Positions 1 to 64,000 of a stretch of DNA of 64,000 bases are shown here, one piece after another. A program made the position numbers and the translations under genes. Origin of the DNA: Synechococcus sp. BL107 (lineage in GTDB: Bacteria; Cyanobacteriota; Cyanobacteriia; PCC-6307; Cyanobiaceae); contig NZ_DS022298.1 in NCBI RefSeq assembly GCF_000153805.1, positions 734,756 to 798,755 of the forward strand. The letters are read 5' to 3'. The notes beneath the pieces were generated by a model. It was not told the DNA's origin, ran no database searches, and saw only the letters and a program-made list of their open reading frames with translations. Within the stretch, counting starts at the first letter, position 1. Each line of letters opens with the position of its first letter.

Positions 1-180
1 GTACAGAGGCATCTGTCCACCTTCGAACCCAGGACGGGTTGGTCGGCCGGAGCGGGATTTTTGGCCACGCATGCCGAAGCCGCAGCTAGCACCCTGACCA
101 GCGGCAATGCCACGGCCCTTGCGCAATTTGCGGCGACGAGCGCCTTTGTTGGCTTTGAGGGAGTCGAGTCGGAGAGTCAT
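1..180 (-). CDS. rplO: 50S ribosomal protein L15, N-terminal part
   Basis: Large-subunit protein that helps assemble 23S rRNA. Only the first 60 residues lie in the window; the gene runs off the left edge. It opens [17 protein letters not shown] and continues with the Gly/Arg-rich GRGIAAGQG stretch typical of L15. The start is the ATG at 180, six bases after the rpsE stop, so it is the last visible gene of the ribosomal operon read leftward. Confidence 0.93.
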
Positions 181-186
181 CGCGAA

Positions 187-828
187 TCAGGAGTAGATCT
201 GCTCGAGGGAGATTCCCCGTTCTTTTGCAGTCTCCTTATGGGTACGAAGACTGGATAGGGCCACCATGGCAGCCCTTGCGTTGTTGAGGGGAGTTTTGCT
301 GCCTAAACGTTTGGCCAAGACATTTTTGATGCCGGCGAGTTCAAGCACTGTACGAATGGAACCACCGGCGATAACGCCAGTACCCGGGGCTGCAGGGCGA
401 ATTAGAACGCTAGCTGCACCATCCCGACCATTCGACAGGGTTGGAATTGAGCTGTGACGGGTCAGAGGCACCTTCACCAGGTGCTTTTTGCCATCAGCGA
501 CGCCCTTGCGGACGGCACCGATCACGTCACCAGCTTTGCCAACCCCAACACCGACTTGTCCTTTTTCGTTTCCGACAACAACGATGGCCCTGAAGCTCAT
601 CTTTTTGCCGCCTTTGACGGTTTTGGAGACCCGTCGGATTTGAACGACGCGCTCTTGCCATTCGGAATCGCGATCTTGGCCGCGACGTCCGCCGCGACGA
701 TCGCCACGTCGGTCACCACGGCCGCCGCCGCCGCGGCGTTGCTCTTGTTGCTGCCCTTGGGCCGCCGCTGGTACATCAGCTGCACCAGGTACGGCGTTGG
801 GATTGGATTGAGGAGAAGAATCTGTCAT
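187..828 (-). CDS. rpsE: 30S ribosomal protein S5
   Basis: Small-subunit protein that contributes to translational accuracy. The first 50 or so residues are a low-complexity Gln/Arg/Gly/Asp extension rich in GGRGDRRGD-like repeats. The conserved S5 core follows ([19 protein letters not shown], then [11 protein letters not shown] and the C-terminal domain SIPHxI-like region). At 213 residues it is longer than the roughly 165-residue bacterial norm because of the extension, which is common in cyanobacteria. It lies between rplR and rplO. Confidence 0.96.
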
Positions 829-842
829 GGGTAAAGCAGGGA

Positions 843-1211
843 TCAGAACTGAAGGCCCGCTTTCCGGGCAGCGTCGGCAAGGGCTTTAATCCGACCGTGA
901 TAGAGGTTGCCACCTCGATCGAAGACCACCTGCTCGATGCCCTTGGCGATCGCGCGCTTGGCGACGAGTGCACCGACAGCGACGGAGGCGTCACAACTTC
1001 CACCGTTGTCTTTGAGTCCAGAACGAAGTTCCTTGTCAACGGTGGATGCTGAACAGAGGGTGCTCTGAGCAGCGTCGTCGATGAGCTGGGCGTAGATGTG
1101 ATTGTTGGAGCGAAACACAGCCAACCGTGGACGGTTGGATGTGCCGGTGATGTGACGACGGAGGCGCCGATGGCGCTTCTGCGTCTGTTGTTTGCGGGAA
1201 AGTTTGGACAT
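843..1211 (-). CDS. rplR: 50S ribosomal protein L18
   Basis: Binds 5S rRNA in the central protuberance. The 122-residue product begins [20 protein letters not shown] and contains [16 protein letters not shown] and [20 protein letters not shown], the L18 signature. It sits between rplF and rpsE in the usual spc order. Confidence 0.97.
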
Positions 1212-1244
1212 GGTGTTTGAAGGGGAGGAAGGTCTGGAAGAGCG

Positions 1245-1784
1245 TTATTTCTTGCCGGACTTGCCTGCCTTTCGCAGGATGTGCTCGCCCTCGTATTTGA
1301 TGCCTTTGCCTTTGTAAGGCTCAGGGGGACGAATGGCGCGAACCTTGGCGGCTTCGTTGCCGACCAATTCTTTATCGATGCCGGAAACAATCACCCTGGT
1401 GTTGTTCTCCACCTTGAAGGTGATGCCCGCTGGAGCTGGCATCTCCACGGGATGGCTGTAACCAGCACTCACGACGAGCGTTGTTCCCTTGACTTGGGCT
1501 CGGGAGCCCACACCAACAATTTCAAGAACTTTGCTGTAGCCGTTGTGGACACCTTCGATCATGTTGGCGACGAGGGTGCGACTCAGGCCGTGGCGTTCCC
1601 GTGAGATCCGTTTGGTGCTCGTGGGTGCAACAACGATCGTGTTGGCTTCTTGGCTAACGCTGACGCCCTCTGGAAGAGTGCGCTCGAGTTCACCTTTTGG
1701 TCCCTTCACTTTGACGGTTAGACCGTCGAGGGAAACAGTGACTTTGTCCGGGACGGGGACAGGGTTTTTTCCAATGCGTGACAT
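1245..1784 (-). CDS. rplF: 50S ribosomal protein L6
   Basis: Large-subunit protein near the factor-binding site. The 179-residue product begins [12 protein letters not shown] and ends with [11 protein letters not shown] and GKSGKK, both L6 hallmarks. The frame is open further upstream, but that extension would overlap rpsH, so the ATG at 1784 is chosen. Confidence 0.97.
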
Positions 1785-1800
1785 GGTTCTCAGCTCCGGA

Positions 1801-2202
1801 TCAGTAGACGTAACAGAGCACTTCGCCGCCGACGCCCTCTCGGCGAGCATCGCGGTCACTCATGACCCCTTTCGAGGTTGAGATGATCGCGACACCAAGC
1901 CCTCCGAGGACCTTGGGAAGGCCACGAGTGTTCTTGTAGATGCGGAGACCTGGCTTGCTCACACGCTGCATGGAGCGAATGGTGGGCAAACGGTGCTTGC
2001 CGCTGTATTTGAGGGAGAGCACCAATTCGGCTCTGAAGCCTTCGCCTTCTTCGTTGATTTCGGAGATGAAACCTTCTTGCTGCAACACTTTCGCGATGCT
2101 GCGGGTCATCCGTGAGGCGGGAATCTTTGTGGTCTCGTGACGCTTTTCACTCGCATTACGAATGCGGGTGAGCATGTCAGAAATTGGATCGTGGTTGGCC
2201 AT
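1801..2202 (-). CDS. rpsH: 30S ribosomal protein S8
   Basis: Binds the central domain of 16S rRNA. The product is 133 residues, begins [17 protein letters not shown] and ends with [11 protein letters not shown], diagnostic of S8. It directly follows rplE; no rpsN (S14) gene lies between them, unlike in the E. coli spc operon. Confidence 0.97.
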
Positions 2203-2221
2203 AGGTATAGACGGGGAGGGC

Positions 2222-2761
2222 TCAGTTGCTCTGGAATGGCATTCCCATCTCGCTGAGGAGGGCCCTGCCCTCTTCGTCAGAACGGGCAGTGGTCACGATG
2301 GTGATGTCCATGCCCCTGATCGCATCGATCTTGTCGAAGGAAATTTCAGGGAAAATGATTTGTTCCCTCACCCCGAGGGTGTAGTTGCCGCGGCCGTCAA
2401 AGCTTTTTGCGCTCACTCCGCGGAAGTCCCGAATTCGGGGCAGTGCAAGGTTGATTAGCCGTTCGAGGAAGGCGTACATCCGATCACCGCGAAGGGTGAC
2501 GGCACAACCAATCGGCATGCCTTGGCGAATTTTGAAACCTGCGATTGCTTTTTTCGCACGGGTCACAACCACTTTTTGGCCGGTGATCTGTGCAAGCTCC
2601 TTGACCGAAGCCTCGAGAGACTTGGCATTCGTCGCAGCTTCGCCGAGTCCGCGGTTGACGGTGACTTTCACCACCTTCGGGACTTCGTGGATGTTGGAGA
2701 GGGAGAGATCTTTCAGCAGTTTGGGCTGAATGGTCTCCCGGTAGCGCTTCTTGAGTGACAT
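2222..2761 (-). CDS. rplE: 50S ribosomal protein L5
   Basis: Binds 5S rRNA and contacts the P-site tRNA. The 179-residue product includes [30 protein letters not shown] and the C-terminal [18 protein letters not shown], all typical of L5. It follows rplX by about 40 bases. Confidence 0.97.
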
Positions 2762-2802
2762 AACGGGGGTGAGGTGCTTCTGGGCTTGGTCAGAAGTCGG
2801 GA

Positions 2803-3159
2803 TCAGTCGAGGACTTCACCGGTTTTCTTCAACTTGCGCTTCTTCGTGCCGTCTTTCTCGACAACGATTTCAACGCGGCTTGCCACCTTTTTATCGGTGG
2901 AATAGAGCATCACATTGGAGGCATGCAGTGATGCTTCCTCGGTGACAATGCGACCGCTTTCACCCTCTTGGGAGGGTTTCTCGTGACGGGTGCGCATATT
3001 GACGCCCTCCACGATGACGCGGTTTTCATTGGGCAGTGTCCGGAGAACTGCGCCGGTTTTGCCCTTGTCTTTTCCGGCAATCACCTGAACGGTGTCACCT
3101 TTTCGGATGCGCATTTTGATGCGCTCAACGGCCTTCGGTTTGGAGGTTGCTGTCGCCAT
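2803..3159 (-). CDS. rplX: 50S ribosomal protein L24
   Basis: Assembly-initiator protein with a KOW domain. [19 protein letters not shown] is clear near residues 19-37. The 118-residue product has a short N-terminal extension before the core MRIRKGD. Its start lies two bases after the rplN stop. Confidence 0.96.
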
Positions 3160-3161
3160 GG

Positions 3162-3527
3162 TCAGATCACCTCCGGAGCGAGGGACACGATTTTGGTGAA
3201 GCTGCGCTCACGCAGTTCGCGGGCAACAGGTCCGAAGACGCGAGTGCCCTTGGGGTTTTTGTCGTCGTTGATGATTACGGCAGCGTTGTCATCAAACCGG
3301 ATCGAATTGCCGGTTTCACGACGCAGTGTTGCTTTGGTGCGGACCACCACAGCTTTGACCACGTCAGACTTTTTGACACCCATGTTGGGCATCGCATCTT
3401 TGACAGCGGCGACGATGACGTCGCCGACGTGGGCATAGCGACGGTTGGTACCCAGAACACGAATGCACTGGATGCGTTTGGCACCGCTGTTATCGGCAAC
3501 GGTGAGGAACGATTCCTGTTGGATCAC
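3162..3527 (-). CDS. rplN: 50S ribosomal protein L14
   Basis: Large-subunit protein contacting 16S rRNA. It begins [18 protein letters not shown] and ends with VSLAPEVI, the L14 signature, in 121 residues. Its ATG overlaps the rpsQ stop codon (ATGA), indicating translational coupling. Confidence 0.97.
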
Positions 3528-3811
3528 TGGTTGGCCTCCTCTGCTTTCGCTTCAGCAGCTGCAGCTTTTGGGCTGTGGCTGAGTACTTCAGCAATCGCCC
3601 AACGTTTCTGACGGCTCATCGGACGGGTTTCCGTGATGCGAACACGGTCTCCGACACGACAGGAGTTGTCTTCGTCGTGGGCTTTGTAGCGGGTGGTGCG
3701 GCTGACCGTCTTTTGATAGATGGGGTGAGGGAAGCGGGTTTCCACCGCGACCACCACTGTTTTCTCCATCTTGTCGCTGACGACGGTGCCGACCCGTTCT
3801 TTAACTGCCAT
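3524..3811 (-). CDS. rpsQ: 30S ribosomal protein S17
   Basis: Small-subunit assembly protein. It begins [20 protein letters not shown] and includes the RNA-binding region [14 protein letters not shown]. At 95 residues it carries a short Ala/Glu-rich C-terminal tail. The gene overlaps rplN by four bases. Confidence 0.96.
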
Positions 3812-3826
3812 GGTTAGAGATGGGGA

Positions 3827-4036
3827 TCAGGACGCGGTGGAGCGTTGCCGCTCCGACTGCACCGTCAGCAGCTGGGCCAGCTTGATGCGGGCCTCTTTGA
3901 AACGGTGAGTGTTGGCGAGTTGGCGCGTGGCCTGCTCGAAGCGGAGCTGAAAAAGTTCGCGGCGTAAACCGTCGATTTTTTCGGTGATATCCGCATCGGA
4001 GAGGTTGCGAACCTCGCTGGTGTTGGGACGGGCCAT
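3827..4036 (-). CDS. rpmC: 50S ribosomal protein L29
   Basis: Small helical-hairpin protein at the peptide exit tunnel. The 69-residue product contains [21 protein letters not shown] (seen around residues 25-45), the L29 signature. It follows rplP after two bases. Confidence 0.95.
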
Positions 4037-4038
4037 GG

Positions 4039-4515
4039 TCAGGACTCCACGGTGACGGCGTTAGAAGCAGCAGGGGCTTTGGCGCCAGCTGTTTTCTCCT
4101 CATCACCGAGGGCGATGAATTTGGTTTTGACTGGCAGCTTGTATTGCGCCAGGCGCATGGCTTCTTTCGCGATTTCGGGGGTGATTTCTTCACCACCCAT
4201 CTCGAAGAGAATGCGACCTGGCTTGATCACTGCGACCCAGAATTCTGGGTTGCCTTTACCGGAACCCATTCGGGTTTCAGCGGCGCGCATGGTGACTGGC
4301 TTATCCGGAAAAATCCGAATCCAGATCTTGCCGCCACGTTTGACGTAGCGGGTCATGGCACGGCGGCTGGCCTCGATTTGACGCGAGGTGATCCAGCCAC
4401 ACTCTTGGGCTTGCAACGCAAACTCACCAAAAGCAATCGTGTTGCCTCTGGTGGCGACGCCGCGCATGCGGCCTCGCTGTTGTTTACGGAATTTGACGCG
4501 TTTTGGACTCAGCAT
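4039..4515 (-). CDS. rplP: 50S ribosomal protein L16
   Basis: Large-subunit protein near the A-site tRNA elbow. It begins [19 protein letters not shown] and contains VWIRIFPD-like and [14 protein letters not shown] segments. The 158-residue product includes a short C-terminal extension. It lies between rpsC and rpmC. Confidence 0.97.
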
Positions 4516-4531
4516 GGTTTAGGCCTCCGGT

Positions 4532-5260
4532 TCAACCCTCGTTTGAGCGGTCTTCGAACTGTTGGGGCCTACGGCTGGCCCGCCGACGGGGGTTCGCCCC
4601 GACCGGCATCGTTTGAGACTGTTCGCTCAGGACTTCTCCCTTGAACACCCAAACTTTGATACCGAGCACGCCGTAAGTGGTTTTACCCACTTTGGTGGCG
4701 TAATCGATGTCAGCACGCAGGGTGTGCAAGGGGACACGACCTTCACGAGTCCACTCGGTCCGGGCGATTTCAGCGCCGTTTAAACGGCCTGACACCTGGA
4801 TTTTTAGGCCGAGAACACCAGCGCGCTGAGCGCGCTGAACAGCCATCCGGATTGTGCGGCGAAACGCCACACGTTTTTCCAGTTGTTGGGCGATGTATTC
4901 GGCCAACAGAAACGCATCGCCGTCGACACGTTCAACTTCGACAACATTGATCCGCACTTGGCGGCTCTTGTCACCGACAGTTTTCTGGATACCGGCACGA
5001 AGATCTTCGATGCCGCTGCCCTGACGTCCGACGAGGACACCGGGGCGTGCAGTTTTGAGTTCAACTTCCAGTTGATCGGCTTTGCGGGCGATCAGCACAT
5101 CGCTGATACCTGCAGACCCGTATTTCTTGTGGATGAACTTGCGAATCCGATCGTCTTCTTGAAGAAGCGCCGGGTATGTCTTGCTGGAGGCGTACCAGCG
5201 TGACCGGTGCTCCTGGGTGATCCCCAGGCGCAGACCGGTTGGGTGGATTTTGTGTCCCAT
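4532..5260 (-). CDS. rpsC: 30S ribosomal protein S3
   Basis: Mediates mRNA entry at the small subunit. It starts [14 protein letters not shown], has the KH region with [15 protein letters not shown], and the C-terminal domain with [13 protein letters not shown]. The 242-residue length and basic tail fit the family. It follows rplV. Confidence 0.97.
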
Positions 5261-5278
5261 TGGGTCGGAGTCCGGGGG

Positions 5279-5644
5279 TCAGGAGTCGGTCTGAACTGCC
5301 ACAGCAATGCTGATGTGGCAGGTCTGCTTCTTGATCTGGAAGGCCCGGCCTTGGGCCCGGGGCCGGTACCGCTTCATGGAAGGACCCATGTCGGCACTGG
5401 CACTCGAGATCACCAAGGAGGCTGGATCGAGACCGAGGTTGTTTTCGGCGTTGGCTACCGCAGACCGAAGCACCTTGGTGATCGGGCCGGTGGAGCGGTA
5501 GGGCATGAACTCGAGCATGATCAGAGCGTCGCGGTAGGTGCGGCCTCGGATTTGGTCGAGTACACGACGCACCTTCGATACAGAGCCGCGGATGAAGCGT
5601 CCGTGGGCCTGTGCGGTGATAGCCGTTGATGTAGACGAAGTCAT
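5279..5644 (-). CDS. rplV: 50S ribosomal protein L22
   Basis: Lines the peptide exit tunnel. The core includes [20 protein letters not shown] and the C-terminal [17 protein letters not shown] hairpin. The frame is open upstream into rpsS; the ATG at 5644 gives a normal 121-residue protein, four bases after the rpsS stop. Confidence 0.96.
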
Positions 5645-5648
5645 GGCG

Positions 5649-5924
5649 TCAGCGGCCTCCTTTCTTGTCTTTGATGTGGCCCTTGAAGGTGCGGGTAGGA
5701 GCGAACTCCCCCAGCTTGTGTCCCACCATTTGTTCAGTGATAAACACTGGAATGTGGGACTTGCCGTTGTGAACGGCAATGGTGTGGCCGATCATCATCG
5801 GCAGGATTGTGGAAGCACGTGACCAGGTTTTGATCACGGACTTGTCGTCGTTGTCGTTCTGCTTTTCAAGCTTGCGAAGCAGGCTGTCAGCAATAAACGG
5901 TCCTTTTTTGAGTGAACGTCCCAT
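5649..5924 (-). CDS. rpsS: 30S ribosomal protein S19
   Basis: Binds the 3' domain of 16S rRNA. It begins [16 protein letters not shown] and contains [15 protein letters not shown] and [12 protein letters not shown], typical of S19, in 91 residues. It follows rplB. Confidence 0.97.
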
Positions 5925-5959
5925 AGCGGTTTAAGCAAGCGGCAAAGTGATGGTTGGCA

Positions 5960-6823
5960 TCAGGAATCGCGTCCGCCACGGCTCCGCTTGGACGTCTTGC
6001 GACGTTTCCGGAGCACATATTGGTTGCTGGGTTTATTCCGCTTGCGGGTCTTAAGACCGAGGGCGGGTTTGCCCCAAGGCGTCACAGGACCGGAGCGACC
6101 GATGGGTGCTCGGCCCTCACCACCACCGTGAGGGTGGTCACAGGGGTTCATCACACTGCCTCGAACCTGAGGCCGCCGTCCGAGCCAACGGCGACGTCCG
6201 GCTTTGCCGAGGCTTGTGTTGCGAACTTCTGAGTTACCAACTTCGCCGAGGGTTGCGTAGCACTCACGCCGGACCAACCGAACCTCGGTGGAGGGCAGTT
6301 TGAGAGCGACGTAATCGCCTTCCTTGGCCATGACCTGAGCACTGGCACCAGCGGTTCGAACCATCTGTCCACCGCGACCGGCATAAAGCTCGACGCAGTG
6401 CACGCTCGAACCAAGCGGTACGGCTGAAAGCGGCATTGCGTTGCCGTTTTCGATCGGAACTTCTGGCCCAGACACGACGGTTTGGCCCACCTGAACTCCT
6501 GCTGGAGCAAGGATGTAGCGCTTTTCGCCATCGGCGTAAAAGAGCAAGGCCAATCGCGCATTGCGATGGGGGTCGTAGTGGATCGCAGCCACCTTGGCGG
6601 TTACGCCGTGCTTGTTGCGGCGGAAATCAACGAGGCGGTACAAACGCTTATGACCACCACCTCGGTGGCGACAAGTGATGACGCCTCTGTTGTTGCGGCC
6701 TTTTTTGCGGTGCTTCGACACCACAAGGCTTCTTTCCGGCTTGCGGCCGGTGACCTCACTGAAATCGGTGACAACGCGGGTGCGTGTACCGGGGGTGTAG
6801 GGGCGGAATTTACGGATTGCCAT
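5960..6823 (-). CDS. rplB: 50S ribosomal protein L2
   Basis: Core large-subunit protein required for peptidyl transfer. The 287-residue product has [17 protein letters not shown] near residue 48 and the conserved C-terminal [19 protein letters not shown] with its essential histidine. It lies between rplW and rpsS. Confidence 0.98.
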
Positions 6824-6838
6824 GACGATTCAGACTCC

Positions 6839-7141
6839 TCAGGATTCGGGGAAGAGTTGGATCGAGTTGCCCTCCGCTAGGCGCACCACTGCCTTCTTCA
6901 CTTGGGCACGTTTGCCAGCGAAGCGGCCCATCCGACGGGATCGTCGAGGAGGGTTCATGGTGCTGATGCCGGTGACCTTGACATCAAAGAGCTGCTCGAT
7001 GGCGGCTTTGATGTCTGGTTTAGCGGCGCGGTGGTCCACCTCGAAGGTGTACTGATTCAACTCGAGTGCACGGGTGGCCTTTTCGGTAATCAGTGGTCGG
7101 CGAATGACATCCGCCAGACGGGATTGGAAACGCTCAGTCAT
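6839..7141 (-). CDS. rplW: 50S ribosomal protein L23
   Basis: Exit-tunnel protein that docks trigger factor and [24 protein letters not shown] near residues 14-34 is the L23 signature; the product is 100 residues. Its start overlaps the end of rplD by eight bases. Confidence 0.96.
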
Positions 7142-7769
7142 CTCCGTAAACCTCCTGGATGGTTGTGAGAGCGTCCTCTCCCACGACCAAAGAATTGGCG
7201 TGGAGAAGGTCGAAGACGTTGAGGTGATTCGCTGAAATCAGCTTGACCTTCTCCAGGTTGCGGACGGAGCGACGGACCATTTCGGATGGGTTCGTCAGAA
7301 CGATCAACACCTTGGTGTCTGCGGCGATGCCGAGGCGTCCGAGGGCTTCCGTGATCTCACGTGTTTTTGGAGCTTCAAGGGATGTCCCGAAGTCCTTCAC
7401 AACAGTGATGTCGTCGATACGAGCCATGAGCGCTGTGCGCAGGGCCGAGCGACGTTCCTTGCGATTCATCGCAAGGTTGTAACTCCGAGGCTTGGGTCCA
7501 AAAATGATGCCGCCGCCTGGACGCAGAGGAGTTCGAACAGAACCTTGCCTTGCACGGCCTGTTCCTTTCTGCTTGTAGGGCTTGCGGCCACCACCACGGA
7601 CTTCTGACCGGGTGAGTGTGCTTGCAGTGCCTTGGCGCATGTGGGCCTGCTGTCGCAGGACTGCACGGTGCATCAAGTCAACTGCTGTGGCTTCTTTCGC
7701 CACTTTGAGGTCCAAGGTTGCCTTGCCAGCTTCCTTCCCCTGCCAATCGCGAACTACACAACTAGCCAT
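7134..7769 (-). CDS. rplD: 50S ribosomal protein L4
   Basis: Large-subunit protein lining the exit tunnel. It contains the L4 core [20 protein letters not shown] and [19 protein letters not shown]. The ATG at 7769 overlaps the rplC stop and has GGAGG six bases upstream, so it is preferred to the GTG one codon earlier. The product is 211 residues. Confidence 0.97.
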
Positions 7770-8425
7770 CACTTACCTCCTTTGGCAGGTTTTGCGCCCA
7801 CACGCACTGCTGGCTTGATGTTCAGGAGTGCGCCCGGTTTGCCAGGCACGGAACCTTTAACAACCAGAAGATTGCGATCGCTATCGACGCGCAAGATGGT
7901 CAACCCGCGGGTGGTTGTTTTCTTGCCGCCATAACGGCCAGACATCCGTTTACCCGGGTAGATCCGTCCTGGCGTGGTGCCAGCACCGATGGAGCCCGGT
8001 TGCCGGTGGTTTTTAGAACCGTGGGTCATCGGGCCGCGGCTGAAACCGTGGCGTTTCTGAAGACCTGCAAAACCGCGACCCATGGTGTCGCCGCTTACAT
8101 CCACTTTTTGACCAGCTTCGAAGTCGCTGACTGTGATGGACCCACCTAACTCGAGGCCGTCGACGTTGTCGACGCGGTACTCGCGTAGGTGTCGCAGAAG
8201 ATCTTCACCGGATTTGGTGAGATGGCCTTTAGAAGGCTTGTTGATCAATTTCTCGCGGGTTTCGCCGAAACCGATCTGCACCGCGGCATAGCCATCGGTG
8301 TCATCGTTTTTGAGTTGTGTGATGCGGCAGGGACCGGCCTCGATCAAAGTGACGGGGACCGCTCTGCCCTGCTCGTCGAAGAGCTGGGACATGCCCAACT
8401 TCTTCCCGAGAATGCCGATTGACAT
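7769..8425 (-). CDS. rplC: 50S ribosomal protein L3
   Basis: Large-subunit assembly initiator near the peptidyl transferase centre. It begins [20 protein letters not shown] and contains [20 protein letters not shown] and [18 protein letters not shown], diagnostic of L3. The upstream open frame is ignored because the ATG at 8425 gives the family's usual 218 residues. This is the first gene of the operon; no rpsJ (S10) precedes it. Confidence 0.97.
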
Positions 8426-8810
8426 GGGGGGAGAAAGCGCCAGCGGGGACAAGCACCACCCGATTTCTCGGATAGAGCAAAAGTGCTGATCGGAGTAACG
8501 CAGTCGTGGTTCGAACGACGCCCAAGGAATGGAGGAGTTCGAATGGAGCTAGCGAACGATTCAGCGAGGCTGAGACTTGTTTGGGCAACGAATTGCTCAA
8601 AAAGTTTCTCGGCGGAATTTCAAAAAGAATTGAAAACCGCTCTGGCCTAAAGATCCGGCGCAATCGCCGAATCTGTTCTGCCGACTGGAGGCCCGGCTAG
8701 CGGACGGGCACAGAAACGCAGAACAAACAACAAACCTACATCACCACTGAAAGCGCCTTGCCGAAGTCGCCTGTTGAGCTGCCAGAATTCCGCCAGTCAT
8801 GCATGCCCCC
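8426..8810. other. Divergent intergenic region between rplC and ndhN
   Basis: About 385 bases separate the ribosomal operon (leftward) from ndhN (rightward). The region must hold the promoter and leader of the ribosomal operon and the ndhN promoter. I see no credible gene. A GGCGCAATCGCC inverted repeat lies near 8656-8667, but no regulatory element can be named. Confidence 0.5.
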
Positions 8811-9272
8811 ATGCCCCTGCTTCTCACCGGTCGGGGATTCCGTCGAGATCTCGAAGCCAATGGATGCCTTGCCGTCCACGCTCCCCTCGAAGGAGGTGCT
8901 GAGACGCGTCTTCTCCGTCGCCTACGCGGTGCGGGGTATCGCACACGAATGACATCGGCTCGTGGCTTGGGTGACCCAGAAGTGTTTTTAACCCAAAAGC
9001 ACGGAATTCGTCCGCCTCACCTTGGTCACAACTGTGTTGGACGCGGTGCAGCCGTTGGTGAGGTTCAGCAGGTTGTCCCGCTGATCGGAGATCTCCTCGA
9101 GGGAGACGATTCAGTCGCGCTGTGGATTCTCGAGGGTCAGGTTTTGTCGCGCTCAGAGCTGTTGTCTCTTTGCGATCTTTGTAAGCGAGAACCTCGCTTA
9201 CGCATCATCGTGGAGATGGGTGGAGCGCGGAGCCTCCGATGGCAGCCAATGAAAGCTCTACTAAACGCCTAG
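8811..9272 (+). CDS. ndhN: NAD(P)H-quinone oxidoreductase subunit N (NDH-1)
   Basis: Peripheral subunit of the cyanobacterial NDH-1 complex, which works in respiration and cyclic electron flow at the thylakoid. It begins [14 protein letters not shown] and contains [30 protein letters not shown] and [14 protein letters not shown], which match NdhN closely. An alternative in-frame ATG lies four codons upstream at 8799; the MPLLLTG start fits the family better. Its 3' end overlaps ldpA by 34 bases in a different frame, so the two genes are probably co-transcribed. Confidence 0.93.
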
Positions 9273-10270
9273 GTCCTGAGGAGTCGCTGGTTCGTGGCCG
9301 TTGGGTCAAATTAATTTGTGGTGCCAGCAACCAAGATCTTCCTGCGATTGCAGACCTGTGTGCGGTGTTCGCCACAGCGGGAGTTCATTGTGTGGATGTG
9401 GCTGCCGACCCAGCCGTTGCGCATGCGGCGCGACAGGGTCTGGATTGGGCGGAGTCGCGAACGGGTTGGCGTCCATGGCTGATGGTGAGCCTCAGCGATG
9501 GATTGGACCTTCACTTTCGCAAGGCTTGGTTCGACCCGGCAGTCTGCCCGCCTCAGTGTGAACGTCCTTGTCAGCGGGTATGTCCCGCTGAAGCCATTGG
9601 CGATCGCGGAGCTGTTAACTCCTTGCTTTGCTACGGCTGCGGACGCTGCCTGCCAGCCTGTCCCTATGGCTTGATTGAGGAACGGGATCACCGACTTGGC
9701 TTGGGGGCAGTTGCAGAGCTCTTGATCTCGATACGCCCCGACGCCATTGAGATCCATACAGCTCCCGGTCATGACGAAGGTTTCGAGACCTTGTTGCAGA
9801 GCCTTGATCAGGCATCACTTTCGTTGCGACGCCTGGCCGTGAGTTGTGGTTTGGAAGCCCATGGCATGGCAGCTGAGGAACTCGCAACAACGTTTTGGCG
9901 GCGGCATGCCCGTCTGCGATGCCGCGGTTTTAGCCCGCTGTGGCAGCTCGATGGACGGCCGATGAGCGGTGATGTGGGGGCTGGGACTGCCCGCTCTGCG
10001 GTTCAGCTTTGGAGGGCGATGCGTTCCATCGCGCCTCCTGGCCCTCTCCAGTTGGCCGGTGGTACCAACCACCACACCCTGCACTATCTCAATGGCGATG
10101 AACAACCCGCAGGGATTGCTTTCGGTGGTGTGGCACGCCGGCTCCTTCTTCCGCTCTTGAAGGAGGCCCAATTGCGAGGTGAGTCGCTAAGGGAGTGGCC
10201 TGAGGGTTTGGAGCAGGCTGTGGCATTGGCGCGCGAGTTGGTGACGCCATGGATGAATCGCCCTTGCTAA
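9239..10270 (+). CDS. ldpA: Light-dependent period protein LdpA (two [4Fe-4S] clusters)
   Basis: LdpA is an iron-sulfur protein that in S. elongatus conveys redox/light state to the circadian clock. The 343-residue product carries two ferredoxin-like motifs: C103, C107, C111, C115 ([14 protein letters not shown]) and C131, C134, C137, C141 ([12 protein letters not shown]). The rest is a predicted soluble domain ending near PWMNRPC. It overlaps ndhN at its start. Family assignment rests on this layout and on my recollection of LdpA. The clock role is inferred from the family. Confidence 0.82.
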
Positions 10271-10292
10271 AAAGCAATGAGTGTTTGAGCTC

Positions 10293-11945
10293 ATGGGTAC
10301 GCAGCGGGTCACGGATGATCTCGATCGACTTCTCGATCTGCTGCCGCAATCGGTGCAGTTTGCGTTGTCTCTAGAAGCGAGTCATGACCAACTCCTGGAG
10401 GTGGTGCTCGATTTGGGGCGGATTCCGGAAGCGCGCTATCCAGGTCGTGTAAGCGCCTTAGGGGATCGTGCGATCACGCGAGACGATCTCGCTGTTGTGG
10501 TCGACAAATTGGGTCGGTTCGGTGCGGATAATCGCGCCGGAATTGAGCGCACCCTCCACAGAATCAGTGCCATACGAAATCGGCAGGGAGAAGTGGTTGG
10601 TCTCACATGTCGTGTCGGCCGTGCAGTGTTTGGCACCGTCGCCATGGTTCGCGACCTTCTCGACAGCGCCAAATCGTTGCTGCTGATGGGACGACCGGGG
10701 GTCGGAAAAACAACAGCATTGCGAGAAATTGCCCGAGTTCTGGCTGATGAAATGCAGCGTCGGGTTGTCGTGATCGACACCAGTAATGAGATTGCTGGTG
10801 ATGGTGATATCCCCCATCCGGCGATCGGCCGGGCCCGACGGATGCAGGTCTCAAGTCCGGAACGTCAGCATCAGGTGATGATCGAGGCCGTGGAAAACCA
10901 CATGCCTGAGGTCATCGTGATTGATGAAATCGGCACAGAGCTCGAAGCGATGGCAGCTCGCACCATTGCGGAGCGAGGCGTGATGCTTGTGGCGACGGCC
11001 CATGGCAACGCACTAGCCAATTTGATCAAAAACCCAACGCTGAGCGACTTGGTTGGGGGAATTCAGTCGGTCACGCTTGGGGACGACGAGGCTCGTCGTC
11101 GTCGTACGCAAAAAACCGTGTTGGAGCGTGCTGCAGAACCCACCTTTCCATTGGCGGTGGAGATGCATAGCCGGCATCGCTGGTCGATTCATGCTGATGT
11201 GGCTGCCACCGTTGATCAGCTCCTTCGTGGACAAAAACCAAGGGTTGAGCAGCGTGAACTCACCAGCGAAGGAGGGATGCGACGGTTTGAGCCAGAGGAT
11301 TTAAAGGGCCCGCTGCGCCGTCCTTACGGAGCAGTTGCCTCTTCTCTTCGCTCGCCCCGCTTAGGGCCGTCATCCGAACCCAAATCACCATCGTTATCCC
11401 CTGTCGATTCGCCCCAGCCCCAGCTAATCGACGAAGCCGTGCGCACCAGTGCTCTTCAGGTGCTGTGTTGTGGGATCACACCGCAATTGGTGGAGCAGGT
11501 GATTCGACGTCATCGCTGGCCAGCTCGCCTCGTCGACGACCTTTGTGATGCTGATGTGGTCCTCAGCGTGCGGCAAGGACTCGGCCGTGCGTCTGCATTG
11601 CGTCGTCAAGCCAAAGACCAGCACGTGCCGATCTTGGTAATCAAAGCTGACACCCTTCCGCAAATCGAGCGTGCTTTAGAGCGCCTTTTGAGTCGACGAG
11701 CTTCTGCTCCTGAGCCAAATGCTGTCCTGGTTGATTTAAGCGGAAACGATGATGAGCTCGCCGGTTTAGAGGAATGCCGCCTGGCGATTGAACAGGTGGT
11801 GATGCCTCAAGGCCGACCTGTTGAGCTCGTGCCCCGAACGGAACGGGTGCGAGGTTTGCAGGCCGAATTGGTGAGCCGGTATCGCTTGCGTTGTGATGTC
11901 TTTGGGCAAGCGGAACATGGTCGACTCAGGGTGTTCCCTCCCTAA
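10293..11945 (+). CDS. ycf45: Ycf45-like AAA ATPase with a degenerate R3H-type tail
   Basis: Single-stranded nucleic-acid-binding ATPase of the Ycf45/SpoIIIAA type. The Walker A is GRPGVGKTT, Walker B is [15 protein letters not shown], and the conserved [16 protein letters not shown] follows. A proline/serine-rich linker near residues 360-385 leads to a C-terminal domain ending [18 protein letters not shown], which resembles the R3H domain but has Ala where the motif's His is expected. A GTG start four codons upstream at 10281 is also possible. Molecular role in cyanobacteria is not established. Confidence 0.8.
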
Positions 11946-12035
11946 GTGGATTTGATGGATTGACGAAGGTCAACGTTGTATGGGTAACTATGTAGGCCCA
12001 GATGAGATAGCCGAAGGGCATCACATCTGTATCAA

Positions 12036-12107
12036 TGGGCCGTCGCCAAGCGGTAAGGCAGCGGGTTTTGGTCTCGCCATTCCTAGGTTCGAATCCTAGC
12101 GGCCCAG
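12036..12107 (+). tRNA. trnQ: tRNA-Gln (UUG)
   Basis: The 72-base cloverleaf has acceptor stem TGGGCCG/CGGCCCA with the U1-A72 pair typical of tRNA-Gln, anticodon TTG in a TTTTGGT loop, T-loop GGTTCGAATCC, and discriminator G. The CCA is not encoded. Confidence 0.95.
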
Positions 12108-12118
12108 TTTTTTCCGAT

Positions 12119-12868
12119 ATGTCGGACCGTCCTCTCGTTGTTTTCGATTTCGACGGAGTCATCGTCGACGGAATGGCCGAATATTGGTGGAGCTCCTGGC
12201 ATGCCAGTTGCGCACTTGGGGCAGACGTGTCGGGTTTGACCTCGGATGTCGTGCCTGACGCATTTCGAATTCTGCGCCCTTGGGTCCACCACGGCTGGGA
12301 AATGGTGTTGCTCGCCGCTGAGCTTCCTCAGCTGGATCTGCAGCATTGGCTGAATGATTACGCCGGGCAGCAACGCCGAGCGATGGAGCGTCGTGGTTGG
12401 CAGCCCGATCAGTTGCAGCCTGCGCTCGATCAAACACGACAGGAGGCGGTCCGCAGTGATCGCGCTGCATGGTTGGCGTTGCATCGCCCCTTCCCAGGCT
12501 TGGTGGAGCGGCTGCAATCCCTGGATGGTGAGGGTGTTGATTGGGCGGTTTTAACAACAAAGAGCGCAGCTTTTACGGCTGAATTGCTGGAGAGTCTCGC
12601 TTTGACGCCTTGGCGCCTGGATGGGCGAGAGGCCGGGGCGAAGCCTGATGTGTTGCGGCGCTTGCAAACCCAGCGTCGCGTCCATTCCTTCATCGAAGAT
12701 CGGCGCGCAACGCTGGAAATGGTTTGCTCGACGCCTGGGCTGGAGTCTCTTCAGTGCTGGTTAGTTCGATGGGGCTATCTGAAACCCTCTGACCTCATTG
12801 GATTGCCATCTGGCATCCAGCTGATTGATTTGGTTGCTTTTGCCAAACCCCTAGCGCACTGGCCATAA
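12119..12868 (+). CDS. HAD-superfamily hydrolase
   Basis: Probable phosphatase of the haloacid dehalogenase superfamily; substrate unknown. Motif I is VVFDFDGVIVDG at residues 6-17, with the two catalytic Asp. Motif II is around WAVLTTKS, and the acidic motif is FIEDRRATLEM with an upstream Lys (AKPD). The 249-residue length fits a cap-containing HAD. The open frame extends through the tRNA-Gln gene, so the ATG at 12119, just after the tRNA, is the start. Confidence 0.85.
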   Translation: MSDRPLVVFDFDGVIVDGMAEYWWSSWHASCALGADVSGLTSDVVPDAFRILRPWVHHGWEMVLLAAELPQLDLQHWLNDYAGQQRRAMERRGWQPDQLQPALDQTRQEAVRSDRAAWLALHRPFPGLVERLQSLDGEGVDWAVLTTKSAAFTAELLESLALTPWRLDGREAGAKPDVLRRLQTQRRVHSFIEDRRATLEMVCSTPGLESLQCWLVRWGYLKPSDLIGLPSGIQLIDLVAFAKPLAHWP

Positions 12869-12877
12869 GCCGTTAAC

Positions 12878-12889
12878 GTACGTTTGTAC
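12878..12889. promoter_or_regulatory. Probable LexA (SOS) box upstream of recA
   Basis: GTACGTTTGTAC reads as GTAC-N4-GTAC. It matches the published cyanobacterial LexA consensus RGTAC-N3-D-GTWC-B except at the leading R (here C). It lies 66 bases before the recA start, as expected for an SOS operator. Confidence 0.6.
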
Positions 12890-12954
12890 TATCTGAGACG
12901 ATTCGGCGCTTCTGTGGCATTGGGTCTCTCGTTCCTTAGCTTCAGATTGATTCC

Positions 12955-14085
12955 ATGCCTGCTGACATGAAAACCACCGCTCCCGGTTCCGATGCTCGTT
13001 CCTCCGGAGAGCGCGATAAGGCGCTGAATTTGGTGCTCGGTCAAATCGAGCGCAACTTCGGCAAAGGCTCAATCATGCGCCTTGGTGATGCCTCCCGCAT
13101 GAGGGTGGAAACCATCTCGACGGGGGCGTTGACCCTTGATTTGGCCCTCGGTGGTGGTTATCCGAAAGGACGTGTAGTTGAGATCTATGGCCCTGAAAGT
13201 TCAGGTAAAACCACGCTGACGCTCCATGCGATTGCTGAGGTTCAAAAGCGTGGCGGTGTTGCAGCGTTTGTCGATGCTGAGCATGCACTTGATCCCCATT
13301 ACGCGGCATCCCTGGGCGTTGATGTTGAAAATCTTTTGGTGTCCCAGCCGGATACCGGTGAGATGGCACTGGAGATTGTTGACCAGCTCGTTCGTTCTGC
13401 TGCTGTCGACATTGTGGTGATCGACTCTGTGGCTGCCTTAACCCCTCGCTCAGAGATCGAGGGTGAGATGGGAGATGTCTCCGTTGGCAGTCAGGCGCGT
13501 CTGATGAGTCAGGCGATGCGAAAAATCACAGGAAACATCGGCAAGTCTGGTTGCACGGTGATTTTCTTGAACCAGTTGCGTTTGAAGATTGGGGTGATGT
13601 ATGGAAATCCTGAGACCACCACTGGTGGTAACGCTCTGAAGTTTTATGCATCAGTTCGTCTTGATATACGGCGAATTCAAACTCTGAAAAAGGGCACAGA
13701 GGAGTTTGGAATTCGAGCCAAGGTGAAAGTGGCCAAAAATAAAGTTGCGCCTCCATTCCGTATCGCGGAATTCGATATCTTGTTCGGACGCGGCATCAGT
13801 ACGCTTGGTTGTCTGCTGGATCTTGCAGAAGAAACCGGCGTGGTGGTTCGTAAAGGTGCTTGGTACAGCTACGAAGGCGACAACATTGGCCAAGGTCGCG
13901 ACAACACCATCGTTTGGATGGAACAGAACCCCGAAGCTGCAACCACGATTGAAACGTTGGTGCGTCAAAAGCTCAGTGAGGGCACTGAAGTCACCGCTAA
14001 TACGGTGAAGTCTTTGGCGCCAGCTGGGGCAAAGGCTGCATCGGATAAGCCGGTCGAAACGAAAGGAGCCAACGCTGCTGCTTAA
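12955..14085 (+). CDS. recA: Recombinase RecA
   Basis: ATP-dependent strand-exchange protein and LexA co-protease. Walker [10 protein letters not shown] is at about residues 78-86, [20 protein letters not shown] follows, and [19 protein letters not shown] includes loop 2. The 376 residues are normal for cyanobacteria, with an Ala/Lys-rich C-terminus ([19 protein letters not shown]). Start ATG at 12955; a second Met follows four codons later. The upstream LexA-box-like site suggests SOS control. Confidence 0.98.
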
Positions 14086-14091
14086 GTTCGT

Positions 14092-14436
14092 TTAAGCCGT
14101 TTGAGCCATTGGTGCCGCGATGGCGCCTTGGCTCATTTGTACGAGGTCGGCCATTCGTTGGAGCTCATGGATGGCCTCTGCTCCTTCCAGCTTGACGAGC
14201 TCCCTTCCATTCCTGGACTCAACCCAGCTAATGCCGAAATCGGAAACCAGGAAGCGCACCATGTGCCCCTCTCCAATCTCTGCAACAAAGGAGGCTCCAT
14301 GGCCATCTCGGCCATCCCCGCATGAATAACAAGTGGCGTTAGTTCCAGTGCTTTTCAGGCTTTTCGTTAATGCCTGAAGACTCATAACTAGATCCTGTAC
14401 AACGGACTTGTAATGCTCCGCAAGCCGAGGAAACAT
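14092..14436 (-). CDS. DUF1815 family protein
   Basis: Small conserved cyanobacterial protein of unknown function. The 114-residue product begins MFPRLAEHYKSVVQDLVMSL and contains the paired-cysteine segment ATCYSCGDG, matching my recollection of the DUF1815 family. It converges on recA, with only six bases between stops. No membrane segment or signal is seen. Confidence 0.8.
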   Translation of the reverse strand: MFPRLAEHYKSVVQDLVMSLQALTKSLKSTGTNATCYSCGDGRDGHGASFVAEIGEGHMVRFLVSDFGISWVESRNGRELVKLEGAEAIHELQRMADLVQMSQGAIAAPMAQTA

Positions 14437-14519
14437 GGCCGAGTCTTAAGTAGACTCAATCCTAAAGGTTTTCTTTTGATTCGTGGTTGATGGGGCGGCT
14501 GCTCCGGTGCAGCAGGTGG

Positions 14520-14768
14520 TCAGGGCATGTCTGACAGCGTCCACCATCCAGCCGCTGGTCCGATAAAGCGCACCGTGATCCAAAGAAGCACCATGGCACC
14601 AATGCCAAACCATGCCCCCCGCGTGGTGACGGCCACGAATTGTTGAGTCTGATTTTTTGTGAGTGGTAACCAAGGCACAACCCTTGGAGAGGTGTCCACG
14701 GGTTTCGAGTTTTTTTTGGGCTGACGTGGGGGTAAGCCCTGAACAGCGCGGCGACGAGCTTCTCCCAT
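14520..14768 (-). CDS. DUF2839 family small membrane protein
   Basis: The 82-residue product begins MGEARRRAVQGLPPRQPK, the characteristic DUF2839 N-terminus, followed by one predicted membrane helix (WFGIGAMVLLWITVRFIG, about residues 53-70). The family is restricted to cyanobacteria and plastids; function unknown. It lies alone between DUF1815 and the helicase-like gene, both on the same strand. Confidence 0.78.
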   Translation of the reverse strand: MGEARRRAVQGLPPRQPKKNSKPVDTSPRVVPWLPLTKNQTQQFVAVTTRGAWFGIGAMVLLWITVRFIGPAAGWWTLSDMP

Positions 14769-14834
14769 TCACGGTTTTAGTGATGATTGGAGGTTAAAGA
14801 CGGATGCCGTGGTTGGCTGAATCCAGACGAGTCA

Positions 14835-16280
14835 TTAGTCCGGGAGTAGGCGTTGCAATGGTCTCCATGGCTCCAGTTGCTTCAGCACTTGATCACCCCA
14901 AGATCGCCCACGGAGCCGTCCATCAAGGACGGCTAAACGTCCGCCAGCCCTGCGAAGTGGCGCGATGGCGCCGGGTATCAGGCTGAGGGCTTCGGGTAGA
15001 AGCAATGTGCGAAACCAGTCTTCGCCGCGTCGCTTTAACCGTTCCACCCGCGAGGCTGTTAAGGGTGAACTGAGGCTGGCGATTGGTAGCAGCGCCACGA
15101 TCAACTGTTCTGGGGCAGGAACCTGTTCGTGGTGCTGCAGCCACCAGTGCCAATGGGCGCTAATGACACCGTTGCTTTCTGGAGCTGTGGATTCTTCAAC
15201 AACCCGCCGCCCAAACTCTGCTGCAAGGGCACTGGTGAGTTGTCGTCGTAATTGTTGGTCGTCGACCAGAACAATGGTGAGACCCGTTCGGCCCAGGATT
15301 AGGCGTCGACTTTGTTCCAGCAGGTGCTGGGCATAAACCTCTGTGTTGGGTAAAGGCTGCCGGCGAGGGGCGTACAGCGGTAATGGTTCTTCTAGCTCTT
15401 GCTCCCTCAACTTGGCTGTCACTGTGATTGAGACGTTGGCTTGAGTGAGTTCGTGCTCGATTCGAGAGCATTCCCCCGATTCGCTCAGCATTAAAACGGG
15501 TCGATTTTTGAGCAAACCACTGAGCAATTGCAGTGGCTCAAGGGGTTCGAGCTGCCAAGTCCACTGCAGGAGGCGATGGTCGAGTTCTGCCCATTCAGCC
15601 CACTGGACAGGATCTGTTGCGAGCAGGGCCGTCCAGGGCTCTGGACAAGGCTCGATGAGATGAAGGAGATCGCGCAGTGATTGGCAGGCTCCGCCTTGTA
15701 AACGGATGCAATCGTCGGCCCTCGCTGCTTCTTGGAACACCTGCCGACTGAGTCGTTCATGCAAATCAAGGAGGGCCTGGTCCGTCACCGGATGCGCTTG
15801 GCGTAGCCGTTCCCAATCGTGGTGATCAATCCTGATGGCCAAACTTCGGCGTAGGCGATCACTCAGTTGATCTGCATCGGGAATGAGTAACTGTCGCTCA
15901 CCCAAAAGATTGTTTTGATGAACTGCAATCAGTTCATCGGTATTCAGGATCCAAAGCTGCTGGCCAGGTGGGGGGGTGAGCCCTTGCCAGCAGGGCAGTT
16001 GCAATCCTTGTTCTTTGAGTCGGGGAAGTTCGAGTTGTAGCAGCCATTTGCGCTGGGCCGTCGTTAAAACAATGGCTGCAGCACCTGGGTTCAGACATAA
16101 CGGCACCATTACACCCAGCCACCAGCGTTCCCCGCTGCTTGGGGGCAGTTGCAACAGCGTGGTGTCGCGCCGCCGCAAACTTCGTCCTACGAGACGACTC
16201 AGCGTTAAGTGGTGGGGCCAGTCGGATTCTTCCTGCCTCAGCAGGGTCTTAAGCCGGTGGTGGGCCTGGGCTTCCAGCAT
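14835..16280 (-). CDS. Helicase-like protein with eroded ATPase motifs
   Basis: The 481-residue product has the layout of a DinG/SF2-type helicase but lacks intact motifs. Where a P-loop is expected there is LLQLPPSSGERWWLGVMVPL, without GKT/S. The following VLTTAQRKWLLQLELP resembles motif Ia, and LLIPDADQL stands where DEAH would be. The C-terminal half (RRLILGRTGLTIVLVDDQQ to the end) could be the second RecA-like domain. Marine picocyanobacterial homologues are usually labelled possible helicase. It is divergent from tyrA. Function is uncertain and ATPase activity is doubtful. Confidence 0.5.
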   Translation of the reverse strand: MLEAQAHHRLKTLLRQEESDWPHHLTLSRLVGRSLRRRDTTLLQLPPSSGERWWLGVMVPLCLNPGAAAIVLTTAQRKWLLQLELPRLKEQGLQLPCWQGLTPPPGQQLWILNTDELIAVHQNNLLGERQLLIPDADQLSDRLRRSLAIRIDHHDWERLRQAHPVTDQALLDLHERLSRQVFQEAARADDCIRLQGGACQSLRDLLHLIEPCPEPWTALLATDPVQWAEWAELDHRLLQWTWQLEPLEPLQLLSGLLKNRPVLMLSESGECSRIEHELTQANVSITVTAKLREQELEEPLPLYAPRRQPLPNTEVYAQHLLEQSRRLILGRTGLTIVLVDDQQLRRQLTSALAAEFGRRVVEESTAPESNGVISAHWHWWLQHHEQVPAPEQLIVALLPIASLSSPLTASRVERLKRRGEDWFRTLLLPEALSLIPGAIAPLRRAGGRLAVLDGRLRGRSWGDQVLKQLEPWRPLQRLLPD

Positions 16281-16363
16281 TGGGAAACCATAAGCAGCGT
16301 TGTTGCGCCAGATGGCTCATTGCGAGCCATCGATCAACATGGCGTTACGAGCGATCGAGCCTG

Positions 16364-17239
16364 ATGGCGAGGGAAACAAAACGCGTTGGCATCGTTGGAC
16401 TAGGGCTCATCGGAGGATCGTTGGGCTTGGATCTGCAGGCTGATGGTTGGGATGTACAGGGATTGGTCCATCGTTCAGCGACGGCTGAACGGGCGAAAGA
16501 GCGCGGTTTGGTGTCGGATGTGAGTACGGATCCCGCCTGTTTGGACGGCTGCGATTTGGTGATCTTGGCGTTGCCAATTCCCCTTTTGCTGCATCCCGAG
16601 CCCTCGTTGCTTGAGGCGTTGCCAGCAGAGGCGGTGATTACGGATGTGGGATCGGTGAAACAGCCAGTGCTGGAGGCCTGGCGAGGACGTCATCCTCGAT
16701 TTGTGGCCAGCCATCCAATGGCGGGAACGGCGTTGGCGGGTGTCGAGGCAGGGATCAAAGGTTTGTTTCGAGGCCGTCCTTGGATTGCCACTCCAGAACC
16801 AAAAACGGATCCATCGGCTTTAGCGATGGTCCAGTCCCTCGCCCTCAGCCTGGGGAGTCATTGGTTGACGGCTGCCGCTGCACAACATGACCAGGCGGTG
16901 GCTCTGATCTCCCATATGCCCGTTTTGGTGAGTGCGGCACTGTTACGGGCCGTTGGAGATGAGCGTGATCCAGAGATTCGACGCTTAGCGCTTGTTTTGG
17001 CGTCTAGTGGATTTGCCGACACCACGAGGGTTGGTGGTGGAAATCCCGACCTCGGTGTGGCGATGGCTTCGACGAATCGTGAGGCCTTGCTTCGGAGCCT
17101 CGCGGCGTATCGATGGAGTCTTGAACAGCTTGAGGATGCTGTGTTGCAGGAGAACTGGCCTCAGCTGCAGATCGAATTGAAGAGAACCCAGGCGTTGCGG
17201 CCGGGATTTCTGGATATGCCAGCTGGTGTCAACGACTGA
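16364..17239 (+). CDS. tyrA: Prephenate/arogenate dehydrogenase
   Basis: Catalyses the NAD(P)-dependent oxidative decarboxylation leading to tyrosine; cyanobacterial enzymes usually use arogenate and NADP. The Rossmann motif GIVGLGLIGGSLG is at residues 8-20, then VITDVGSVKQPV and SHPMAGTALAGVEAG with the catalytic His region. The ATG at 16364 gives 291 residues; the open frame upstream lacks family similarity. Its 3' end overlaps the convergent desaturase gene by 11 bases. Confidence 0.93.
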   Translation: MARETKRVGIVGLGLIGGSLGLDLQADGWDVQGLVHRSATAERAKERGLVSDVSTDPACLDGCDLVILALPIPLLLHPEPSLLEALPAEAVITDVGSVKQPVLEAWRGRHPRFVASHPMAGTALAGVEAGIKGLFRGRPWIATPEPKTDPSALAMVQSLALSLGSHWLTAAAAQHDQAVALISHMPVLVSAALLRAVGDERDPEIRRLALVLASSGFADTTRVGGGNPDLGVAMASTNREALLRSLAAYRWSLEQLEDAVLQENWPQLQIELKRTQALRPGFLDMPAGVND

Positions 17240-18731
17240 AACTCAGTTGAAGCCCCCGACGCTCCATCAGCTGCCTGCAGGCATTCAGTGCGGAGAGAGT
17301 TACACCAGCAGTGCCTTCTCCGGGGTAGAGACTGTCGCCGCATAACCACAGCCCTGGCAAGGGAGTGCGGCCTGCGAGGCCAAAGGGGCCAAACCGGCTT
17401 GGGTGCTGTCCGAGGCCACCCACCATGCCGCGGGGCCGTCCGGTCCAGCCGGCGAAGCCGCGCGGTGTGGCCAACTCCGTATGGAGCCAATCGTCATCGC
17501 TGAGGCCGAGCCATGCGTTGAGTTCATGTTTCATCGCCTTCAGCCGTTCTGTTTTTCTGCTCTGGTAGGCGGATTCATCAAGCTCACACCAGTCGGCCGT
17601 TGGTGTGAACACGCTGGCGATCAAGGTGGCTTCCCCGATGGGGGCGCGGCCATCGCCTTCTCTGCTGATCGAAACAAACAACGAACCGGGGTTTTCCGTG
17701 CCCCGTTGAAGATGGCCTGGACAGTCGGTTGGCAGAGCACTCCGTTGGACAACGCCGTACAGCACTAGGGCTCCACTGGGTTCCGGCAGGGTTGTGAGCC
17801 GTTGCCGGTAACGATCAGGTGTGGCGTCTGCTGGTAACAAGTCCAATAAACATTGCGGTGGGAGGCTGCAGATCACGTCACTCGCATGCCATGTCTGTGA
17901 TGGCGCGTCAGCCCCTGCCGTTGAGACGGTCCAGCCTTCTTTCGAAGGATGCATTGCATGGACGCGATGACGGAGTCGGATCTCCCCCCCAGCAGCTTCG
18001 ATGGCCTGAGAGAGCTGTGCACTGAGCACTTGCATTGACCCCTGAAGATGCCAAAGCCCAAGTGGGGCTTGAGCCATTTGTAGAACAGTGGCGCCGTAAA
18101 GAGCTGCCGTGCGATCTGCGGGCTCCTGGGAATAGAGCTTGAGTTGTAGATCTAAAAAACGACGCAGTCGCTTGTCGTTTTGGCAGCCACAGAGCTGCAG
18201 GAGATTGGCGATTGAGAACGTTGTGAACAGTCCTGATGCCAACGTCTCAGGCCGTAAGGCTGAGACCAGCGTGCTGAGGTCCCACCAAGATCTGGGTGTG
18301 ACGACAGGATCACGCCCGGCGAATGCCCAGTTGCTGTTGTGTAGCAGTTCGCAGAGTTGCCAAAACCGTTCGCTGCCAGGGAACTGACGAACTCGTTCTT
18401 CAGCCCACTGCGTTGGGTCGTGCCAAAGACTGATGGGTTCTGAACCATCGCCAAGGTCGACGACACAGCCTGGATCGAGCAAGCTCGCTTTGGGTAGAGC
18501 TAACCCAAGATGCTGAAGGACTCTTGCGTGGCTCCCACCGGGTTCGAGGCCTGCCACTTGGGTGGCACCAACATCAAAAATCCAAGGGCCGCGGCGAAAG
18601 GTGCCAGCGCAGCCTCCTGCTTGGCGATGGGCCTCAAATAAGGTCACCGCTACTCCGTCGTGGGCCAGTAGGGCGGCTGCAGTGAGGCCTGCGATGCCAC
18701 CACCGATCACAATCACGCGGTGTTTCGTCAA
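17229..18731 (-). CDS. CrtD-like carotenoid desaturase/oxidoreductase (FAD)
   Basis: FAD-dependent amine-oxidase-fold enzyme of the phytoene desaturase/carotene isomerase superfamily. The dinucleotide motif VIVIGGGIAGLTAAALLAHDG is at residues 5-25, followed by GGCAGTFRRG and FDVGATQVAGLEPGG, the last resembling cyanobacterial C-3',4' desaturase CrtD. The C-terminal GLWLCGDSLYPGEGTAGVTL is the usual FAD-binding end. Length is 500 residues. CrtD acts in myxoxanthophyll synthesis in other cyanobacteria; the substrate here is open, and a CrtH-like isomerase is the alternative. Confidence 0.65.
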   Translation of the reverse strand: MTKHRVIVIGGGIAGLTAAALLAHDGVAVTLFEAHRQAGGCAGTFRRGPWIFDVGATQVAGLEPGGSHARVLQHLGLALPKASLLDPGCVVDLGDGSEPISLWHDPTQWAEERVRQFPGSERFWQLCELLHNSNWAFAGRDPVVTPRSWWDLSTLVSALRPETLASGLFTTFSIANLLQLCGCQNDKRLRRFLDLQLKLYSQEPADRTAALYGATVLQMAQAPLGLWHLQGSMQVLSAQLSQAIEAAGGEIRLRHRVHAMHPSKEGWTVSTAGADAPSQTWHASDVICSLPPQCLLDLLPADATPDRYRQRLTTLPEPSGALVLYGVVQRSALPTDCPGHLQRGTENPGSLFVSISREGDGRAPIGEATLIASVFTPTADWCELDESAYQSRKTERLKAMKHELNAWLGLSDDDWLHTELATPRGFAGWTGRPRGMVGGLGQHPSRFGPFGLAGRTPLPGLWLCGDSLYPGEGTAGVTLSALNACRQLMERRGLQLSFSR

Positions 18732-18781
18732 GACCGTGTACTGATTAGAGCCATGCTGGCAACAACAGCGGCAGTTTGAGG

Positions 18782-19675
18782 ATGAATATTGGTCTCCGGG
18801 ACGATCTCGTCGCGGCGGATGGACCTCTCGTGGGACTCAAGATCACCGATGTTTCGCCGGTGGGAGGAGGCTGTATTCATCAGGCCTGGCAGCTCAGGCT
18901 GAGCGATGGTCGTCAATTGTTTGCCAAAACCGGTTCTGCTGATGCCTTCGATCTGTTCGATGTGGAGGCTGAGGCGCTGACGGCTCTCGGTCAATACGTG
19001 GATTCAGATGTCTTGGTTGTTCCTCAGCCTTTGTCCTTGGTTCAGTTGCCCCATGGTGCTGTTTTGCTGCTGCCATGGTTGCCATTGGGAGGAGGGGATC
19101 AGCAGTCCCTTGGACGTGGCCTAGCTCTCCTGCATCAGGCTTCACGTGAACAGAACCCCCAGCGTTTTGGATGGCACCGAGATGGGTATATCGGCGCAGG
19201 ACCGCAGCCGGGGGGGTGGCGGATGCGTTGGGGAGATGCCTTCGCTGATCTACGCCTTCGACCGCAACTGAAATTGTGCAACCGGTTGGGAATGAGTCTT
19301 GCTGAGGAGGAGGCCTTCTTGGAGGGTGTGGCGGATCGACTCAATCGGCGAGAAGTGATTCCGACCTTGGTCCATGGAGATCTTTGGGGGGGCAACGCAA
19401 GTTCATTGATCGATGGCCGCGGCTCGGTTTACGACCCAGCATCTTGGTGGGCAGACGCAGAGGTCGATCTGGCGATGACCCATCTCTTTGGTGGATTTCG
19501 AGAAGACTTCTACTGTTCTTATGACGACATCTTGCCCCCGATACCAGGCGCGCAAGAGCGTTTAGAGATCTACAACCTTTACCACTTGTTAAACCATGCC
19601 AATTTATTTGGCGGTGGGTATCTCAACCAAAGCCGAGCTTGTCTTCGTCGACTAGCCCGGCAAATGTCCTCTTGA
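18782..19675 (+). CDS. Fructosamine/ketosamine-3-kinase family protein
   Basis: Phosphorylates ketosamine adducts on amino groups to trigger deglycation. The product has the protein-kinase-like fold: VGGGCIHQAWQLRLSDG near the N-terminus, Lys in LFAKTG, the catalytic loop VHGDLWGGN, and YDPASWWADAEVDLAMTHLFG. About 297 residues, normal for the family. The ATG at 18782 is chosen over a TTG two codons earlier. The physiological substrate is unknown. Confidence 0.87.
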   Translation: MNIGLRDDLVAADGPLVGLKITDVSPVGGGCIHQAWQLRLSDGRQLFAKTGSADAFDLFDVEAEALTALGQYVDSDVLVVPQPLSLVQLPHGAVLLLPWLPLGGGDQQSLGRGLALLHQASREQNPQRFGWHRDGYIGAGPQPGGWRMRWGDAFADLRLRPQLKLCNRLGMSLAEEEAFLEGVADRLNRREVIPTLVHGDLWGGNASSLIDGRGSVYDPASWWADAEVDLAMTHLFGGFREDFYCSYDDILPPIPGAQERLEIYNLYHLLNHANLFGGGYLNQSRACLRRLARQMSS

Positions 19676-19679
19676 TGGA

Positions 19680-20078
19680 TCAGCCCAAATATTCCTGACG
19701 GATGGTTTGAACACGTTGGAGAAGAGCACTGCGTTTGTCGCTAGTGGCGAGATTTTTCCAGCTCCATTGGCCCACAACAACAACGCCCAATAGCTCAAGC
19801 AAACCGGGCACAACTGGTAGCAGATTGATCGTGTCGAGGATTCCTTTAATCAGAATCTGAGCAACGATCACGGCTGCAAAAATCCCAACGATTTTGCCGA
19901 TGCGACCCATCTGATTCCAATCAACCTGGTCGAGGGTCTGATTCACCTTCCCCAAAACATCGCTGTAGCGATCAGCAAATGAAGTGGTCTCTTCACTCGA
20001 TGATGCGGTTGCGCCGACGTCGGGTGTCAAGGTGTTGCCGGTGGCGTCATCCTTCACTTCGGTGGTGGCGTCACTCAT
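19680..20078 (-). CDS. CURT1/CAAD-domain thylakoid membrane protein
   Basis: Small membrane protein of the CAAD family, related to plant CURT1, which shapes thylakoid curvature. An acidic soluble N-terminus (about 1-50) leads to an amphipathic stretch and two hydrophobic helices (IVGIFAAVIVAQILIKGIL and LPVVPGLLELLGVVVVGQW), then a short basic tail with SDKRSALLQRVQTIRQEYL. Length 132. The start overlaps by two bases the proposed start of the divergent JAMM gene. Confidence 0.8.
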   Translation of the reverse strand: MSDATTEVKDDATGNTLTPDVGATASSSEETTSFADRYSDVLGKVNQTLDQVDWNQMGRIGKIVGIFAAVIVAQILIKGILDTINLLPVVPGLLELLGVVVVGQWSWKNLATSDKRSALLQRVQTIRQEYLG

Positions 20079-20631
20079 GGGGTCGGTGAAATTCTTAACT
20101 CATTCAGCTGAGCGTATCGGTGAGGAGCCCTTTGCGCCATCACTCTTAGGCTTCGATCTCCAATGCCTCACTGTTCTCCAGCGTTCGTTACTGGCGGTGG
20201 CCCCCCAAGAAGGATGCGGTTTGCTCCTCGGAACAGGTCTGCGAACCTCACGGCTGAGGCTCGTAACGCTTTGGCCTACCTGCAATGCATGGGGCAAATC
20301 AGACTGGGTGAGTGATGCTTTAGGAGATCGTGAGACCCGATTTGCGCTGGATCCCAGGGAACAAATTGCAGCGCAGCGATGGGCCAGGTTGCATGGCTTG
20401 CAGGTCTTGGGTGTCTGCCATTCCCACCCCAAAACGGCACCAGAACCGTCAATTTGGGATTGTGATTGGGCGGAACCCAATCAGTTGATGCTGATTTTGT
20501 CTGGCATGCGAAAGCTGCGTGCCTGGTGGTTGGGTGCTGATCGGGTTCCCCTCGAAATCCCGATTGAGATCTGGGAAAATCCCATCCATGCAGCCAAGTC
20601 ATCCCACCCCACAGCAGACCCTGTCCTCTGA
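20077..20631 (+). CDS. JAMM/MPN (Mov34) metallopeptidase
   Basis: Zinc isopeptidase-like protein. The JAMM motif is complete: a Glu upstream (APQEGCGLLLG) and HSHPKTAPEPSIWDCD, fitting HxHP-X6-S-xx-D. Bacterial relatives process ubiquitin-like sulfur carriers, such as Mec acting on CysO. The start is uncertain: ATG 20077 lies against the divergent CAAD start and GTG 20086 is possible. The gene overlaps moeB by 44 bases in another frame, suggesting they act together. No ubiquitin-like carrier gene is adjacent. Confidence 0.8.
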   Translation: MGSVKFLTHSAERIGEEPFAPSLLGFDLQCLTVLQRSLLAVAPQEGCGLLLGTGLRTSRLRLVTLWPTCNAWGKSDWVSDALGDRETRFALDPREQIAAQRWARLHGLQVLGVCHSHPKTAPEPSIWDCDWAEPNQLMLILSGMRKLRAWWLGADRVPLEIPIEIWENPIHAAKSSHPTADPVL

Positions 20632-21754
20632 TGAGCGGGGGCGCTATGCCCGACAGCTCATTCTTCCGGAAGTCGGACTTGCCGGACAGGAGCGTCTCAA
20701 GGCCGCAGCAGTGCTCTGTGTTGGCGCAGGGGGCTTGGGCTCTCCCCTTCTTTTGTATCTAGCTGCAGCGGGGATTGGTCGCATTGGCATCGTTGACGGA
20801 GATGCTGTTGAGCTCTCAAACCTGCAGCGTCAAGTCATTCATCGCTCCGATGCGGTGGGTCGCTCCAAGGCCAGGTCTGCTGCCAAAAGTCTTCAGGCGT
20901 TGAACCTTCATTGCCAGGTTGATGTGCACGACATGATGCTTGATATGAGCAACGTCATGGATCTAATCGCGGACTACGACGTTGTCTGCGACGGCACCGA
21001 CAATTTTGCTAGTCGATACTTAATTAATGACGCCTGTGTGTTGTCAGACAAGCCACTGATTTATGGCTCTGTTCAACGCTTTGAAGGTCAGGTCACTGTT
21101 TTCAATTGCAATCCTGAAAGTCCTAACTTCCGCGATTTGTTGCCTGTTCCTCCTTCGCCTGGTGCGATCCCCTCGTGCTCAGAGGCAGGGGTGATGGGTG
21201 TGATGCCGGGTTTGATTGGCCTACTTCAGGCCACTGAAACGATCAAGTTAATCACTGGCATTGGTCGTTGCCTCGATGGCCGTTTGCTGGTGGTGGATGC
21301 TCTATCCATGCGCTTTCGAGAACTCACGCTGCGGCGTGATTCTGGTCGTGCTCCGATCAAGGACCTGATTGACTATTCGCAGTTCTGTGGTGCAGCCACA
21401 ACAGAGATGGATTCTTTTGCGATGGAAACGATCAGTGTTACTGAGCTCAAAGCTCTTCTCGATGGAGATGCTGGTGATTTGGCGCTTGTTGATGTTCGCA
21501 ATCCTGCTGAAGCAGAGATTGTGGTGATCCCTTCTGCGGTACTTATTCCACTCTCCAAGATTGAAAGCGGAGAGGCGATTGAGCAGGTCCGCTCCCTGGC
21601 AGAAGGGCGCCGTCTCTTTGTGCACTGCAAGTTAGGGATGCGTTCGGCGAAAGCCGCTCAACTCCTTGCTGAGCATGGAATCTTGGCAACAAACGTGACA
21701 GGAGGTATCGATGCCTGGGCTCAAGAGGTTGATCCAATGTTGCCCCGTTACTAA
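20588..21754 (+). CDS. moeB: E1-like adenylyltransferase/sulfurtransferase MoeB with rhodanese domain
   Basis: Activates the C-terminal Gly of ubiquitin-like sulfur carriers (MoaD/ThiS type) by adenylation and passes sulfur through a rhodanese domain. N-terminal ThiF/MoeB domain: VLCVGAGGLGSPLLLYLAAAG, DGTDNF, and SCSEAGVMGVMPG with the probable catalytic Cys. C-terminal rhodanese from about residue 285, active loop VHCKLGMRSAKAA. The zinc CxxC pairs of E. coli MoeB are absent, as I recall for cyanobacterial relatives. The ATG at 20588 gives 388 residues and avoids a longer overlap with the JAMM gene. Confidence 0.88.
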   Translation: MQPSHPTPQQTLSSDERGRYARQLILPEVGLAGQERLKAAAVLCVGAGGLGSPLLLYLAAAGIGRIGIVDGDAVELSNLQRQVIHRSDAVGRSKARSAAKSLQALNLHCQVDVHDMMLDMSNVMDLIADYDVVCDGTDNFASRYLINDACVLSDKPLIYGSVQRFEGQVTVFNCNPESPNFRDLLPVPPSPGAIPSCSEAGVMGVMPGLIGLLQATETIKLITGIGRCLDGRLLVVDALSMRFRELTLRRDSGRAPIKDLIDYSQFCGAATTEMDSFAMETISVTELKALLDGDAGDLALVDVRNPAEAEIVVIPSAVLIPLSKIESGEAIEQVRSLAEGRRLFVHCKLGMRSAKAAQLLAEHGILATNVTGGIDAWAQEVDPMLPRY

Positions 21755-21793
21755 TAATCTTGTTCTTTAAAATATTGAGGATTTGATTCAAAT

Positions 21794-21937
21794 TTAGGTT
21801 TTTACCTGGTCTTGCAAAATACGCTCTTCTTGATATTCGTGGCGATCAAATGCAGTGCCTTTGTATTTGAGTGATGGAGTAATTTTATTATAAATATTAC
21901 TTCCATCTAATAAAGTAGAGAGAAATTTTGAATGCAA
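21794..21937 (-). CDS. Possible micro-protein, 47 residues
   Basis: Short frame starting with TTG at 21937 and ending at a TAA at 21794. The translation looks protein-like: after KFLSTLLDGSNIYNK comes SLKYKGTAFDRHEYQEE, an L-x-Y-x-G pattern loosely like the DUF4278 motif, then a charged C-terminus. The frame stays open some 20 codons upstream without a standard start, so it may be a remnant of a longer gene. Function unknown. Confidence 0.3.
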   Translation of the reverse strand: MHSKFLSTLLDGSNIYNKITPSLKYKGTAFDRHEYQEERILQDQVKT

Positions 21938-22245
21938 GGTTTGTCGTGCTGTGCTGGGAGATAGCCCAACACATGAAGAAGTTGATGCAGTAGTTGCTTA
22001 TGGTTTAGAACAGTATCGAATTGACTTTCTGCACTGCCGCTGAAAAAACTAACATGTTCATTTGTTGAGAGATCATCGTCACAACTCCCTCCAGGATTGC
22101 AGCGAAAATAAAGAAGCCTAAAAATCAGCAAAAACAAAACTTGATGAATCTATAAGACCAATTATTGCGAGATAGTCTAAATACTTAAGTAATGAAAATA
22201 ACTTTGAATTCATGGCTTAATTTGTTGCAGACTTGATATTGTATT

Positions 22246-22250
22246 AGGAG
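22246..22250 (+). promoter_or_regulatory. Ribosome binding site deciding the TTG start of the Nif11 gene
   Basis: AGGAG lies seven bases before the TTG at 22258. With no in-frame ATG near the conserved start of the protein, this supports TTG as the initiation codon. Confidence 0.6.
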
Positions 22251-22257
22251 CAAAGCC

Positions 22258-22506
22258 TTGGTAAAAGAAGTTCAACCGTTTGCTTTTTACCACGCCTCGG
22301 AGCGACGCAGACAGGCGGAAGCCTTTTTAGAGAATGTAAAAAGCGATTGTAGGTTGCGCCATCGAATCAGCATTGCAAATAGCGATAACGAATTAGTGAA
22401 GATCGCCGAGGAGGCGGGATACCACGTGTCTTCAGCAGATATTTGGTTGTATCAAGACCGCACTTTTAAAAGAAAGGCTGGCATTCGAGGATGGTATTCC
22501 AATTAA
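22258..22506 (+). CDS. Nif11-domain protein without double-glycine leader end
   Basis: The 82-residue product matches the Nif11 leader-like domain: an N-terminal helix with AFLENVKSDCRLRHRI, then NELVKIAEEAGYHVSSADI. In many marine cyanobacteria this domain is the leader of RiPP precursors (prochlorosin type), cut after a Gly-Gly or Gly-Ala site. Here that site and a Cys-rich core are missing; the C-terminus is basic and aromatic (FKRKAGIRGWYSN). The start is TTG with a strong ribosome binding site. The gene sits in an AT-rich patch and is followed after one base by an unknown gene. Confidence 0.7.
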   Translation: MVKEVQPFAFYHASERRRQAEAFLENVKSDCRLRHRISIANSDNELVKIAEEAGYHVSSADIWLYQDRTFKRKAGIRGWYSN

Positions 22507-22507
22507 T

Positions 22508-22945
22508 ATGAATCAGAAATCCTACGCCGCTGCACTTCAGCTTATTCGTTTGATGGAATTCGACGAAAGTTTGGCTGCTGCCGCAGAACCATTCAATTGG
22601 TATCATAATCTAATACATCAAATGTCAGACTATGAGGAGAATAATTTCAATCGATCACAGCTTATCAAGCAGTTAGTGAATCAACCCGAGCAATGCAGTT
22701 GTCTTGTAGATGCATTTTTTAAGATCTGCATTCTTGATGGATTTAGTTTTAATTGTGTTGGAACTTTTAAGGATTTAAGCCTGGCCATAGATTGCTATGT
22801 CAGCAATATTTTTAACTTGGATGATGCAGGTATTCACGTAGAGTTTCTTCGGTCTGACCAGGAGGATGGCGATTTTATTTGTATTACTTCTCATGTATTT
22901 TCAAAAGAAATTAGCCGAGAAGGATATAATAGTCATCAATTTTAA
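22508..22945 (+). CDS. Hypothetical protein paired with the Nif11 gene
   Basis: Not recognised. The 145-residue product is acidic and predicted soluble, with helical N-terminal segments (KSYAAALQLIRLMEFDESLAAAAE) and a C-terminal part likely alpha/beta (ICILDGFSFNCVGTF, HVEFLRSDQEDGDFICIT). Seven or so cysteines are scattered without a metal motif. It begins one base after the Nif11 stop and shares its low G+C, so the two are almost certainly co-transcribed and may share a history of transfer. Confidence 0.65.
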   Translation: MNQKSYAAALQLIRLMEFDESLAAAAEPFNWYHNLIHQMSDYEENNFNRSQLIKQLVNQPEQCSCLVDAFFKICILDGFSFNCVGTFKDLSLAIDCYVSNIFNLDDAGIHVEFLRSDQEDGDFICITSHVFSKEISREGYNSHQF

Positions 22946-23596
22946 ATGAAGTATTTTCGCCTTCTAATTGTCTTTTATTTGGCTTGTTAATTCTAGTATC
23001 GAGTATCATTCAAGCTTGTAAAAATCCCAGCAAAATCTTTTAAATGTCTTGAGCCTTTTGTGTAGGTATAGAGATCCAGAGGGGCAAGCAGTTCCACTGT
23101 TCCCGCCAGCTGGAAATATCTGATTGGCACGAACTGATATCGCAATAACGGAGATTGCACTTGCCAGGGCGGCTCTCTGCATCTGGTTGCATGCTTGCGC
23201 TATGTAGTGCCCTTGCTAGTATTGCATGCAAGAAATGCACCATATCTAGTGCTCCGTGCTCTACTTGCTGCTGTTGTTTGTGCCTCTGTATGGCTTCTTG
23301 ACAATCCAGAGAAGTGTTGTTTCCCATCAACAACATCAGCGCACACAACAGCAGTAGCTGGCTGGTGAAGTTGGAGCTATTTCCCTGGCCAATGCATTAT
23401 CTATTCCTGCTGATGATGTAATCCATTCCTATAACTGGGCTTGCAGCGCAGCGTTAGATCGTTCCTGCTGCTGTCGACTTGCAGGCTAAGTCTTAATGTC
23501 TATCAATGTTAGATCCAGCCTATTTAAGTCATTCGTCTAGCTAGCTATCTTTTGCATGTTGGATTCATTTTTTTGTTCTGACCGCCCTTTATTTCG
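22946..23596. other. Gene-poor stretch between the Nif11 pair and cobO
   Basis: About 650 bases without a confident gene. It contains a weak minus-strand frame (23040-23348) and a plus-strand frame of about 43 codons ending near 23488 with a Cys-rich end (DRSCCCRLAG), neither with a clear start signal. Both could be remnants of decayed genes. No repeat pair, transposase or tRNA was found. Confidence 0.4.
23040..23348 (-). CDS. Doubtful hypothetical protein
   Basis: A 102-codon frame with a Gln-rich stretch (HKQQQQVEHGALDMVHFLHA) and several Cys and Trp residues near the end. It matches nothing I know, has no clear ribosome binding site, and lies in a stretch that looks decayed. It may be chance. 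Confidence 0.22.
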   Translation of the reverse strand: MCALMLLMGNNTSLDCQEAIQRHKQQQQVEHGALDMVHFLHAILARALHSASMQPDAESRPGKCNLRYCDISSCQSDISSWREQWNCLPLWISIPTQKAQDI

Positions 23597-24745
23597 CTAA
23601 TAATCCACTCCTCGCTTGAGATCGACACCTTGTTCGGCGTAGTGTTTGTGGCACACCATCTCAGAGTGGATGCTGGCGAGATCAAAGTAGGCGGGCTGGT
23701 TCTTGCAGCGTCCTGTGATGATTACCTCGGTTTCGGCCGGTTTTCGCAGCAGCGTTTGCATAATCGGTTCCACCGGTAAAAGCTCTAGATCAACGGTGGG
23801 GTTGAGTTCATCCAAAATCACGGTCTTGTAGAGACCACTGGAAATGGCGGCACGGGCGATTTCCCAGGCCCGTTCGGCTTCCACGTAGTCGATGGGTTCC
23901 TGTTGCCCGCGCCAGACGATGGCATCGCGGCCCGATCGCAGATGGTCGACCAAGTGGGGGTAGCTCTCACGAAGTGCCGCAATGGCTGCATCCTCGGTGT
24001 AGCCGGTTCCCCCCTTTAGCCACTGCAGGATTAGAACGCGATGGCTCTTGTCTTGGCTGATGCCCCGACCGATGGCCTGAAGTGCTTTGCCTAAGGCACT
24101 GGTGGATTTGCCTTTGCCTTCTCCGGTGTAGATCTCGATCCCACTGTTAACGCTGAGGGGAATCACCCTGTCGCCCTCCATGCCGGGGCGGCGATGGGCC
24201 CGCATTTCTGAGTGAAGATCGGCACCCTGTACGAGCGCTGAAGGGGCGGCCCGTCCGGTCACGATGATTTCCATCCCTTCCGGTCGGTTGCTCAGGGTGC
24301 GCACCACATCATCGATATCCAGCAAACCGAGCTCCAGCACGGGATTGAGTTCGTCGAGCACCACCACTGAATAGAGAGCGCTAGCAATGGCTCCCTTGGC
24401 AATCACCCAGCCCCGTTGGGCTTCATCGCGATCGAAACGGGTGGATTCTTCGGCGGTGAAGTGGTCGGCTCGGCCCGTCCGTAGGTGGTCGATTAAGTGC
24501 GGGAAACCCTGTTGCAGCGCTTCAATGGCGGCATCTTCGTCATAGGCCCGTCCGGGCCCTTTCAGAAACCGAAGCAGCAGAACACGGGTTCGACGCTGTT
24601 CGCAGATTCCCAGGCCGATGGTGCGCAGGACGACGCCGAGTGCTGCTTGGCTTTTGCCTTTGCCCTCACCGTCGTAGATGTGCAGCTGACCATGGCTGCG
24701 TTCGCGGCTATCTGCGGCAGTGACAATGCCGATGCTTCGGGGCAT
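23597..24745 (-). CDS. cobO: Tandem-domain cob(I)alamin adenosyltransferase-like protein
   Basis: Member of the CobO/BtuR/CobA family, which adenosylates corrinoids in B12 synthesis. The 382-residue protein holds two copies of the roughly 180-residue domain, each with the P-loop GEGKGKS (YDGEGKGKSQAALG near residue 27; YTGEGKGKSTSALG near 209), the LDELNP motif and the ending HSEM. Ordinary CobO proteins have one copy. Both copies look intact, so an intramolecular dimer is likely. It is divergent from larE. Confidence 0.85.
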   Translation of the reverse strand: MPRSIGIVTAADSRERSHGQLHIYDGEGKGKSQAALGVVLRTIGLGICEQRRTRVLLLRFLKGPGRAYDEDAAIEALQQGFPHLIDHLRTGRADHFTAEESTRFDRDEAQRGWVIAKGAIASALYSVVVLDELNPVLELGLLDIDDVVRTLSNRPEGMEIIVTGRAAPSALVQGADLHSEMRAHRRPGMEGDRVIPLSVNSGIEIYTGEGKGKSTSALGKALQAIGRGISQDKSHRVLILQWLKGGTGYTEDAAIAALRESYPHLVDHLRSGRDAIVWRGQQEPIDYVEAERAWEIARAAISSGLYKTVILDELNPTVDLELLPVEPIMQTLLRKPAETEVIITGRCKNQPAYFDLASIHSEMVCHKHYAEQGVDLKRGVDY

Positions 24746-24798
24746 GGTGCCGGCTCTTACCGTTGGAGCCTAACGACATCGCCCCGTTTCATCTGCTG

Positions 24799-25677
24799 AT
24801 GTTCCAGTTGCAGGAGTTATTGCCGAAAAAGCAGGAGCAGCAGCTAGCAGACCTCCGCCAATGGATGGAGGTGTCTTCGTCGCTTTGCATCGCCTATTCA
24901 GGTGGGGTCGACAGCACTCTTGTTGCGGCGATTGCCTACGAGTGCAAAGGCGAATCTGCTGTTGCGGTAACAGGCGTGTCTCCGGCGTTGGCGCCCCACC
25001 TTCTGCAAGAAGCACGTCATCAGGCCGGTTGGATTGGGATCCGTCATCAGGAGCTGCCCACGGCGGAACTTGAGGATCCCGCCTACAGCAGCAACCCTGT
25101 GGATCGCTGCTTTGCCTGCAAACGGGAATTGCACCGACACCTCAAACCGATTGCAACAGCAGCTGGGGATGCCTTGGTGATTGATGGCGTGAATTTGGAC
25201 GATCTCGGCGATCACAGACCAGGAATTGATGCAGCGCGTCAGGCCGGAGTGCGCTCTCCGCTTGCTGAATTGAAGATTGACAAGGCCACGATTCGTCAGC
25301 TATCCCGTGCCCTTGGGTTCCCCTGGTGGGATAAGCCGGCTCAACCGTGTTTGTCGTCTCGTTTCCCCTATGGCGAAGGGATTACGGCGGAACGTCTCAA
25401 CCAGGTGGGACAAGCCGAAGCTTGGTTGATTGCTCGGGGGTTTCAACGTGTGCGCGTCCGCAGCCATGGGCTTGCTGCACGGATTGAAGTCCCAGAGGAA
25501 CAGATCAGTGCCGTGTTGGCGTTGTCATCGACCGATGGGCTTGTGGCATTTTTTCAATCCCTGGGTTTCACCTCGGTGAGCTTGGACCTCGAGGGACTCG
25601 TGAGCGGAAAGCTGAATCGAAAGCATGGGTCCGATAACAACCGTCGCTTAGAACAGGTTGTTATCGGCGATGGCTGA
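24799..25677 (+). CDS. larE: LarE-type ATP-dependent sacrificial sulfur transferase
   Basis: LarE donates sulfur to the nickel-pincer nucleotide cofactor of lactate racemase-like enzymes. The PP-loop motif AYSGGVDST is at about residues 32-40, DRCFACKRELH around residue 103, and PCLSSRFPYGEG carries the Cys (about 184) equivalent to the sacrificial Cys of the L. plantarum enzyme. The ATG at 24799 is preferred; a TTG at 24763 would overlap the divergent cobO promoter. No larA, larB or larC lies nearby, so its cofactor target here is unknown. Confidence 0.82.
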   Translation: MFQLQELLPKKQEQQLADLRQWMEVSSSLCIAYSGGVDSTLVAAIAYECKGESAVAVTGVSPALAPHLLQEARHQAGWIGIRHQELPTAELEDPAYSSNPVDRCFACKRELHRHLKPIATAAGDALVIDGVNLDDLGDHRPGIDAARQAGVRSPLAELKIDKATIRQLSRALGFPWWDKPAQPCLSSRFPYGEGITAERLNQVGQAEAWLIARGFQRVRVRSHGLAARIEVPEEQISAVLALSSTDGLVAFFQSLGFTSVSLDLEGLVSGKLNRKHGSDNNRRLEQVVIGDG

Positions 25678-25685
25678 ACCCAGGT

Positions 25686-26147
25686 TCAAAGGGTGATCGA
25701 CACCGCAGACGGCTCGCGAACTCCTGTTGCGATGTCCGCAGGCGTTTCCCTGAGAAAGCTTTTTAGGGCATGACGCTTGGCCAGCAAGGCCTCACACAGC
25801 ACAGCACAAGCCTGTTCGGGCATGGTGTGGTCACCACAGGTGAACACGTCAACGGCTGCGTACCCAGATTCAGGCCAGGTGTGGATGGAAATGTGGGACT
25901 CAGCCAGTAAGGCCAATCCAGTCACCCCTTGGGGCTCGAATCGATGGGTGATCAAATTGAGCAGCGTGGCACCAGCACGTTTTGCTGCAGTTGTGATGGT
26001 GGTCCGCAAAAAAGATTCGTCGTTGAGCCGGCTGGGATCACATTCATACAGCTCGAGAATGCAATGTTTGCCCACCATGTCGGTGGCTTGAAGGGCGGTG
26101 TCCCCCCATCCCGGGTGGGGATGCAGGGCAGACAAGCTCTGCTCCAT
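25686..26147 (-). CDS. speD: S-adenosylmethionine decarboxylase proenzyme
   Basis: Makes decarboxylated AdoMet for spermidine synthesis. The self-cleavage site is in [13 protein letters not shown], between E83 and S84; S84 becomes the pyruvoyl group. His85 and the later Cys in [15 protein letters not shown] complete the family set. At 153 residues it has an N-terminal extension of about 20 residues before [14 protein letters not shown], so a start at 26078 cannot be excluded. Confidence 0.93.
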
Positions 26148-26177
26148 CAGGCGAAAATTGAAAAACAGGTGACGAGA

Positions 26178-27293
26178 CTATCCGACGTTCATTCCTTCTT
26201 TGAGTTCATTTTCCCCAAGAATCTGAGCCTCCTGACGCCAGCCCTCGTGAAAACCATCGAGATGGGTGGCACTAATCAGGCATTGGTGGTCATTCCCAAC
26301 GGCCTCCAAGAGAAGTTGTTGACGGATTGGATCGAGTTCGGCGAGCACGTCATCAAGGAGCAAGAGCGGCGGTTCCCCACAAAGTTCCTTGACTAGCTCT
26401 AGTTCGGCGAGCTTCAGGCCTAGGACCAGTGAACGCTGCTGACCTGCGGACCCAAAGCGACGGGCGGGGCTTTCGCCGAGCACCATGTTGATCTCATCGC
26501 GATGCGGTCCGACGCGGCAGTTCCCGAGACGTTCTTCGTCCTCCCGTTGGTTGCGTAGTTGTTCTTCAATTGCCAACCGCCAGGGTTCTTCGGCTTCCTC
26601 CCCATCCAGTCGACTTCCCGGTTGATAGCGAAGCTCTAGACGTTCTTTCCCGCTGCTGAGATGCGATTGCCAACGCTGGGCAATCGGTTCAAGGCGGTGC
26701 AAGGCCCGGCGTCGGCGTCGATGGATGCGGGTGCTGATCAGGGCCATTTGAACGTCGAAGGCATCGAGGAGCCCACTGCGTTCTGCAGTGTTTTGTCGGT
26801 GGCTACGCCACAGCTGACTTCTTTGCCGAAGTAAGCGGGTATATCGGCTGATCAGATCCGCATAGACAGGTTCCAGTTGCAGCACCACCCGGTCGAGCCA
26901 TTGGCGGCGTAGGGCTGGTTCGCCCCGCACGAGGTCTAGATCAAGGGCACTAAAGCCGATACAGCGCAGGGGGCCAATCAGATCCAGTTGCCGATCCAGC
27001 ACTTTGCCGTTGCGTCGAGCTTGGCGGCCCCCACGCCGACGTAATTCGAGTTCCAAGCGGTCGCCATCCCCCACGTCTGCACGCAGCAGAGCGAGTGGGC
27101 GATCCCATTGGATGAGGTCGCGATCCTGGCTGCAGCGATGGGAGCGCAGGCTGCCCAGTAGCTCCACGGCTTCAAGCAGATTGGATTTCCCGATCCCGTT
27201 GGGACCAATCACAAGCAAACGCGACTCGGTCAGCTCCAACTGCAGAACGGAGTGGTTCCGGAACCCCTGCAATTGGAGCTTGTGAAGCCGGAT
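26178..27293 (-). CDS. recF: DNA replication/repair protein RecF
   Basis: SMC-like ATPase that helps load RecA at gaps. Walker [14 protein letters not shown], signature [18 protein letters not shown], and Walker [13 protein letters not shown] are all present. The first standard start is TTG at 27272, but the expected first beta strand is encoded just before it (RLHKLQ ahead of LQGFRNHS), and only an ATC (27293) is available there. I therefore extend to 27293 with low confidence in the exact start. The gene is divergent from tRNA-Arg. Confidence 0.9.
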
Positions 27294-27378
27294 GGGTGAT
27301 CGGGCGGTGCTTGGTTAAGGTACCTGTTAAGGACCGGTCTGTAGGCCGATCTTCTGCTGCGGCATCCAGCCGATCAGT

Positions 27379-27452
27379 GGGCATGTAGCTCAGTTGGATA
27401 GAGCATCAGATTCCGGTTCTGAGGGTCGGGGGTTCGAGTCCCTCCATGCTCG
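27379..27452 (+). tRNA. trnR: tRNA-Arg (CCG)
   Basis: The 74-base cloverleaf has acceptor stem GGGCATG/CATGCTC (one G-U pair), D-arm AGCTCAGTTGGATAGAGC, anticodon CCG within ATTCCGGTT, T-loop GGTTCGAGTCC and discriminator G. Confidence 0.95.
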
Positions 27453-27469
27453 TGTTTATCCGTTGCGAC

Positions 27470-27925
27470 TTAGTTCAGCCTGAGTCCCATCGCTCGAATT
27501 CCATTCGGATCAATCACAAATCCGTTGCCGCGCAATGCTTCGAGGGCTGATTGTGGTGCAGATACCGACAGGCTGCATCCCGGCAGATCGCGGCGCAGGA
27601 TGTGAAGAGCTCGATGCACAACAACGGCGTAGATATCGGCTTGATCAGGGCCTGGCCGTGCTGCGAGGTTCCAAAGATTGGCGTTCAGGGCTAGGTCGCT
27701 CGTGGCTCGAACGAATCCGACGAGTTCGTCCCCCGCTTCTTCAAAAATGCTGATCTGCCAAAGGCTGCGCTCTAGCGCGAGGGGCCACCGTTGTTCATCG
27801 TGGGTGGTCTCTTGACACGATTCAAGCAGCCGATTGATGGCGGCTGGGCTTGGGGTCGTAGTGGTGTCGAGCCTGTATCCGCTTGGCAGTTTGGGGACGG
27901 CAGGCTGTTGAAGGAAGGGAAGCAA
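27470..27925 (-). CDS. GNAT-family acetyltransferase
   Basis: Probable N-acetyltransferase. The 151-residue product has the GNAT strand pattern: DELVGFVRATSD (strands 2-3), then ADIYAVVVHRALHILRRDLPG in the acetyl-CoA-binding region and a C-terminal ALRGNGFVI. The classical Q/RxxGxG/A motif is weak. It lies three bases after ppc's stop on the same strand and is probably its co-transcribed tail gene. Substrate unknown. Confidence 0.65.
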   Translation of the reverse strand: MLPFLQQPAVPKLPSGYRLDTTTTPSPAAINRLLESCQETTHDEQRWPLALERSLWQISIFEEAGDELVGFVRATSDLALNANLWNLAARPGPDQADIYAVVVHRALHILRRDLPGCSLSVSAPQSALEALRGNGFVIDPNGIRAMGLRLN

Positions 27926-27928
27926 GGT

Positions 27929-30916
27929 TCAGCCGGTGTTGCGCATGCCAGCAGCGATGCCATTCAGGGTGAGTAGGGCTCCTCGGAGCAGCTCACTACG
28001 GCTGTAAGTGCGGGTGTCTTCGGGTGCTCCTGGACTTTCACTCATCGGCGGTTGACGATTTTGATCCCGTAGCCGTTTCAGCAGCGCAACCTGGAGAAAT
28101 CCCAGGGGCACGATGGTGCGATTCCGGAGGTCCACGGAAAGCTGCAATCCCTGATCGGCTCCGAGTAACCGTGGTTGTCCAGTGATCTCCAAGACCAGTT
28201 TGCGCGTTAAGGCGTATTCCGTCGAAATCACAGCAAAGATTGCCTCAAAGGCCTCACGTTGCTCTGGTTTGCCCAGGCTGTTCATGTAGTGATGCGCCAA
28301 GTCGAGATCCACTTTGGAGAGGGTCATCTCCACCTTGGAAATGAGGGTTCGGAAAAATGGCCAGCGCTGGTGCAGTCGCCGTAAAAGATCGAGTTGCTCT
28401 GGGTCTGCTTTCACCTCTTCGGCTAAGGCTGTGCCGAAGCCAAACCAACTCGGGAGCAAAAACCGGCTTTGTGTCCAGCCAAAGACCCAAGGGATTGCCC
28501 GCAAGCTCGACAGATCTTTGGCTCCAGTTTTGCGTCGGGCGGGTCGACTGGAGATTTGCAGCTTGCTGATCTCCTCAATCGGTGTCACCTGCTGGAAGAA
28601 AGCCACCAGGTCGGGGTTGTCATGCACCAAGGCGCGGTAATGCTCACGGGAGCGTGCAGAGAGCCGACTCATCAGTTGGTTCCAGCTCGGTGTGGCATCG
28701 AGCTGATTGGTCACCAAGCTGTTCTGTACAACGGCTGTGGTTACCGTTTCAAGGTTGTAAAGGGCAAGCTCCGGCAGGCTGTACTTCGAAGCCAGCACCT
28801 CCCCTTGCTCGGTGATTTTGATGCGACCCTGAAGGGTTCCACTGGGCTGGGCCAGGATGGCCTGATATGCCGGTCCACCGCCACGGCTCACGGAACCGCC
28901 GCGACCATGAAACAGGCGAAGGGCAACGCCCTGTCGACTGGATAGGTCTTGGAGGGCAAGTTGGGCTTGGTGGATCTCCCAGTTGCTCGAGAGGAAGCCT
29001 GAGTCTTTATTGCTGTCGGAGTAGCCAAGCATGAGCTCCTGTAGGGGCTGGCCTTGGATCCCCACCATCGGGAGTAGGTCGCGATAAAGGGGTGTATTGA
29101 ACAGCTCGTCCATGACGGCTGGTGCACGTTGTAGATCTTCCACCGTTTCGAACAGTGGCACCACCAGCAGGGACGCTTTGCGGGCGGCTGGATCAACCAA
29201 TCCCGCTTCCTTCGCGAGCAATAACACCTCCAAGAGATCGGAGGCCGTGTGGCTCATCGAGATCACATAGGAGTGGCAGATCCGCTGGCCGAATTCCTCT
29301 TGCAGTCGATGCAACATGCGGAAAACGGCCATGGTCTCCGCGGTGGTCTCTGACCAGCGAACTGCCGTAGGAATTAACGGACGGCGGGTACGGAGCTCTT
29401 CGATCAACCAGGCCACACGCGTGGACTCTTCCATCTCGCCGTAGGGCTGTGGCAACTCGAGAAAACGCGTGAGTTCATCAATTGCATCGCTATGGCGGGT
29501 GCTCTCCTGACGGATATCGAGACTGGCTAGTGAGAAACCAAAGATATGGACTTGATGCAGCAGGGTGTCGAGCTGTTCACAGGTGAGCTCGGTGCCGATC
29601 AAGCTGTTGCGGATCAGTTCCAAGTCGTTTCGGAATTGATCGACGGAGGTGTAATGGAGCGCCTCTGAGCCAGGCGGTCCATCGGTTGGAATGGCATCTT
29701 TCGGACTCTTCCACCCCGCATCTGAAAGCTGATCGTTGCGCTTCAGCGTGCGTTCCAAGCGTTCGAGGATGTAGCTCAGCTTCAGTCGGTAAGGCTCGAG
29801 TCGGTAACGCGCCGCGCGTCGTTCATAGATCTCTGGGAAGCGCAGCCGGTCCATTTCTAAGGACTCCAGCAACGCAGGAGCAACCTGGCTCCACTGCATT
29901 GAAATGCTCAGCTGATTGCGAAGTGCCTGCACCGAGCTGATGTACAGCTCAAGCATGAGCTGACGCTGATAACAAGCGGTGCGCCAAGTGATCTCTGTTG
30001 TGACGGAGGGATTGCCATCCCGATCGGAACCAACCCAAGATCCAAAGGTGCAGAACGAAGCCTGCGGAACCTGTACATCGGGGTAGTGGCGGTGAAGTGA
30101 TGATGTGAGCCGTCGCCGCAGTTGGGGCATGGCTTCGAACAGCACTTGCTGGAAGTAATGAAGGGTTGAATCCACTTCATCGAGAACCGTTGGCTTGAAC
30201 TGATGCAGCTCATCGGTCCGCCACCAAAGCCGAATTTCCTCTTCGAGTTGTTGACGCAAGTCGTCCTTGACTTGAAGCGCCATGGGCGAGTCGGACTGCA
30301 GTTGTTGGAGAAGATTGGCGACCCGTCGCTGCTTATGGCGGACGGTATGGCGAACAATCTCTGTGGGATGGGCGGTAAAGACCAGTCGAATATCCAGCTC
30401 CTGAAGCAGGGCTTCAACTTGGGCTGGCGGCACGTTCATGCGCCGGAGTCGCTCGAAGACTTCGCCGAATGTGGCGGGGTCGGTTTGGCTCGCCAATGGG
30501 GGAGCAAAGGGGTCAAAGGCCTCCCGGCGGCCTCCGTCCTCCGATTTCCGGGGACTGAGGCTGTCGAGGTAGCTGTCTTCCTCGATGCGTTGTTCGAGGA
30601 TGTTGATCAGCTGGAAGTAAAGCGAGAAAGCTCTCGCGGCTGCAATCGCTTCTGAAAGATCCATGGCACGGATCAATTCAACAATCGCTTCGCTTGTACT
30701 TTTCCCGTCTCGCCCCTCCAGGGCGACGGGATCACTCAGCTGTTTTAACCGCAGTAAGCGATCACTTTGTTCCGGCGGACACTCGCTGCGCAGAACCGTC
30801 TGCCAAAGGTCTTCCACCAACACCAAACGGTTCTGGAGCAATCGTCCGGCACCGGGAGTCACACCGCTCTCCTTGGGCTGTTCGCCTTGGAGTGCATGGG
30901 CGGTGGACTCGGGCAT
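27929..30916 (-). CDS. ppc: Phosphoenolpyruvate carboxylase
   Basis: Anaplerotic enzyme forming oxaloacetate from PEP and bicarbonate. The 995-residue length fits cyanobacteria. Visible motifs: [19 protein letters not shown] with the catalytic His, [30 protein letters not shown] with the PEP-binding region, and [15 protein letters not shown]. It ends [11 protein letters not shown], the family's invariant C-terminus. gshA lies upstream and a GNAT gene downstream. Confidence 0.98.
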
Positions 30917-30946
30917 GAAGACTCTGCGCTGCTCGGGACTCCATGA

Positions 30947-32089
30947 TCATCCCAAAGAGAGGCGCGCGATGGGGCGTTGGAGCTCTTGCTCCTTCATTTC
31001 TTCGATTGAGGCTTGAAGTAACTGCGAGATGTCATCACCCTTTGAATGTGCTGCGGCCCAGCGCATCGCTTGATTTCCGTCCTTGAGAACCGCATGAAGT
31101 GGCGTGAGGACTGATTCGAGATTGAGTTGTGCCGCCATAGGCGTGACGTCATCGATCAGCGATTGGATCCAATCGCTGCAGCGAATGGTCTGACCGTCTT
31201 TCCAGTGGTGGAGTTCAGCCTCGAGGCTGGCGTGAGCGACAGCTGCATCATTGCTGTCACTGAGCGTCGCCAGCTCGTCTGCCGAGAGGGAACTAGCGAG
31301 CAGCGGGTCGAGGCGTTCACGCTGATCGCGTAACGACAACAATCTCAGTTCGAGAAACGCCGTCATGGCGAGGAGCTCATCGGGGTTTGTGACGAGGTCG
31401 CAAATGCGAAGCTCGACGCGATTCAAGTCATGGGGACGGGCTGGACCATTGGGTCGAACTGACGTCCATAGGTGTCGCTCATTGCGCATGCTCTTGCAGG
31501 CCAATTGCGCTTCCACCCACTCGATGTAATGGCGATGATCCCGAAACAGGGGCACCTGCGCGGGGGTGAGTGGAAATTGTTGCCAACGCTGGGAATGGTG
31601 CCCTGTGAAACGTCCATCTAAAAATGGTGAGCTGGCGCTCAGCGCTAGAAGAAGGGCGGCTTCACAGCGCACGAGCCGCACCGCTGCAAATAACCACTCG
31701 GGATCGGTAATGCCGAGATTGATATGAATGCTGGCGGTGACAACCCTCGTGCCGTAGGTCGATTCAATAAAGCTGTGATATGGATTCTCAGGATCAGAAC
31801 GCTCAAAGCAGCTGCTGTCTCCGAGGCTGAGGGTGCTGCCTGGAAGCAAGGTGAGATTGCGGGAGGCGAGCCAGGTTCTCAACCGACGACGCGGTTGAAG
31901 GAGCGCTTCGCTGAGTTGGCCGTATTCAGCGATTGGAGCTGTGATGTACTCCACATTGCGACAGTCAGGTTCGGTGACGAAATCATCGAGAGCTGCCGCT
32001 ACATCGCTGGCGACGCCAACGTTTTGGCCGGAGGGTAATCCTGTGAATAACTCGACTTCGAAGCCCTTGAGTAAAAGAGGTGAAGTCAT
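30947..32089 (-). CDS. gshA: Glutamate-cysteine ligase, cyanobacterial type
   Basis: First step of glutathione synthesis. The 380-residue product begins MTSPLLLKGFEVELFTG, with NVEYITAPIAEYGQL, STYGTRVVTASIHINLGI and the HDLNRVELRICDLV region typical of the cyanobacterial GshA group. Its start overlaps the trpE stop by four bases, so the two are translationally coupled. Confidence 0.92.
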   Translation of the reverse strand: MTSPLLLKGFEVELFTGLPSGQNVGVASDVAAALDDFVTEPDCRNVEYITAPIAEYGQLSEALLQPRRRLRTWLASRNLTLLPGSTLSLGDSSCFERSDPENPYHSFIESTYGTRVVTASIHINLGITDPEWLFAAVRLVRCEAALLLALSASSPFLDGRFTGHHSQRWQQFPLTPAQVPLFRDHRHYIEWVEAQLACKSMRNERHLWTSVRPNGPARPHDLNRVELRICDLVTNPDELLAMTAFLELRLLSLRDQRERLDPLLASSLSADELATLSDSNDAAVAHASLEAELHHWKDGQTIRCSDWIQSLIDDVTPMAAQLNLESVLTPLHAVLKDGNQAMRWAAAHSKGDDISQLLQASIEEMKEQELQRPIARLSLG

Positions 32090-33606
32090 GATTCAGCCGG
32101 GTTTAAACAAGCCAAAGCGGTGAGCATGGCGCGGGCTTTGTTGAGGGTTTCTTCGTATTCGGCCGTTGGCTTGGAATCGGCCACGACGCCAGCCCCAGCT
32201 TGGACCTTCACCCGACAGCCTCCGCTGCCATTGGGTTGCACGACCATCGTGCGGATCGTGATGGCCGTATTCAGTGCACCGGCCAAGTCAACGGAGCCGT
32301 ACACCCCTGAGTAGGGCCCTCGCGCATCGGGTTCCAGAGCATGGATGAGTTGCATAGCCCGAATTTTTGGAGCGCCACTCACTGTCCCTGCTGGGAATGA
32401 GGCCATGAGCAGATCCCAAACGTCATGGTGTGGAGCAAGACATCCTTCCACTTCACTCACGATGTGCATCACGTGGGAGTAGCGCTCAATCACCATGAGG
32501 TCTTTGACGGAAACACTTCCGGGTAAACAGACGCGCCCGAGATCATTTCGTCCGAGGTCAACGAGCATGACGTGCTCGGCACGTTCCTTGGGGTCGGCTA
32601 GCAGGTCTACTTCAAGGTCTCGGTCTTCCAGTGGGGTTTTCCCGCGGGGTCGCGTCCCGGCGATTGGACGCAAGCTGGCCTGAATGCCGTTGGCGGCTGG
32701 TTCCGCTTGCACCATGACCTCAGGGCTGGATCCGATGAGCTGCCAATCACCGAAATCGAAGAAGGCCATATATGGCGAGGGATTCACCATCCGCAGGCTG
32801 CGGTAAAGCTCCAATGGGCTCTGGGGAACATGGGCCTCGAGTCGCTGGCTGATCACCAGCTGGAACACATCTCCCGCTGCGATATGGCTTTTGGCGGTTC
32901 GAACGGCCGTTTCAAATTCGGCTTGGCTGCGATTGCTGGAAACATCAGGCAGATCGCGAGCATTGGCATCCCACTGCAAGGGCTCGACCGCTGGAAGTGG
33001 AGCGTTCATGCGCTCCCTCAATCTTTCGATTCGGGCCAAAGCGCTCTGCCAGGCCTCATCTTCTGAGGCTCCGCTGGTGAGATCACCAAAGGCAACGGCT
33101 GTGATCTGGCGCTTCACCTGATCGAAGATCAGGATGGCATCCATCATCATCCAGATCCCATCGGGTGGATCGCTGCTCAGCCTGGGGTGAACGGGAACGG
33201 TGGGCTCAATCCATTGGATGAGCTCATACCCCCACATTCCGTAGATCTGCCCGAGGGGCGGCAGCCCGGGCAAATTGACGCACTCGTAAGGATTAAGCCA
33301 AGTCCGTAGGGATTGGAGGGGGTTCCCTTCCAGACTGTCTTCACGTCCATCTCTCCACCGCCGGATGAGTTGATTGCCCCTTGCTGATGCTGTCCAAAGG
33401 GGATCACAAGCGATCACACTCCATCGACCCAGGGTTTCACCCCCTTCGACGGATTCCAGCAAAACTCCTGGTGGATGGTTGGCACCAACCTTGATCCAGG
33501 TGGTGAGAGGCGTTTCCAGATCTGCTGGCCAGCTCTGGGCCAATGGAATCAGATTGGCGCCGTTGGCTGCAGCCTTGCGAAAGGCGTCGCGATCAGGACT
33601 GAACAT
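32086..33606 (-). CDS. trpE: Anthranilate synthase component I
   Basis: Converts chorismate to anthranilate with the TrpG glutaminase. The 506-residue product carries the chorismate-binding core: RPIAGTRPRGKTPLEDRDLE, LVDLGRNDLGRV, SHVMHIVSEVEG, FPAGTVSGAPKIRAMQ and VQAGAGVVADS. It lies 58 bases downstream of psaD and overlaps gshA by four bases. Confidence 0.97.
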   Translation of the reverse strand: MFSPDRDAFRKAAANGANLIPLAQSWPADLETPLTTWIKVGANHPPGVLLESVEGGETLGRWSVIACDPLWTASARGNQLIRRWRDGREDSLEGNPLQSLRTWLNPYECVNLPGLPPLGQIYGMWGYELIQWIEPTVPVHPRLSSDPPDGIWMMMDAILIFDQVKRQITAVAFGDLTSGASEDEAWQSALARIERLRERMNAPLPAVEPLQWDANARDLPDVSSNRSQAEFETAVRTAKSHIAAGDVFQLVISQRLEAHVPQSPLELYRSLRMVNPSPYMAFFDFGDWQLIGSSPEVMVQAEPAANGIQASLRPIAGTRPRGKTPLEDRDLEVDLLADPKERAEHVMLVDLGRNDLGRVCLPGSVSVKDLMVIERYSHVMHIVSEVEGCLAPHHDVWDLLMASFPAGTVSGAPKIRAMQLIHALEPDARGPYSGVYGSVDLAGALNTAITIRTMVVQPNGSGGCRVKVQAGAGVVADSKPTAEYEETLNKARAMLTALACLNPAES

Positions 33607-33664
33607 GCGTGCATCATTACAGCCCTTTCCCAGGAGTCAGAGCCCCTGGGAAGTGCTGACCGAC

Positions 33665-34096
33665 TTAAGAGTCGTAGGTATTGCGACCGCTGAATTTGAT
33701 GGTGGATGGGTCGACGTTCTGTCCGATCCGGCGGGGGTTGTGGCCCACCATGGGACGTCCCTCATTCACCTTTTCAGAGAACACACCATCTTTGGGGTGG
33801 AGGAATTCGGTATCACCGCCGGGATAGATGCGGTAAATCTTGAAGTCTTCGATCCGAGGCTTGAACTTGGTGCGCAATTGGGTGCCAAGTGCCAGGCACT
33901 GCTCTTTGCGAGCGAAATACATCAAATTTTCGCCCGAATTCATCATTGCTGCACCACCCGTAGGTAGTTCAAAGGCTTGAGCTGAGTTGCTGCTCCAGGT
34001 GATCGCGTACTTCTCCTCTGTTTCCGCGGAGTTCAGCAAGCCACCAGTGCTGGCGATGTGCTGAGGCAGCTGACCATTCAACGCCGATGCTGTCAT
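33665..34096 (-). CDS. psaD: Photosystem I subunit II (PsaD)
   Basis: Stromal PSI subunit that docks ferredoxin. The core matches Psa[59 protein letters not shown] and the C-terminal [14 protein letters not shown]. The ATG at 34096 gives 143 residues; the longer frame upstream is non-coding leader. About 110 bases separate it from the upstream kinase-like gene and probably hold its promoter. Confidence 0.97.
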
Positions 34097-34209
34097 GGTG
34101 AAAAAAATCCAGACGGGCTGATTGATTTGAAAAGTAGCACCGCGATCAGACCGTAATTCGTGGGCCGATAGCAAGCTTCACACCCCTGAACAAACGCGAT
34201 GGTTTGGGA

Positions 34210-35577
34210 TCAATCAGCGTCGCTCTGGACCGGAAAAAATACGGTGAGATCTCGGTCTCGACGGGGTTGATACCGACCTCCCAGGCTCGCCATCATTTGT
34301 CGGGTGGCGTCTTGACTGAGTTGAAGGCTTCCCGTCGTTGGATCCCAACTCAACACAGTGCCCAGCTCCTCCCTGGCCGGAGAAGCATTGGCTGGGCTTG
34401 TGGCACTGCCCGGCAGAACCACATGGAGTTGGAGCTTTACGCGCGCTCCTGCGGCTTGAAGTCCAAGGTGTAATTCGCTTCCTCCCGGGAGGCCGCGGCT
34501 GCTCCGGTCAATCAAGCCGCCCAACATGGCTTCCAAGCGGTGGGAGTCACTCATCACAGTGGGTAAGCCGCGATCCAAATCCAGGCTCAGGCTGATTTCG
34601 CGTCGCTTGAGTTGCTCGCTCCAACCCGGCGCCAAGCTGCGCAGAATCGACTCCAGATCGGTGTGGGCCAAGTTGGCTTCAGTGGGCTGACGTTGGAGTT
34701 CCGCAGCATGAAAAATCAATCCAAATCGATCGATCTGTTCACTGCATTCCACATCAATTTGTTTGAGGCGTTTCATCACCAGGTCTGGCAGATCCTTGCG
34801 ACGGACTAAGGAACGGATCAATGTGCGGATCGTGGCCAGAGGCGTTCGCACCTCATGGGTCAGTGCTTCCAGCAAGTTGAGGTCGTCTGAGGCGTTCTCT
34901 GGTTTTGTTGCTGGGGAGACAACGGGTTGCAGCATCAGCGCAGGCGCAGACACCGTCAGCCGTTCAGCGATGCTGGGCCAAAATCGCCCTGTGAAATCGT
35001 CATCACTGTGGAGAGGCCCCAGGGCTTCCAGGGCGGCATGAAGTTGCTCCGCATCGTTTGGAGATTGATCTTTTAAGCGTCGTCCGAGCAGAGACAAAAC
35101 GTCGCCCAAGCTGGTGGGGTCGCAGCGCATCAGCAATTGACGTTGCTGCGGTTCTCCATGCAGAGCCAACGCCACCTGCAAGCAAGGTGTGATGACCAAA
35201 AGCACAGGGTCTTGGCCATCGTCGTGGCGCAAGGCAAGGCGTTGGTAGTTGAAAAGCCCCTCGCCTCTAGCTTCCATTCCCCCTTTGATGGGGAGTCCTA
35301 GGCGAGCCGGTAGCGCCGCCACCCCGCGTCTCAATTGATCGAGATGTTCTGGCGCCCAAACCCATCCCTGGAGATGTTGAAGGAGCTCGGGTTCATGTAG
35401 CGCTGGAAGGGGGGCTGCGAGCCAGATCCCTTGGCTGACGTTGAGGCGAATCAGTTCCTGTTGGAGGGTGTCCAGGGCCGCCCACCACAGGCGGCGAACA
35501 CCGATCTCGTCGCATTGTCCAGGGTGCACTCCTTCGGCAAGTCGCTTCCGCAGGTCGGTGAAGGTGGGTGAGCTCAA
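34210..35577 (-). CDS. Sensor histidine kinase-like protein with degenerate ATPase domain
   Basis: The N-terminal 220 residues resemble a sensory domain without membrane helices. The dimerisation H-box is intact (LLEALTHEVRTPLATIRTLI, His at about 241). The C-terminal catalytic domain looks eroded: where the N-box (NLLxNA) should be there is MLGGLIDRSSRGLPGG, and no DxGxG box is visible. It may phosphorylate poorly or be a pseudokinase. The start is uncertain: TTG 35577 overlaps the rodA stop (TTGA), and a GTG at 35625 would lie inside rodA. psaD is next downstream. Confidence 0.7.
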   Translation of the reverse strand: MSSPTFTDLRKRLAEGVHPGQCDEIGVRRLWWAALDTLQQELIRLNVSQGIWLAAPLPALHEPELLQHLQGWVWAPEHLDQLRRGVAALPARLGLPIKGGMEARGEGLFNYQRLALRHDDGQDPVLLVITPCLQVALALHGEPQQRQLLMRCDPTSLGDVLSLLGRRLKDQSPNDAEQLHAALEALGPLHSDDDFTGRFWPSIAERLTVSAPALMLQPVVSPATKPENASDDLNLLEALTHEVRTPLATIRTLIRSLVRRKDLPDLVMKRLKQIDVECSEQIDRFGLIFHAAELQRQPTEANLAHTDLESILRSLAPGWSEQLKRREISLSLDLDRGLPTVMSDSHRLEAMLGGLIDRSSRGLPGGSELHLGLQAAGARVKLQLHVVLPGSATSPANASPAREELGTVLSWDPTTGSLQLSQDATRQMMASLGGRYQPRRDRDLTVFFPVQSDAD

Positions 35578-36812
35578 CGGAGGCCAGCGAAGGAGCGACG
35601 GCTTTCGCGGACCACCGAGAGGCACAGTCCCAAGGAAATGAAATTCACGACCATCGCTGAGCGTCCATAGCTCAGGAATGGCAAGGGAATTCCAGTCACA
35701 GGACCAAGGCCGATGGTCATAAAGATGTTCACAACCACTTGGAACATCAGCATCGTGCCGATGCCGATTACCACGAGAGATTCGAAATCACTGCGCGCAT
35801 GTCTGGCGACTTGAAGCAATCGTGCCATCAATAAAGCAAAGCCCAGAACAACGAGAAGGCACCCGATAAAGCCGGTTTCTTCTCCGAGAGCACTAAAGAT
35901 GAAATCGGTGTGTTGTTCAGGTATGAATCTCAGTTTTGTGAGTTGACCCTGCAACAGTCCTGCCCCAAATAGGCCTCCAGATCCAATGCCTACGGTGCTT
36001 TGCAGGAGGTGGTATCCACCACCTAGGGGATCTTGACTGGGATCAAGAAACAGCACGAGCCTGTCGCGTTGATAGTCCTTTAAACCATGCATCCATAGCC
36101 ATGGAGTCACGATGGCCATGGCTCCATGGATCGCGATCGTGATGGTTGAAGCGAAGCGTTTCCAGGGCAACGACCGATAGGCCAGCAGTGCCATCAATGG
36201 GATCCAGATGACCATCGCCCACGGAAAAATGCCGGCGAATAGAGCTGTTACGAGCGGGGATAGGAGCAAAATGACCCACTCAATGGGCATTCCAGACCAA
36301 TAGAGCATCGTCAACATCAGGGCCCCGAAAACGAGGGAGGTGCCGAGATCGGGCTGGATGAAAACCAGTAGCCACGGAATTGAGATCACCCCAAGCGGGC
36401 GTAAGACATCCACCGGTCGTTCCACTGGATGCTTTGAAAGCACAGCGGCAAGCAGAAGAATCGCCGCAATTTTGGCGAATTCCGAGGGTTGAACATGAAT
36501 GCCTCCAATGCTGATCCAGCGTTGGGCGCCAAGGGCGGTGGTGCCAATGAGGCGAACCGCAACCAGGCTGGCGACGGTGAGCCCGAAGATTGGAAGGAGA
36601 AATGGTTTAAGCCGCTGGAGCGGTAAGCGCTCGAGGATGAACGCCACGACAACGCCGACGCCCGCCGTAATCCAGTGGTGGTACCAATCCGCGTAGTCCG
36701 CTTGGCGCTGAGTGCTCGCAATGAGAAGACCAGCAATGGCGACCATGCCGATCGGTAACCCCCAAAGAATCCACTCCCGTTGAGGTTTTTGGCGGGGATT
36801 CCTGGCGAACAT
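35574..36812 (-). CDS. rodA: Peptidoglycan glycosyltransferase RodA (SEDS family)
   Basis: Polytopic membrane enzyme polymerising lipid II for wall elongation. The 412-residue product shows about ten hydrophobic helices and SEDS motifs: GIHVQPSEFAKIAAILLLA, IQPDLGTSLVFGALML, and the C-terminal GPVTGIPLPFLSYGRSAMVV. It lies two bases after mrp and overlaps the kinase-like gene, suggesting an operon mrp-rodA-kinase. Confidence 0.95.
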   Translation of the reverse strand: MFARNPRQKPQREWILWGLPIGMVAIAGLLIASTQRQADYADWYHHWITAGVGVVVAFILERLPLQRLKPFLLPIFGLTVASLVAVRLIGTTALGAQRWISIGGIHVQPSEFAKIAAILLLAAVLSKHPVERPVDVLRPLGVISIPWLLVFIQPDLGTSLVFGALMLTMLYWSGMPIEWVILLLSPLVTALFAGIFPWAMVIWIPLMALLAYRSLPWKRFASTITIAIHGAMAIVTPWLWMHGLKDYQRDRLVLFLDPSQDPLGGGYHLLQSTVGIGSGGLFGAGLLQGQLTKLRFIPEQHTDFIFSALGEETGFIGCLLVVLGFALLMARLLQVARHARSDFESLVVIGIGTMLMFQVVVNIFMTIGLGPVTGIPLPFLSYGRSAMVVNFISLGLCLSVVRESRRSFAGLR

Positions 36813-36814
36813 GC

Positions 36815-37897
36815 TCAGGCCGGCGTCGCGACCTGTTGCTGAACCCGTTCGGCAAGGGCTGTGAACTCCTTTGCACTCGCAGAGCTGCTGCGGCTGATCA
36901 CAATTGGACTGCCGCTGTCACCACCTTCCTGGACGGGCATCTCCATCGGAACTTGGGCCAACAACGGCACGTCATAGTCATCGGCCAGTCGACGCCCTCC
37001 GCCACTGCCGAATAGGGCGTATCGCCGATCGGGCATGTCGGGGGGAATGAAAGCGCTCATGTTTTCAACGACACCTAAAACTGGGATCCCCAGTTGTCGA
37101 AACATCGCTAAGCCACGGCGGGCATCTTGTAACGACACCAGTTGAGGCGTCGTCACGATGATCACGCCTGCCATGGGGACCGCTTGAGCCAGGGACAGCT
37201 GTGCGTCTCCGGTACCTGGCGGAAGATCCACGACGAGAACGTCCCGTTCACCCCATTCCGCCTGGTACAAAAACTGGCGGATGATGCCATTCAGCATCGG
37301 CCCTCGCCAGATCACTGGCTGATGCTCATCGATGAGGAGTCCCATGGACACCATGGCGATGCCGCAACTCTCAATCGGCTTGATTCTTTGCGTGTCTCCG
37401 CTGCCGGTGACTTCAGGTGTTTGGTTGGCGATCCCCAGCATGGTGGGAGCGTTGGGGCCGTAGATGTCTGCATCTAAAAGGCCAACCTTCAATCCTTGTT
37501 GAGCCAAAGCGCAGGCGAGATTGACGGCCACCGTGCTTTTGCCGACGCCCCCTTTGCCGCTGCTAACCGCGATGACTTGACGAACACCTGGAATCGATTG
37601 GCGTTCAGCCGGTTGACCATGGCCCGCCTGGCCGATGCTGCCCTGGCTGGGAGTGGGCGCTTGACCCACTTCAATTTGGACGTCGTTGATTCCCTCAAGA
37701 CCCATCAAAAGCTCGCGAGCTTCAGCGGCAATACGTTCACGCTGGCTTTGGGCAAACCCAGGAAGATTGAGACGAAAGACTGCCCGTGGCGGAGTAATGC
37801 GGACCTGATCAATCCAGCCAAGTTCCAGTGTGGTTTTGCCGCTTCCAGCGTCTTTGATCTGTTCGAGCGCCCTGGTCGCCTGCTCGGCCGATGTCAT
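36815..37897 (-). CDS. Mrp/ApbC-type Fe-S cluster carrier ATPase
   Basis: P-loop ATPase that carries [4Fe-4S] clusters. An N-terminal DUF59/MIP18 domain (about 1-90) is followed by the deviant Walker A VSSGKGGVGKSTVAVNLA, DADIYGPNAPTMLG and VDLPPGTGDAQLSLAQ. The usual CxxC near the C-terminus is not present in the expected place (IPVLGVVENMSAFIPPDMPD), as I recall for many cyanobacterial Mrp proteins. Length 360. It is divergent from hemF. Confidence 0.9.
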   Translation of the reverse strand: MTSAEQATRALEQIKDAGSGKTTLELGWIDQVRITPPRAVFRLNLPGFAQSQRERIAAEARELLMGLEGINDVQIEVGQAPTPSQGSIGQAGHGQPAERQSIPGVRQVIAVSSGKGGVGKSTVAVNLACALAQQGLKVGLLDADIYGPNAPTMLGIANQTPEVTGSGDTQRIKPIESCGIAMVSMGLLIDEHQPVIWRGPMLNGIIRQFLYQAEWGERDVLVVDLPPGTGDAQLSLAQAVPMAGVIIVTTPQLVSLQDARRGLAMFRQLGIPVLGVVENMSAFIPPDMPDRRYALFGSGGGRRLADDYDVPLLAQVPMEMPVQEGGDSGSPIVISRSSSASAKEFTALAERVQQQVATPA

Positions 37898-38013
37898 CTG
37901 TTGCTCTGATCAGGTTCAAATTCTAGGGGGGCTCCCATGACAGACCCTCACGGTGTCTTGTCGTGGCCTGGTCTGACCTGTTTAAGTTTTTTCACTGGTT
38001 TCATTTTGAAGGA

Positions 38014-39102
38014 ATGGTCCGCGCCCTGATTCGCCGCGTTCTCGGACGCCAGGAGAACGATCAATCCACGCCCCAGCTGGAGCTGCCGCCCACCGATTCG
38101 CGGGATCGGGCCCGTTCGATGGTGATGGGATTGCAAGACGAAATCTGCGCGGGTCTTGAGGCACTGGATGGGGAGGGGCGATTCCAAGAAGAAAGTTGGG
38201 TTCGCCCTGAGGGTGGAGGTGGCCGCTCGCGCGTGATGCGCGAAGGGCGGGTGTTTGAGCAGGGGGGTGTGAATTTCTCTGAGGTTCAGGGAAACGAGTT
38301 ACCGCCCTCAATCCTGAAACAACGGCCAGAAGCCAAGGGACATCCTTGGTTTGCCACCGGGACGTCGATGGTGCTGCATCCCCGTAATCCCTATATCCCG
38401 ACGGTGCATCTCAATTACCGGTATTTCGAGGCTGGTCCCGTCTGGTGGTTTGGAGGTGGAGCGGATCTCACGCCTTATTACCCCTTTCTCGACGATGCAC
38501 GTCACTTCCATCGCACCCATCAACAGGCCTGCAATTCTGTGCATCCCAACCTGCACAAGGTGTTTAAGCCATGGTGCGACGAATACTTTTACTTGAAACA
38601 CCGCAATGAAACCCGTGGTGTTGGTGGAATTTTTTATGACTACCAGGATTCGAGAGGAACGCTCTACAAGGGGCAGGATCCAACAGGGGCAGCAGCCAAG
38701 GTTTCATCGGAACTGGGTGCAACCCCGCTGAGTTGGGAACAACTGTTCAGCCTTGGTCAGGCCAATGGCAGAGCATTTTTGCCGTCCTATGCACCGATTG
38801 TCGAAAAGCGCCATGCGACGTCCTATGGCGATCGCGAGCGGGATTTTCAGCTCTACCGCCGTGGTCGCTATGTGGAGTTCAACCTTGTGTGGGATCGCGG
38901 CACGATTTTTGGACTCCAAACCAACGGTCGGACGGAATCGATCCTGATGTCGTTGCCACCACTGGTGCGTTGGGAGTACGGGTATACCGCTGAGGCTGGC
39001 TCTCGCGAAGCCCTTTTAACGGACTTGTTCACGACTCCCCAAGATTGGTTGGGCGATCCATCGCTTGAAGATCGTTGCCGGCCTCATCAGGCGATCAACT
39101 AA
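38014..39102 (+). CDS. hemF: Oxygen-dependent coproporphyrinogen III oxidase
   Basis: Oxidative decarboxylation of coproporphyrinogen III in heme and chlorophyll synthesis. Motifs include [48 protein letters not shown] and [13 protein letters not shown]. The ATG at 38014 gives 362 residues; a GTG at 37963 would add 17 residues of poor match. Its 3' end overlaps the convergent amidase-like gene by eight bases. Confidence 0.97.
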
Positions 39103-39925
39103 CCCCTTTCATCAGAGCGTTAACGACCCTTGCACCCAGGCATTCAATGGTCTGGGCTCGTGTTGTTTGATCGCGAAGTTTTTGCTCCAACGGAGGCTCG
39201 AGCATCCCTATCTCAAGAATGCCGATTCCGCGTCGAGGGCCTCCAAGACCGCCTCGAAACAATCTGGGGAAGCGTCCAAAAGACTGGGCGATGGACTCAT
39301 CCAGCTCATTCAGAGGGCGATTAAGGGCGGGGATCAGTCCCGAACCAAATCCGTAGGGGCTGTAGGCATCGAAGTGAATTTCAAGGATGTAGTGCCCCTT
39401 GCCGGAGCGAACGCGAGCTTGCGACCAATTGGTTCTGGGGTCGTTGTCATCTCGGATGGTGAGTGAGGGCGGGACATACGAGGTGATGTTCAGACCTCGC
39501 TCCCGTCCGAGACGCACAACGGCGTTTTGCACTTGCAGATTCCAGTAGAGCTCGTCACGCATGGAGCCGTCCATTGGCGGCTGTTTGCGGACGTCAACGG
39601 CATAGCCAGGCGTTCCAGCACTACCCAGGTTTTGAGAGTCGGCATGGCCTGCCATCACCACGATCGGGGTGGTTGACGGCACTGCCCCTCGACCGACCCA
39701 CCGTCCGGACTGTTTGGTGCGGCGGCCCAGCAAGGGATCCGGATTCGCTGCCAGCGGGCAGTTGTTGAGGTCGGATCCAAGGCGTTGCGGGGTTACAGGC
39801 TTCGCCACGGGTAACCAATTTTGTTGGCTGTGAGCCTGATGACAGCCCATCCCCGTGAAGGCCAAAACGCTGATGGACAGCGGAACAGAGATGGTTGGGC
39901 GACGCATCCAGTTCGGGAAAGGCAT
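39095..39925 (-). CDS. Putative N-acetylmuramoyl-L-alanine amidase-like exported protein
   Basis: The N-terminus has a hydrophobic export signal ([20 protein letters not shown]) with a weak lipobox-like Cys. The body shows the Amidase_3 pattern of metal ligands: [11 protein letters not shown] (His), [10 protein letters not shown] (Glu/His) and [13 protein letters not shown] (catalytic Glu). Together these suggest a periplasmic zinc amidase acting on peptidoglycan, but I am working from motifs only. Length 276. It lies three bases after the CCB gene. Confidence 0.55.
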
Positions 39926-39928
39926 GGT

Positions 39929-40486
39929 TTAGATGGGTGATGTCAGCAGGGATCCATCACTCGCAAGCTGGAGCGACTCGGCCAGTTCGAGTTCAATTGC
40001 AATTAATTCATCCCGGTGCGCTCGCAACCGCAAGGCGCTTCCTCCCTGGGCTGGTGCATCCAGTAGGCGCAATTCCAGCGTTTCCGTGCGCGCAGCGCGG
40101 CTGCTGTAGATCACGCCAGCAAGAGGGCCTAGGCCCACGAGCGGTAGAAGCGACCACCAGGCCAGTTGGGGCGCTAGCTGCTGCAGTACCAATCCGAAGC
40201 AGGCTGAGCCGATGGTGCCAAGAATGGACAGCAAAATGGCGAGGGGTTGGCTTGAGGCCACCTGTCCTTGAAAGCGAAGAACCTGTCGTTCTGCGTCGCC
40301 GCCATTGCGGCTCCAGCCGCGTTGTTCCAGCCAGTTGCTGAGTCCTTCCAGAACGGCCAGTGGAGATTGCGGTGAAGTGATATCCACCACAGTTGTGCGG
40401 TCCTTGCTGGCAGCGCGCAAGAAAAACACCAGACCAATGGCTAGGAGGATTGTGAGCAGCAGGACGGACTGGAAACCCGACGGCAT
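39929..40486 (-). CDS. Cofactor assembly of complex C subunit B (CCB) family protein
   Basis: The 185-residue product has a hydrophobic N-terminal helix (VLLLTILLAIGLVFFLRA), a soluble loop with WLEQRGWSRNG, and a helical hairpin (ILLSILGTIGSACFGLVL; WWSLLPLVGLGPLAGVI). This fits the CCB2/CCB4-like group that helps attach heme c-i to cytochrome b6. The assignment is from recollected family layout. It is followed by the amidase-like gene. Confidence 0.62.
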   Translation of the reverse strand: MPSGFQSVLLLTILLAIGLVFFLRAASKDRTTVVDITSPQSPLAVLEGLSNWLEQRGWSRNGGDAERQVLRFQGQVASSQPLAILLSILGTIGSACFGLVLQQLAPQLAWWSLLPLVGLGPLAGVIYSSRAARTETLELRLLDAPAQGGSALRLRAHRDELIAIELELAESLQLASDGSLLTSPI

Positions 40487-40516
40487 GGATCCCCCTCAAT
40501 TCGATGCCCCCTTTCT

Positions 40517-40548
40517 AAGGGGGACCGTTTCGAAGGGGGACCGTTTCG
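40517..40548. repeat. Two perfect tandem copies of a 16-bp unit
   Basis: AAGGGGGACCGTTTCG occurs twice head to tail. The first copy's AAGGGGG also pairs with CCCCCTT just upstream (40507-40513), so a hairpin is possible. The repeat lies between the PadR-like gene's stop and the CCB gene's start. Confidence 0.85.
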
Positions 40549-40550
40549 AT

Positions 40551-40946
40551 TCAGTTCAATGCGAATCGATGGGAATCCAGCCATGTTCTCCATGGGCCCA
40601 TCAGGCGTTCGGCTTCGTTGCGTGCTGAAGCTTGTAGGTGCAACATCCGGCGTGGGCGGCCCCTTGATGGGCAGCGTTGGGTGTAGCTGCTGATCGATCC
40701 TTGTTGCTCAAGGAAGTCCAAAGCCTGTTGAAGCACAGTCTCAGACAGTCGTAATTGGGGTTCGGCTTGGATCAGCTTCTGCAGGAGACAGGAGGGGTAA
40801 CTGTCGTCCTTGAGAAGGCATTCCAAAATCCAGCACACCGCGAGTTCCAGATCGAGGAACTGTGGTGGTGGCTGATGAAAGTACTGTTCGATGTCTGCGA
40901 GGCAGGTGCGTGAGGGCTTGCGACGAGAGAACACGACGAGGAACAC
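40551..40946 (-). CDS. PadR-like winged-helix transcriptional regulator
   Basis: The 131-residue product resembles cyanobacterial PadR-family regulators related to Pex: IEQYFHQPPPQFLDLELAV near the start, LLKDDSYPSCLLQKLIQ, SETVLQQALDFLEQQGSI (recognition region) and GRGRPRRMLHL (wing). The DNA target is unknown; Pex extends circadian period in S. elongatus, but orthology is not shown. The start is GTG at 40946 with no better choice in frame. Confidence 0.65.
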   Translation of the reverse strand: MFLVVFSRRKPSRTCLADIEQYFHQPPPQFLDLELAVCWILECLLKDDSYPSCLLQKLIQAEPQLRLSETVLQQALDFLEQQGSISSYTQRCPSRGRPRRMLHLQASARNEAERLMGPWRTWLDSHRFALN

Positions 40947-41048
40947 ACTTCCCCCATCAAAGTCGATCTCATTTTGAGTTTCAAGAGGGATTGGCTTGGA
41001 TTTTCAGATCTCCGCCGGCGAGACTGGGTTGATTCATCTGCTGGGTCC

Positions 41049-41693
41049 ATGGCCGGTTCTCCTTCCATTCCTGCCGAGTTCGCTGTGTTCGATGGGGACT
41101 TGGATGCGTCTTGGACGGAGCGATATCTCCAAATGCCCAGTCTTGCGGTCGATACCGAAGCCATGGGTCTGATCCATGGCCGCGATCGCCTTTGTTTGGT
41201 TCAGATCGCTGATGCGCAAGATCGTGTCGCGTGCGTGCGGATCGGTCTGGGTCAATCCACTGCCCCCAACCTTCAGCGTTTGTTTGAGGCCGCATCCGTG
41301 GAGAAGGTGTTTCACTTCGCTCGCTTCGATGTGGCTGCCCTTGCGGCTGGGCTTGATATTGCTGTTCAGCCCTTGTTTTGCACCAAGGTGGGCAGCCGTT
41401 TGGGACGGACATACACCCCACGACACGGATTGAAGGACTTGGTGATGGAGTTGGTGGGAGTCGAACTCGATAAGGGAGCTCAGAGCAGCGATTGGGGACG
41501 GGTTGATGAGCTCACTGATGTGCAGCTCGCCTACGCCGCTAACGATGTTCGCTACTTACTCCCAGCGAGAAATCAGCTGGAAACGATGTTGCGTCGGGAG
41601 GGGCGCTGGGAGTTGGCGCAGCGCTGTTTCACCTGTATTCCCGTAATAGCTGAATTGGATCGGATGCGGTTTAACCAAACCTTTGAGCATTGA
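41049..41693 (+). CDS. Ribonuclease D-family 3'-5' exonuclease
   Basis: DEDDy exonuclease domain in 214 residues. Exo I is LAVDTEAMGLI (DxE), Exo II is FHFARFDVAAL (D), and Exo III is YAANDVRYLLPAR (YxxxD). No HRDC domain follows, unlike E. coli Rnd. Likely trims RNA 3' ends. The ATG at 41049 is chosen; the 25 codons before it show no family similarity. Confidence 0.85.
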   Translation: MAGSPSIPAEFAVFDGDLDASWTERYLQMPSLAVDTEAMGLIHGRDRLCLVQIADAQDRVACVRIGLGQSTAPNLQRLFEAASVEKVFHFARFDVAALAAGLDIAVQPLFCTKVGSRLGRTYTPRHGLKDLVMELVGVELDKGAQSSDWGRVDELTDVQLAYAANDVRYLLPARNQLETMLRREGRWELAQRCFTCIPVIAELDRMRFNQTFEH

Positions 41694-41707
41694 GCTCGAT
41701 CTGGTCG

Positions 41708-41965
41708 TTAGTCCTCAAGGATGAAATTGCTGTTGCCCTCACTGTCTTTGAGTAGATCGTCAAGGGTCGCAGCACTTTCGCTGCCACTCTTATCGAGGGC
41801 ATCCAACATCGACTGGACAAGCAACCGACGCGTCTCCACATCACGCTTCCCCTCTTTGGCGGCGGCTTGATCCACTTGGCGCCGAGCACTCGCCAAGCTG
41901 ATGCTGAGTTTGCTGGCGAGCTGGGCGCAGAGTTTTACGTATACCGGATCTTGGATCGACGCCAT
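41708..41965 (-). CDS. Conserved cyanobacterial hypothetical protein
   Basis: The 85-residue product is soluble and helical with a low-complexity acidic C-terminus (TLDDLLKDSEGNSNF). It begins MASIQDPVYVKLCAQLASKL. I do not recognise a defined domain. The ATG at 41965 fits the N-terminal pattern better than an upstream in-frame ATG at 42007 that would overlap the neighbouring gene's end. Function unknown. Confidence 0.65.
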   Translation of the reverse strand: MASIQDPVYVKLCAQLASKLSISLASARRQVDQAAAKEGKRDVETRRLLVQSMLDALDKSGSESAATLDDLLKDSEGNSNFILED

Positions 41966-41990
41966 CGCTCTCTTCTCGGGCTCCTCAGTA

Positions 41991-43226
41991 TCAGTGCAGG
42001 TGATCAAGGATCAGCCTGGCGAGCCGATCGCTACCCCCTGATGCTCCCATGCGCCGCTGGCCAATCTGGCCCAGCCTCCTGCGCAAATCTGCGTCTGCAA
42101 GAAGATGTTCGAGGGCCGTTGCCAGCGCAATCGGGGATGAATAAGGCTGAACTGAGCCGCCAAGTAATCGACTTTGCCTGCGCGCAAAGCTTGTCTTGAA
42201 TTGGGGGCCGGGACCCGGTAATGAAAGGGCTGGAATGCCAAGGCCTACCAGCTGTTCCGTGGCTGTTCCAGCCGTGGCAAGGCCCACTTCAGCCCAGCCG
42301 CTCCAGCTTTCAAAACAGGATCGTCCAATGAGCAGCATGCAGGGGCCCTTCACCCAACAGCTTTCTGCGTTGAGTTGATCGGATGGAGGCAAACTTTGCC
42401 TGAAGCCCAGCTGTTCCAAGCTTCTTTGAAACCCGTCCTCTGAGGGTTCGGCTCCCGCTGCGACAAGGAAAGCCATCGGCACCGCTGAATTCACCAGATT
42501 GATCGCCCTCAGCAAACGATCAAAGTTCGCCTGGGCTTCAGGCATTCGGCTTCCACACAACACAAGCACTCTTCGGCACCGCTGAAGTGCTGTCGGAATC
42601 GTCCGTCGTTGGAGGCCATCCATCATTGGATTGCCGGGCGCTTGGGCCGCCACCCGATGGCGACGCAGTCCTCGGGCTGTGAGTTGATCACGCATCGCAA
42701 CCCATTGGCACCGCTTGGAGCGCATCAACATCCATTCCCAGGGATCCCATTCACTGCCCTTCAGGCGGTGATATCGATCGCTCAGATGTCGGCCAGGACC
42801 GCTTCGCCAGGTGTAATCGCTTTTTGGCGTTCCAATGAATCCAAAACCAGCGCCACTGGCCCAGGCCATCAGCAGAGGTAAAAGATCCCCAACGGCGACC
42901 AGAAAGCGTCCTTGCTGAGCCCGTCGTTGAACGAGTTGCCATTGACCCCAGCTCAAGAGCGGTAATCCCGCTCCAAGATCTCGTAGCAAGCCCCGCAGGC
43001 TTTGGTTGCTGAACCCCCCACTTGGCAGAGTTGCTGTTGGACCAATCCGTTGCAGCCAACCTGCCTTCACCGCTGCTGTAAAGGCTCTCCCTTGGCCCAC
43101 CAGAGGCATCACTTCCAATGGAAGTTGAGGTTTGAGGCGATGGACCGCCTCCAGGATGCGCAGGGCGATGAGATCTTCTCCATGGCCGTTGCAGATCACC
43201 AGAAGTGCTGTTGAACCATGGCTGAT
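41991..43226 (-). CDS. Lipid-A-disaccharide synthase-related glycosyltransferase-like protein
   Basis: Member of a cyanobacterial family related to LpxB. Recognisable parts are LLVICNGHGEDLIALRILEA at the N-terminus, VGDLLPLLMAWASG and the C-terminal TATEQLVGLGIPALSLPG. No canonical start precedes LLVICNGHGED: the frame runs back into tRNA-Cys. An ATC at 43226 with AGGA four bases upstream is possible; GTG at 43199 would cut the first beta strand. Substrate unknown; other Lpx genes are not in the window. Confidence 0.78.
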   Translation of the reverse strand: MSHGSTALLVICNGHGEDLIALRILEAVHRLKPQLPLEVMPLVGQGRAFTAAVKAGWLQRIGPTATLPSGGFSNQSLRGLLRDLGAGLPLLSWGQWQLVQRRAQQGRFLVAVGDLLPLLMAWASGAGFGFIGTPKSDYTWRSGPGRHLSDRYHRLKGSEWDPWEWMLMRSKRCQWVAMRDQLTARGLRRHRVAAQAPGNPMMDGLQRRTIPTALQRCRRVLVLCGSRMPEAQANFDRLLRAINLVNSAVPMAFLVAAGAEPSEDGFQRSLEQLGFRQSLPPSDQLNAESCWVKGPCMLLIGRSCFESWSGWAEVGLATAGTATEQLVGLGIPALSLPGPGPQFKTSFARRQSRLLGGSVQPYSSPIALATALEHLLADADLRRRLGQIGQRRMGASGGSDRLARLILDHLH

Positions 43227-43259
43227 ACGATCCTTTTGAGGGACTAGACGTTCCCCTGC

Positions 43260-43330
43260 GGCGGCATGGCCAAGTGGTAAGGCAGAGGATTGCAAATCCT
43301 TTATCCCCAGTTCGAATCTGGGTGCCGCCT
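43260..43330 (+). tRNA. trnC: tRNA-Cys (GCA)
   Basis: The 71-base cloverleaf has acceptor stem GGCGGCA/TGCCGCC, D-arm GGCCAAGTGGTAAGGC, anticodon GCA in a TTGCAAA loop, T-loop AGTTCGAATCT and discriminator T, as usual for tRNA-Cys. Confidence 0.96.
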
Positions 43331-43401
43331 TTTTCAAGATCGACCGAACGAGTCGCAACGTTTGCTGTTTGGGTGGTCTTTCGTTCGACAACACAATCGG
43401 T

Positions 43402-43509
43402 TTAACGGCTGGGCACCGTTTCATTGATTCCAGTCTCCCAAATCTCCTTGGGATTCACGCGTTTCATCAACGCTTCAAAATTGCCCTTGGCTTCGACGGT
43501 CTCTTCCAT
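43402..43509 (-). CDS. Micro-protein, 35 residues
   Basis: A 35-residue frame starting ATG at 43509, abutting the preceding micro-gene's stop codon (TAA followed directly by ATG). The translation, beginning MEETVEAKGNFEALMKRVNP and ending NETVPSR, is acidic at the N-terminus, then amphipathic. No transmembrane segment. The abutting arrangement suggests real translation. Function unknown; homology searching is needed to confirm it. Confidence 0.5.
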   Translation of the reverse strand: MEETVEAKGNFEALMKRVNPKEIWETGINETVPSR

Positions 43510-43674
43510 TTAGTAGTCGTTGTCTGCAACGCACATACCCAAGCAACGGATTCCGTTGTTTGCTGTGCGACGGCAGTGGTTGCACAGAATTCGTTCGACC
43601 TCCGCTGGCGCGATTTCATCTGCGGTTTGGGGTGAGAGGCACGGAGATGATTCCGACGCTTTGTGGTCAGACAT
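43510..43674 (-). CDS. Micro-protein with CxxC...CxxxC motif, 54 residues
   Basis: The ATG at 43674 opens a 54-codon frame. The C-terminal half carries C31 and C34 (ILCNHCRRT) and C44 and C48 (GIRCLGMCVADNDY), a spacing that could bind zinc or an Fe-S cluster. The N-terminal half is disordered-looking. The gene is divergent from the aldo/keto reductase (26 bases between starts) and its stop abuts the next micro-gene. I believe similar proteins exist in marine picocyanobacteria but cannot check. Function unknown. Confidence 0.6.
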   Translation of the reverse strand: MSDHKASESSPCLSPQTADEIAPAEVERILCNHCRRTANNGIRCLGMCVADNDY

Positions 43675-43700
43675 CAAAAATTTGATTCGGGAAGGTGATC

Positions 43701-44684
43701 ATGGCTGGCAGAGGCTCGTGCCGGTTGAACAGCATCGGTTTTGGAACCTGGGCCTGGGGCAACGAATTTGTATGGGGGTATGACCCAAACGCAGATGATG
43801 GGCGCCTAGCTGCCACGTTTCGCCAGGCTCTCAGCTCAGGTTTGAATCTCATCGACACGGCCGATTCCTACGGTACGGGTCGTTTAAATGGCCGCAGCGA
43901 AAGTCTTCTTGGAGGCTTTATTGATGCTCTGCCGGCATCGCGTCGTTCCCAATTAGTGGTGGCGACCAAGTTGGCTCCCTTTCCCTGGCGCCAGGGCCGA
44001 AGGGGGCTGAATCGCGCTTTTGATGCTAGTCGGGAGCGATTGCGTGGCCATTTGAAGCGGGTGCAATTGCACTGGAGTACAGCGCGGTATGCGCCTTGGC
44101 AGGAGGCGGCGCTCCTGGATGGCTTGGCCGATCTGGTTCAGGCTCAGCAAGTGGACGAGCTGGGGGTGTCGAATGTGGGGCCTCGCCGTTTGCGTTGGAT
44201 GGAGACCCGGCTGAGGGAGCGAGGGGTCAAGCTGCGCAGTGTCCAAATCCAATGGTCGTTGTTGTCTCCGGGAGTGGCACAAGCGCAAGAGTTGTTGGAT
44301 CTTTGTCAGTCGCTGGATATTGAAGTGTTGGCTTATAGCCCTTTGGCCTTTGGGGTGCTGGGCTGTAAGCCGGGCCAGACACCTCGGCCATCGACCTGGG
44401 TGCGCCAACGATTGTTTCGCCGACTCTTGCCGGACAGTCTTCAAATCAGGCAGCTGCTTGCAGCTATCGCGCAGGAACGGGGGGTATCGATGGTTCAGGT
44501 GGCCTTGAATTGGTGTCGAGCCACTGGAACATCGCCAATTCCAGGTCTTCGATCGCCTCGGCAAGCAATGGATGTGGCTGCGGCACTCACCTGGCAGTTA
44601 TCGGATGCTGAATGCTTTGCACTCACGCAAGCGAGGGAGCGCTGCATCGCCCGCATGCCCTCCAATCCGTTTCAAAGCCGTTGA
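43701..44684 (+). CDS. Aldo/keto reductase
   Basis: NADPH-dependent oxidoreductase with a TIM-barrel fold. LIDTADSYGTGRLNGRSESLL contains the catalytic Asp and Tyr; Lys is in VVATKLAPFPW and His in VQLHWSTARYAP. IPGLRSPRQAMDVAAAL at the C-terminus fits cofactor binding. The ATG at 43701 has GAAGG five bases upstream and is preferred over the GTG at 43695. Length about 327. Substrate unknown. Confidence 0.9.
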   Translation: MAGRGSCRLNSIGFGTWAWGNEFVWGYDPNADDGRLAATFRQALSSGLNLIDTADSYGTGRLNGRSESLLGGFIDALPASRRSQLVVATKLAPFPWRQGRRGLNRAFDASRERLRGHLKRVQLHWSTARYAPWQEAALLDGLADLVQAQQVDELGVSNVGPRRLRWMETRLRERGVKLRSVQIQWSLLSPGVAQAQELLDLCQSLDIEVLAYSPLAFGVLGCKPGQTPRPSTWVRQRLFRRLLPDSLQIRQLLAAIAQERGVSMVQVALNWCRATGTSPIPGLRSPRQAMDVAAALTWQLSDAECFALTQARERCIARMPSNPFQSR

Positions 44685-44695
44685 AGTGTCTGGGT

Positions 44696-45316
44696 TCAGG
44701 CTTCCGATACTGACTCGGGCGCTGGGCTTACCACCACTGGCAGGCTGTCGCTGTCGACTCGAATGGGTACGACCTTTTCTGTAGCCGGTGTCTCTGCTTC
44801 AGCCTCAGCTGCGGCAGCTTGTTGTTGTTCGCATGCCGTGAGCGCTTCTTGGAGCAGTGAATCGAAGGTGGCGCCGGGTAAGCGGTGGCGTGCAACTTCA
44901 AGAAACGTTCGGGGAAGAGATTCACCCGCTGCATGTCGGATGGCGGGATTGTTACGCCGTTGCTCTTGCTCTTCTTGGATGGCTCGCAAAAAACGCCGAG
45001 TCACATCGCGTTTAGTCGACGCTTTGATCAATGTGTCTCGGTCTTGCGGGCTGTGGCTGAGTTCTTGTTCCAGCTCTTGGATTCGACGTTCAAGGCTGGT
45101 GAAAACTTCGTCGGCTTCCTTATGAATATGGGATAACTGGCCGTCAGACAAATGTGGCATGTCTGCCACAAACACTTTTCCGTGGTCCCGAAGCGTTAAA
45201 AACGTTGGGCGCGGACTCTGCCGGTGGCCTGGGCCAGACTCAAGGGGACGTCTAGGGGGTACGGGGCCCGCCGATGAGCGACGCCGAGTAAGGCGCTGTG
45301 GCTTATCAAATGGCAT
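44696..45316 (-). CDS. Conserved hypothetical protein with coiled-coil segment
   Basis: The product from ATG 45316 is 206 residues. The basic Pro-rich N-terminus (about 1-40) leads to a segment VFVADMPHLSDGQLSHIHKE and a charged helical region (VFTSLERRIQELEQELSH) likely to form a coiled coil. An Ala/Glu-rich low-complexity tail follows. The open frame extends 20 codons further upstream. Not a family I can name; function unknown. Confidence 0.6.
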   Translation of the reverse strand: MPFDKPQRLTRRRSSAGPVPPRRPLESGPGHRQSPRPTFLTLRDHGKVFVADMPHLSDGQLSHIHKEADEVFTSLERRIQELEQELSHSPQDRDTLIKASTKRDVTRRFLRAIQEEQEQRRNNPAIRHAAGESLPRTFLEVARHRLPGATFDSLLQEALTACEQQQAAAAEAEAETPATEKVVPIRVDSDSLPVVVSPAPESVSEA

Positions 45317-45434
45317 AGAAAAAGACGATGTATCGGCGTTGCTATCGGAAAATCGTCCGATGTGCTCACACAACATTATTGACTTGATTGAGCTGTCGAG
45401 AGCTGAAATCCAACCAGGTTGGAAACTGATGCAA

Positions 45435-46472
45435 TTAGCTGGGTAGTCCTTGTAAGGCTGAATGCTCCCCTGCAGGGGCCTTCAGCACTTCACCAATGAC
45501 CCATGCCTGGTGGTTGTTCAAACGACAAACATCCAAGGCAGTTGGTTCCGCTTCTCTTGGTACGACGAGGCAGAACCCGATTCCCATATTGAACGTATGC
45601 CAAAGATCGCGTTCTGGAATCGCTCCTGCGGACTGCAGCCACTGAAATAAAGGAGATCGAGGCCATGCTTCAGCCTCGATTTTGGCCGTCGTGCCCTCTG
45701 GCAGACAGCGGGGCAAATTTTCAGGCAATCCCCCACCAGTGATGTGGGCCATGCCATGGATCCTGATGGCGTTGCTGAGGAGTTGTTGAACCAATGAGGC
45801 GTAGAGCGTTGTTGGAGCGAGAAGGTCGTTGAGGAGTCGTCGGTGATCAGGGCCGTATTGGGTGGTTTCGTTGATGCCTTCCTTCTCCAAAACCTTCCTG
45901 ACGAGGCTGAATCCGTTGCTGTGCACTCCACTGCTGGCAATCCCGATGATGCGATCCCCCGGTGAAATGGATCGTCCATCGATGAGGTCGTCTTCCTCGA
46001 CAACGGCAACGCAGAAGCCGGCGAGGTCGTATCTCCCTTTGGGGTAAAACCCTGGCATTTCAGCTGTTTCGCCTCCAAGTAGTGCACAACCGCTCTGACG
46101 GCAGCCATCTGCGATTCCCTCGACCACTTCGGCCATGGCGGTTGGGCTAAGAGCCCCAGTCGCCATGTAGTCGAGAAAAAACAAGGGAGCGGCTCCAGAC
46201 GTGATCACGTCGTTGACGCACATCGCCACAAGATCAATGCCCACCCCGTGGTGGCAGTGATGGTTTTGGGCAAGCTCCAGCTTGGTGCCGACTCCGTCCG
46301 TCCCGGAAACCAGAAGGGGTTTGCGCAGGCCAGTTGGAAGACGCATGAGGCCACCAAATCCGCCGAGACCCCCAACTACTTCTGGGCGGTGGGTGGCTTC
46401 TACAGACGCTTTGATGCGCTGAACAAAAGCACGTCCAGCTTCTACATCAACACCTGCGCTCTTGTAGTCCAT
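45435..46472 (-). CDS. purM: Phosphoribosylformylglycinamidine cyclo-ligase
   Basis: Fifth step of purine synthesis, forming AIR. Motifs: [20 protein letters not shown] at the start, [55 protein letters not shown] and [13 protein letters not shown]. The 345 residues are normal. It stands alone on its strand. Confidence 0.98.
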
Positions 46473-46758
46473 GGATTGAATCCGATTTCATGATCCTGCT
46501 CCTTCACCAAGTTGGTGGTCCGGGTGCACAGGTGTCCGCAGGCTGATCATGCCTGCTGATGTCAATCACGTCTTCCGCTTATCAATGGGTTTCGGCCTCT
46601 GTTGGGCGTCTATGCAGTGCTTGAGGCGATTCAAGGCGCTATCGCTGCGTCTTGGCTGTGCTGGGGCAGAGGTTCGTTCTTGAGGAGCGTGCTTCTCATT
46701 CCTGCCTAAGTTTTGGACTCCTCTTTTTTCAAAAACTTTCTTGGGTTAGCGCCGGGTG

Positions 46759-47346
46759 ATGTCGGCTCTTGCTTTCGTTGGTTTGCATGGCATGCGAGTT
46801 CCTTTCACGCTGCTTCTGATCTGTGGAGCGATATCAGGTAGCGCAACGCTTCTACCCGTCGATGCAGCTGATTTTTTGGATCAGGATCTTGTTGACCCCA
46901 TTGACCCCGGCGATCTGATTACACCTCCCGTGGTCACTCCCTCGGCATCGATTGAGGCCAGCTTGACCCCGGCTGACGTGGAAGAAGCCGAGGATCCGGC
47001 TCCTGCGCTGGCTGTGCTTCCTCCACCAAAAATCAAAGTTGTCCCGACCGTCGTTCGCGTGATCACGGGGGAGGCCAGTTGGTACGGACCAGGATTTTTT
47101 GGGAACCGCACAGCCAATGGTGAGGTGTACCAGCGGGGAACAATGACCGCAGCCCATCGCACCTTGCCGTTTGGCACCAAAGTTCGAGTCACCAATTTGT
47201 GGAATGGACGTTCGGAAGTGATTCGGATTAACGATCGTGGCCCCTTTGTGCACCACCGAGTGATTGATTTGGGCCATGGAGCCGCCAGCAGTCTTGGTTT
47301 AACCGCCTCTGGCATTGCTCAAGTTCGGCTCGAGGTATTGCGCTGA
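46759..47346 (+). CDS. RlpA-like double-psi beta-barrel protein
   Basis: Exported septal/cell-wall protein of the rare lipoprotein A family. A signal peptide (MRVPFTLLLICGAISGSA) begins at a Met 11 codons in, so 46792 may be the true start. A Pro/Asp-rich linker precedes the RlpA domain: GEASWYGPGFFGNRTANGE, AAHRTLPFGTKVRVTNL and IRINDRGPFVHHRVIDLG with the catalytic-type Asp. No SPOR domain follows. The gene overlaps panC-cmk by a few bases. Confidence 0.85.
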   Translation: MSALAFVGLHGMRVPFTLLLICGAISGSATLLPVDAADFLDQDLVDPIDPGDLITPPVVTPSASIEASLTPADVEEAEDPAPALAVLPPPKIKVVPTVVRVITGEASWYGPGFFGNRTANGEVYQRGTMTAAHRTLPFGTKVRVTNLWNGRSEVIRINDRGPFVHHRVIDLGHGAASSLGLTASGIAQVRLEVLR

Positions 47347-48869
47347 GTTTTCCCCTCCTACGCACCACTGCTCAACTCAACGATTGGATCACCACTCAGC
47401 AGGGTGATCTCCAATTTGTGCCCACGATGGGTGCTCTCCATGCTGGCCATGGAACCGTGATCCGCGCCGCGTCCGCGATGGGACCGGTCTTGGTGAGTGT
47501 GTTCGTGAATCCCCTGCAGTTCGGCCCTGACGAGGACTTGGCCCGATACCCCCGCCGTCTCGAGTCGGATTTGGCATTGGCAGAGCAATGGGGTGCTGCA
47601 GCGCTTTGGGCACCTTCGGCGGAACAGATCTACCCGCAGGGGGGGGAGCGTCATCCACCAACGATTCAAGTTCCGCCTGGTCTGCAGAAGCACCTTTGTG
47701 GAGCGGTGCGACCGGGACACTTCGATGGGGTCGTGACGGTTGTGGCCAGATTGTTGGATCTGGTTCGTCCCCGCCAGCTTTGGCTTGGTGAAAAGGATTG
47801 GCAGCAGCTTGTGATTCTTCGCTGGTTAGTCGCCCATTTGGCCCTACCGGTGATTGTTCAAGGTGTCGCCACCGTTCGAGAGGCCGATGGACTGGCCTTG
47901 AGTTCCAGGAATCAATACCTCTCGCCGGATCAGCGACGCATGGCCGCGGCATTGCCCAAGGCATTACAGGCGATCCGGGGAGATGCATCTGATCCGCTCT
48001 CAGCACTACGGGGATCTCTCTCTGATGCAGGCTTTGATGTGGAATACGTTCAACGCGTTGATCCCCGCACGCTTCAACCTTGTGGGCATGAGACAGCCAT
48101 CTCATTGCTCGCAGCGGCTGTTCGCTGTGGCTCAACGCGGTTGATTGATCATGCGTTTTTAATGACTCGCCAGCCTCTTGTTGCTATCGATGGTCCGGCT
48201 GGAGCTGGAAAAAGCACGGTCACACGGGCGTTCGCGGAGCGCTTAGGGCTTGTGTATCTCGACACCGGGGCGATGTATCGCTCAGTGACTTGGTTTGTTC
48301 AGCAGCGAGGTGTTGATCCATCGGATGGTTTGGCCATTGAACCTCTGCTCAATGATCTAGATATCCAGCTGCAATCCCTACCGGGAGGGGCACAGCAGGT
48401 TCTTGTGAATGGAGAGGACGTGAGCACCGCGATTCGTTCCCCTGAGGTCACGGCCTCTGTGTCTGCCGTCGCTGCCCATCGGTCTGTGCGTCAAGCGTTA
48501 ACGGTGCAGCAGAAAGCGATGGGTTCGAAGGGGGGACTGGTGGCGGAAGGACGGGATATTGGAACGGCTGTGTTCCCCGACGCTGACCTCAAAGTGTTTT
48601 TGACGGCCACCGTTGCTGAGCGAGCGCGACGTCGGGCTCTGGATTTAGAGCAGCGAGGGTTTGCGGTGCCAGATCGGGCGGATTTGGAAGCTCAGATCGC
48701 GGAGAGGGATCGTCTCGATAGCAGTCGAGAGGAAGCTCCTCTGATGCAGGCCGATGATGCCATCGAGCTTGTGACGGATGGCATGGACATTGATGTCGTG
48801 ATTGAAGCCCTGGTGCGTTTGTTTCGTGACCGGGTGGCTGAAGAGGCTTGGCCTACTCCCCAGCGGTGA
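47343..48869 (+). CDS. panC/cmk: Bifunctional pantothenate synthetase / cytidylate kinase (PanC-Cmk)
   Basis: Fusion of pantoate-beta-alanine ligase and CMP kinase, known from other cyanobacteria. PanC part: FVPTMGALHAGHG, NPLQFGPDEDLARYPR and GEKDWQQLVILR. Cmk part from about residue 250: VAIDGPAGAGKSTVTRAFA, LDTGAMYRSVTWF and VAEGRDIGTAVFPDADLKVF. The first standard start is GTG 47418, but 25 conserved-looking codons (LLRTTAQLNDW) precede it; a CTG at 47343, overlapping the rlpA stop with GAGG seven bases upstream, may be the real start. Confidence 0.92.
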   Translation: MSFPLLRTTAQLNDWITTQQGDLQFVPTMGALHAGHGTVIRAASAMGPVLVSVFVNPLQFGPDEDLARYPRRLESDLALAEQWGAAALWAPSAEQIYPQGGERHPPTIQVPPGLQKHLCGAVRPGHFDGVVTVVARLLDLVRPRQLWLGEKDWQQLVILRWLVAHLALPVIVQGVATVREADGLALSSRNQYLSPDQRRMAAALPKALQAIRGDASDPLSALRGSLSDAGFDVEYVQRVDPRTLQPCGHETAISLLAAAVRCGSTRLIDHAFLMTRQPLVAIDGPAGAGKSTVTRAFAERLGLVYLDTGAMYRSVTWFVQQRGVDPSDGLAIEPLLNDLDIQLQSLPGGAQQVLVNGEDVSTAIRSPEVTASVSAVAAHRSVRQALTVQQKAMGSKGGLVAEGRDIGTAVFPDADLKVFLTATVAERARRRALDLEQRGFAVPDRADLEAQIAERDRLDSSREEAPLMQADDAIELVTDGMDIDVVIEALVRLFRDRVAEEAWPTPQR

Positions 48870-49326
48870 ACTCATCGAGTAGTGCAGAACAGGAATCCTC
48901 GAGCAGGTCGAGGACGTGCTCGAAACCCGCTTCACCGCCGTAGTACGGGTCTGGGACTTCTGTTTCAGTGAAGTTTCGAGCAAAACTCAGCATTGTCTTC
49001 AGCTCCGCTGTGGCGCGGCCGCCCATCTCATCGGACAGGCTTCGTACCGCTGACAAGTTGGCATCGTCCATGGTGAGGATGAGATCGAAATCCACCAGGT
49101 CGTCAACACTGATCTGTCGGGCTCGACTGGGTAACTGAATCCCTCGGCGATTGGCTGCCGCCTGCATGCGGCGATCTGCTGGGTTCCCCACATGCCATCC
49201 ACCTGTTCCTGCCGAATCCACTACAAATTGATCGGTGAGGTCGCGCTCGGCGAGTAAGTGCAAGAACACCCCCTCGGCAGCCGGAGATCGGCAAATATTC
49301 CCGAGGCAGACGAACAGAATCTTCAA
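48853..49326 (-). CDS. Low-molecular-weight protein-tyrosine phosphatase
   Basis: Cytoplasmic phosphatase of the LMW-PTP family. The P-loop FVCLGNICRSPAAEG (C-X5-R) is at residues 5-19 and the acid loop with catalytic Asp is EVPDPYYGGEAGF. Length 157, normal. Its 3' end overlaps the convergent panC-cmk gene by 17 bases. It borders the phycobilisome region. Confidence 0.95.
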   Translation of the reverse strand: MKILFVCLGNICRSPAAEGVFLHLLAERDLTDQFVVDSAGTGGWHVGNPADRRMQAAANRRGIQLPSRARQISVDDLVDFDLILTMDDANLSAVRSLSDEMGGRATAELKTMLSFARNFTETEVPDPYYGGEAGFEHVLDLLEDSCSALLDEFTAGE

Positions 49327-49360
49327 GCTTCGGTCTTGGTTAGGTGTATTACGAAACGTT

Positions 49361-50740
49361 CTAGAGGGAATCTAAGCAAAACTCTGTAGATAGAGCTATT
49401 CGCATACGAAGGGAAACGATTGAATCGGGCTCAAGTAGACAAGCTTGGGAAAGAATTTTAATTGCCCGATCCTCATTGATTTCTTCTAATGCTAAGCATG
49501 AGCTATACCTCAAGCCCCAATCATCTGGTTCGACCAAAGCCCAAGCTAACTTGTCAAGTATTGTCTGTATATTTCGTTTGCTTTGATGCAGTTTAAGTGC
49601 AGCTGAGCCAAGTGCAGATGCTGCAACTCGGCGAATGTTGCCTTGGCAGTGGTTTCCAATCTCTACGCCAACAGCATCAATTAGTGCGGCTTCAGATTGG
49701 CTGTCTTTTTTAAGGGTAATTGCTTTTATAAGCCCCATTTTGATGTCTTGATCGGTTTCGCTGAAATAAAGATCAGAAAGATTTAACTCATTAAAATTTT
49801 TATTTTTAGCTAGCAGGGTTATTCCCAGATTTCGATCGGCAATAGAGCGACTCCTAAGTAGATGCAAGATATCAGAGTATTTAAGGTTATCGTGTGCTGC
49901 AGATTTGTCTGTCGTTTCGTTGTTATTAATGAAATCATCTTTTATAGAAAGGGTTCCTTCGAAATTCTCCCTGACGAGACTGTCGAGTTTAATAATAATG
50001 TCCCGTTGCTCATTCTTAAGGGCGCATAAGTCTTGATCATGATTTATTCTTTGGTGAGATAAGGTTTTATTGAGGATTGATTTTAAGGAATACATTTTTA
50101 TGTTGTTAGGGATTTCTGCACTCAAAATTAATTGAGTACTTGCAATGGACCCAATTTTGGCAAGATCAAATGCTGCCGATTGCCTTATAAAGCGGTTGCT
50201 ATGCTCCAAATAACAATGTATCTTGCTTAAGTAATACATTTTGTTGGTATATTTGTAAAAGTAAGCTGCTGCGGCGCTAGCGATTCGCTCTGATGAAGAT
50301 GTTAGGAATGGTTCTATCTTCTTATTGCTTCCCCATGCCTCGTAAGTGGTAAGTGCCTCAATTAAAGCCTCCATCGGTTTATCTTTGATGTTTTTATCTA
50401 GATAAGTGACCAGCGTGTCGATACACGCAGGATTATTGATTTCAATTAATGCCCTTAAAGATGCTTCGTGTAATTGAGTATCATTAGTCTGGAAAGTTTC
50501 TAGAAGATATGGTGTGCAACTAATATCATTTATGAGCCCAAGTGAGCGTGCTGCTTGCCTTCGCAAAGGGAAGCCACCCGCAGATGTTTGATCTTTCTCA
50601 TCTTTAAGGCATTCAATCAGCTTTGGAACAGCAGACTCGACCCGATGCTTTCCCAGCCACCATGCTGCATGATATCGAATACCAGCATCCTCATTTTCGA
50701 GAGCCTTGATTGCGGATTCGGGGGAATTGATTGTGCTCAA
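49361..50740 (-). CDS. rpcG: Phycoerythrobilin lyase-isomerase RpcG (PecE-PecF-like fusion)
   Basis: Attaches phycoerythrobilin to Cys84 of R-phycocyanin alpha and isomerises it to phycourobilin. The first half (about 1-215) is CpcE/PecE-like with HEAT repeats (ALENEDAGIRYHAAWWLGK); the second half (about 285-459) is PecF-like and carries NHCQGN at residues 363-368, the PecF isomerase signature. A Ser/Asn-rich linker joins them. The 459-residue fusion next to rpcBA and rpcT fits RpcG. It begins with TTG at 50740. Base composition is AT-richer than the rpcBA genes. Confidence 0.83.
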   Translation of the reverse strand: MSTINSPESAIKALENEDAGIRYHAAWWLGKHRVESAVPKLIECLKDEKDQTSAGGFPLRRQAARSLGLINDISCTPYLLETFQTNDTQLHEASLRALIEINNPACIDTLVTYLDKNIKDKPMEALIEALTTYEAWGSNKKIEPFLTSSSERIASAAAAYFYKYTNKMYYLSKIHCYLEHSNRFIRQSAAFDLAKIGSIASTQLILSAEIPNNIKMYSLKSILNKTLSHQRINHDQDLCALKNEQRDIIIKLDSLVRENFEGTLSIKDDFINNNETTDKSAAHDNLKYSDILHLLRSRSIADRNLGITLLAKNKNFNELNLSDLYFSETDQDIKMGLIKAITLKKDSQSEAALIDAVGVEIGNHCQGNIRRVAASALGSAALKLHQSKRNIQTILDKLAWALVEPDDWGLRYSSCLALEEINEDRAIKILSQACLLEPDSIVSLRMRIALSTEFCLDSL

Positions 50741-50850
50741 GTTTTTGGGACGTATTGTTTGATGGTTTTGAATTTATATTCTAAACATTTTTAATCTTGG
50801 TGACATTGCTCGCCGAGCAGTCTTTGTTGCAGGTTTTGGAGTCTGCTGGG

Positions 50851-51429
50851 TTAATGCCACTCAGCTTTCCATGAGCTTGTGCGGATGAACTGAAATTCCC
50901 CAGCAATGGATCCCCATAGTCGTTCATTTGTCTTCAGGTCATATCCCCGGTCAAGGGTAGATAACTTATTGCCTTCCAAGTGAAAAGAGCTTTTTAAATA
51001 AGAGTCTTTCCCATCGCGACATACGATGCAGCGACATCCTGCTTCCATTCCGCCATGGTATCCATCGTCTTTTTCGACTACATGATAATGACAGTTGTCT
51101 AATAAAATCAGATCTTCCTCAGTTATGTTTTTTGTTTGCGTTTGTTCTCCCATCGCCTCAGTAAATTGTTTGGGATCTTTGAAGGCGTGATTCCAAAGTT
51201 TTATTGTTCCAGAAGAGGTCTCTTCAGCCCTAATCATGCGTAATCGGTAGGGTTTTTTGGGGTCTACTGCATAGCTTTGTTCTAAAAGTATGGAGCCAGG
51301 CTGTAAGTGATTAATTGCTTTATACTTTAGAAATATGTGTGCAAAAAATGGAGGATTTTCGATTGCTTGTTTTTGATTGCTGTACTCTCCACAAAGAAGA
51401 TCTAGAAAACGTTTAAGAGAAGATTTCAT
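50851..51429 (-). CDS. rpcT: CpcT/RpcT-type bilin lyase
   Basis: CpcT/CpeT-family chromophore lyase, expected to act on Cys153 of the phycocyanin beta subunit. It contains QAIENPPFFAHIFLKYKAI, PYRLRMIRAEE, DNCHYHVVEKDDGYHGGMEAG and CRCIVCRDGKDSYLKSSF. The ATG at 51429 gives 192 residues; the longer frame upstream runs through the rpcBA terminator and is rejected. It lies between the rpcA terminator and rpcG. Confidence 0.83.
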   Translation of the reverse strand: MKSSLKRFLDLLCGEYSNQKQAIENPPFFAHIFLKYKAINHLQPGSILLEQSYAVDPKKPYRLRMIRAEETSSGTIKLWNHAFKDPKQFTEAMGEQTQTKNITEEDLILLDNCHYHVVEKDDGYHGGMEAGCRCIVCRDGKDSYLKSSFHLEGNKLSTLDRGYDLKTNERLWGSIAGEFQFIRTSSWKAEWH

Positions 51430-51448
51430 ATGTTTAATATATAGAGCA

Positions 51449-51475
51449 TAAAAAAGCCCCCGAAGGGGGCTTTTT
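51449..51475 (-). terminator. Rho-independent terminator after rpcBA
   Basis: Hairpin with stem AAAAAGCCCCC/GGGGGCTTTTT around a short TTC loop, followed on the minus strand by six T. It lies 24 bases past the rpcA stop and before rpcT, so rpcT-rpcG transcription needs readthrough or its own promoter. Confidence 0.85.
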
Positions 51476-51499
51476 GAAATGAACACATACCTGATCAGA

Positions 51500-51988
51500 T
51501 CAGGTCAGTGAATTGATGGCATAGTCGATGTAGCTGTTGGCTTCAGTGGCAGCATCACCGCTTAGGCCATGGTTGGTCTTGATGTGCTTCAGAGCTTCGA
51601 CATACCAAGAGGGTGAGAGCTCGAAGGTGCGGTTGATCTCGCTCAAACCAGCAATCAAGTAGTCGTCCATGGGTCCTGTACCACCTGCAACGAGGCAGTA
51701 GGTAATCATGCGCAGGTAATAACCAACGTCACGTGAGCACTTGGCTTTGCCTTCAGGTGAAGATGCATAGTTAGTGCCCTCCATCTGCGTTGTGAATGGA
51801 AATTTGGTGTAAACAGCTTGGGCTGCACCATTCACCAAAGCTTCGGCTTTGCTGGTGAGGCCTTTCGCAGCTTCCAGACTTGCTTTAGCGCGGTTGAAAC
51901 GACCTGAGGCCGCTTGAACTTCGGTGTTGCTCAGGAAGCGGCCCTGGGAATCAGCCGCTGCAACGGCTTCGGTAAGGGGAGTTTTCAT
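51500..51988 (-). CDS. rpcA: R-phycocyanin alpha subunit
   Basis: Rod phycobiliprotein. The 162-residue product begins [20 protein letters not shown] and has the single chromophore Cys84 in [14 protein letters not shown], then [18 protein letters not shown]. It follows rpcB by about 40 bases. With RpcG nearby, Cys84 probably bears phycourobilin (R-PC V type), an inference from the lyase. Confidence 0.94.
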
Positions 51989-52030
51989 GGTGGGGAGTTA
52001 GAAGATTTAGATGAAAAACTTGTGCCCTGA

Positions 52031-52549
52031 TCAGGCGACGGAAGCGGCAGCACGGTCGAAGTAAACGCCGATTTCACTGCTGAGTGATGCGCAGTCGCCA
52101 GCGGTGATGCCATTGCGGTCATTCACCATCTCAAGGGCAGCATCTTTCATCAGATTCACGCCTGATGCGACGGATGCGCCTGGAGTTCCGAGGGCCAGGT
52201 AGGTCTCGCGCAGGCCATTCAGGCAGCGATCTTCCATGACGGAAGCATCACCGGTGAACACTGAGTAAGTGACGTAGCGGAGGATGATTTCCATGTCGCG
52301 AAGGCAAGCAGCCATCCGACGGGAGGTGTAAGCGTTGCCACCAGGGGCGATCAGTGCAGGCTGTTGAGCAAACAGCTGACGTGCAGCATTGGCAACGATG
52401 GTTGAAGCGTTGCTGGAGATCCGGCTCACAGCGTCCAAACGCTTGTTGCTGTCAGAGACGACGGCGGCCAGGGCATCAATCTCACTGGTGCTAATGAACT
52501 GTCCCCGGGCGTCGGCCTGGGCGACAACCTTGGTGAAGGCGTCGAACAT
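52031..52549 (-). CDS. rpcB: R-phycocyanin beta subunit
   Basis: Rod phycobiliprotein of 172 residues, starting [20 protein letters not shown]. Chromophore sites are Cys82 ([15 protein letters not shown]) and Cys153 ([14 protein letters not shown]); Asn72 (GGNAYTSRR) is the methylated residue in relatives. First gene of the rpcBA operon. Confidence 0.95.
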
Positions 52550-52733
52550 TTTGAACTCCTCTTGGCTGCGTCTAAGTGGTTATCAGAGATACCAGAAGGA
52601 CATCTTGAGAAGGTCCCAGCTGGGTCTGGGAACATTCTCTCGAAATGGGCTGGAGCCTTTCGACTGCTGTTCATAATGCTTAATCCCCGTTCTGAGACAG
52701 GGATTTTCCAGCCCTTCCTTGCTCAGTCAACGA

Positions 52734-54827
<2,094 letters not shown>

Positions 54828-54831
<4 letters not shown>

Positions 54832-55061
54832 GAGCTCAGAGCCTGATTGTCGCGCTGATGCTTCAGTTGACTAAGGATCTCATCAATTCGTGTTAATTCA
54901 GGATGCTCATTAACCGTTGCATCGATTTTTTTTTGGGATAGGCGAAGTTTTTTTCCTATCCCAACCACGTCGTTATAAAGGCGCTCTCGGTAAGCAGAAA
55001 GTTCGTCAATTGATTCCTGTAATTCTTCTACTGATGGAGCCTGATCAGCTTGATCCGTCAT
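54828..55061 (-). CDS. Small coiled-coil protein heading the cpeS-pebA-pebB operon
   Basis: The 77-residue product is charged and helical (VEELQESIDELSAYRERLYN, then KKLRLSQKKIDATV and RIDEILSQLKHQ), likely a short coiled coil. No known domain recognised. It is translationally coupled to cpeS by a four-base overlap, so it probably matters for phycoerythrobilin synthesis or attachment, but that is inference. Marine Synechococcus phycobilisome regions carry several such unnamed genes. Confidence 0.7.
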
Positions 55062-55987
<926 letters not shown>

Positions 55988-56026
55988 ACGGCCTTTCTTC
56001 TTCTTCTCAGACACTTTCCCCTTTAA

Positions 56027-56533
<507 letters not shown>

Positions 56534-56548
56534 GATCCGTTTAATAAT

Positions 56549-56582
56549 CAAAAAAGAGGGGAGCTTCGGCTCCCTTTTTTTT
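56549..56582 (+). terminator. Terminator after cpeBA
   Basis: Stem GGGAGC/GCTCCC with a TTCG tetraloop followed by eight T. An A-run precedes it, so it may also end the convergent HEAT-repeat gene, whose stop is at 56604. Confidence 0.9.
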
Positions 56583-56603
56583 GTCTGATGATGATTCCCT
56601 TTT

Positions 56604-57530
56604 TTATACTTTGAGCAGTTGTGCTATGGCAAGTTTGATTACATTTAAGACAACTTCATCATCTTCGACTTTTGCTCTTTCCTGAAGAGCTTCGATTGAT
56701 GATGTGGCCCTTAGTTTCATCAGCGAAAGCGCGCAATTCTTCCGCACCCAAATGTCTGCGTCAGACAAAAGAGGTACAAGCAATGGACCTGCAGTTTCCG
56801 TGTCGTCTAGCTTGCCCAAAAGGGTAACTGCTTCTGCACGAATTTCTGCAGAAGGATCTAATAGTGCATTGACCAATAGGTTTTTATCAGCTTCAATATC
56901 TAATGTTTGAATGTTGCTCCCTAGAGCAAATATTGATGCTTTCCGCACATTTGCATTTTCCGAAGTAGTTGCTTTGTAAAGGGCTTGCGGTGCTCTATCT
57001 CCGACAATTGTTAACGCCCAATTTGCTAAGCCAATTTGCATTTCAGTGCTTTGGCGGTTCTCAATGATGCCCAGAATTGGTTCGACAGCTTGTTCTCCCA
57101 TGGCAGCTATGGCACCCATAGCTGAGCCCTGAACAACTGAGTCGTTATCGCCACGAAAAGCAGAAAGTAAGTCTGGGAGGCTGTCAGTATCGCCAATCAA
57201 AGTAAGTGTTTTTGCAGCTGCTCTCCTAACTGTGACTTGATCGCTGGTCAACATCGCTTTACAGAGAGCTGGTGTCGCAACTTTGCCAACAGATCCAAGA
57301 CTCTCCGAAAAACTTCGTCTCAACAGGCCTCGAGGGTCGCCTAGGCCGGCTACCATTTTAGAAATTGAATCAGGATCTGATTCAATGGCTTCTCCTAATT
57401 TCAGTTTCTCCTTAAGGTGTGAAGCCAAATCTGAAGCCTCAGCTTCGCTTAGCTGAATATGCTCATTCGATTCGGATTGAGAATTCCACTCCTGGCTCGA
57501 ATTCAAGTTCGGCTTGGTTGTCACTTGCAA
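56604..57530 (-). CDS. HEAT-repeat bilin lyase of the CpeF/MpeU/MpeV family
   Basis: The 308-residue product is built of HEAT-like repeats: KMVAGLGDPRGLLRRSFSES, VTVRRAAAKTLTLIGD and DSVVQGSAMGAIAAMGEQAV. This pattern fits the E/F-type lyase family of CpeF, MpeU and MpeV, which attach or isomerise bilins at Cys50/61 of phycoerythrin beta subunits or on MpeA. Position beside cpeBA favours a CpeB partner, but I cannot assign the member. The start is TTG 57530 or GTG 57524. A close paralogue lies at 60460-61356. Confidence 0.75.
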   Translation of the reverse strand: MQVTTKPNLNSSQEWNSQSESNEHIQLSEAEASDLASHLKEKLKLGEAIESDPDSISKMVAGLGDPRGLLRRSFSESLGSVGKVATPALCKAMLTSDQVTVRRAAAKTLTLIGDTDSLPDLLSAFRGDNDSVVQGSAMGAIAAMGEQAVEPILGIIENRQSTEMQIGLANWALTIVGDRAPQALYKATTSENANVRKASIFALGSNIQTLDIEADKNLLVNALLDPSAEIRAEAVTLLGKLDDTETAGPLLVPLLSDADIWVRKNCALSLMKLRATSSIEALQERAKVEDDEVVLNVIKLAIAQLLKV

Positions 57531-57567
57531 TCATGCGCTCTACCTCCACAAACCTTAGACCTTAACA

Positions 57568-57993
57568 ATGACAATTTTTATTCTTTCTCATAATCTCCAG
57601 GTTCAATCTGAGCTTGTACCTTCGATTTCTGCTGCAGATTTGGCAAAAGGGCTTTTGAGCAGCTCATCCTCTTTCTCTAATGCTGAGGCGTTAAGTCATC
57701 CTCATTGGTTGGTGCGTATTGAATCTCACCTGGTTGCCCATGAGATGGCTCAAGAACTCGTGAAAGCTTGGAAGCAATATCGCTTAATTCAGAAGCACAA
57801 CATTGATCACCATTTGCTCGCCCTTGGTGGACGTAAGGATACCGCTGGGAGTCCAGGATCCCCACTATCACAAGGAAGCTGGGGAGTTGATGTCGTCGAA
57901 TGCGGTAATCCTGATGCCTTTTTGGAGAGCATTAATTGGAATGCCCTCAAAGCTGGTCGCCCGTCAGATGCAGTCTTTGAGGTGTCAGATTAA
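57568..57993 (+). CDS. Hypothetical protein of the phycobilisome region
   Basis: Not recognised. The 141-residue product is predicted soluble: MTIFILSHNLQVQSELV, then a helical HPHWLVRIESHLVAHEMAQE and a C-terminal GSWGVDVVECGNPDAFLESI. It diverges from the HEAT-repeat gene with 37 bases between starts. Conserved position among lyase genes would suggest a role in phycoerythrin maturation, but no motif shows it. Confidence 0.65.
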   Translation: MTIFILSHNLQVQSELVPSISAADLAKGLLSSSSSFSNAEALSHPHWLVRIESHLVAHEMAQELVKAWKQYRLIQKHNIDHHLLALGGRKDTAGSPGSPLSQGSWGVDVVECGNPDAFLESINWNALKAGRPSDAVFEVSD

Positions 57994-58011
57994 ACCTCTA
58001 ACAAGTGCTCC

Positions 58012-58287
58012 CTAACCGTTCTTACGTTGACGGCGTCGTGAATTAGGCTTTTTAGCGTTTAATTTTTGAGATTCTGGTTGTCGCTTGTTTGATGTGCTTG
58101 TCATATTTTCTATAGGGCTCTGGGTTCCACCCGAAATGCTGTTGATATAAAAACCAGTACGGTGCATTACTTGCATGCCATTATTCAGTTGATTAAATGG
58201 GATTTTAAAATGTGTCGTTAATGATGGTCTCGATCTATTTAGCGAGCTGACTTGAACCGTGAATTGTGCTCCCGTGAATGGACCCAT
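58012..58287 (-). CDS. Small CpcD-domain linker-like protein with basic tail
   Basis: The first 60 residues fit the CpcD rod-capping domain: FTVQVSSLNRSRPSLTTHFK, then IPFNQLNNGMQVMHRTGFYI and NSISG. The remaining 30 residues are highly basic and disordered-looking (NKRQPESQKLNAKKPNSRRR). Classical CpcD and CpeD linkers differ in size and tail. It may cap or terminate rods or tether them. It is a lone minus-strand gene between two plus-strand genes. Confidence 0.68.
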   Translation of the reverse strand: MGPFTGAQFTVQVSSLNRSRPSLTTHFKIPFNQLNNGMQVMHRTGFYINSISGGTQSPIENMTSTSNKRQPESQKLNAKKPNSRRRQRKNG

Positions 58288-58422
58288 CTTTTTTAATGTA
58301 TTTTGATGATTTTAAGACTTATTCGGATGCCGCCCCAAAGCGTTACTTTTTTTAATCAGATTGCGAATGTCAACGATCTCTTTTGGTAAAATATTGATAT
58401 GACTTTATAGGCTTATATCTCA

Positions 58423-59757
58423 ATGGGTGATGCATTTAATAATATTCATCCCGAGCTCACTTGCGCCCATGCATATCAAATTTTAACTACGCCAATTGAT
58501 CAACTTGAGTCTAAAAGTGATTTCTATATGGCTGCTGCGCATTTAATTAATTTCCCTGGGAACCGTACTGAGCAAATACTTTTGGATTTTCTTTCGCAAC
58601 CCTCAGGCGAACAGGCTGTACAGATTGCCAAGAGGAAGGCTGTGGAAGTTCTCGGCCGTCTTGGTTCTACTCGGTCAGTTCAGGTCATTGGGCAATGTCT
58701 TGAATCTGACGATATTTACTTGGTTGAAAATTCAGTTTGGGCTTTACAGCAGTTGAAATGTTGTGATCCTGCAATCATTAGGCGAATGCTTGCTTTGCTT
58801 CAGGATAAAACTCAAAATCTTCGTGTATTAATTCAATGTCTTGCCAGCCTGAAGGTGCAGGAAAGTATTGAATCGATTCGTCTCCTTCAGGACTCTGAGA
58901 ACCTTGGAGTACGTGGAGCTGCTATTTCGGCAATTGCACAACTTTCAAACGAAAAATTAAATTTGGACAAGATTGTGGAACATTTAACTGTCCCAAATCA
59001 GATGGATCGACAATCGGCTGTACAGGATCTGATTGATGCGAATGCTTTTGACTTTCTTCCGGCAATAGTTTCGGCACCAGTATCTCCAGCATTTCGGATG
59101 CGTGCGTGTCGTCAGATTTTGAATGATTCAGATTCTATGTTAATTGATGCAAATATCTTGTCTTTAATTGACACTATTTTGCGCGATGATCCTTCCTGTA
59201 TTGACATTGTCCATAAGTATGATCAGCAGCCAAGTATAGAATTTCTATTGCGAGATCTATTTAATACTGATTTTAGTCGTTGTTATTTGGCTCTGATGGG
59301 CTTGCGACAATGTTCGTCCGAGGTCTTATGGCCACTGATGTCAGATTTATGGGCGCGGGAAGCTCACAATGACTATGGCGCTCACTACTTTTTTATGCGT
59401 ATTTTTGGATCGCGATCTGATTGGCCAGAAGATGGTCTTCGTCACGTTCTTGAGATAATTCAAGAATCAATCATTAATCGTCGGCCTCAATTTAGAAAAA
59501 GCCGTGCTGCTGCTATTCAGGCGCTTCACTTTTTGTCTCCTGATTTATTTATTCAGTCTATTCCTGGCTTCTTGTCTGCAGGTGTTGATGCTCCTTGGGA
59601 CTGTCGCTATGTGACTGCTCTCTGTCTTGAGAGTATGGCTGAAGTGAATATCTCTCTAAGGGAGAATATTTTGAGCCAGTTTGTTGTCGACCCTGATCCA
59701 TTCGTTCGCGCAAGATCTGAGATTTGTCTATTGCGCTTGAGTGCAACATCTTCATAG
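58423..59757 (+). CDS. cpeY: Phycoerythrin bilin lyase CpeY
   Basis: HEAT-repeat lyase that with CpeZ attaches phycoerythrobilin to Cys82 of CpeA. The 444-residue product contains VQIAKRKAVEVLGRLGSTRS, DDIYLVENSVWALQQL, and a C-terminal half with FRKSRAAAIQALHFLSPD and DAPWDCRYVTALCLESMAEV. Size and the directly following cpeZ support CpeY over the paralogue MpeY. The gene is AT-richer than cpeBA. Confidence 0.8.
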   Translation: MGDAFNNIHPELTCAHAYQILTTPIDQLESKSDFYMAAAHLINFPGNRTEQILLDFLSQPSGEQAVQIAKRKAVEVLGRLGSTRSVQVIGQCLESDDIYLVENSVWALQQLKCCDPAIIRRMLALLQDKTQNLRVLIQCLASLKVQESIESIRLLQDSENLGVRGAAISAIAQLSNEKLNLDKIVEHLTVPNQMDRQSAVQDLIDANAFDFLPAIVSAPVSPAFRMRACRQILNDSDSMLIDANILSLIDTILRDDPSCIDIVHKYDQQPSIEFLLRDLFNTDFSRCYLALMGLRQCSSEVLWPLMSDLWAREAHNDYGAHYFFMRIFGSRSDWPEDGLRHVLEIIQESIINRRPQFRKSRAAAIQALHFLSPDLFIQSIPGFLSAGVDAPWDCRYVTALCLESMAEVNISLRENILSQFVVDPDPFVRARSEICLLRLSATSS

Positions 59758-59823
59758 GGTAGTCGTTTGACTATTCCTTGTGATGCTAAAATAAAGGTAA
59801 TAACTAAGTAATTTGTTGTTGAT

Positions 59824-60453
59824 ATGAGTGATTCACTTCCATCGTTCGAATCTTTAGTTCAAGACCTCAAGCACCCCAATCCAAACATAAGAGATGAGGC
59901 ATGTGTTTTGTTGGCGGAGCACTGGCCTGATCAGGCAATGCCATATTTTTTTTCCGAATTAGAAGATCCTGATCCAGTTGTTTACAGAACAGCTGTAAAG
60001 GCCCTAGGTACATTGGGGCCGCGGACATTGCCTGATCTGCTTAAATTATTTCAATCATCAGGCAATGGCACAGTAAGAGCTTGTTGTGTTAAAGCCATTG
60101 TCCAGATATCGGTTAATTTCCCTAATGCTGCGTTTCCCGCAGATATATTATCTATGCTTGAGCAAGCTCTAGACGATTCCAGCCCAGTCGTTGCTCAATC
60201 GGCATTGATGACCCTTGGTTATTTATCAAAGCATGATTCTGAGAAGGACCGTGTTATACCTCTTTTAATTCAGGCTTGCGATCGGGCGAATATTGCTCAT
60301 GTTCAAGGATCGGCTATGGCTTTAGCGGAACTTGATTCTCCACTTGTATCGGCTTTCTTAGAAAAGTTAGCCCTAGATGATACAAAGGATCCTCTCATTC
60401 GTGAAGTTGCTCAGTCCAGTTTAGAGAGACGAGCAAGCTTAAATCTCAAGTAA
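59824..60453 (+). CDS. cpeZ: Phycoerythrin bilin lyase chaperone CpeZ
   Basis: The 209-residue HEAT-repeat protein fits CpeZ, the chaperone-like partner of CpeY and other lyases. Repeats include HPNPNIRDEACVLLAEHWPD, DPVVYRTAVKALGTLG and DDSSPVVAQSALMTLGYL. It lies 66 bases after cpeY and converges on the next gene with six bases between stops. Confidence 0.82.
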   Translation: MSDSLPSFESLVQDLKHPNPNIRDEACVLLAEHWPDQAMPYFFSELEDPDPVVYRTAVKALGTLGPRTLPDLLKLFQSSGNGTVRACCVKAIVQISVNFPNAAFPADILSMLEQALDDSSPVVAQSALMTLGYLSKHDSEKDRVIPLLIQACDRANIAHVQGSAMALAELDSPLVSAFLEKLALDDTKDPLIREVAQSSLERRASLNLK

Positions 60454-60459
60454 TTGTCA

Positions 60460-61356
60460 TTATTTAAGTGCGATAAGTTGATTAAGAGCGACTTCTAGTA
60501 CAGTTTTGACTTGGCCATCCTCTTCTGCCGAAATAGCTTCGCTTAAGGAATTTATTGATGAAATTTCTTCTATTTTCATCAAGGCTAAAGCTGTGTTAAT
60601 TCTTACCTGATTGTCTTTGTCTTTTAGTAATCCGCAGAGTTCATTGATAATCTCCTCGGGCTCCAGTGTCTTCCCAGTAATTGTGGCGGCCTCTGCCCGT
60701 ACCTCGCTTGAATCATCATTTAAGGCTCGAATTAGTAGCTCTTTAGCATGTTCATTTGTGCCTGAATGAACCTGTTCGGCCAGTGCGGTAAGGGCCGCTA
60801 TTCTTATCTCAGGATTATCTGATTGGGCAGCTTGGTTGAATGCGTTAGGAGCTTTGGATCCAGTAAAGCTCAAGGCGAGATTAATCAGACCAATCTGAAA
60901 TGCACTGCACTGGCTATCAGTTAGTAATTCCAATAGAGATTCAACAGCAGGTTCTCCTATGGTTGCCATTGCGCCTGCCGATGAGCCTTGAACGACAGGA
61001 TCGTCGTCTGTTCGAAATGCCTCAATTAGATTTGGTAATGCCACTTTACTGCCAATAATATTGAGTGTTTTCGCAGATGCACGTCGGATCAAAACATTGG
61101 GATTGTTCTTCAGGGCATCGCACAGTATGGGAATAGCTGCCGTTCCTACTGAGCCAAGGCTTTGTGCAAAGGTGAGGCGGAGAGCACCTCGCGGATCCCC
61201 GAGTCCGGCCACCATTTTTTTGATTGATTCTTGATTGGAACTGGGTATTATCTTCTCTGTGAGTTTCTGTTTTAACTCCTCTGCTAATTCGTAAGCTTCT
61301 TGCTCTGTGAGTTGCTCGGCCGCGTTGATTGGATGATTTGAAGCTTCTGCGGCCAC
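60460..61356 (-). CDS. HEAT-repeat bilin lyase of the MpeU/MpeV/CpeF family
   Basis: The 298-residue product is clearly paralogous to the gene at 56604-57530: SIKKMVAGLGDPRGALRLTF, VLIRRASAKTLNIIGSK and DPVVQGSSAGAMATIGEPAV align block by block. Lying just downstream of the mpeBA-mpeC cluster on the same strand, it is a good MpeU candidate (a lyase-isomerase needed for full phycourobilin content), though MpeV cannot be excluded. The start is ATG 61356. The C-terminus ends in a predicted helix (VKTVLEVALNQLIALK). Confidence 0.76.
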   Translation of the reverse strand: MAAEASNHPINAAEQLTEQEAYELAEELKQKLTEKIIPSSNQESIKKMVAGLGDPRGALRLTFAQSLGSVGTAAIPILCDALKNNPNVLIRRASAKTLNIIGSKVALPNLIEAFRTDDDPVVQGSSAGAMATIGEPAVESLLELLTDSQCSAFQIGLINLALSFTGSKAPNAFNQAAQSDNPEIRIAALTALAEQVHSGTNEHAKELLIRALNDDSSEVRAEAATITGKTLEPEEIINELCGLLKDKDNQVRINTALALMKIEEISSINSLSEAISAEEDGQVKTVLEVALNQLIALK

Positions 61357-61435
61357 AGTCCTCTTGATGAGTATCTGAACTAAATCTAGTTCATCATTGT
61401 TAAGGAAGAACTCTTTTGTTGTAATGAAAGAATAT

Positions 61436-61465
61436 AAAAAACCCTTCCATATACATGGAAGGGTT
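61436..61465 (-). terminator. Terminator after mpeC
   Basis: Perfect 11-bp stem AACCCTTCCAT/ATGGAAGGGTT with a four-base loop, followed on the minus strand by a T-run. It lies 38 bases past the mpeC stop and separates mpeC from the lyase gene downstream. Confidence 0.88.
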
Positions 61466-61502
61466 GAGGGCGTGTGTCTGCTTTCTCTTGATCTTTAATG
61501 GA

Positions 61503-62387
61503 TCAGAAGTGGCAGCCAAATGGACGGAAAGCCACGTAATCCGTCATCTTCGGTGGATTGTGCCCTGTGTACTGCTGTTGGGGAAGTTTGGCAGGTGTCC
61601 GAGTGATTGCCGTATAGCTGAAGAAAGGAGAAGGTTTTAAATCTTCCCGTGCAGCAATGGCAAGAGGGTTGATGGTGCGGCTGTTGCGACCTTGTGCGTT
61701 GTCGCTGACGGCAACCTTCGTGCCACCAAGTTCCCGCATCAGATTGAAGGAACGTGTGAACATTCCAGCATATGAATCGTGAGTTCTTTCGTAAGGAACG
61801 ATGTCCGAACCAAAGACTTCTGTGTATTCAGCAGAATCGGTCAGTTTGTCGATTAGGGCGTCAAAACCTTCTTCAGCCTGTAGCTTGATGTGGTCTTGAA
61901 CTTCTGCTTGGTTCAGAGGTGCTCGGCCAAGTAAATGCTTGAAGTTCAATTCGACTCCACGCTGGGCACCAACTGAATGGAAGAAGTTTGATTTGTAAAA
62001 ATCAGACTTAGCCAAACCGTTTACGAAGTCACGAACAGTGATTTCACCGTTCAATAGTCGCGCCTCAAGTGACGTTTCTCTTTGGCTTTCTCTGGGGTGC
62101 AGGTTACCTAGTACTTGACGATAAGCAGCCGCGATCACTCGCTCAAGAGCTGCTGCATTGTCTGGATTGTACTGATCAAACACTGATCCGAAGGGGCATT
62201 CGGCGTGCAAGCGGGGCCCAATTCCAATCCCCATCGATGCACAGTGCTGACGCTTGTACTCAGCGCGTACTCCTGCGACTGTTCGGTGTGCTGTGTTTTT
62301 ACCGGCTTTGCTTTGTGTGGAGAAAGCAGCGGGTCCGGTTCGAGTAGCCGAAGTGAGAGACTTCAGGCTGGTTTCTGTGCCGAGCAT
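61503..62387 (-). CDS. mpeC: Phycoerythrin II-associated linker (gamma subunit) MpeC
   Basis: Chromophore-bearing rod linker that joins PEII hexamers. The N-terminal about 50 residues end with KRQHCASMGIGIGPRLHAEC; Cys49 matches the bilin site reported for the WH8020 protein. A Pfam-type linker domain follows (FGSVFDQYNPDNAAALERVI, RVIAAAYRQVLGN, LLNGEITVRDFVNGLAKSDFY, FKHLLGRAPLNQAEVQ). A C-terminal Pro-rich extension runs to the end. Length 294. It lies downstream of mpeBA beyond a terminator-like hairpin. Confidence 0.92.
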   Translation of the reverse strand: MLGTETSLKSLTSATRTGPAAFSTQSKAGKNTAHRTVAGVRAEYKRQHCASMGIGIGPRLHAECPFGSVFDQYNPDNAAALERVIAAAYRQVLGNLHPRESQRETSLEARLLNGEITVRDFVNGLAKSDFYKSNFFHSVGAQRGVELNFKHLLGRAPLNQAEVQDHIKLQAEEGFDALIDKLTDSAEYTEVFGSDIVPYERTHDSYAGMFTRSFNLMRELGGTKVAVSDNAQGRNSRTINPLAIAAREDLKPSPFFSYTAITRTPAKLPQQQYTGHNPPKMTDYVAFRPFGCHF

Positions 62388-62554
62388 GATTTGTGAGGGG
62401 GTGATGTTGTGGACGGTTCGTCACATCTCCCTGAAGGAATTACAGGTCTTGTAAAAACCTTTTGGTCAAAGTGACGTTCTCTAGAGATTCAAGCTTTATT
62501 TGTTGGCTAAATAAAATGTCAGAGACTTTCGGTTGATTGTTGCTTGCAATTGGT

Positions 62555-62581
62555 AAAAAAAAGGGTGGGCATTGCCCACCC
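62555..62581 (-). terminator. Terminator or attenuator between mpeBA and mpeC
   Basis: Stem GGGTGGGC/GCCCACCC with a three-base loop and, on the minus strand, eight T. Since no other promoter is obvious before mpeC, partial readthrough could set the MpeC to MpeBA ratio. Confidence 0.85.
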
Positions 62582-62620
62582 CTTTGTTTGCTGTGTTTTA
62601 ACAACAACCAGGCTGATTGA

Positions 62621-63118
62621 TCAGCCCAGTGAGTTGATCACGTAGTCCAGCAACTGGTTGTAGGAGGTCAGAGCCTGGGGGCTCATGTCGCGAGGGGCGC
62701 AACCGTCGTTACGCATCTGGGAGAAACCAGCCACGTAGGTGCCAGCGTCGATGCTGAGCGCCTTGTAGACCTCTTTTTGGCCATTGATAGCCAGCTCATC
62801 CAGGGGGCCTGTGCCGCCGGCGACCAAGCAGTAGTTGATCAGACGCAGGTAGTGAACAAAGTCACGCTTGCACTTCTCTTTGCCTTCAGTAGCGCACTGG
62901 CGGGGCTGACGGCCAGTAGCACCGTTGGGGTACTGGGCGTACACAGCGTCAACAGCACGCTGAGCAATGCCGTCGTAGTTCTGGGAGAGCTTTTCAGCGG
63001 CTTCCAAACGTGCAGCAGCGCGTTGGATAGAACCCTGAACTGACTCCATGTCGGAGGAAGAAGGGAAGCGGGAAGCGCTATCGGCAGCGCCGACCACGGT
63101 GGTGATGACGGACTTCAT
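62621..63118 (-). CDS. mpeA: Phycoerythrin class II alpha subunit
   Basis: PEII subunit with three bilin sites: C75 and C83 ([20 protein letters not shown]) and C140 ([14 protein letters not shown]). The additional Cys75 distinguishes it from CpeA. Length 165, starting [20 protein letters not shown]. It follows mpeB by 44 bases. Confidence 0.96.
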
Positions 63119-63162
63119 TTTGAGGAAGTAAGTGGGTGTGGACGTTTAAATAAAGACGTGGC

Positions 63163-64000
<838 letters not shown>

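Follow-up and report, generated by a model that had tools for sequence, protein, structure and literature searches.

Two small genes lie side by side on the plus strand of the window, by which we mean the whole 64-kb stretch of DNA analysed here, itself part of a genome consisting of one contig of 2,285,034 bases. The first, ORF1 (22258..22506, +), encodes an 82-amino acid Nif11 protein without a RiPP core, a member of a subfamily to which we give the label "RGWY"; its start codon is TTG, preceded at a distance of 7 nt by an AGGAG (22246-22250), and the aligned start of its homologue in genome G027 is ATG. Its Nif11 nature, proposed in the first-pass annotation, is borne out by two profiles that it matches above their cut-offs, namely Pfam Nif11 (PF07862; residues 19-61, E 2e-8, 34.8 bits, cut-off 23.8) and the Nif11 RiPP-leader model TIGR03798 (E 1.5e-12, 47.5 bits, cut-off 32.3). 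The second, ORF2 (22508..22945, +), encodes an acidic orphan of 145 amino acids (pI 4.55), for which neither Pfam nor NCBIfam yields a match up to E 10; its homologue in the sister genome G006 (2,234,828 bases) is 82% identical. Its ATG at 22508 is separated by a single base from the end of ORF1 at 22506, and the pair has a G+C content of 0.395, compared with 0.543 for the window, values as low or lower being found in 2.5% of the window's 688-bp stretches, at four places; spacing and common low G+C are both as initially described.

The pair is contained in an AT-rich insert (21755..23596; G+C 0.397; no strand assigned) located between a moeB-like gene (20519..21754, +), identified by Pfam as encoding a ThiF plus rhodanese protein, and a cobO-like gene (23597..24745, -), the corrinoid adenosyltransferase product of which is recognised by Pfam in two matched stretches. 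A search for cobO loci returned 30, and the 17 belonging to the window's genus (L071-L087) were examined: the distance between the aligned ends of moeB and cobO is 8-26 bases in 11 of the 17, and in four there is no moeB match within 1.5 kb. The gap amounts to 1.84 kb in the window and, in G006, to 1.43 kb of other DNA that does not include the pair. The moeB-cobO junction is a variable site, the AT-rich DNA that fills it in the window being unrelated to that in G006 (L072).

In G006 the pair lies elsewhere than at this junction, about 1.8 kb from a 390-amino acid integrase-like ORF whose Phage_integrase match falls just under the cut-off (26.1 vs 27.1 bits); no tRNA was detected by ARAGORN in the 19-kb G006 stretch. 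A complete lack of adjacency of ORF1 and ORF2 elsewhere had been named beforehand as refuting the pairing, and in G006 they are adjacent. Comparison by blastn yields a single 798-bp block (22105-22902, 84% identity), the sole match in 19 kb of G006, which includes a stretch upstream of the pair (22105..22257, +), part of which is recognisable in G027 by alignment. Because only 798 bp align to the relocated G006 copy, the pair and its upstream stretch behave, as far as the alignment indicates, as one small block at different sites.

Rfam gave no match over 21500-23700, and a promoter and terminator scan of 21700-23650 returned 4 and 1 sites, respectively, vs 5.2 and 1.4 expected. On the plus strand it reported a single promoter-like site, at 21729-21758, and none within 22105-22257. 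A palindrome at 22170-22203, the arms of which are 76% complementary, is a lead only.

The comparison between window and G006, carried out with our own scripts on this one genome pair, gave a dN/dS of 0.117 for ORF1 and of 0.11 for ORF2, at a dS of 0.57-0.70 and with gene order and one-base spacing maintained; within ORF2 the N-terminal half (0.018) is far more constrained than the C-terminal half (0.252). Because of these ratios both ORFs look like real genes and both show what, in this genome pair, appears to be purifying selection. An AT-rich, variable junction in which no other gene is recognised by eye is where one could expect decaying insertion debris with neither gene working, but the low dN/dS of both ORFs, together with the last 22 codons of ORF1, in which four synonymous and no non-synonymous changes have occurred, make such an explanation scarcely credible.

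The C-terminal tail of ORF1

Residues 61-82 of ORF1 (22438..22503, +) constitute a tail that carries a FKR...RGWY motif and is predicted by AlphaFold2 to form a beta-hairpin. In Nif11 RiPP leaders, according to the excerpted account of PMC2887384, the family-wide similarity is closed by a cleavage motif, usually Gly-Gly. No Gly-Gly is present in ORF1; an "AG" at residues 74-75 coincides with the end of the TIGR03798 match, but these two residues vary across the family and the similarity stays strong past them (14 sequences), while beyond residue 75 there is only IRGWYSN and no low-complexity region rich in Cys, Gly or Ser. Within the family, mean pairwise identity falls from 0.667 over residues 62-80 to 0.524 over the Nif11 part (19-61) and 0.467 over residues 1-16, as calculated with our own scripts on 14 sequences, some of them nearly identical, after exclusion of L139, which has an in-frame stop, and of contigs L101-L105. 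The amino acid changes that separate ORF1 of the window from that of G006 number 12 in the first 60 codons and none in the last 22, and each of the 14 tails measured has a positive net charge, from +1 to +5. Judging from these alignments, the best-conserved segment of ORF1 is its tail, which is the opposite of a hypervariable RiPP core.

As to the enzymes that a precursor would require, LanM (TIGR03897) has no match at E <= 1 in the whole one-contig genome, in a search whose sensitivity is not demonstrated, none of the 14 control genomes having given a match over cut-off. No C39 peptidase is found over cut-off in the genome, whereas controls over cut-off were obtained in 8 of 14; the sole match (17.9 vs 22 bits) covers only positions 39-119 of 133 and is located at C1:286277, far from the window. 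Of the initial statement that neither LanM nor a transporter is present, the LanM part holds within the limits of that search, and for transporters the analysis covered the C39 peptidase/exporter. The C39-like partial stretch (L106, G000:C1:286277) belongs to a frame of 992 codons, which might encode an ABC exporter.

The score above the TIGR03798 leader cut-off and the ending of this match on "AG" could be taken as signs of a RiPP precursor whose core is very short (around RGWYSN) and whose modifying enzymes are encoded elsewhere; prochlorosin-type precursor genes are indeed scattered over the genomes of these bacteria, and some are isolated, as stated in the excerpted text of PMC10783134. 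Such a precursor is very improbable, being at odds with an AG that is not conserved, with a tail that is the most conserved part of the family and is predicted to be a hairpin, and with the lack of a LanM match and of a C39 match over cut-off in the genome. Because ORF1 has no Gly-Gly site and no variable core and because its tail is conserved and predicted to be folded, the alternative conclusion, already advanced in the first-pass annotation, that it is a Nif11 protein and not the usual RiPP precursor is well supported; a non-precursor role would fit the conserved, predicted-folded tail.

The NCBI model passed by ORF1 labels its matches as RiPP precursors, and the existence of a well-separated coreless subfamily, the tail of which is conserved and predicted to be folded, suggests that a protein is not made a precursor by its passing a leader model. 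Furthermore, ORF1 represents a compact, testable protein with which to address the role that the Nif11 domain plays without peptide production. No description of a coreless Nif11 family of this kind was found in the literature searched, which omits most subscription papers.

Distribution of the RGWY family and of ORF2

A search of 98 genomes with the single ORF1 sequence gives matches at E <= 0.001 in 10, of which six owe them to other Nif11 genes alone, and with a six-sequence profile some match at E <= 0.001 is obtained in 361 of 400 genomes. Near-full-length profile matches (96-153 bits, the next match listed scoring 49 bits) occur at at least 15 places in 15 of the 400 genomes, this figure standing for the best matches listed, with up to 13 candidates scored per genome, so that genomes rich in Nif11 genes may hold missed copies. 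Six of these 15 family members are rows of the profile (G000, which is the window's genome, G006, G027 and G012) or identical to one (the G362 and G324 copies equal rows L103 and L104 except for the start), and nine are new. Four belong to the window's genus and 11 to one other genus (g64) of the same family. The homologue of G169 carries an in-frame stop, and therefore the RGWY Nif11 gene can be lost.

The surroundings of these genes differ. Seven g64 copies, and likewise L103 and L104, have a common neighbourhood of four small or medium-sized orphan genes plus DUF3303; in L103, L126, L127 and L129-L133 the synteny comprises three orphan genes (about 100, 64 and 80 amino acids), an RGFY-type Nif11 gene, a protein of 158-169 amino acids whose N-terminus is hydrophobic, and DUF3303; Pfam gave no match for those orphan genes that were tested, in L103. 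Four g64 copies are flanked by an M16 peptidase gene (identified by Pfam in L138 and by eye in three) and by a DUF4912-like gene that is homologous in all four genomes and below the Pfam cut-off in the two tested (L137, L138). The G012 copy adjoins a lipase-like gene, beyond which come DUF427 and a methyltransferase, and the G027 copy is placed between a phycobilisome linker gene and a cupin-like gene, whose cupin match is below cut-off. The pI of the whole protein ranges from 5.8 to 9.5 across the family, with 9.25 for ORF1 of the window and 7.99 for that of G006. ORF1 is most likely an accessory gene that occurs at differing chromosomal sites of marine Synechococcus.

A spread beyond cyanobacteria, suggested by records labelled "Coxiellaceae" (L104) and "Gammaproteobacteria" (L105), was rejected. 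These public MAG contigs (UBA1530 and EAC81, respectively) look misbinned because both contain marine Synechococcus gene neighbourhoods: the neighbours in L104 share 80-100% identity with their counterparts in Synechococcus L103, and the lipase-like gene of L105 shares 92% with that of Synechococcus L028/L102, the other genes beside it being the same too. No relatives of ORF1 were found among viral contigs. In the window's own genome, two further Nif11 genes (L016, L020; G000:C1:800322-800866) lie just beyond the right end of the window, an end that contains a phycobilisome linker gene (Pfam) and phycoerythrin-like genes recognised by eye (61503-63927).

Whole ORF2 is present in two of 98 genomes, that of the window and G006, a third matching its C-terminal half alone. 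Its N-terminal part (22508..22702, +) is related to solo proteins of 47-65 amino acids, a family with matches in 11 of 400 genomes, and its C-terminal part (22712..22906, +) to solo proteins of about 64-70 amino acids, matched in 5 of 400. The window's genome has one solo N-type and two solo C-type genes (L013, C1:1424668; L011, 2192696; L059, 2075130), and the ORF2 of G006 is 13 residues shorter, its end coinciding with that of the solo C-type proteins of L009-L011. ORF2 is, to judge by these relatives, a fusion of two small orphan families also found as separate genes; since it fuses their relatives, the usual gene-fusion argument predicts that solo N-type and C-type proteins may bind each other.

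Searches of the two halves with Pfam gave nothing significant for the members of either set (best E 0.072 and 0.15), one member of the N-half set having a VapB-like match at E 0.15; the best E was 0.14 for the C-half against PDB sequences and 0.028 in PHROGs, where ORF1 had no match. Relatives of ORF2 were found neither in the genome_contigs set nor in viral contigs or phages, and the halves taken separately have none in viral contigs. A solo N-type gene of G011 is located about 0.5 kb from a Phage_integrase gene; near a weak C-type match in G026, an ORF taken by eye as an integrase had no Pfam match. DUF3303 is found near six of eight g64 N-half loci as well as near the seven g64 type-A ORF1 homologues, and a methyltransferase with DUF427 near the solo N-half genes of G000 and G006 as well as near the G012 ORF1 homologue; these common neighbourhoods of the ORF1 and N-half families would likely be a chance overlap if such variable sites are few, and count as a lead, not as evidence.

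ORF2 adjoins two of the 15 close ORF1 homologues, those of the window and of its sister G006, and was not seen within 1.5 kb on either side of the other 13. In view of this distribution, and of the separate relatives that its halves have elsewhere, the earlier suggestion of a dedicated partner was not upheld. An adjacency seen in two sister genomes only, between ORF1 and a protein whose parts have their own distribution, is what would result from two unrelated accessory genes brought together by chance in one lineage, ORF2 being irrelevant to the function of ORF1. However, since order and one-base spacing are kept at a dS of 0.57-0.70 and at a different chromosomal site, the block has stayed together, and the chance explanation is somewhat unlikely. 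The same spacing in two genomes, the pI of 9.25 vs 4.55 of the two products in the window and the existence of one small block at different sites, a form that mobile addiction modules often take, would agree with an obligate two-component module, e.g., one that is toxin-antitoxin-like or in which one protein has the other as its own inhibitor or chaperone. We nevertheless consider a module of this type unlikely, given that ORF2 was not seen beside 13 of the 15 homologues, that ORF1 of G006 is much less basic than that of the window, and that no significant toxin, antitoxin or defence family was recognised in either protein by Pfam, by NCBIfam or by PADLOC, the latter giving 0 families up to E 1 for ORF1 and ORF2.

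Predicted structure and possible role of ORF1

AlphaFold2, run on ORF1 with five sequences, predicts helices at 7-29, 31-38 and 43-52 and strands at 62-66 and 72-76, the two strands making up the predicted hairpin of the tail. The best of five models has a mean pLDDT of 82.5 and a pTM of 0.69, two others being poorer (67.1 and 62.8); ORF2 modelled alone (pLDDT 41) gave no usable model. Foldseek returned no match of the ORF1 model at E <= 0.001, the best having E 0.14, and none at this threshold among viral models, and VIA-align returned nothing at Z 5. The top VIA-align row is FurB (Z 3.4, rmsd 3.2, 56 residues), and 16 of the 29 rows shown are winged-helix or LOTUS domains as judged from their titles and families; the rows are tied, and VIA-align itself warns that such Z values may reflect only a common arrangement.

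Like the winged-helix domains (FurB 2o03, ArgR 1b4a, LOTUS 3s93), the ORF1 model displays three helices followed by a two-stranded hairpin, and the RGWY Nif11 family could consist of winged-helix-like nucleic-acid-binding regulators in which the three Nif11 helices are combined with a basic wing. The likeness is a predicted one, however, all the matches are weak and tied, and helix 43-52, the third and the one in the recognition-helix position, is not basic, an argument against DNA binding of the ordinary kind; a winged-helix regulator is in our opinion decidedly unlikely. If it were true, one fold would be common to a class of small regulators and to the Nif11 leaders of cyanobacterial RiPPs, in which a cleavable core would replace the wing; ORF1, Unk10 (see below) and other mobile Nif11 genes like them would then form a picocyanobacterial regulator family. 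Nif11 and "winged helix" were not found mentioned together in the literature searched, from which most subscription papers are missing.

Because the third helix is not basic and the fold matches are weak and tied, we commit ourselves only to a "small adaptor or regulator". The best explanation, to which as a whole we give an even chance, is that ORF1 is a stand-alone folded Nif11 protein, acting as adaptor or regulator, to which ORF2 has been joined in this lineage. The three Nif11 helices would be followed by a conserved basic beta-hairpin taking the place of the cleavage site and core of a RiPP leader; ORF1 would most likely act whole and inside the cell, the hairpin being its likely contact surface with a protein or a nucleic acid. 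In the window's lineage the mobile accessory ORF1 gene would have become joined to ORF2, the acidic product of which fuses two small orphan domains; ORF2 is probably expressed through translational coupling and may be a binding partner of ORF1.

Comparison with known systems

Nif11-derived RiPP precursors (TIGR03798, N11P), the prochlorosins among them, are like ORF1 in having the Nif11 domain and a score above cut-off; ORF1 differs from them in that Gly-Gly and the variable Cys/Ser/Gly-rich core are replaced by a conserved tail predicted to be folded. Prochlorosin (lanthipeptide) systems also possess a LanM/ProcM-type synthetase, none of which was matched in the genome of ORF1 at E <= 1 in the search of undemonstrated sensitivity described above. 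The closest solved Nif11 structure found is the MppE leader of a Moorena producens Nif11 RiPP (PDB 9zn4; profile E 0.0034), which VIA-align superimposes on the ORF1 model over 57 residues with Z 3.2 and rmsd 3.7; 9zn4 is, however, the structure of a leader peptide, whereas the ORF1 model adds the C-terminal beta-hairpin. In a metatranscriptome, transcripts listed as those of a "Nif11 domain-like protein" were higher with added iron, according to the excerpt of PMC9723758.

Another point of comparison is Unk10, a Nif11-domain protein of the type IV chromatic acclimation island of marine Synechococcus, as described in the excerpted text of PMC3877281. A 107-amino acid Nif11 protein encoded in the window's genome at C1:1136481, beside AraC-type and PBS-lyase-type HEAT proteins, is presumably Unk10; in the chromatic-acclimation-like island of this candidate, AraC-type or related HTH matches were obtained for two proteins, in one case below cut-off. 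The candidate is absent from the six own-genome matches of ORF1 at E <= 10, its C-terminal part is unlike the FKR...RGWY of ORF1, and there are no fci or lyase genes beside ORF1. A DUF4912-like gene is found near the Unk10 candidate (L069, G000:C1:1130000-1142000; 6482-6805 and 7380-7928) and, in four g64 genomes (L136-L139), as immediate neighbour of the RGWY Nif11 gene, the homologue of this g64 neighbour being about 0.6 kb from the candidate with 51-62% identity; as a lead, it may link the RGWY Nif11 genes to pigment or light regulation. On the other hand, Unk10 resembles ORF1 in being small and island-borne and in combining the Nif11 domain with another C-terminal part, and in the excerpted text of PMC3877281 a core goes unmentioned.
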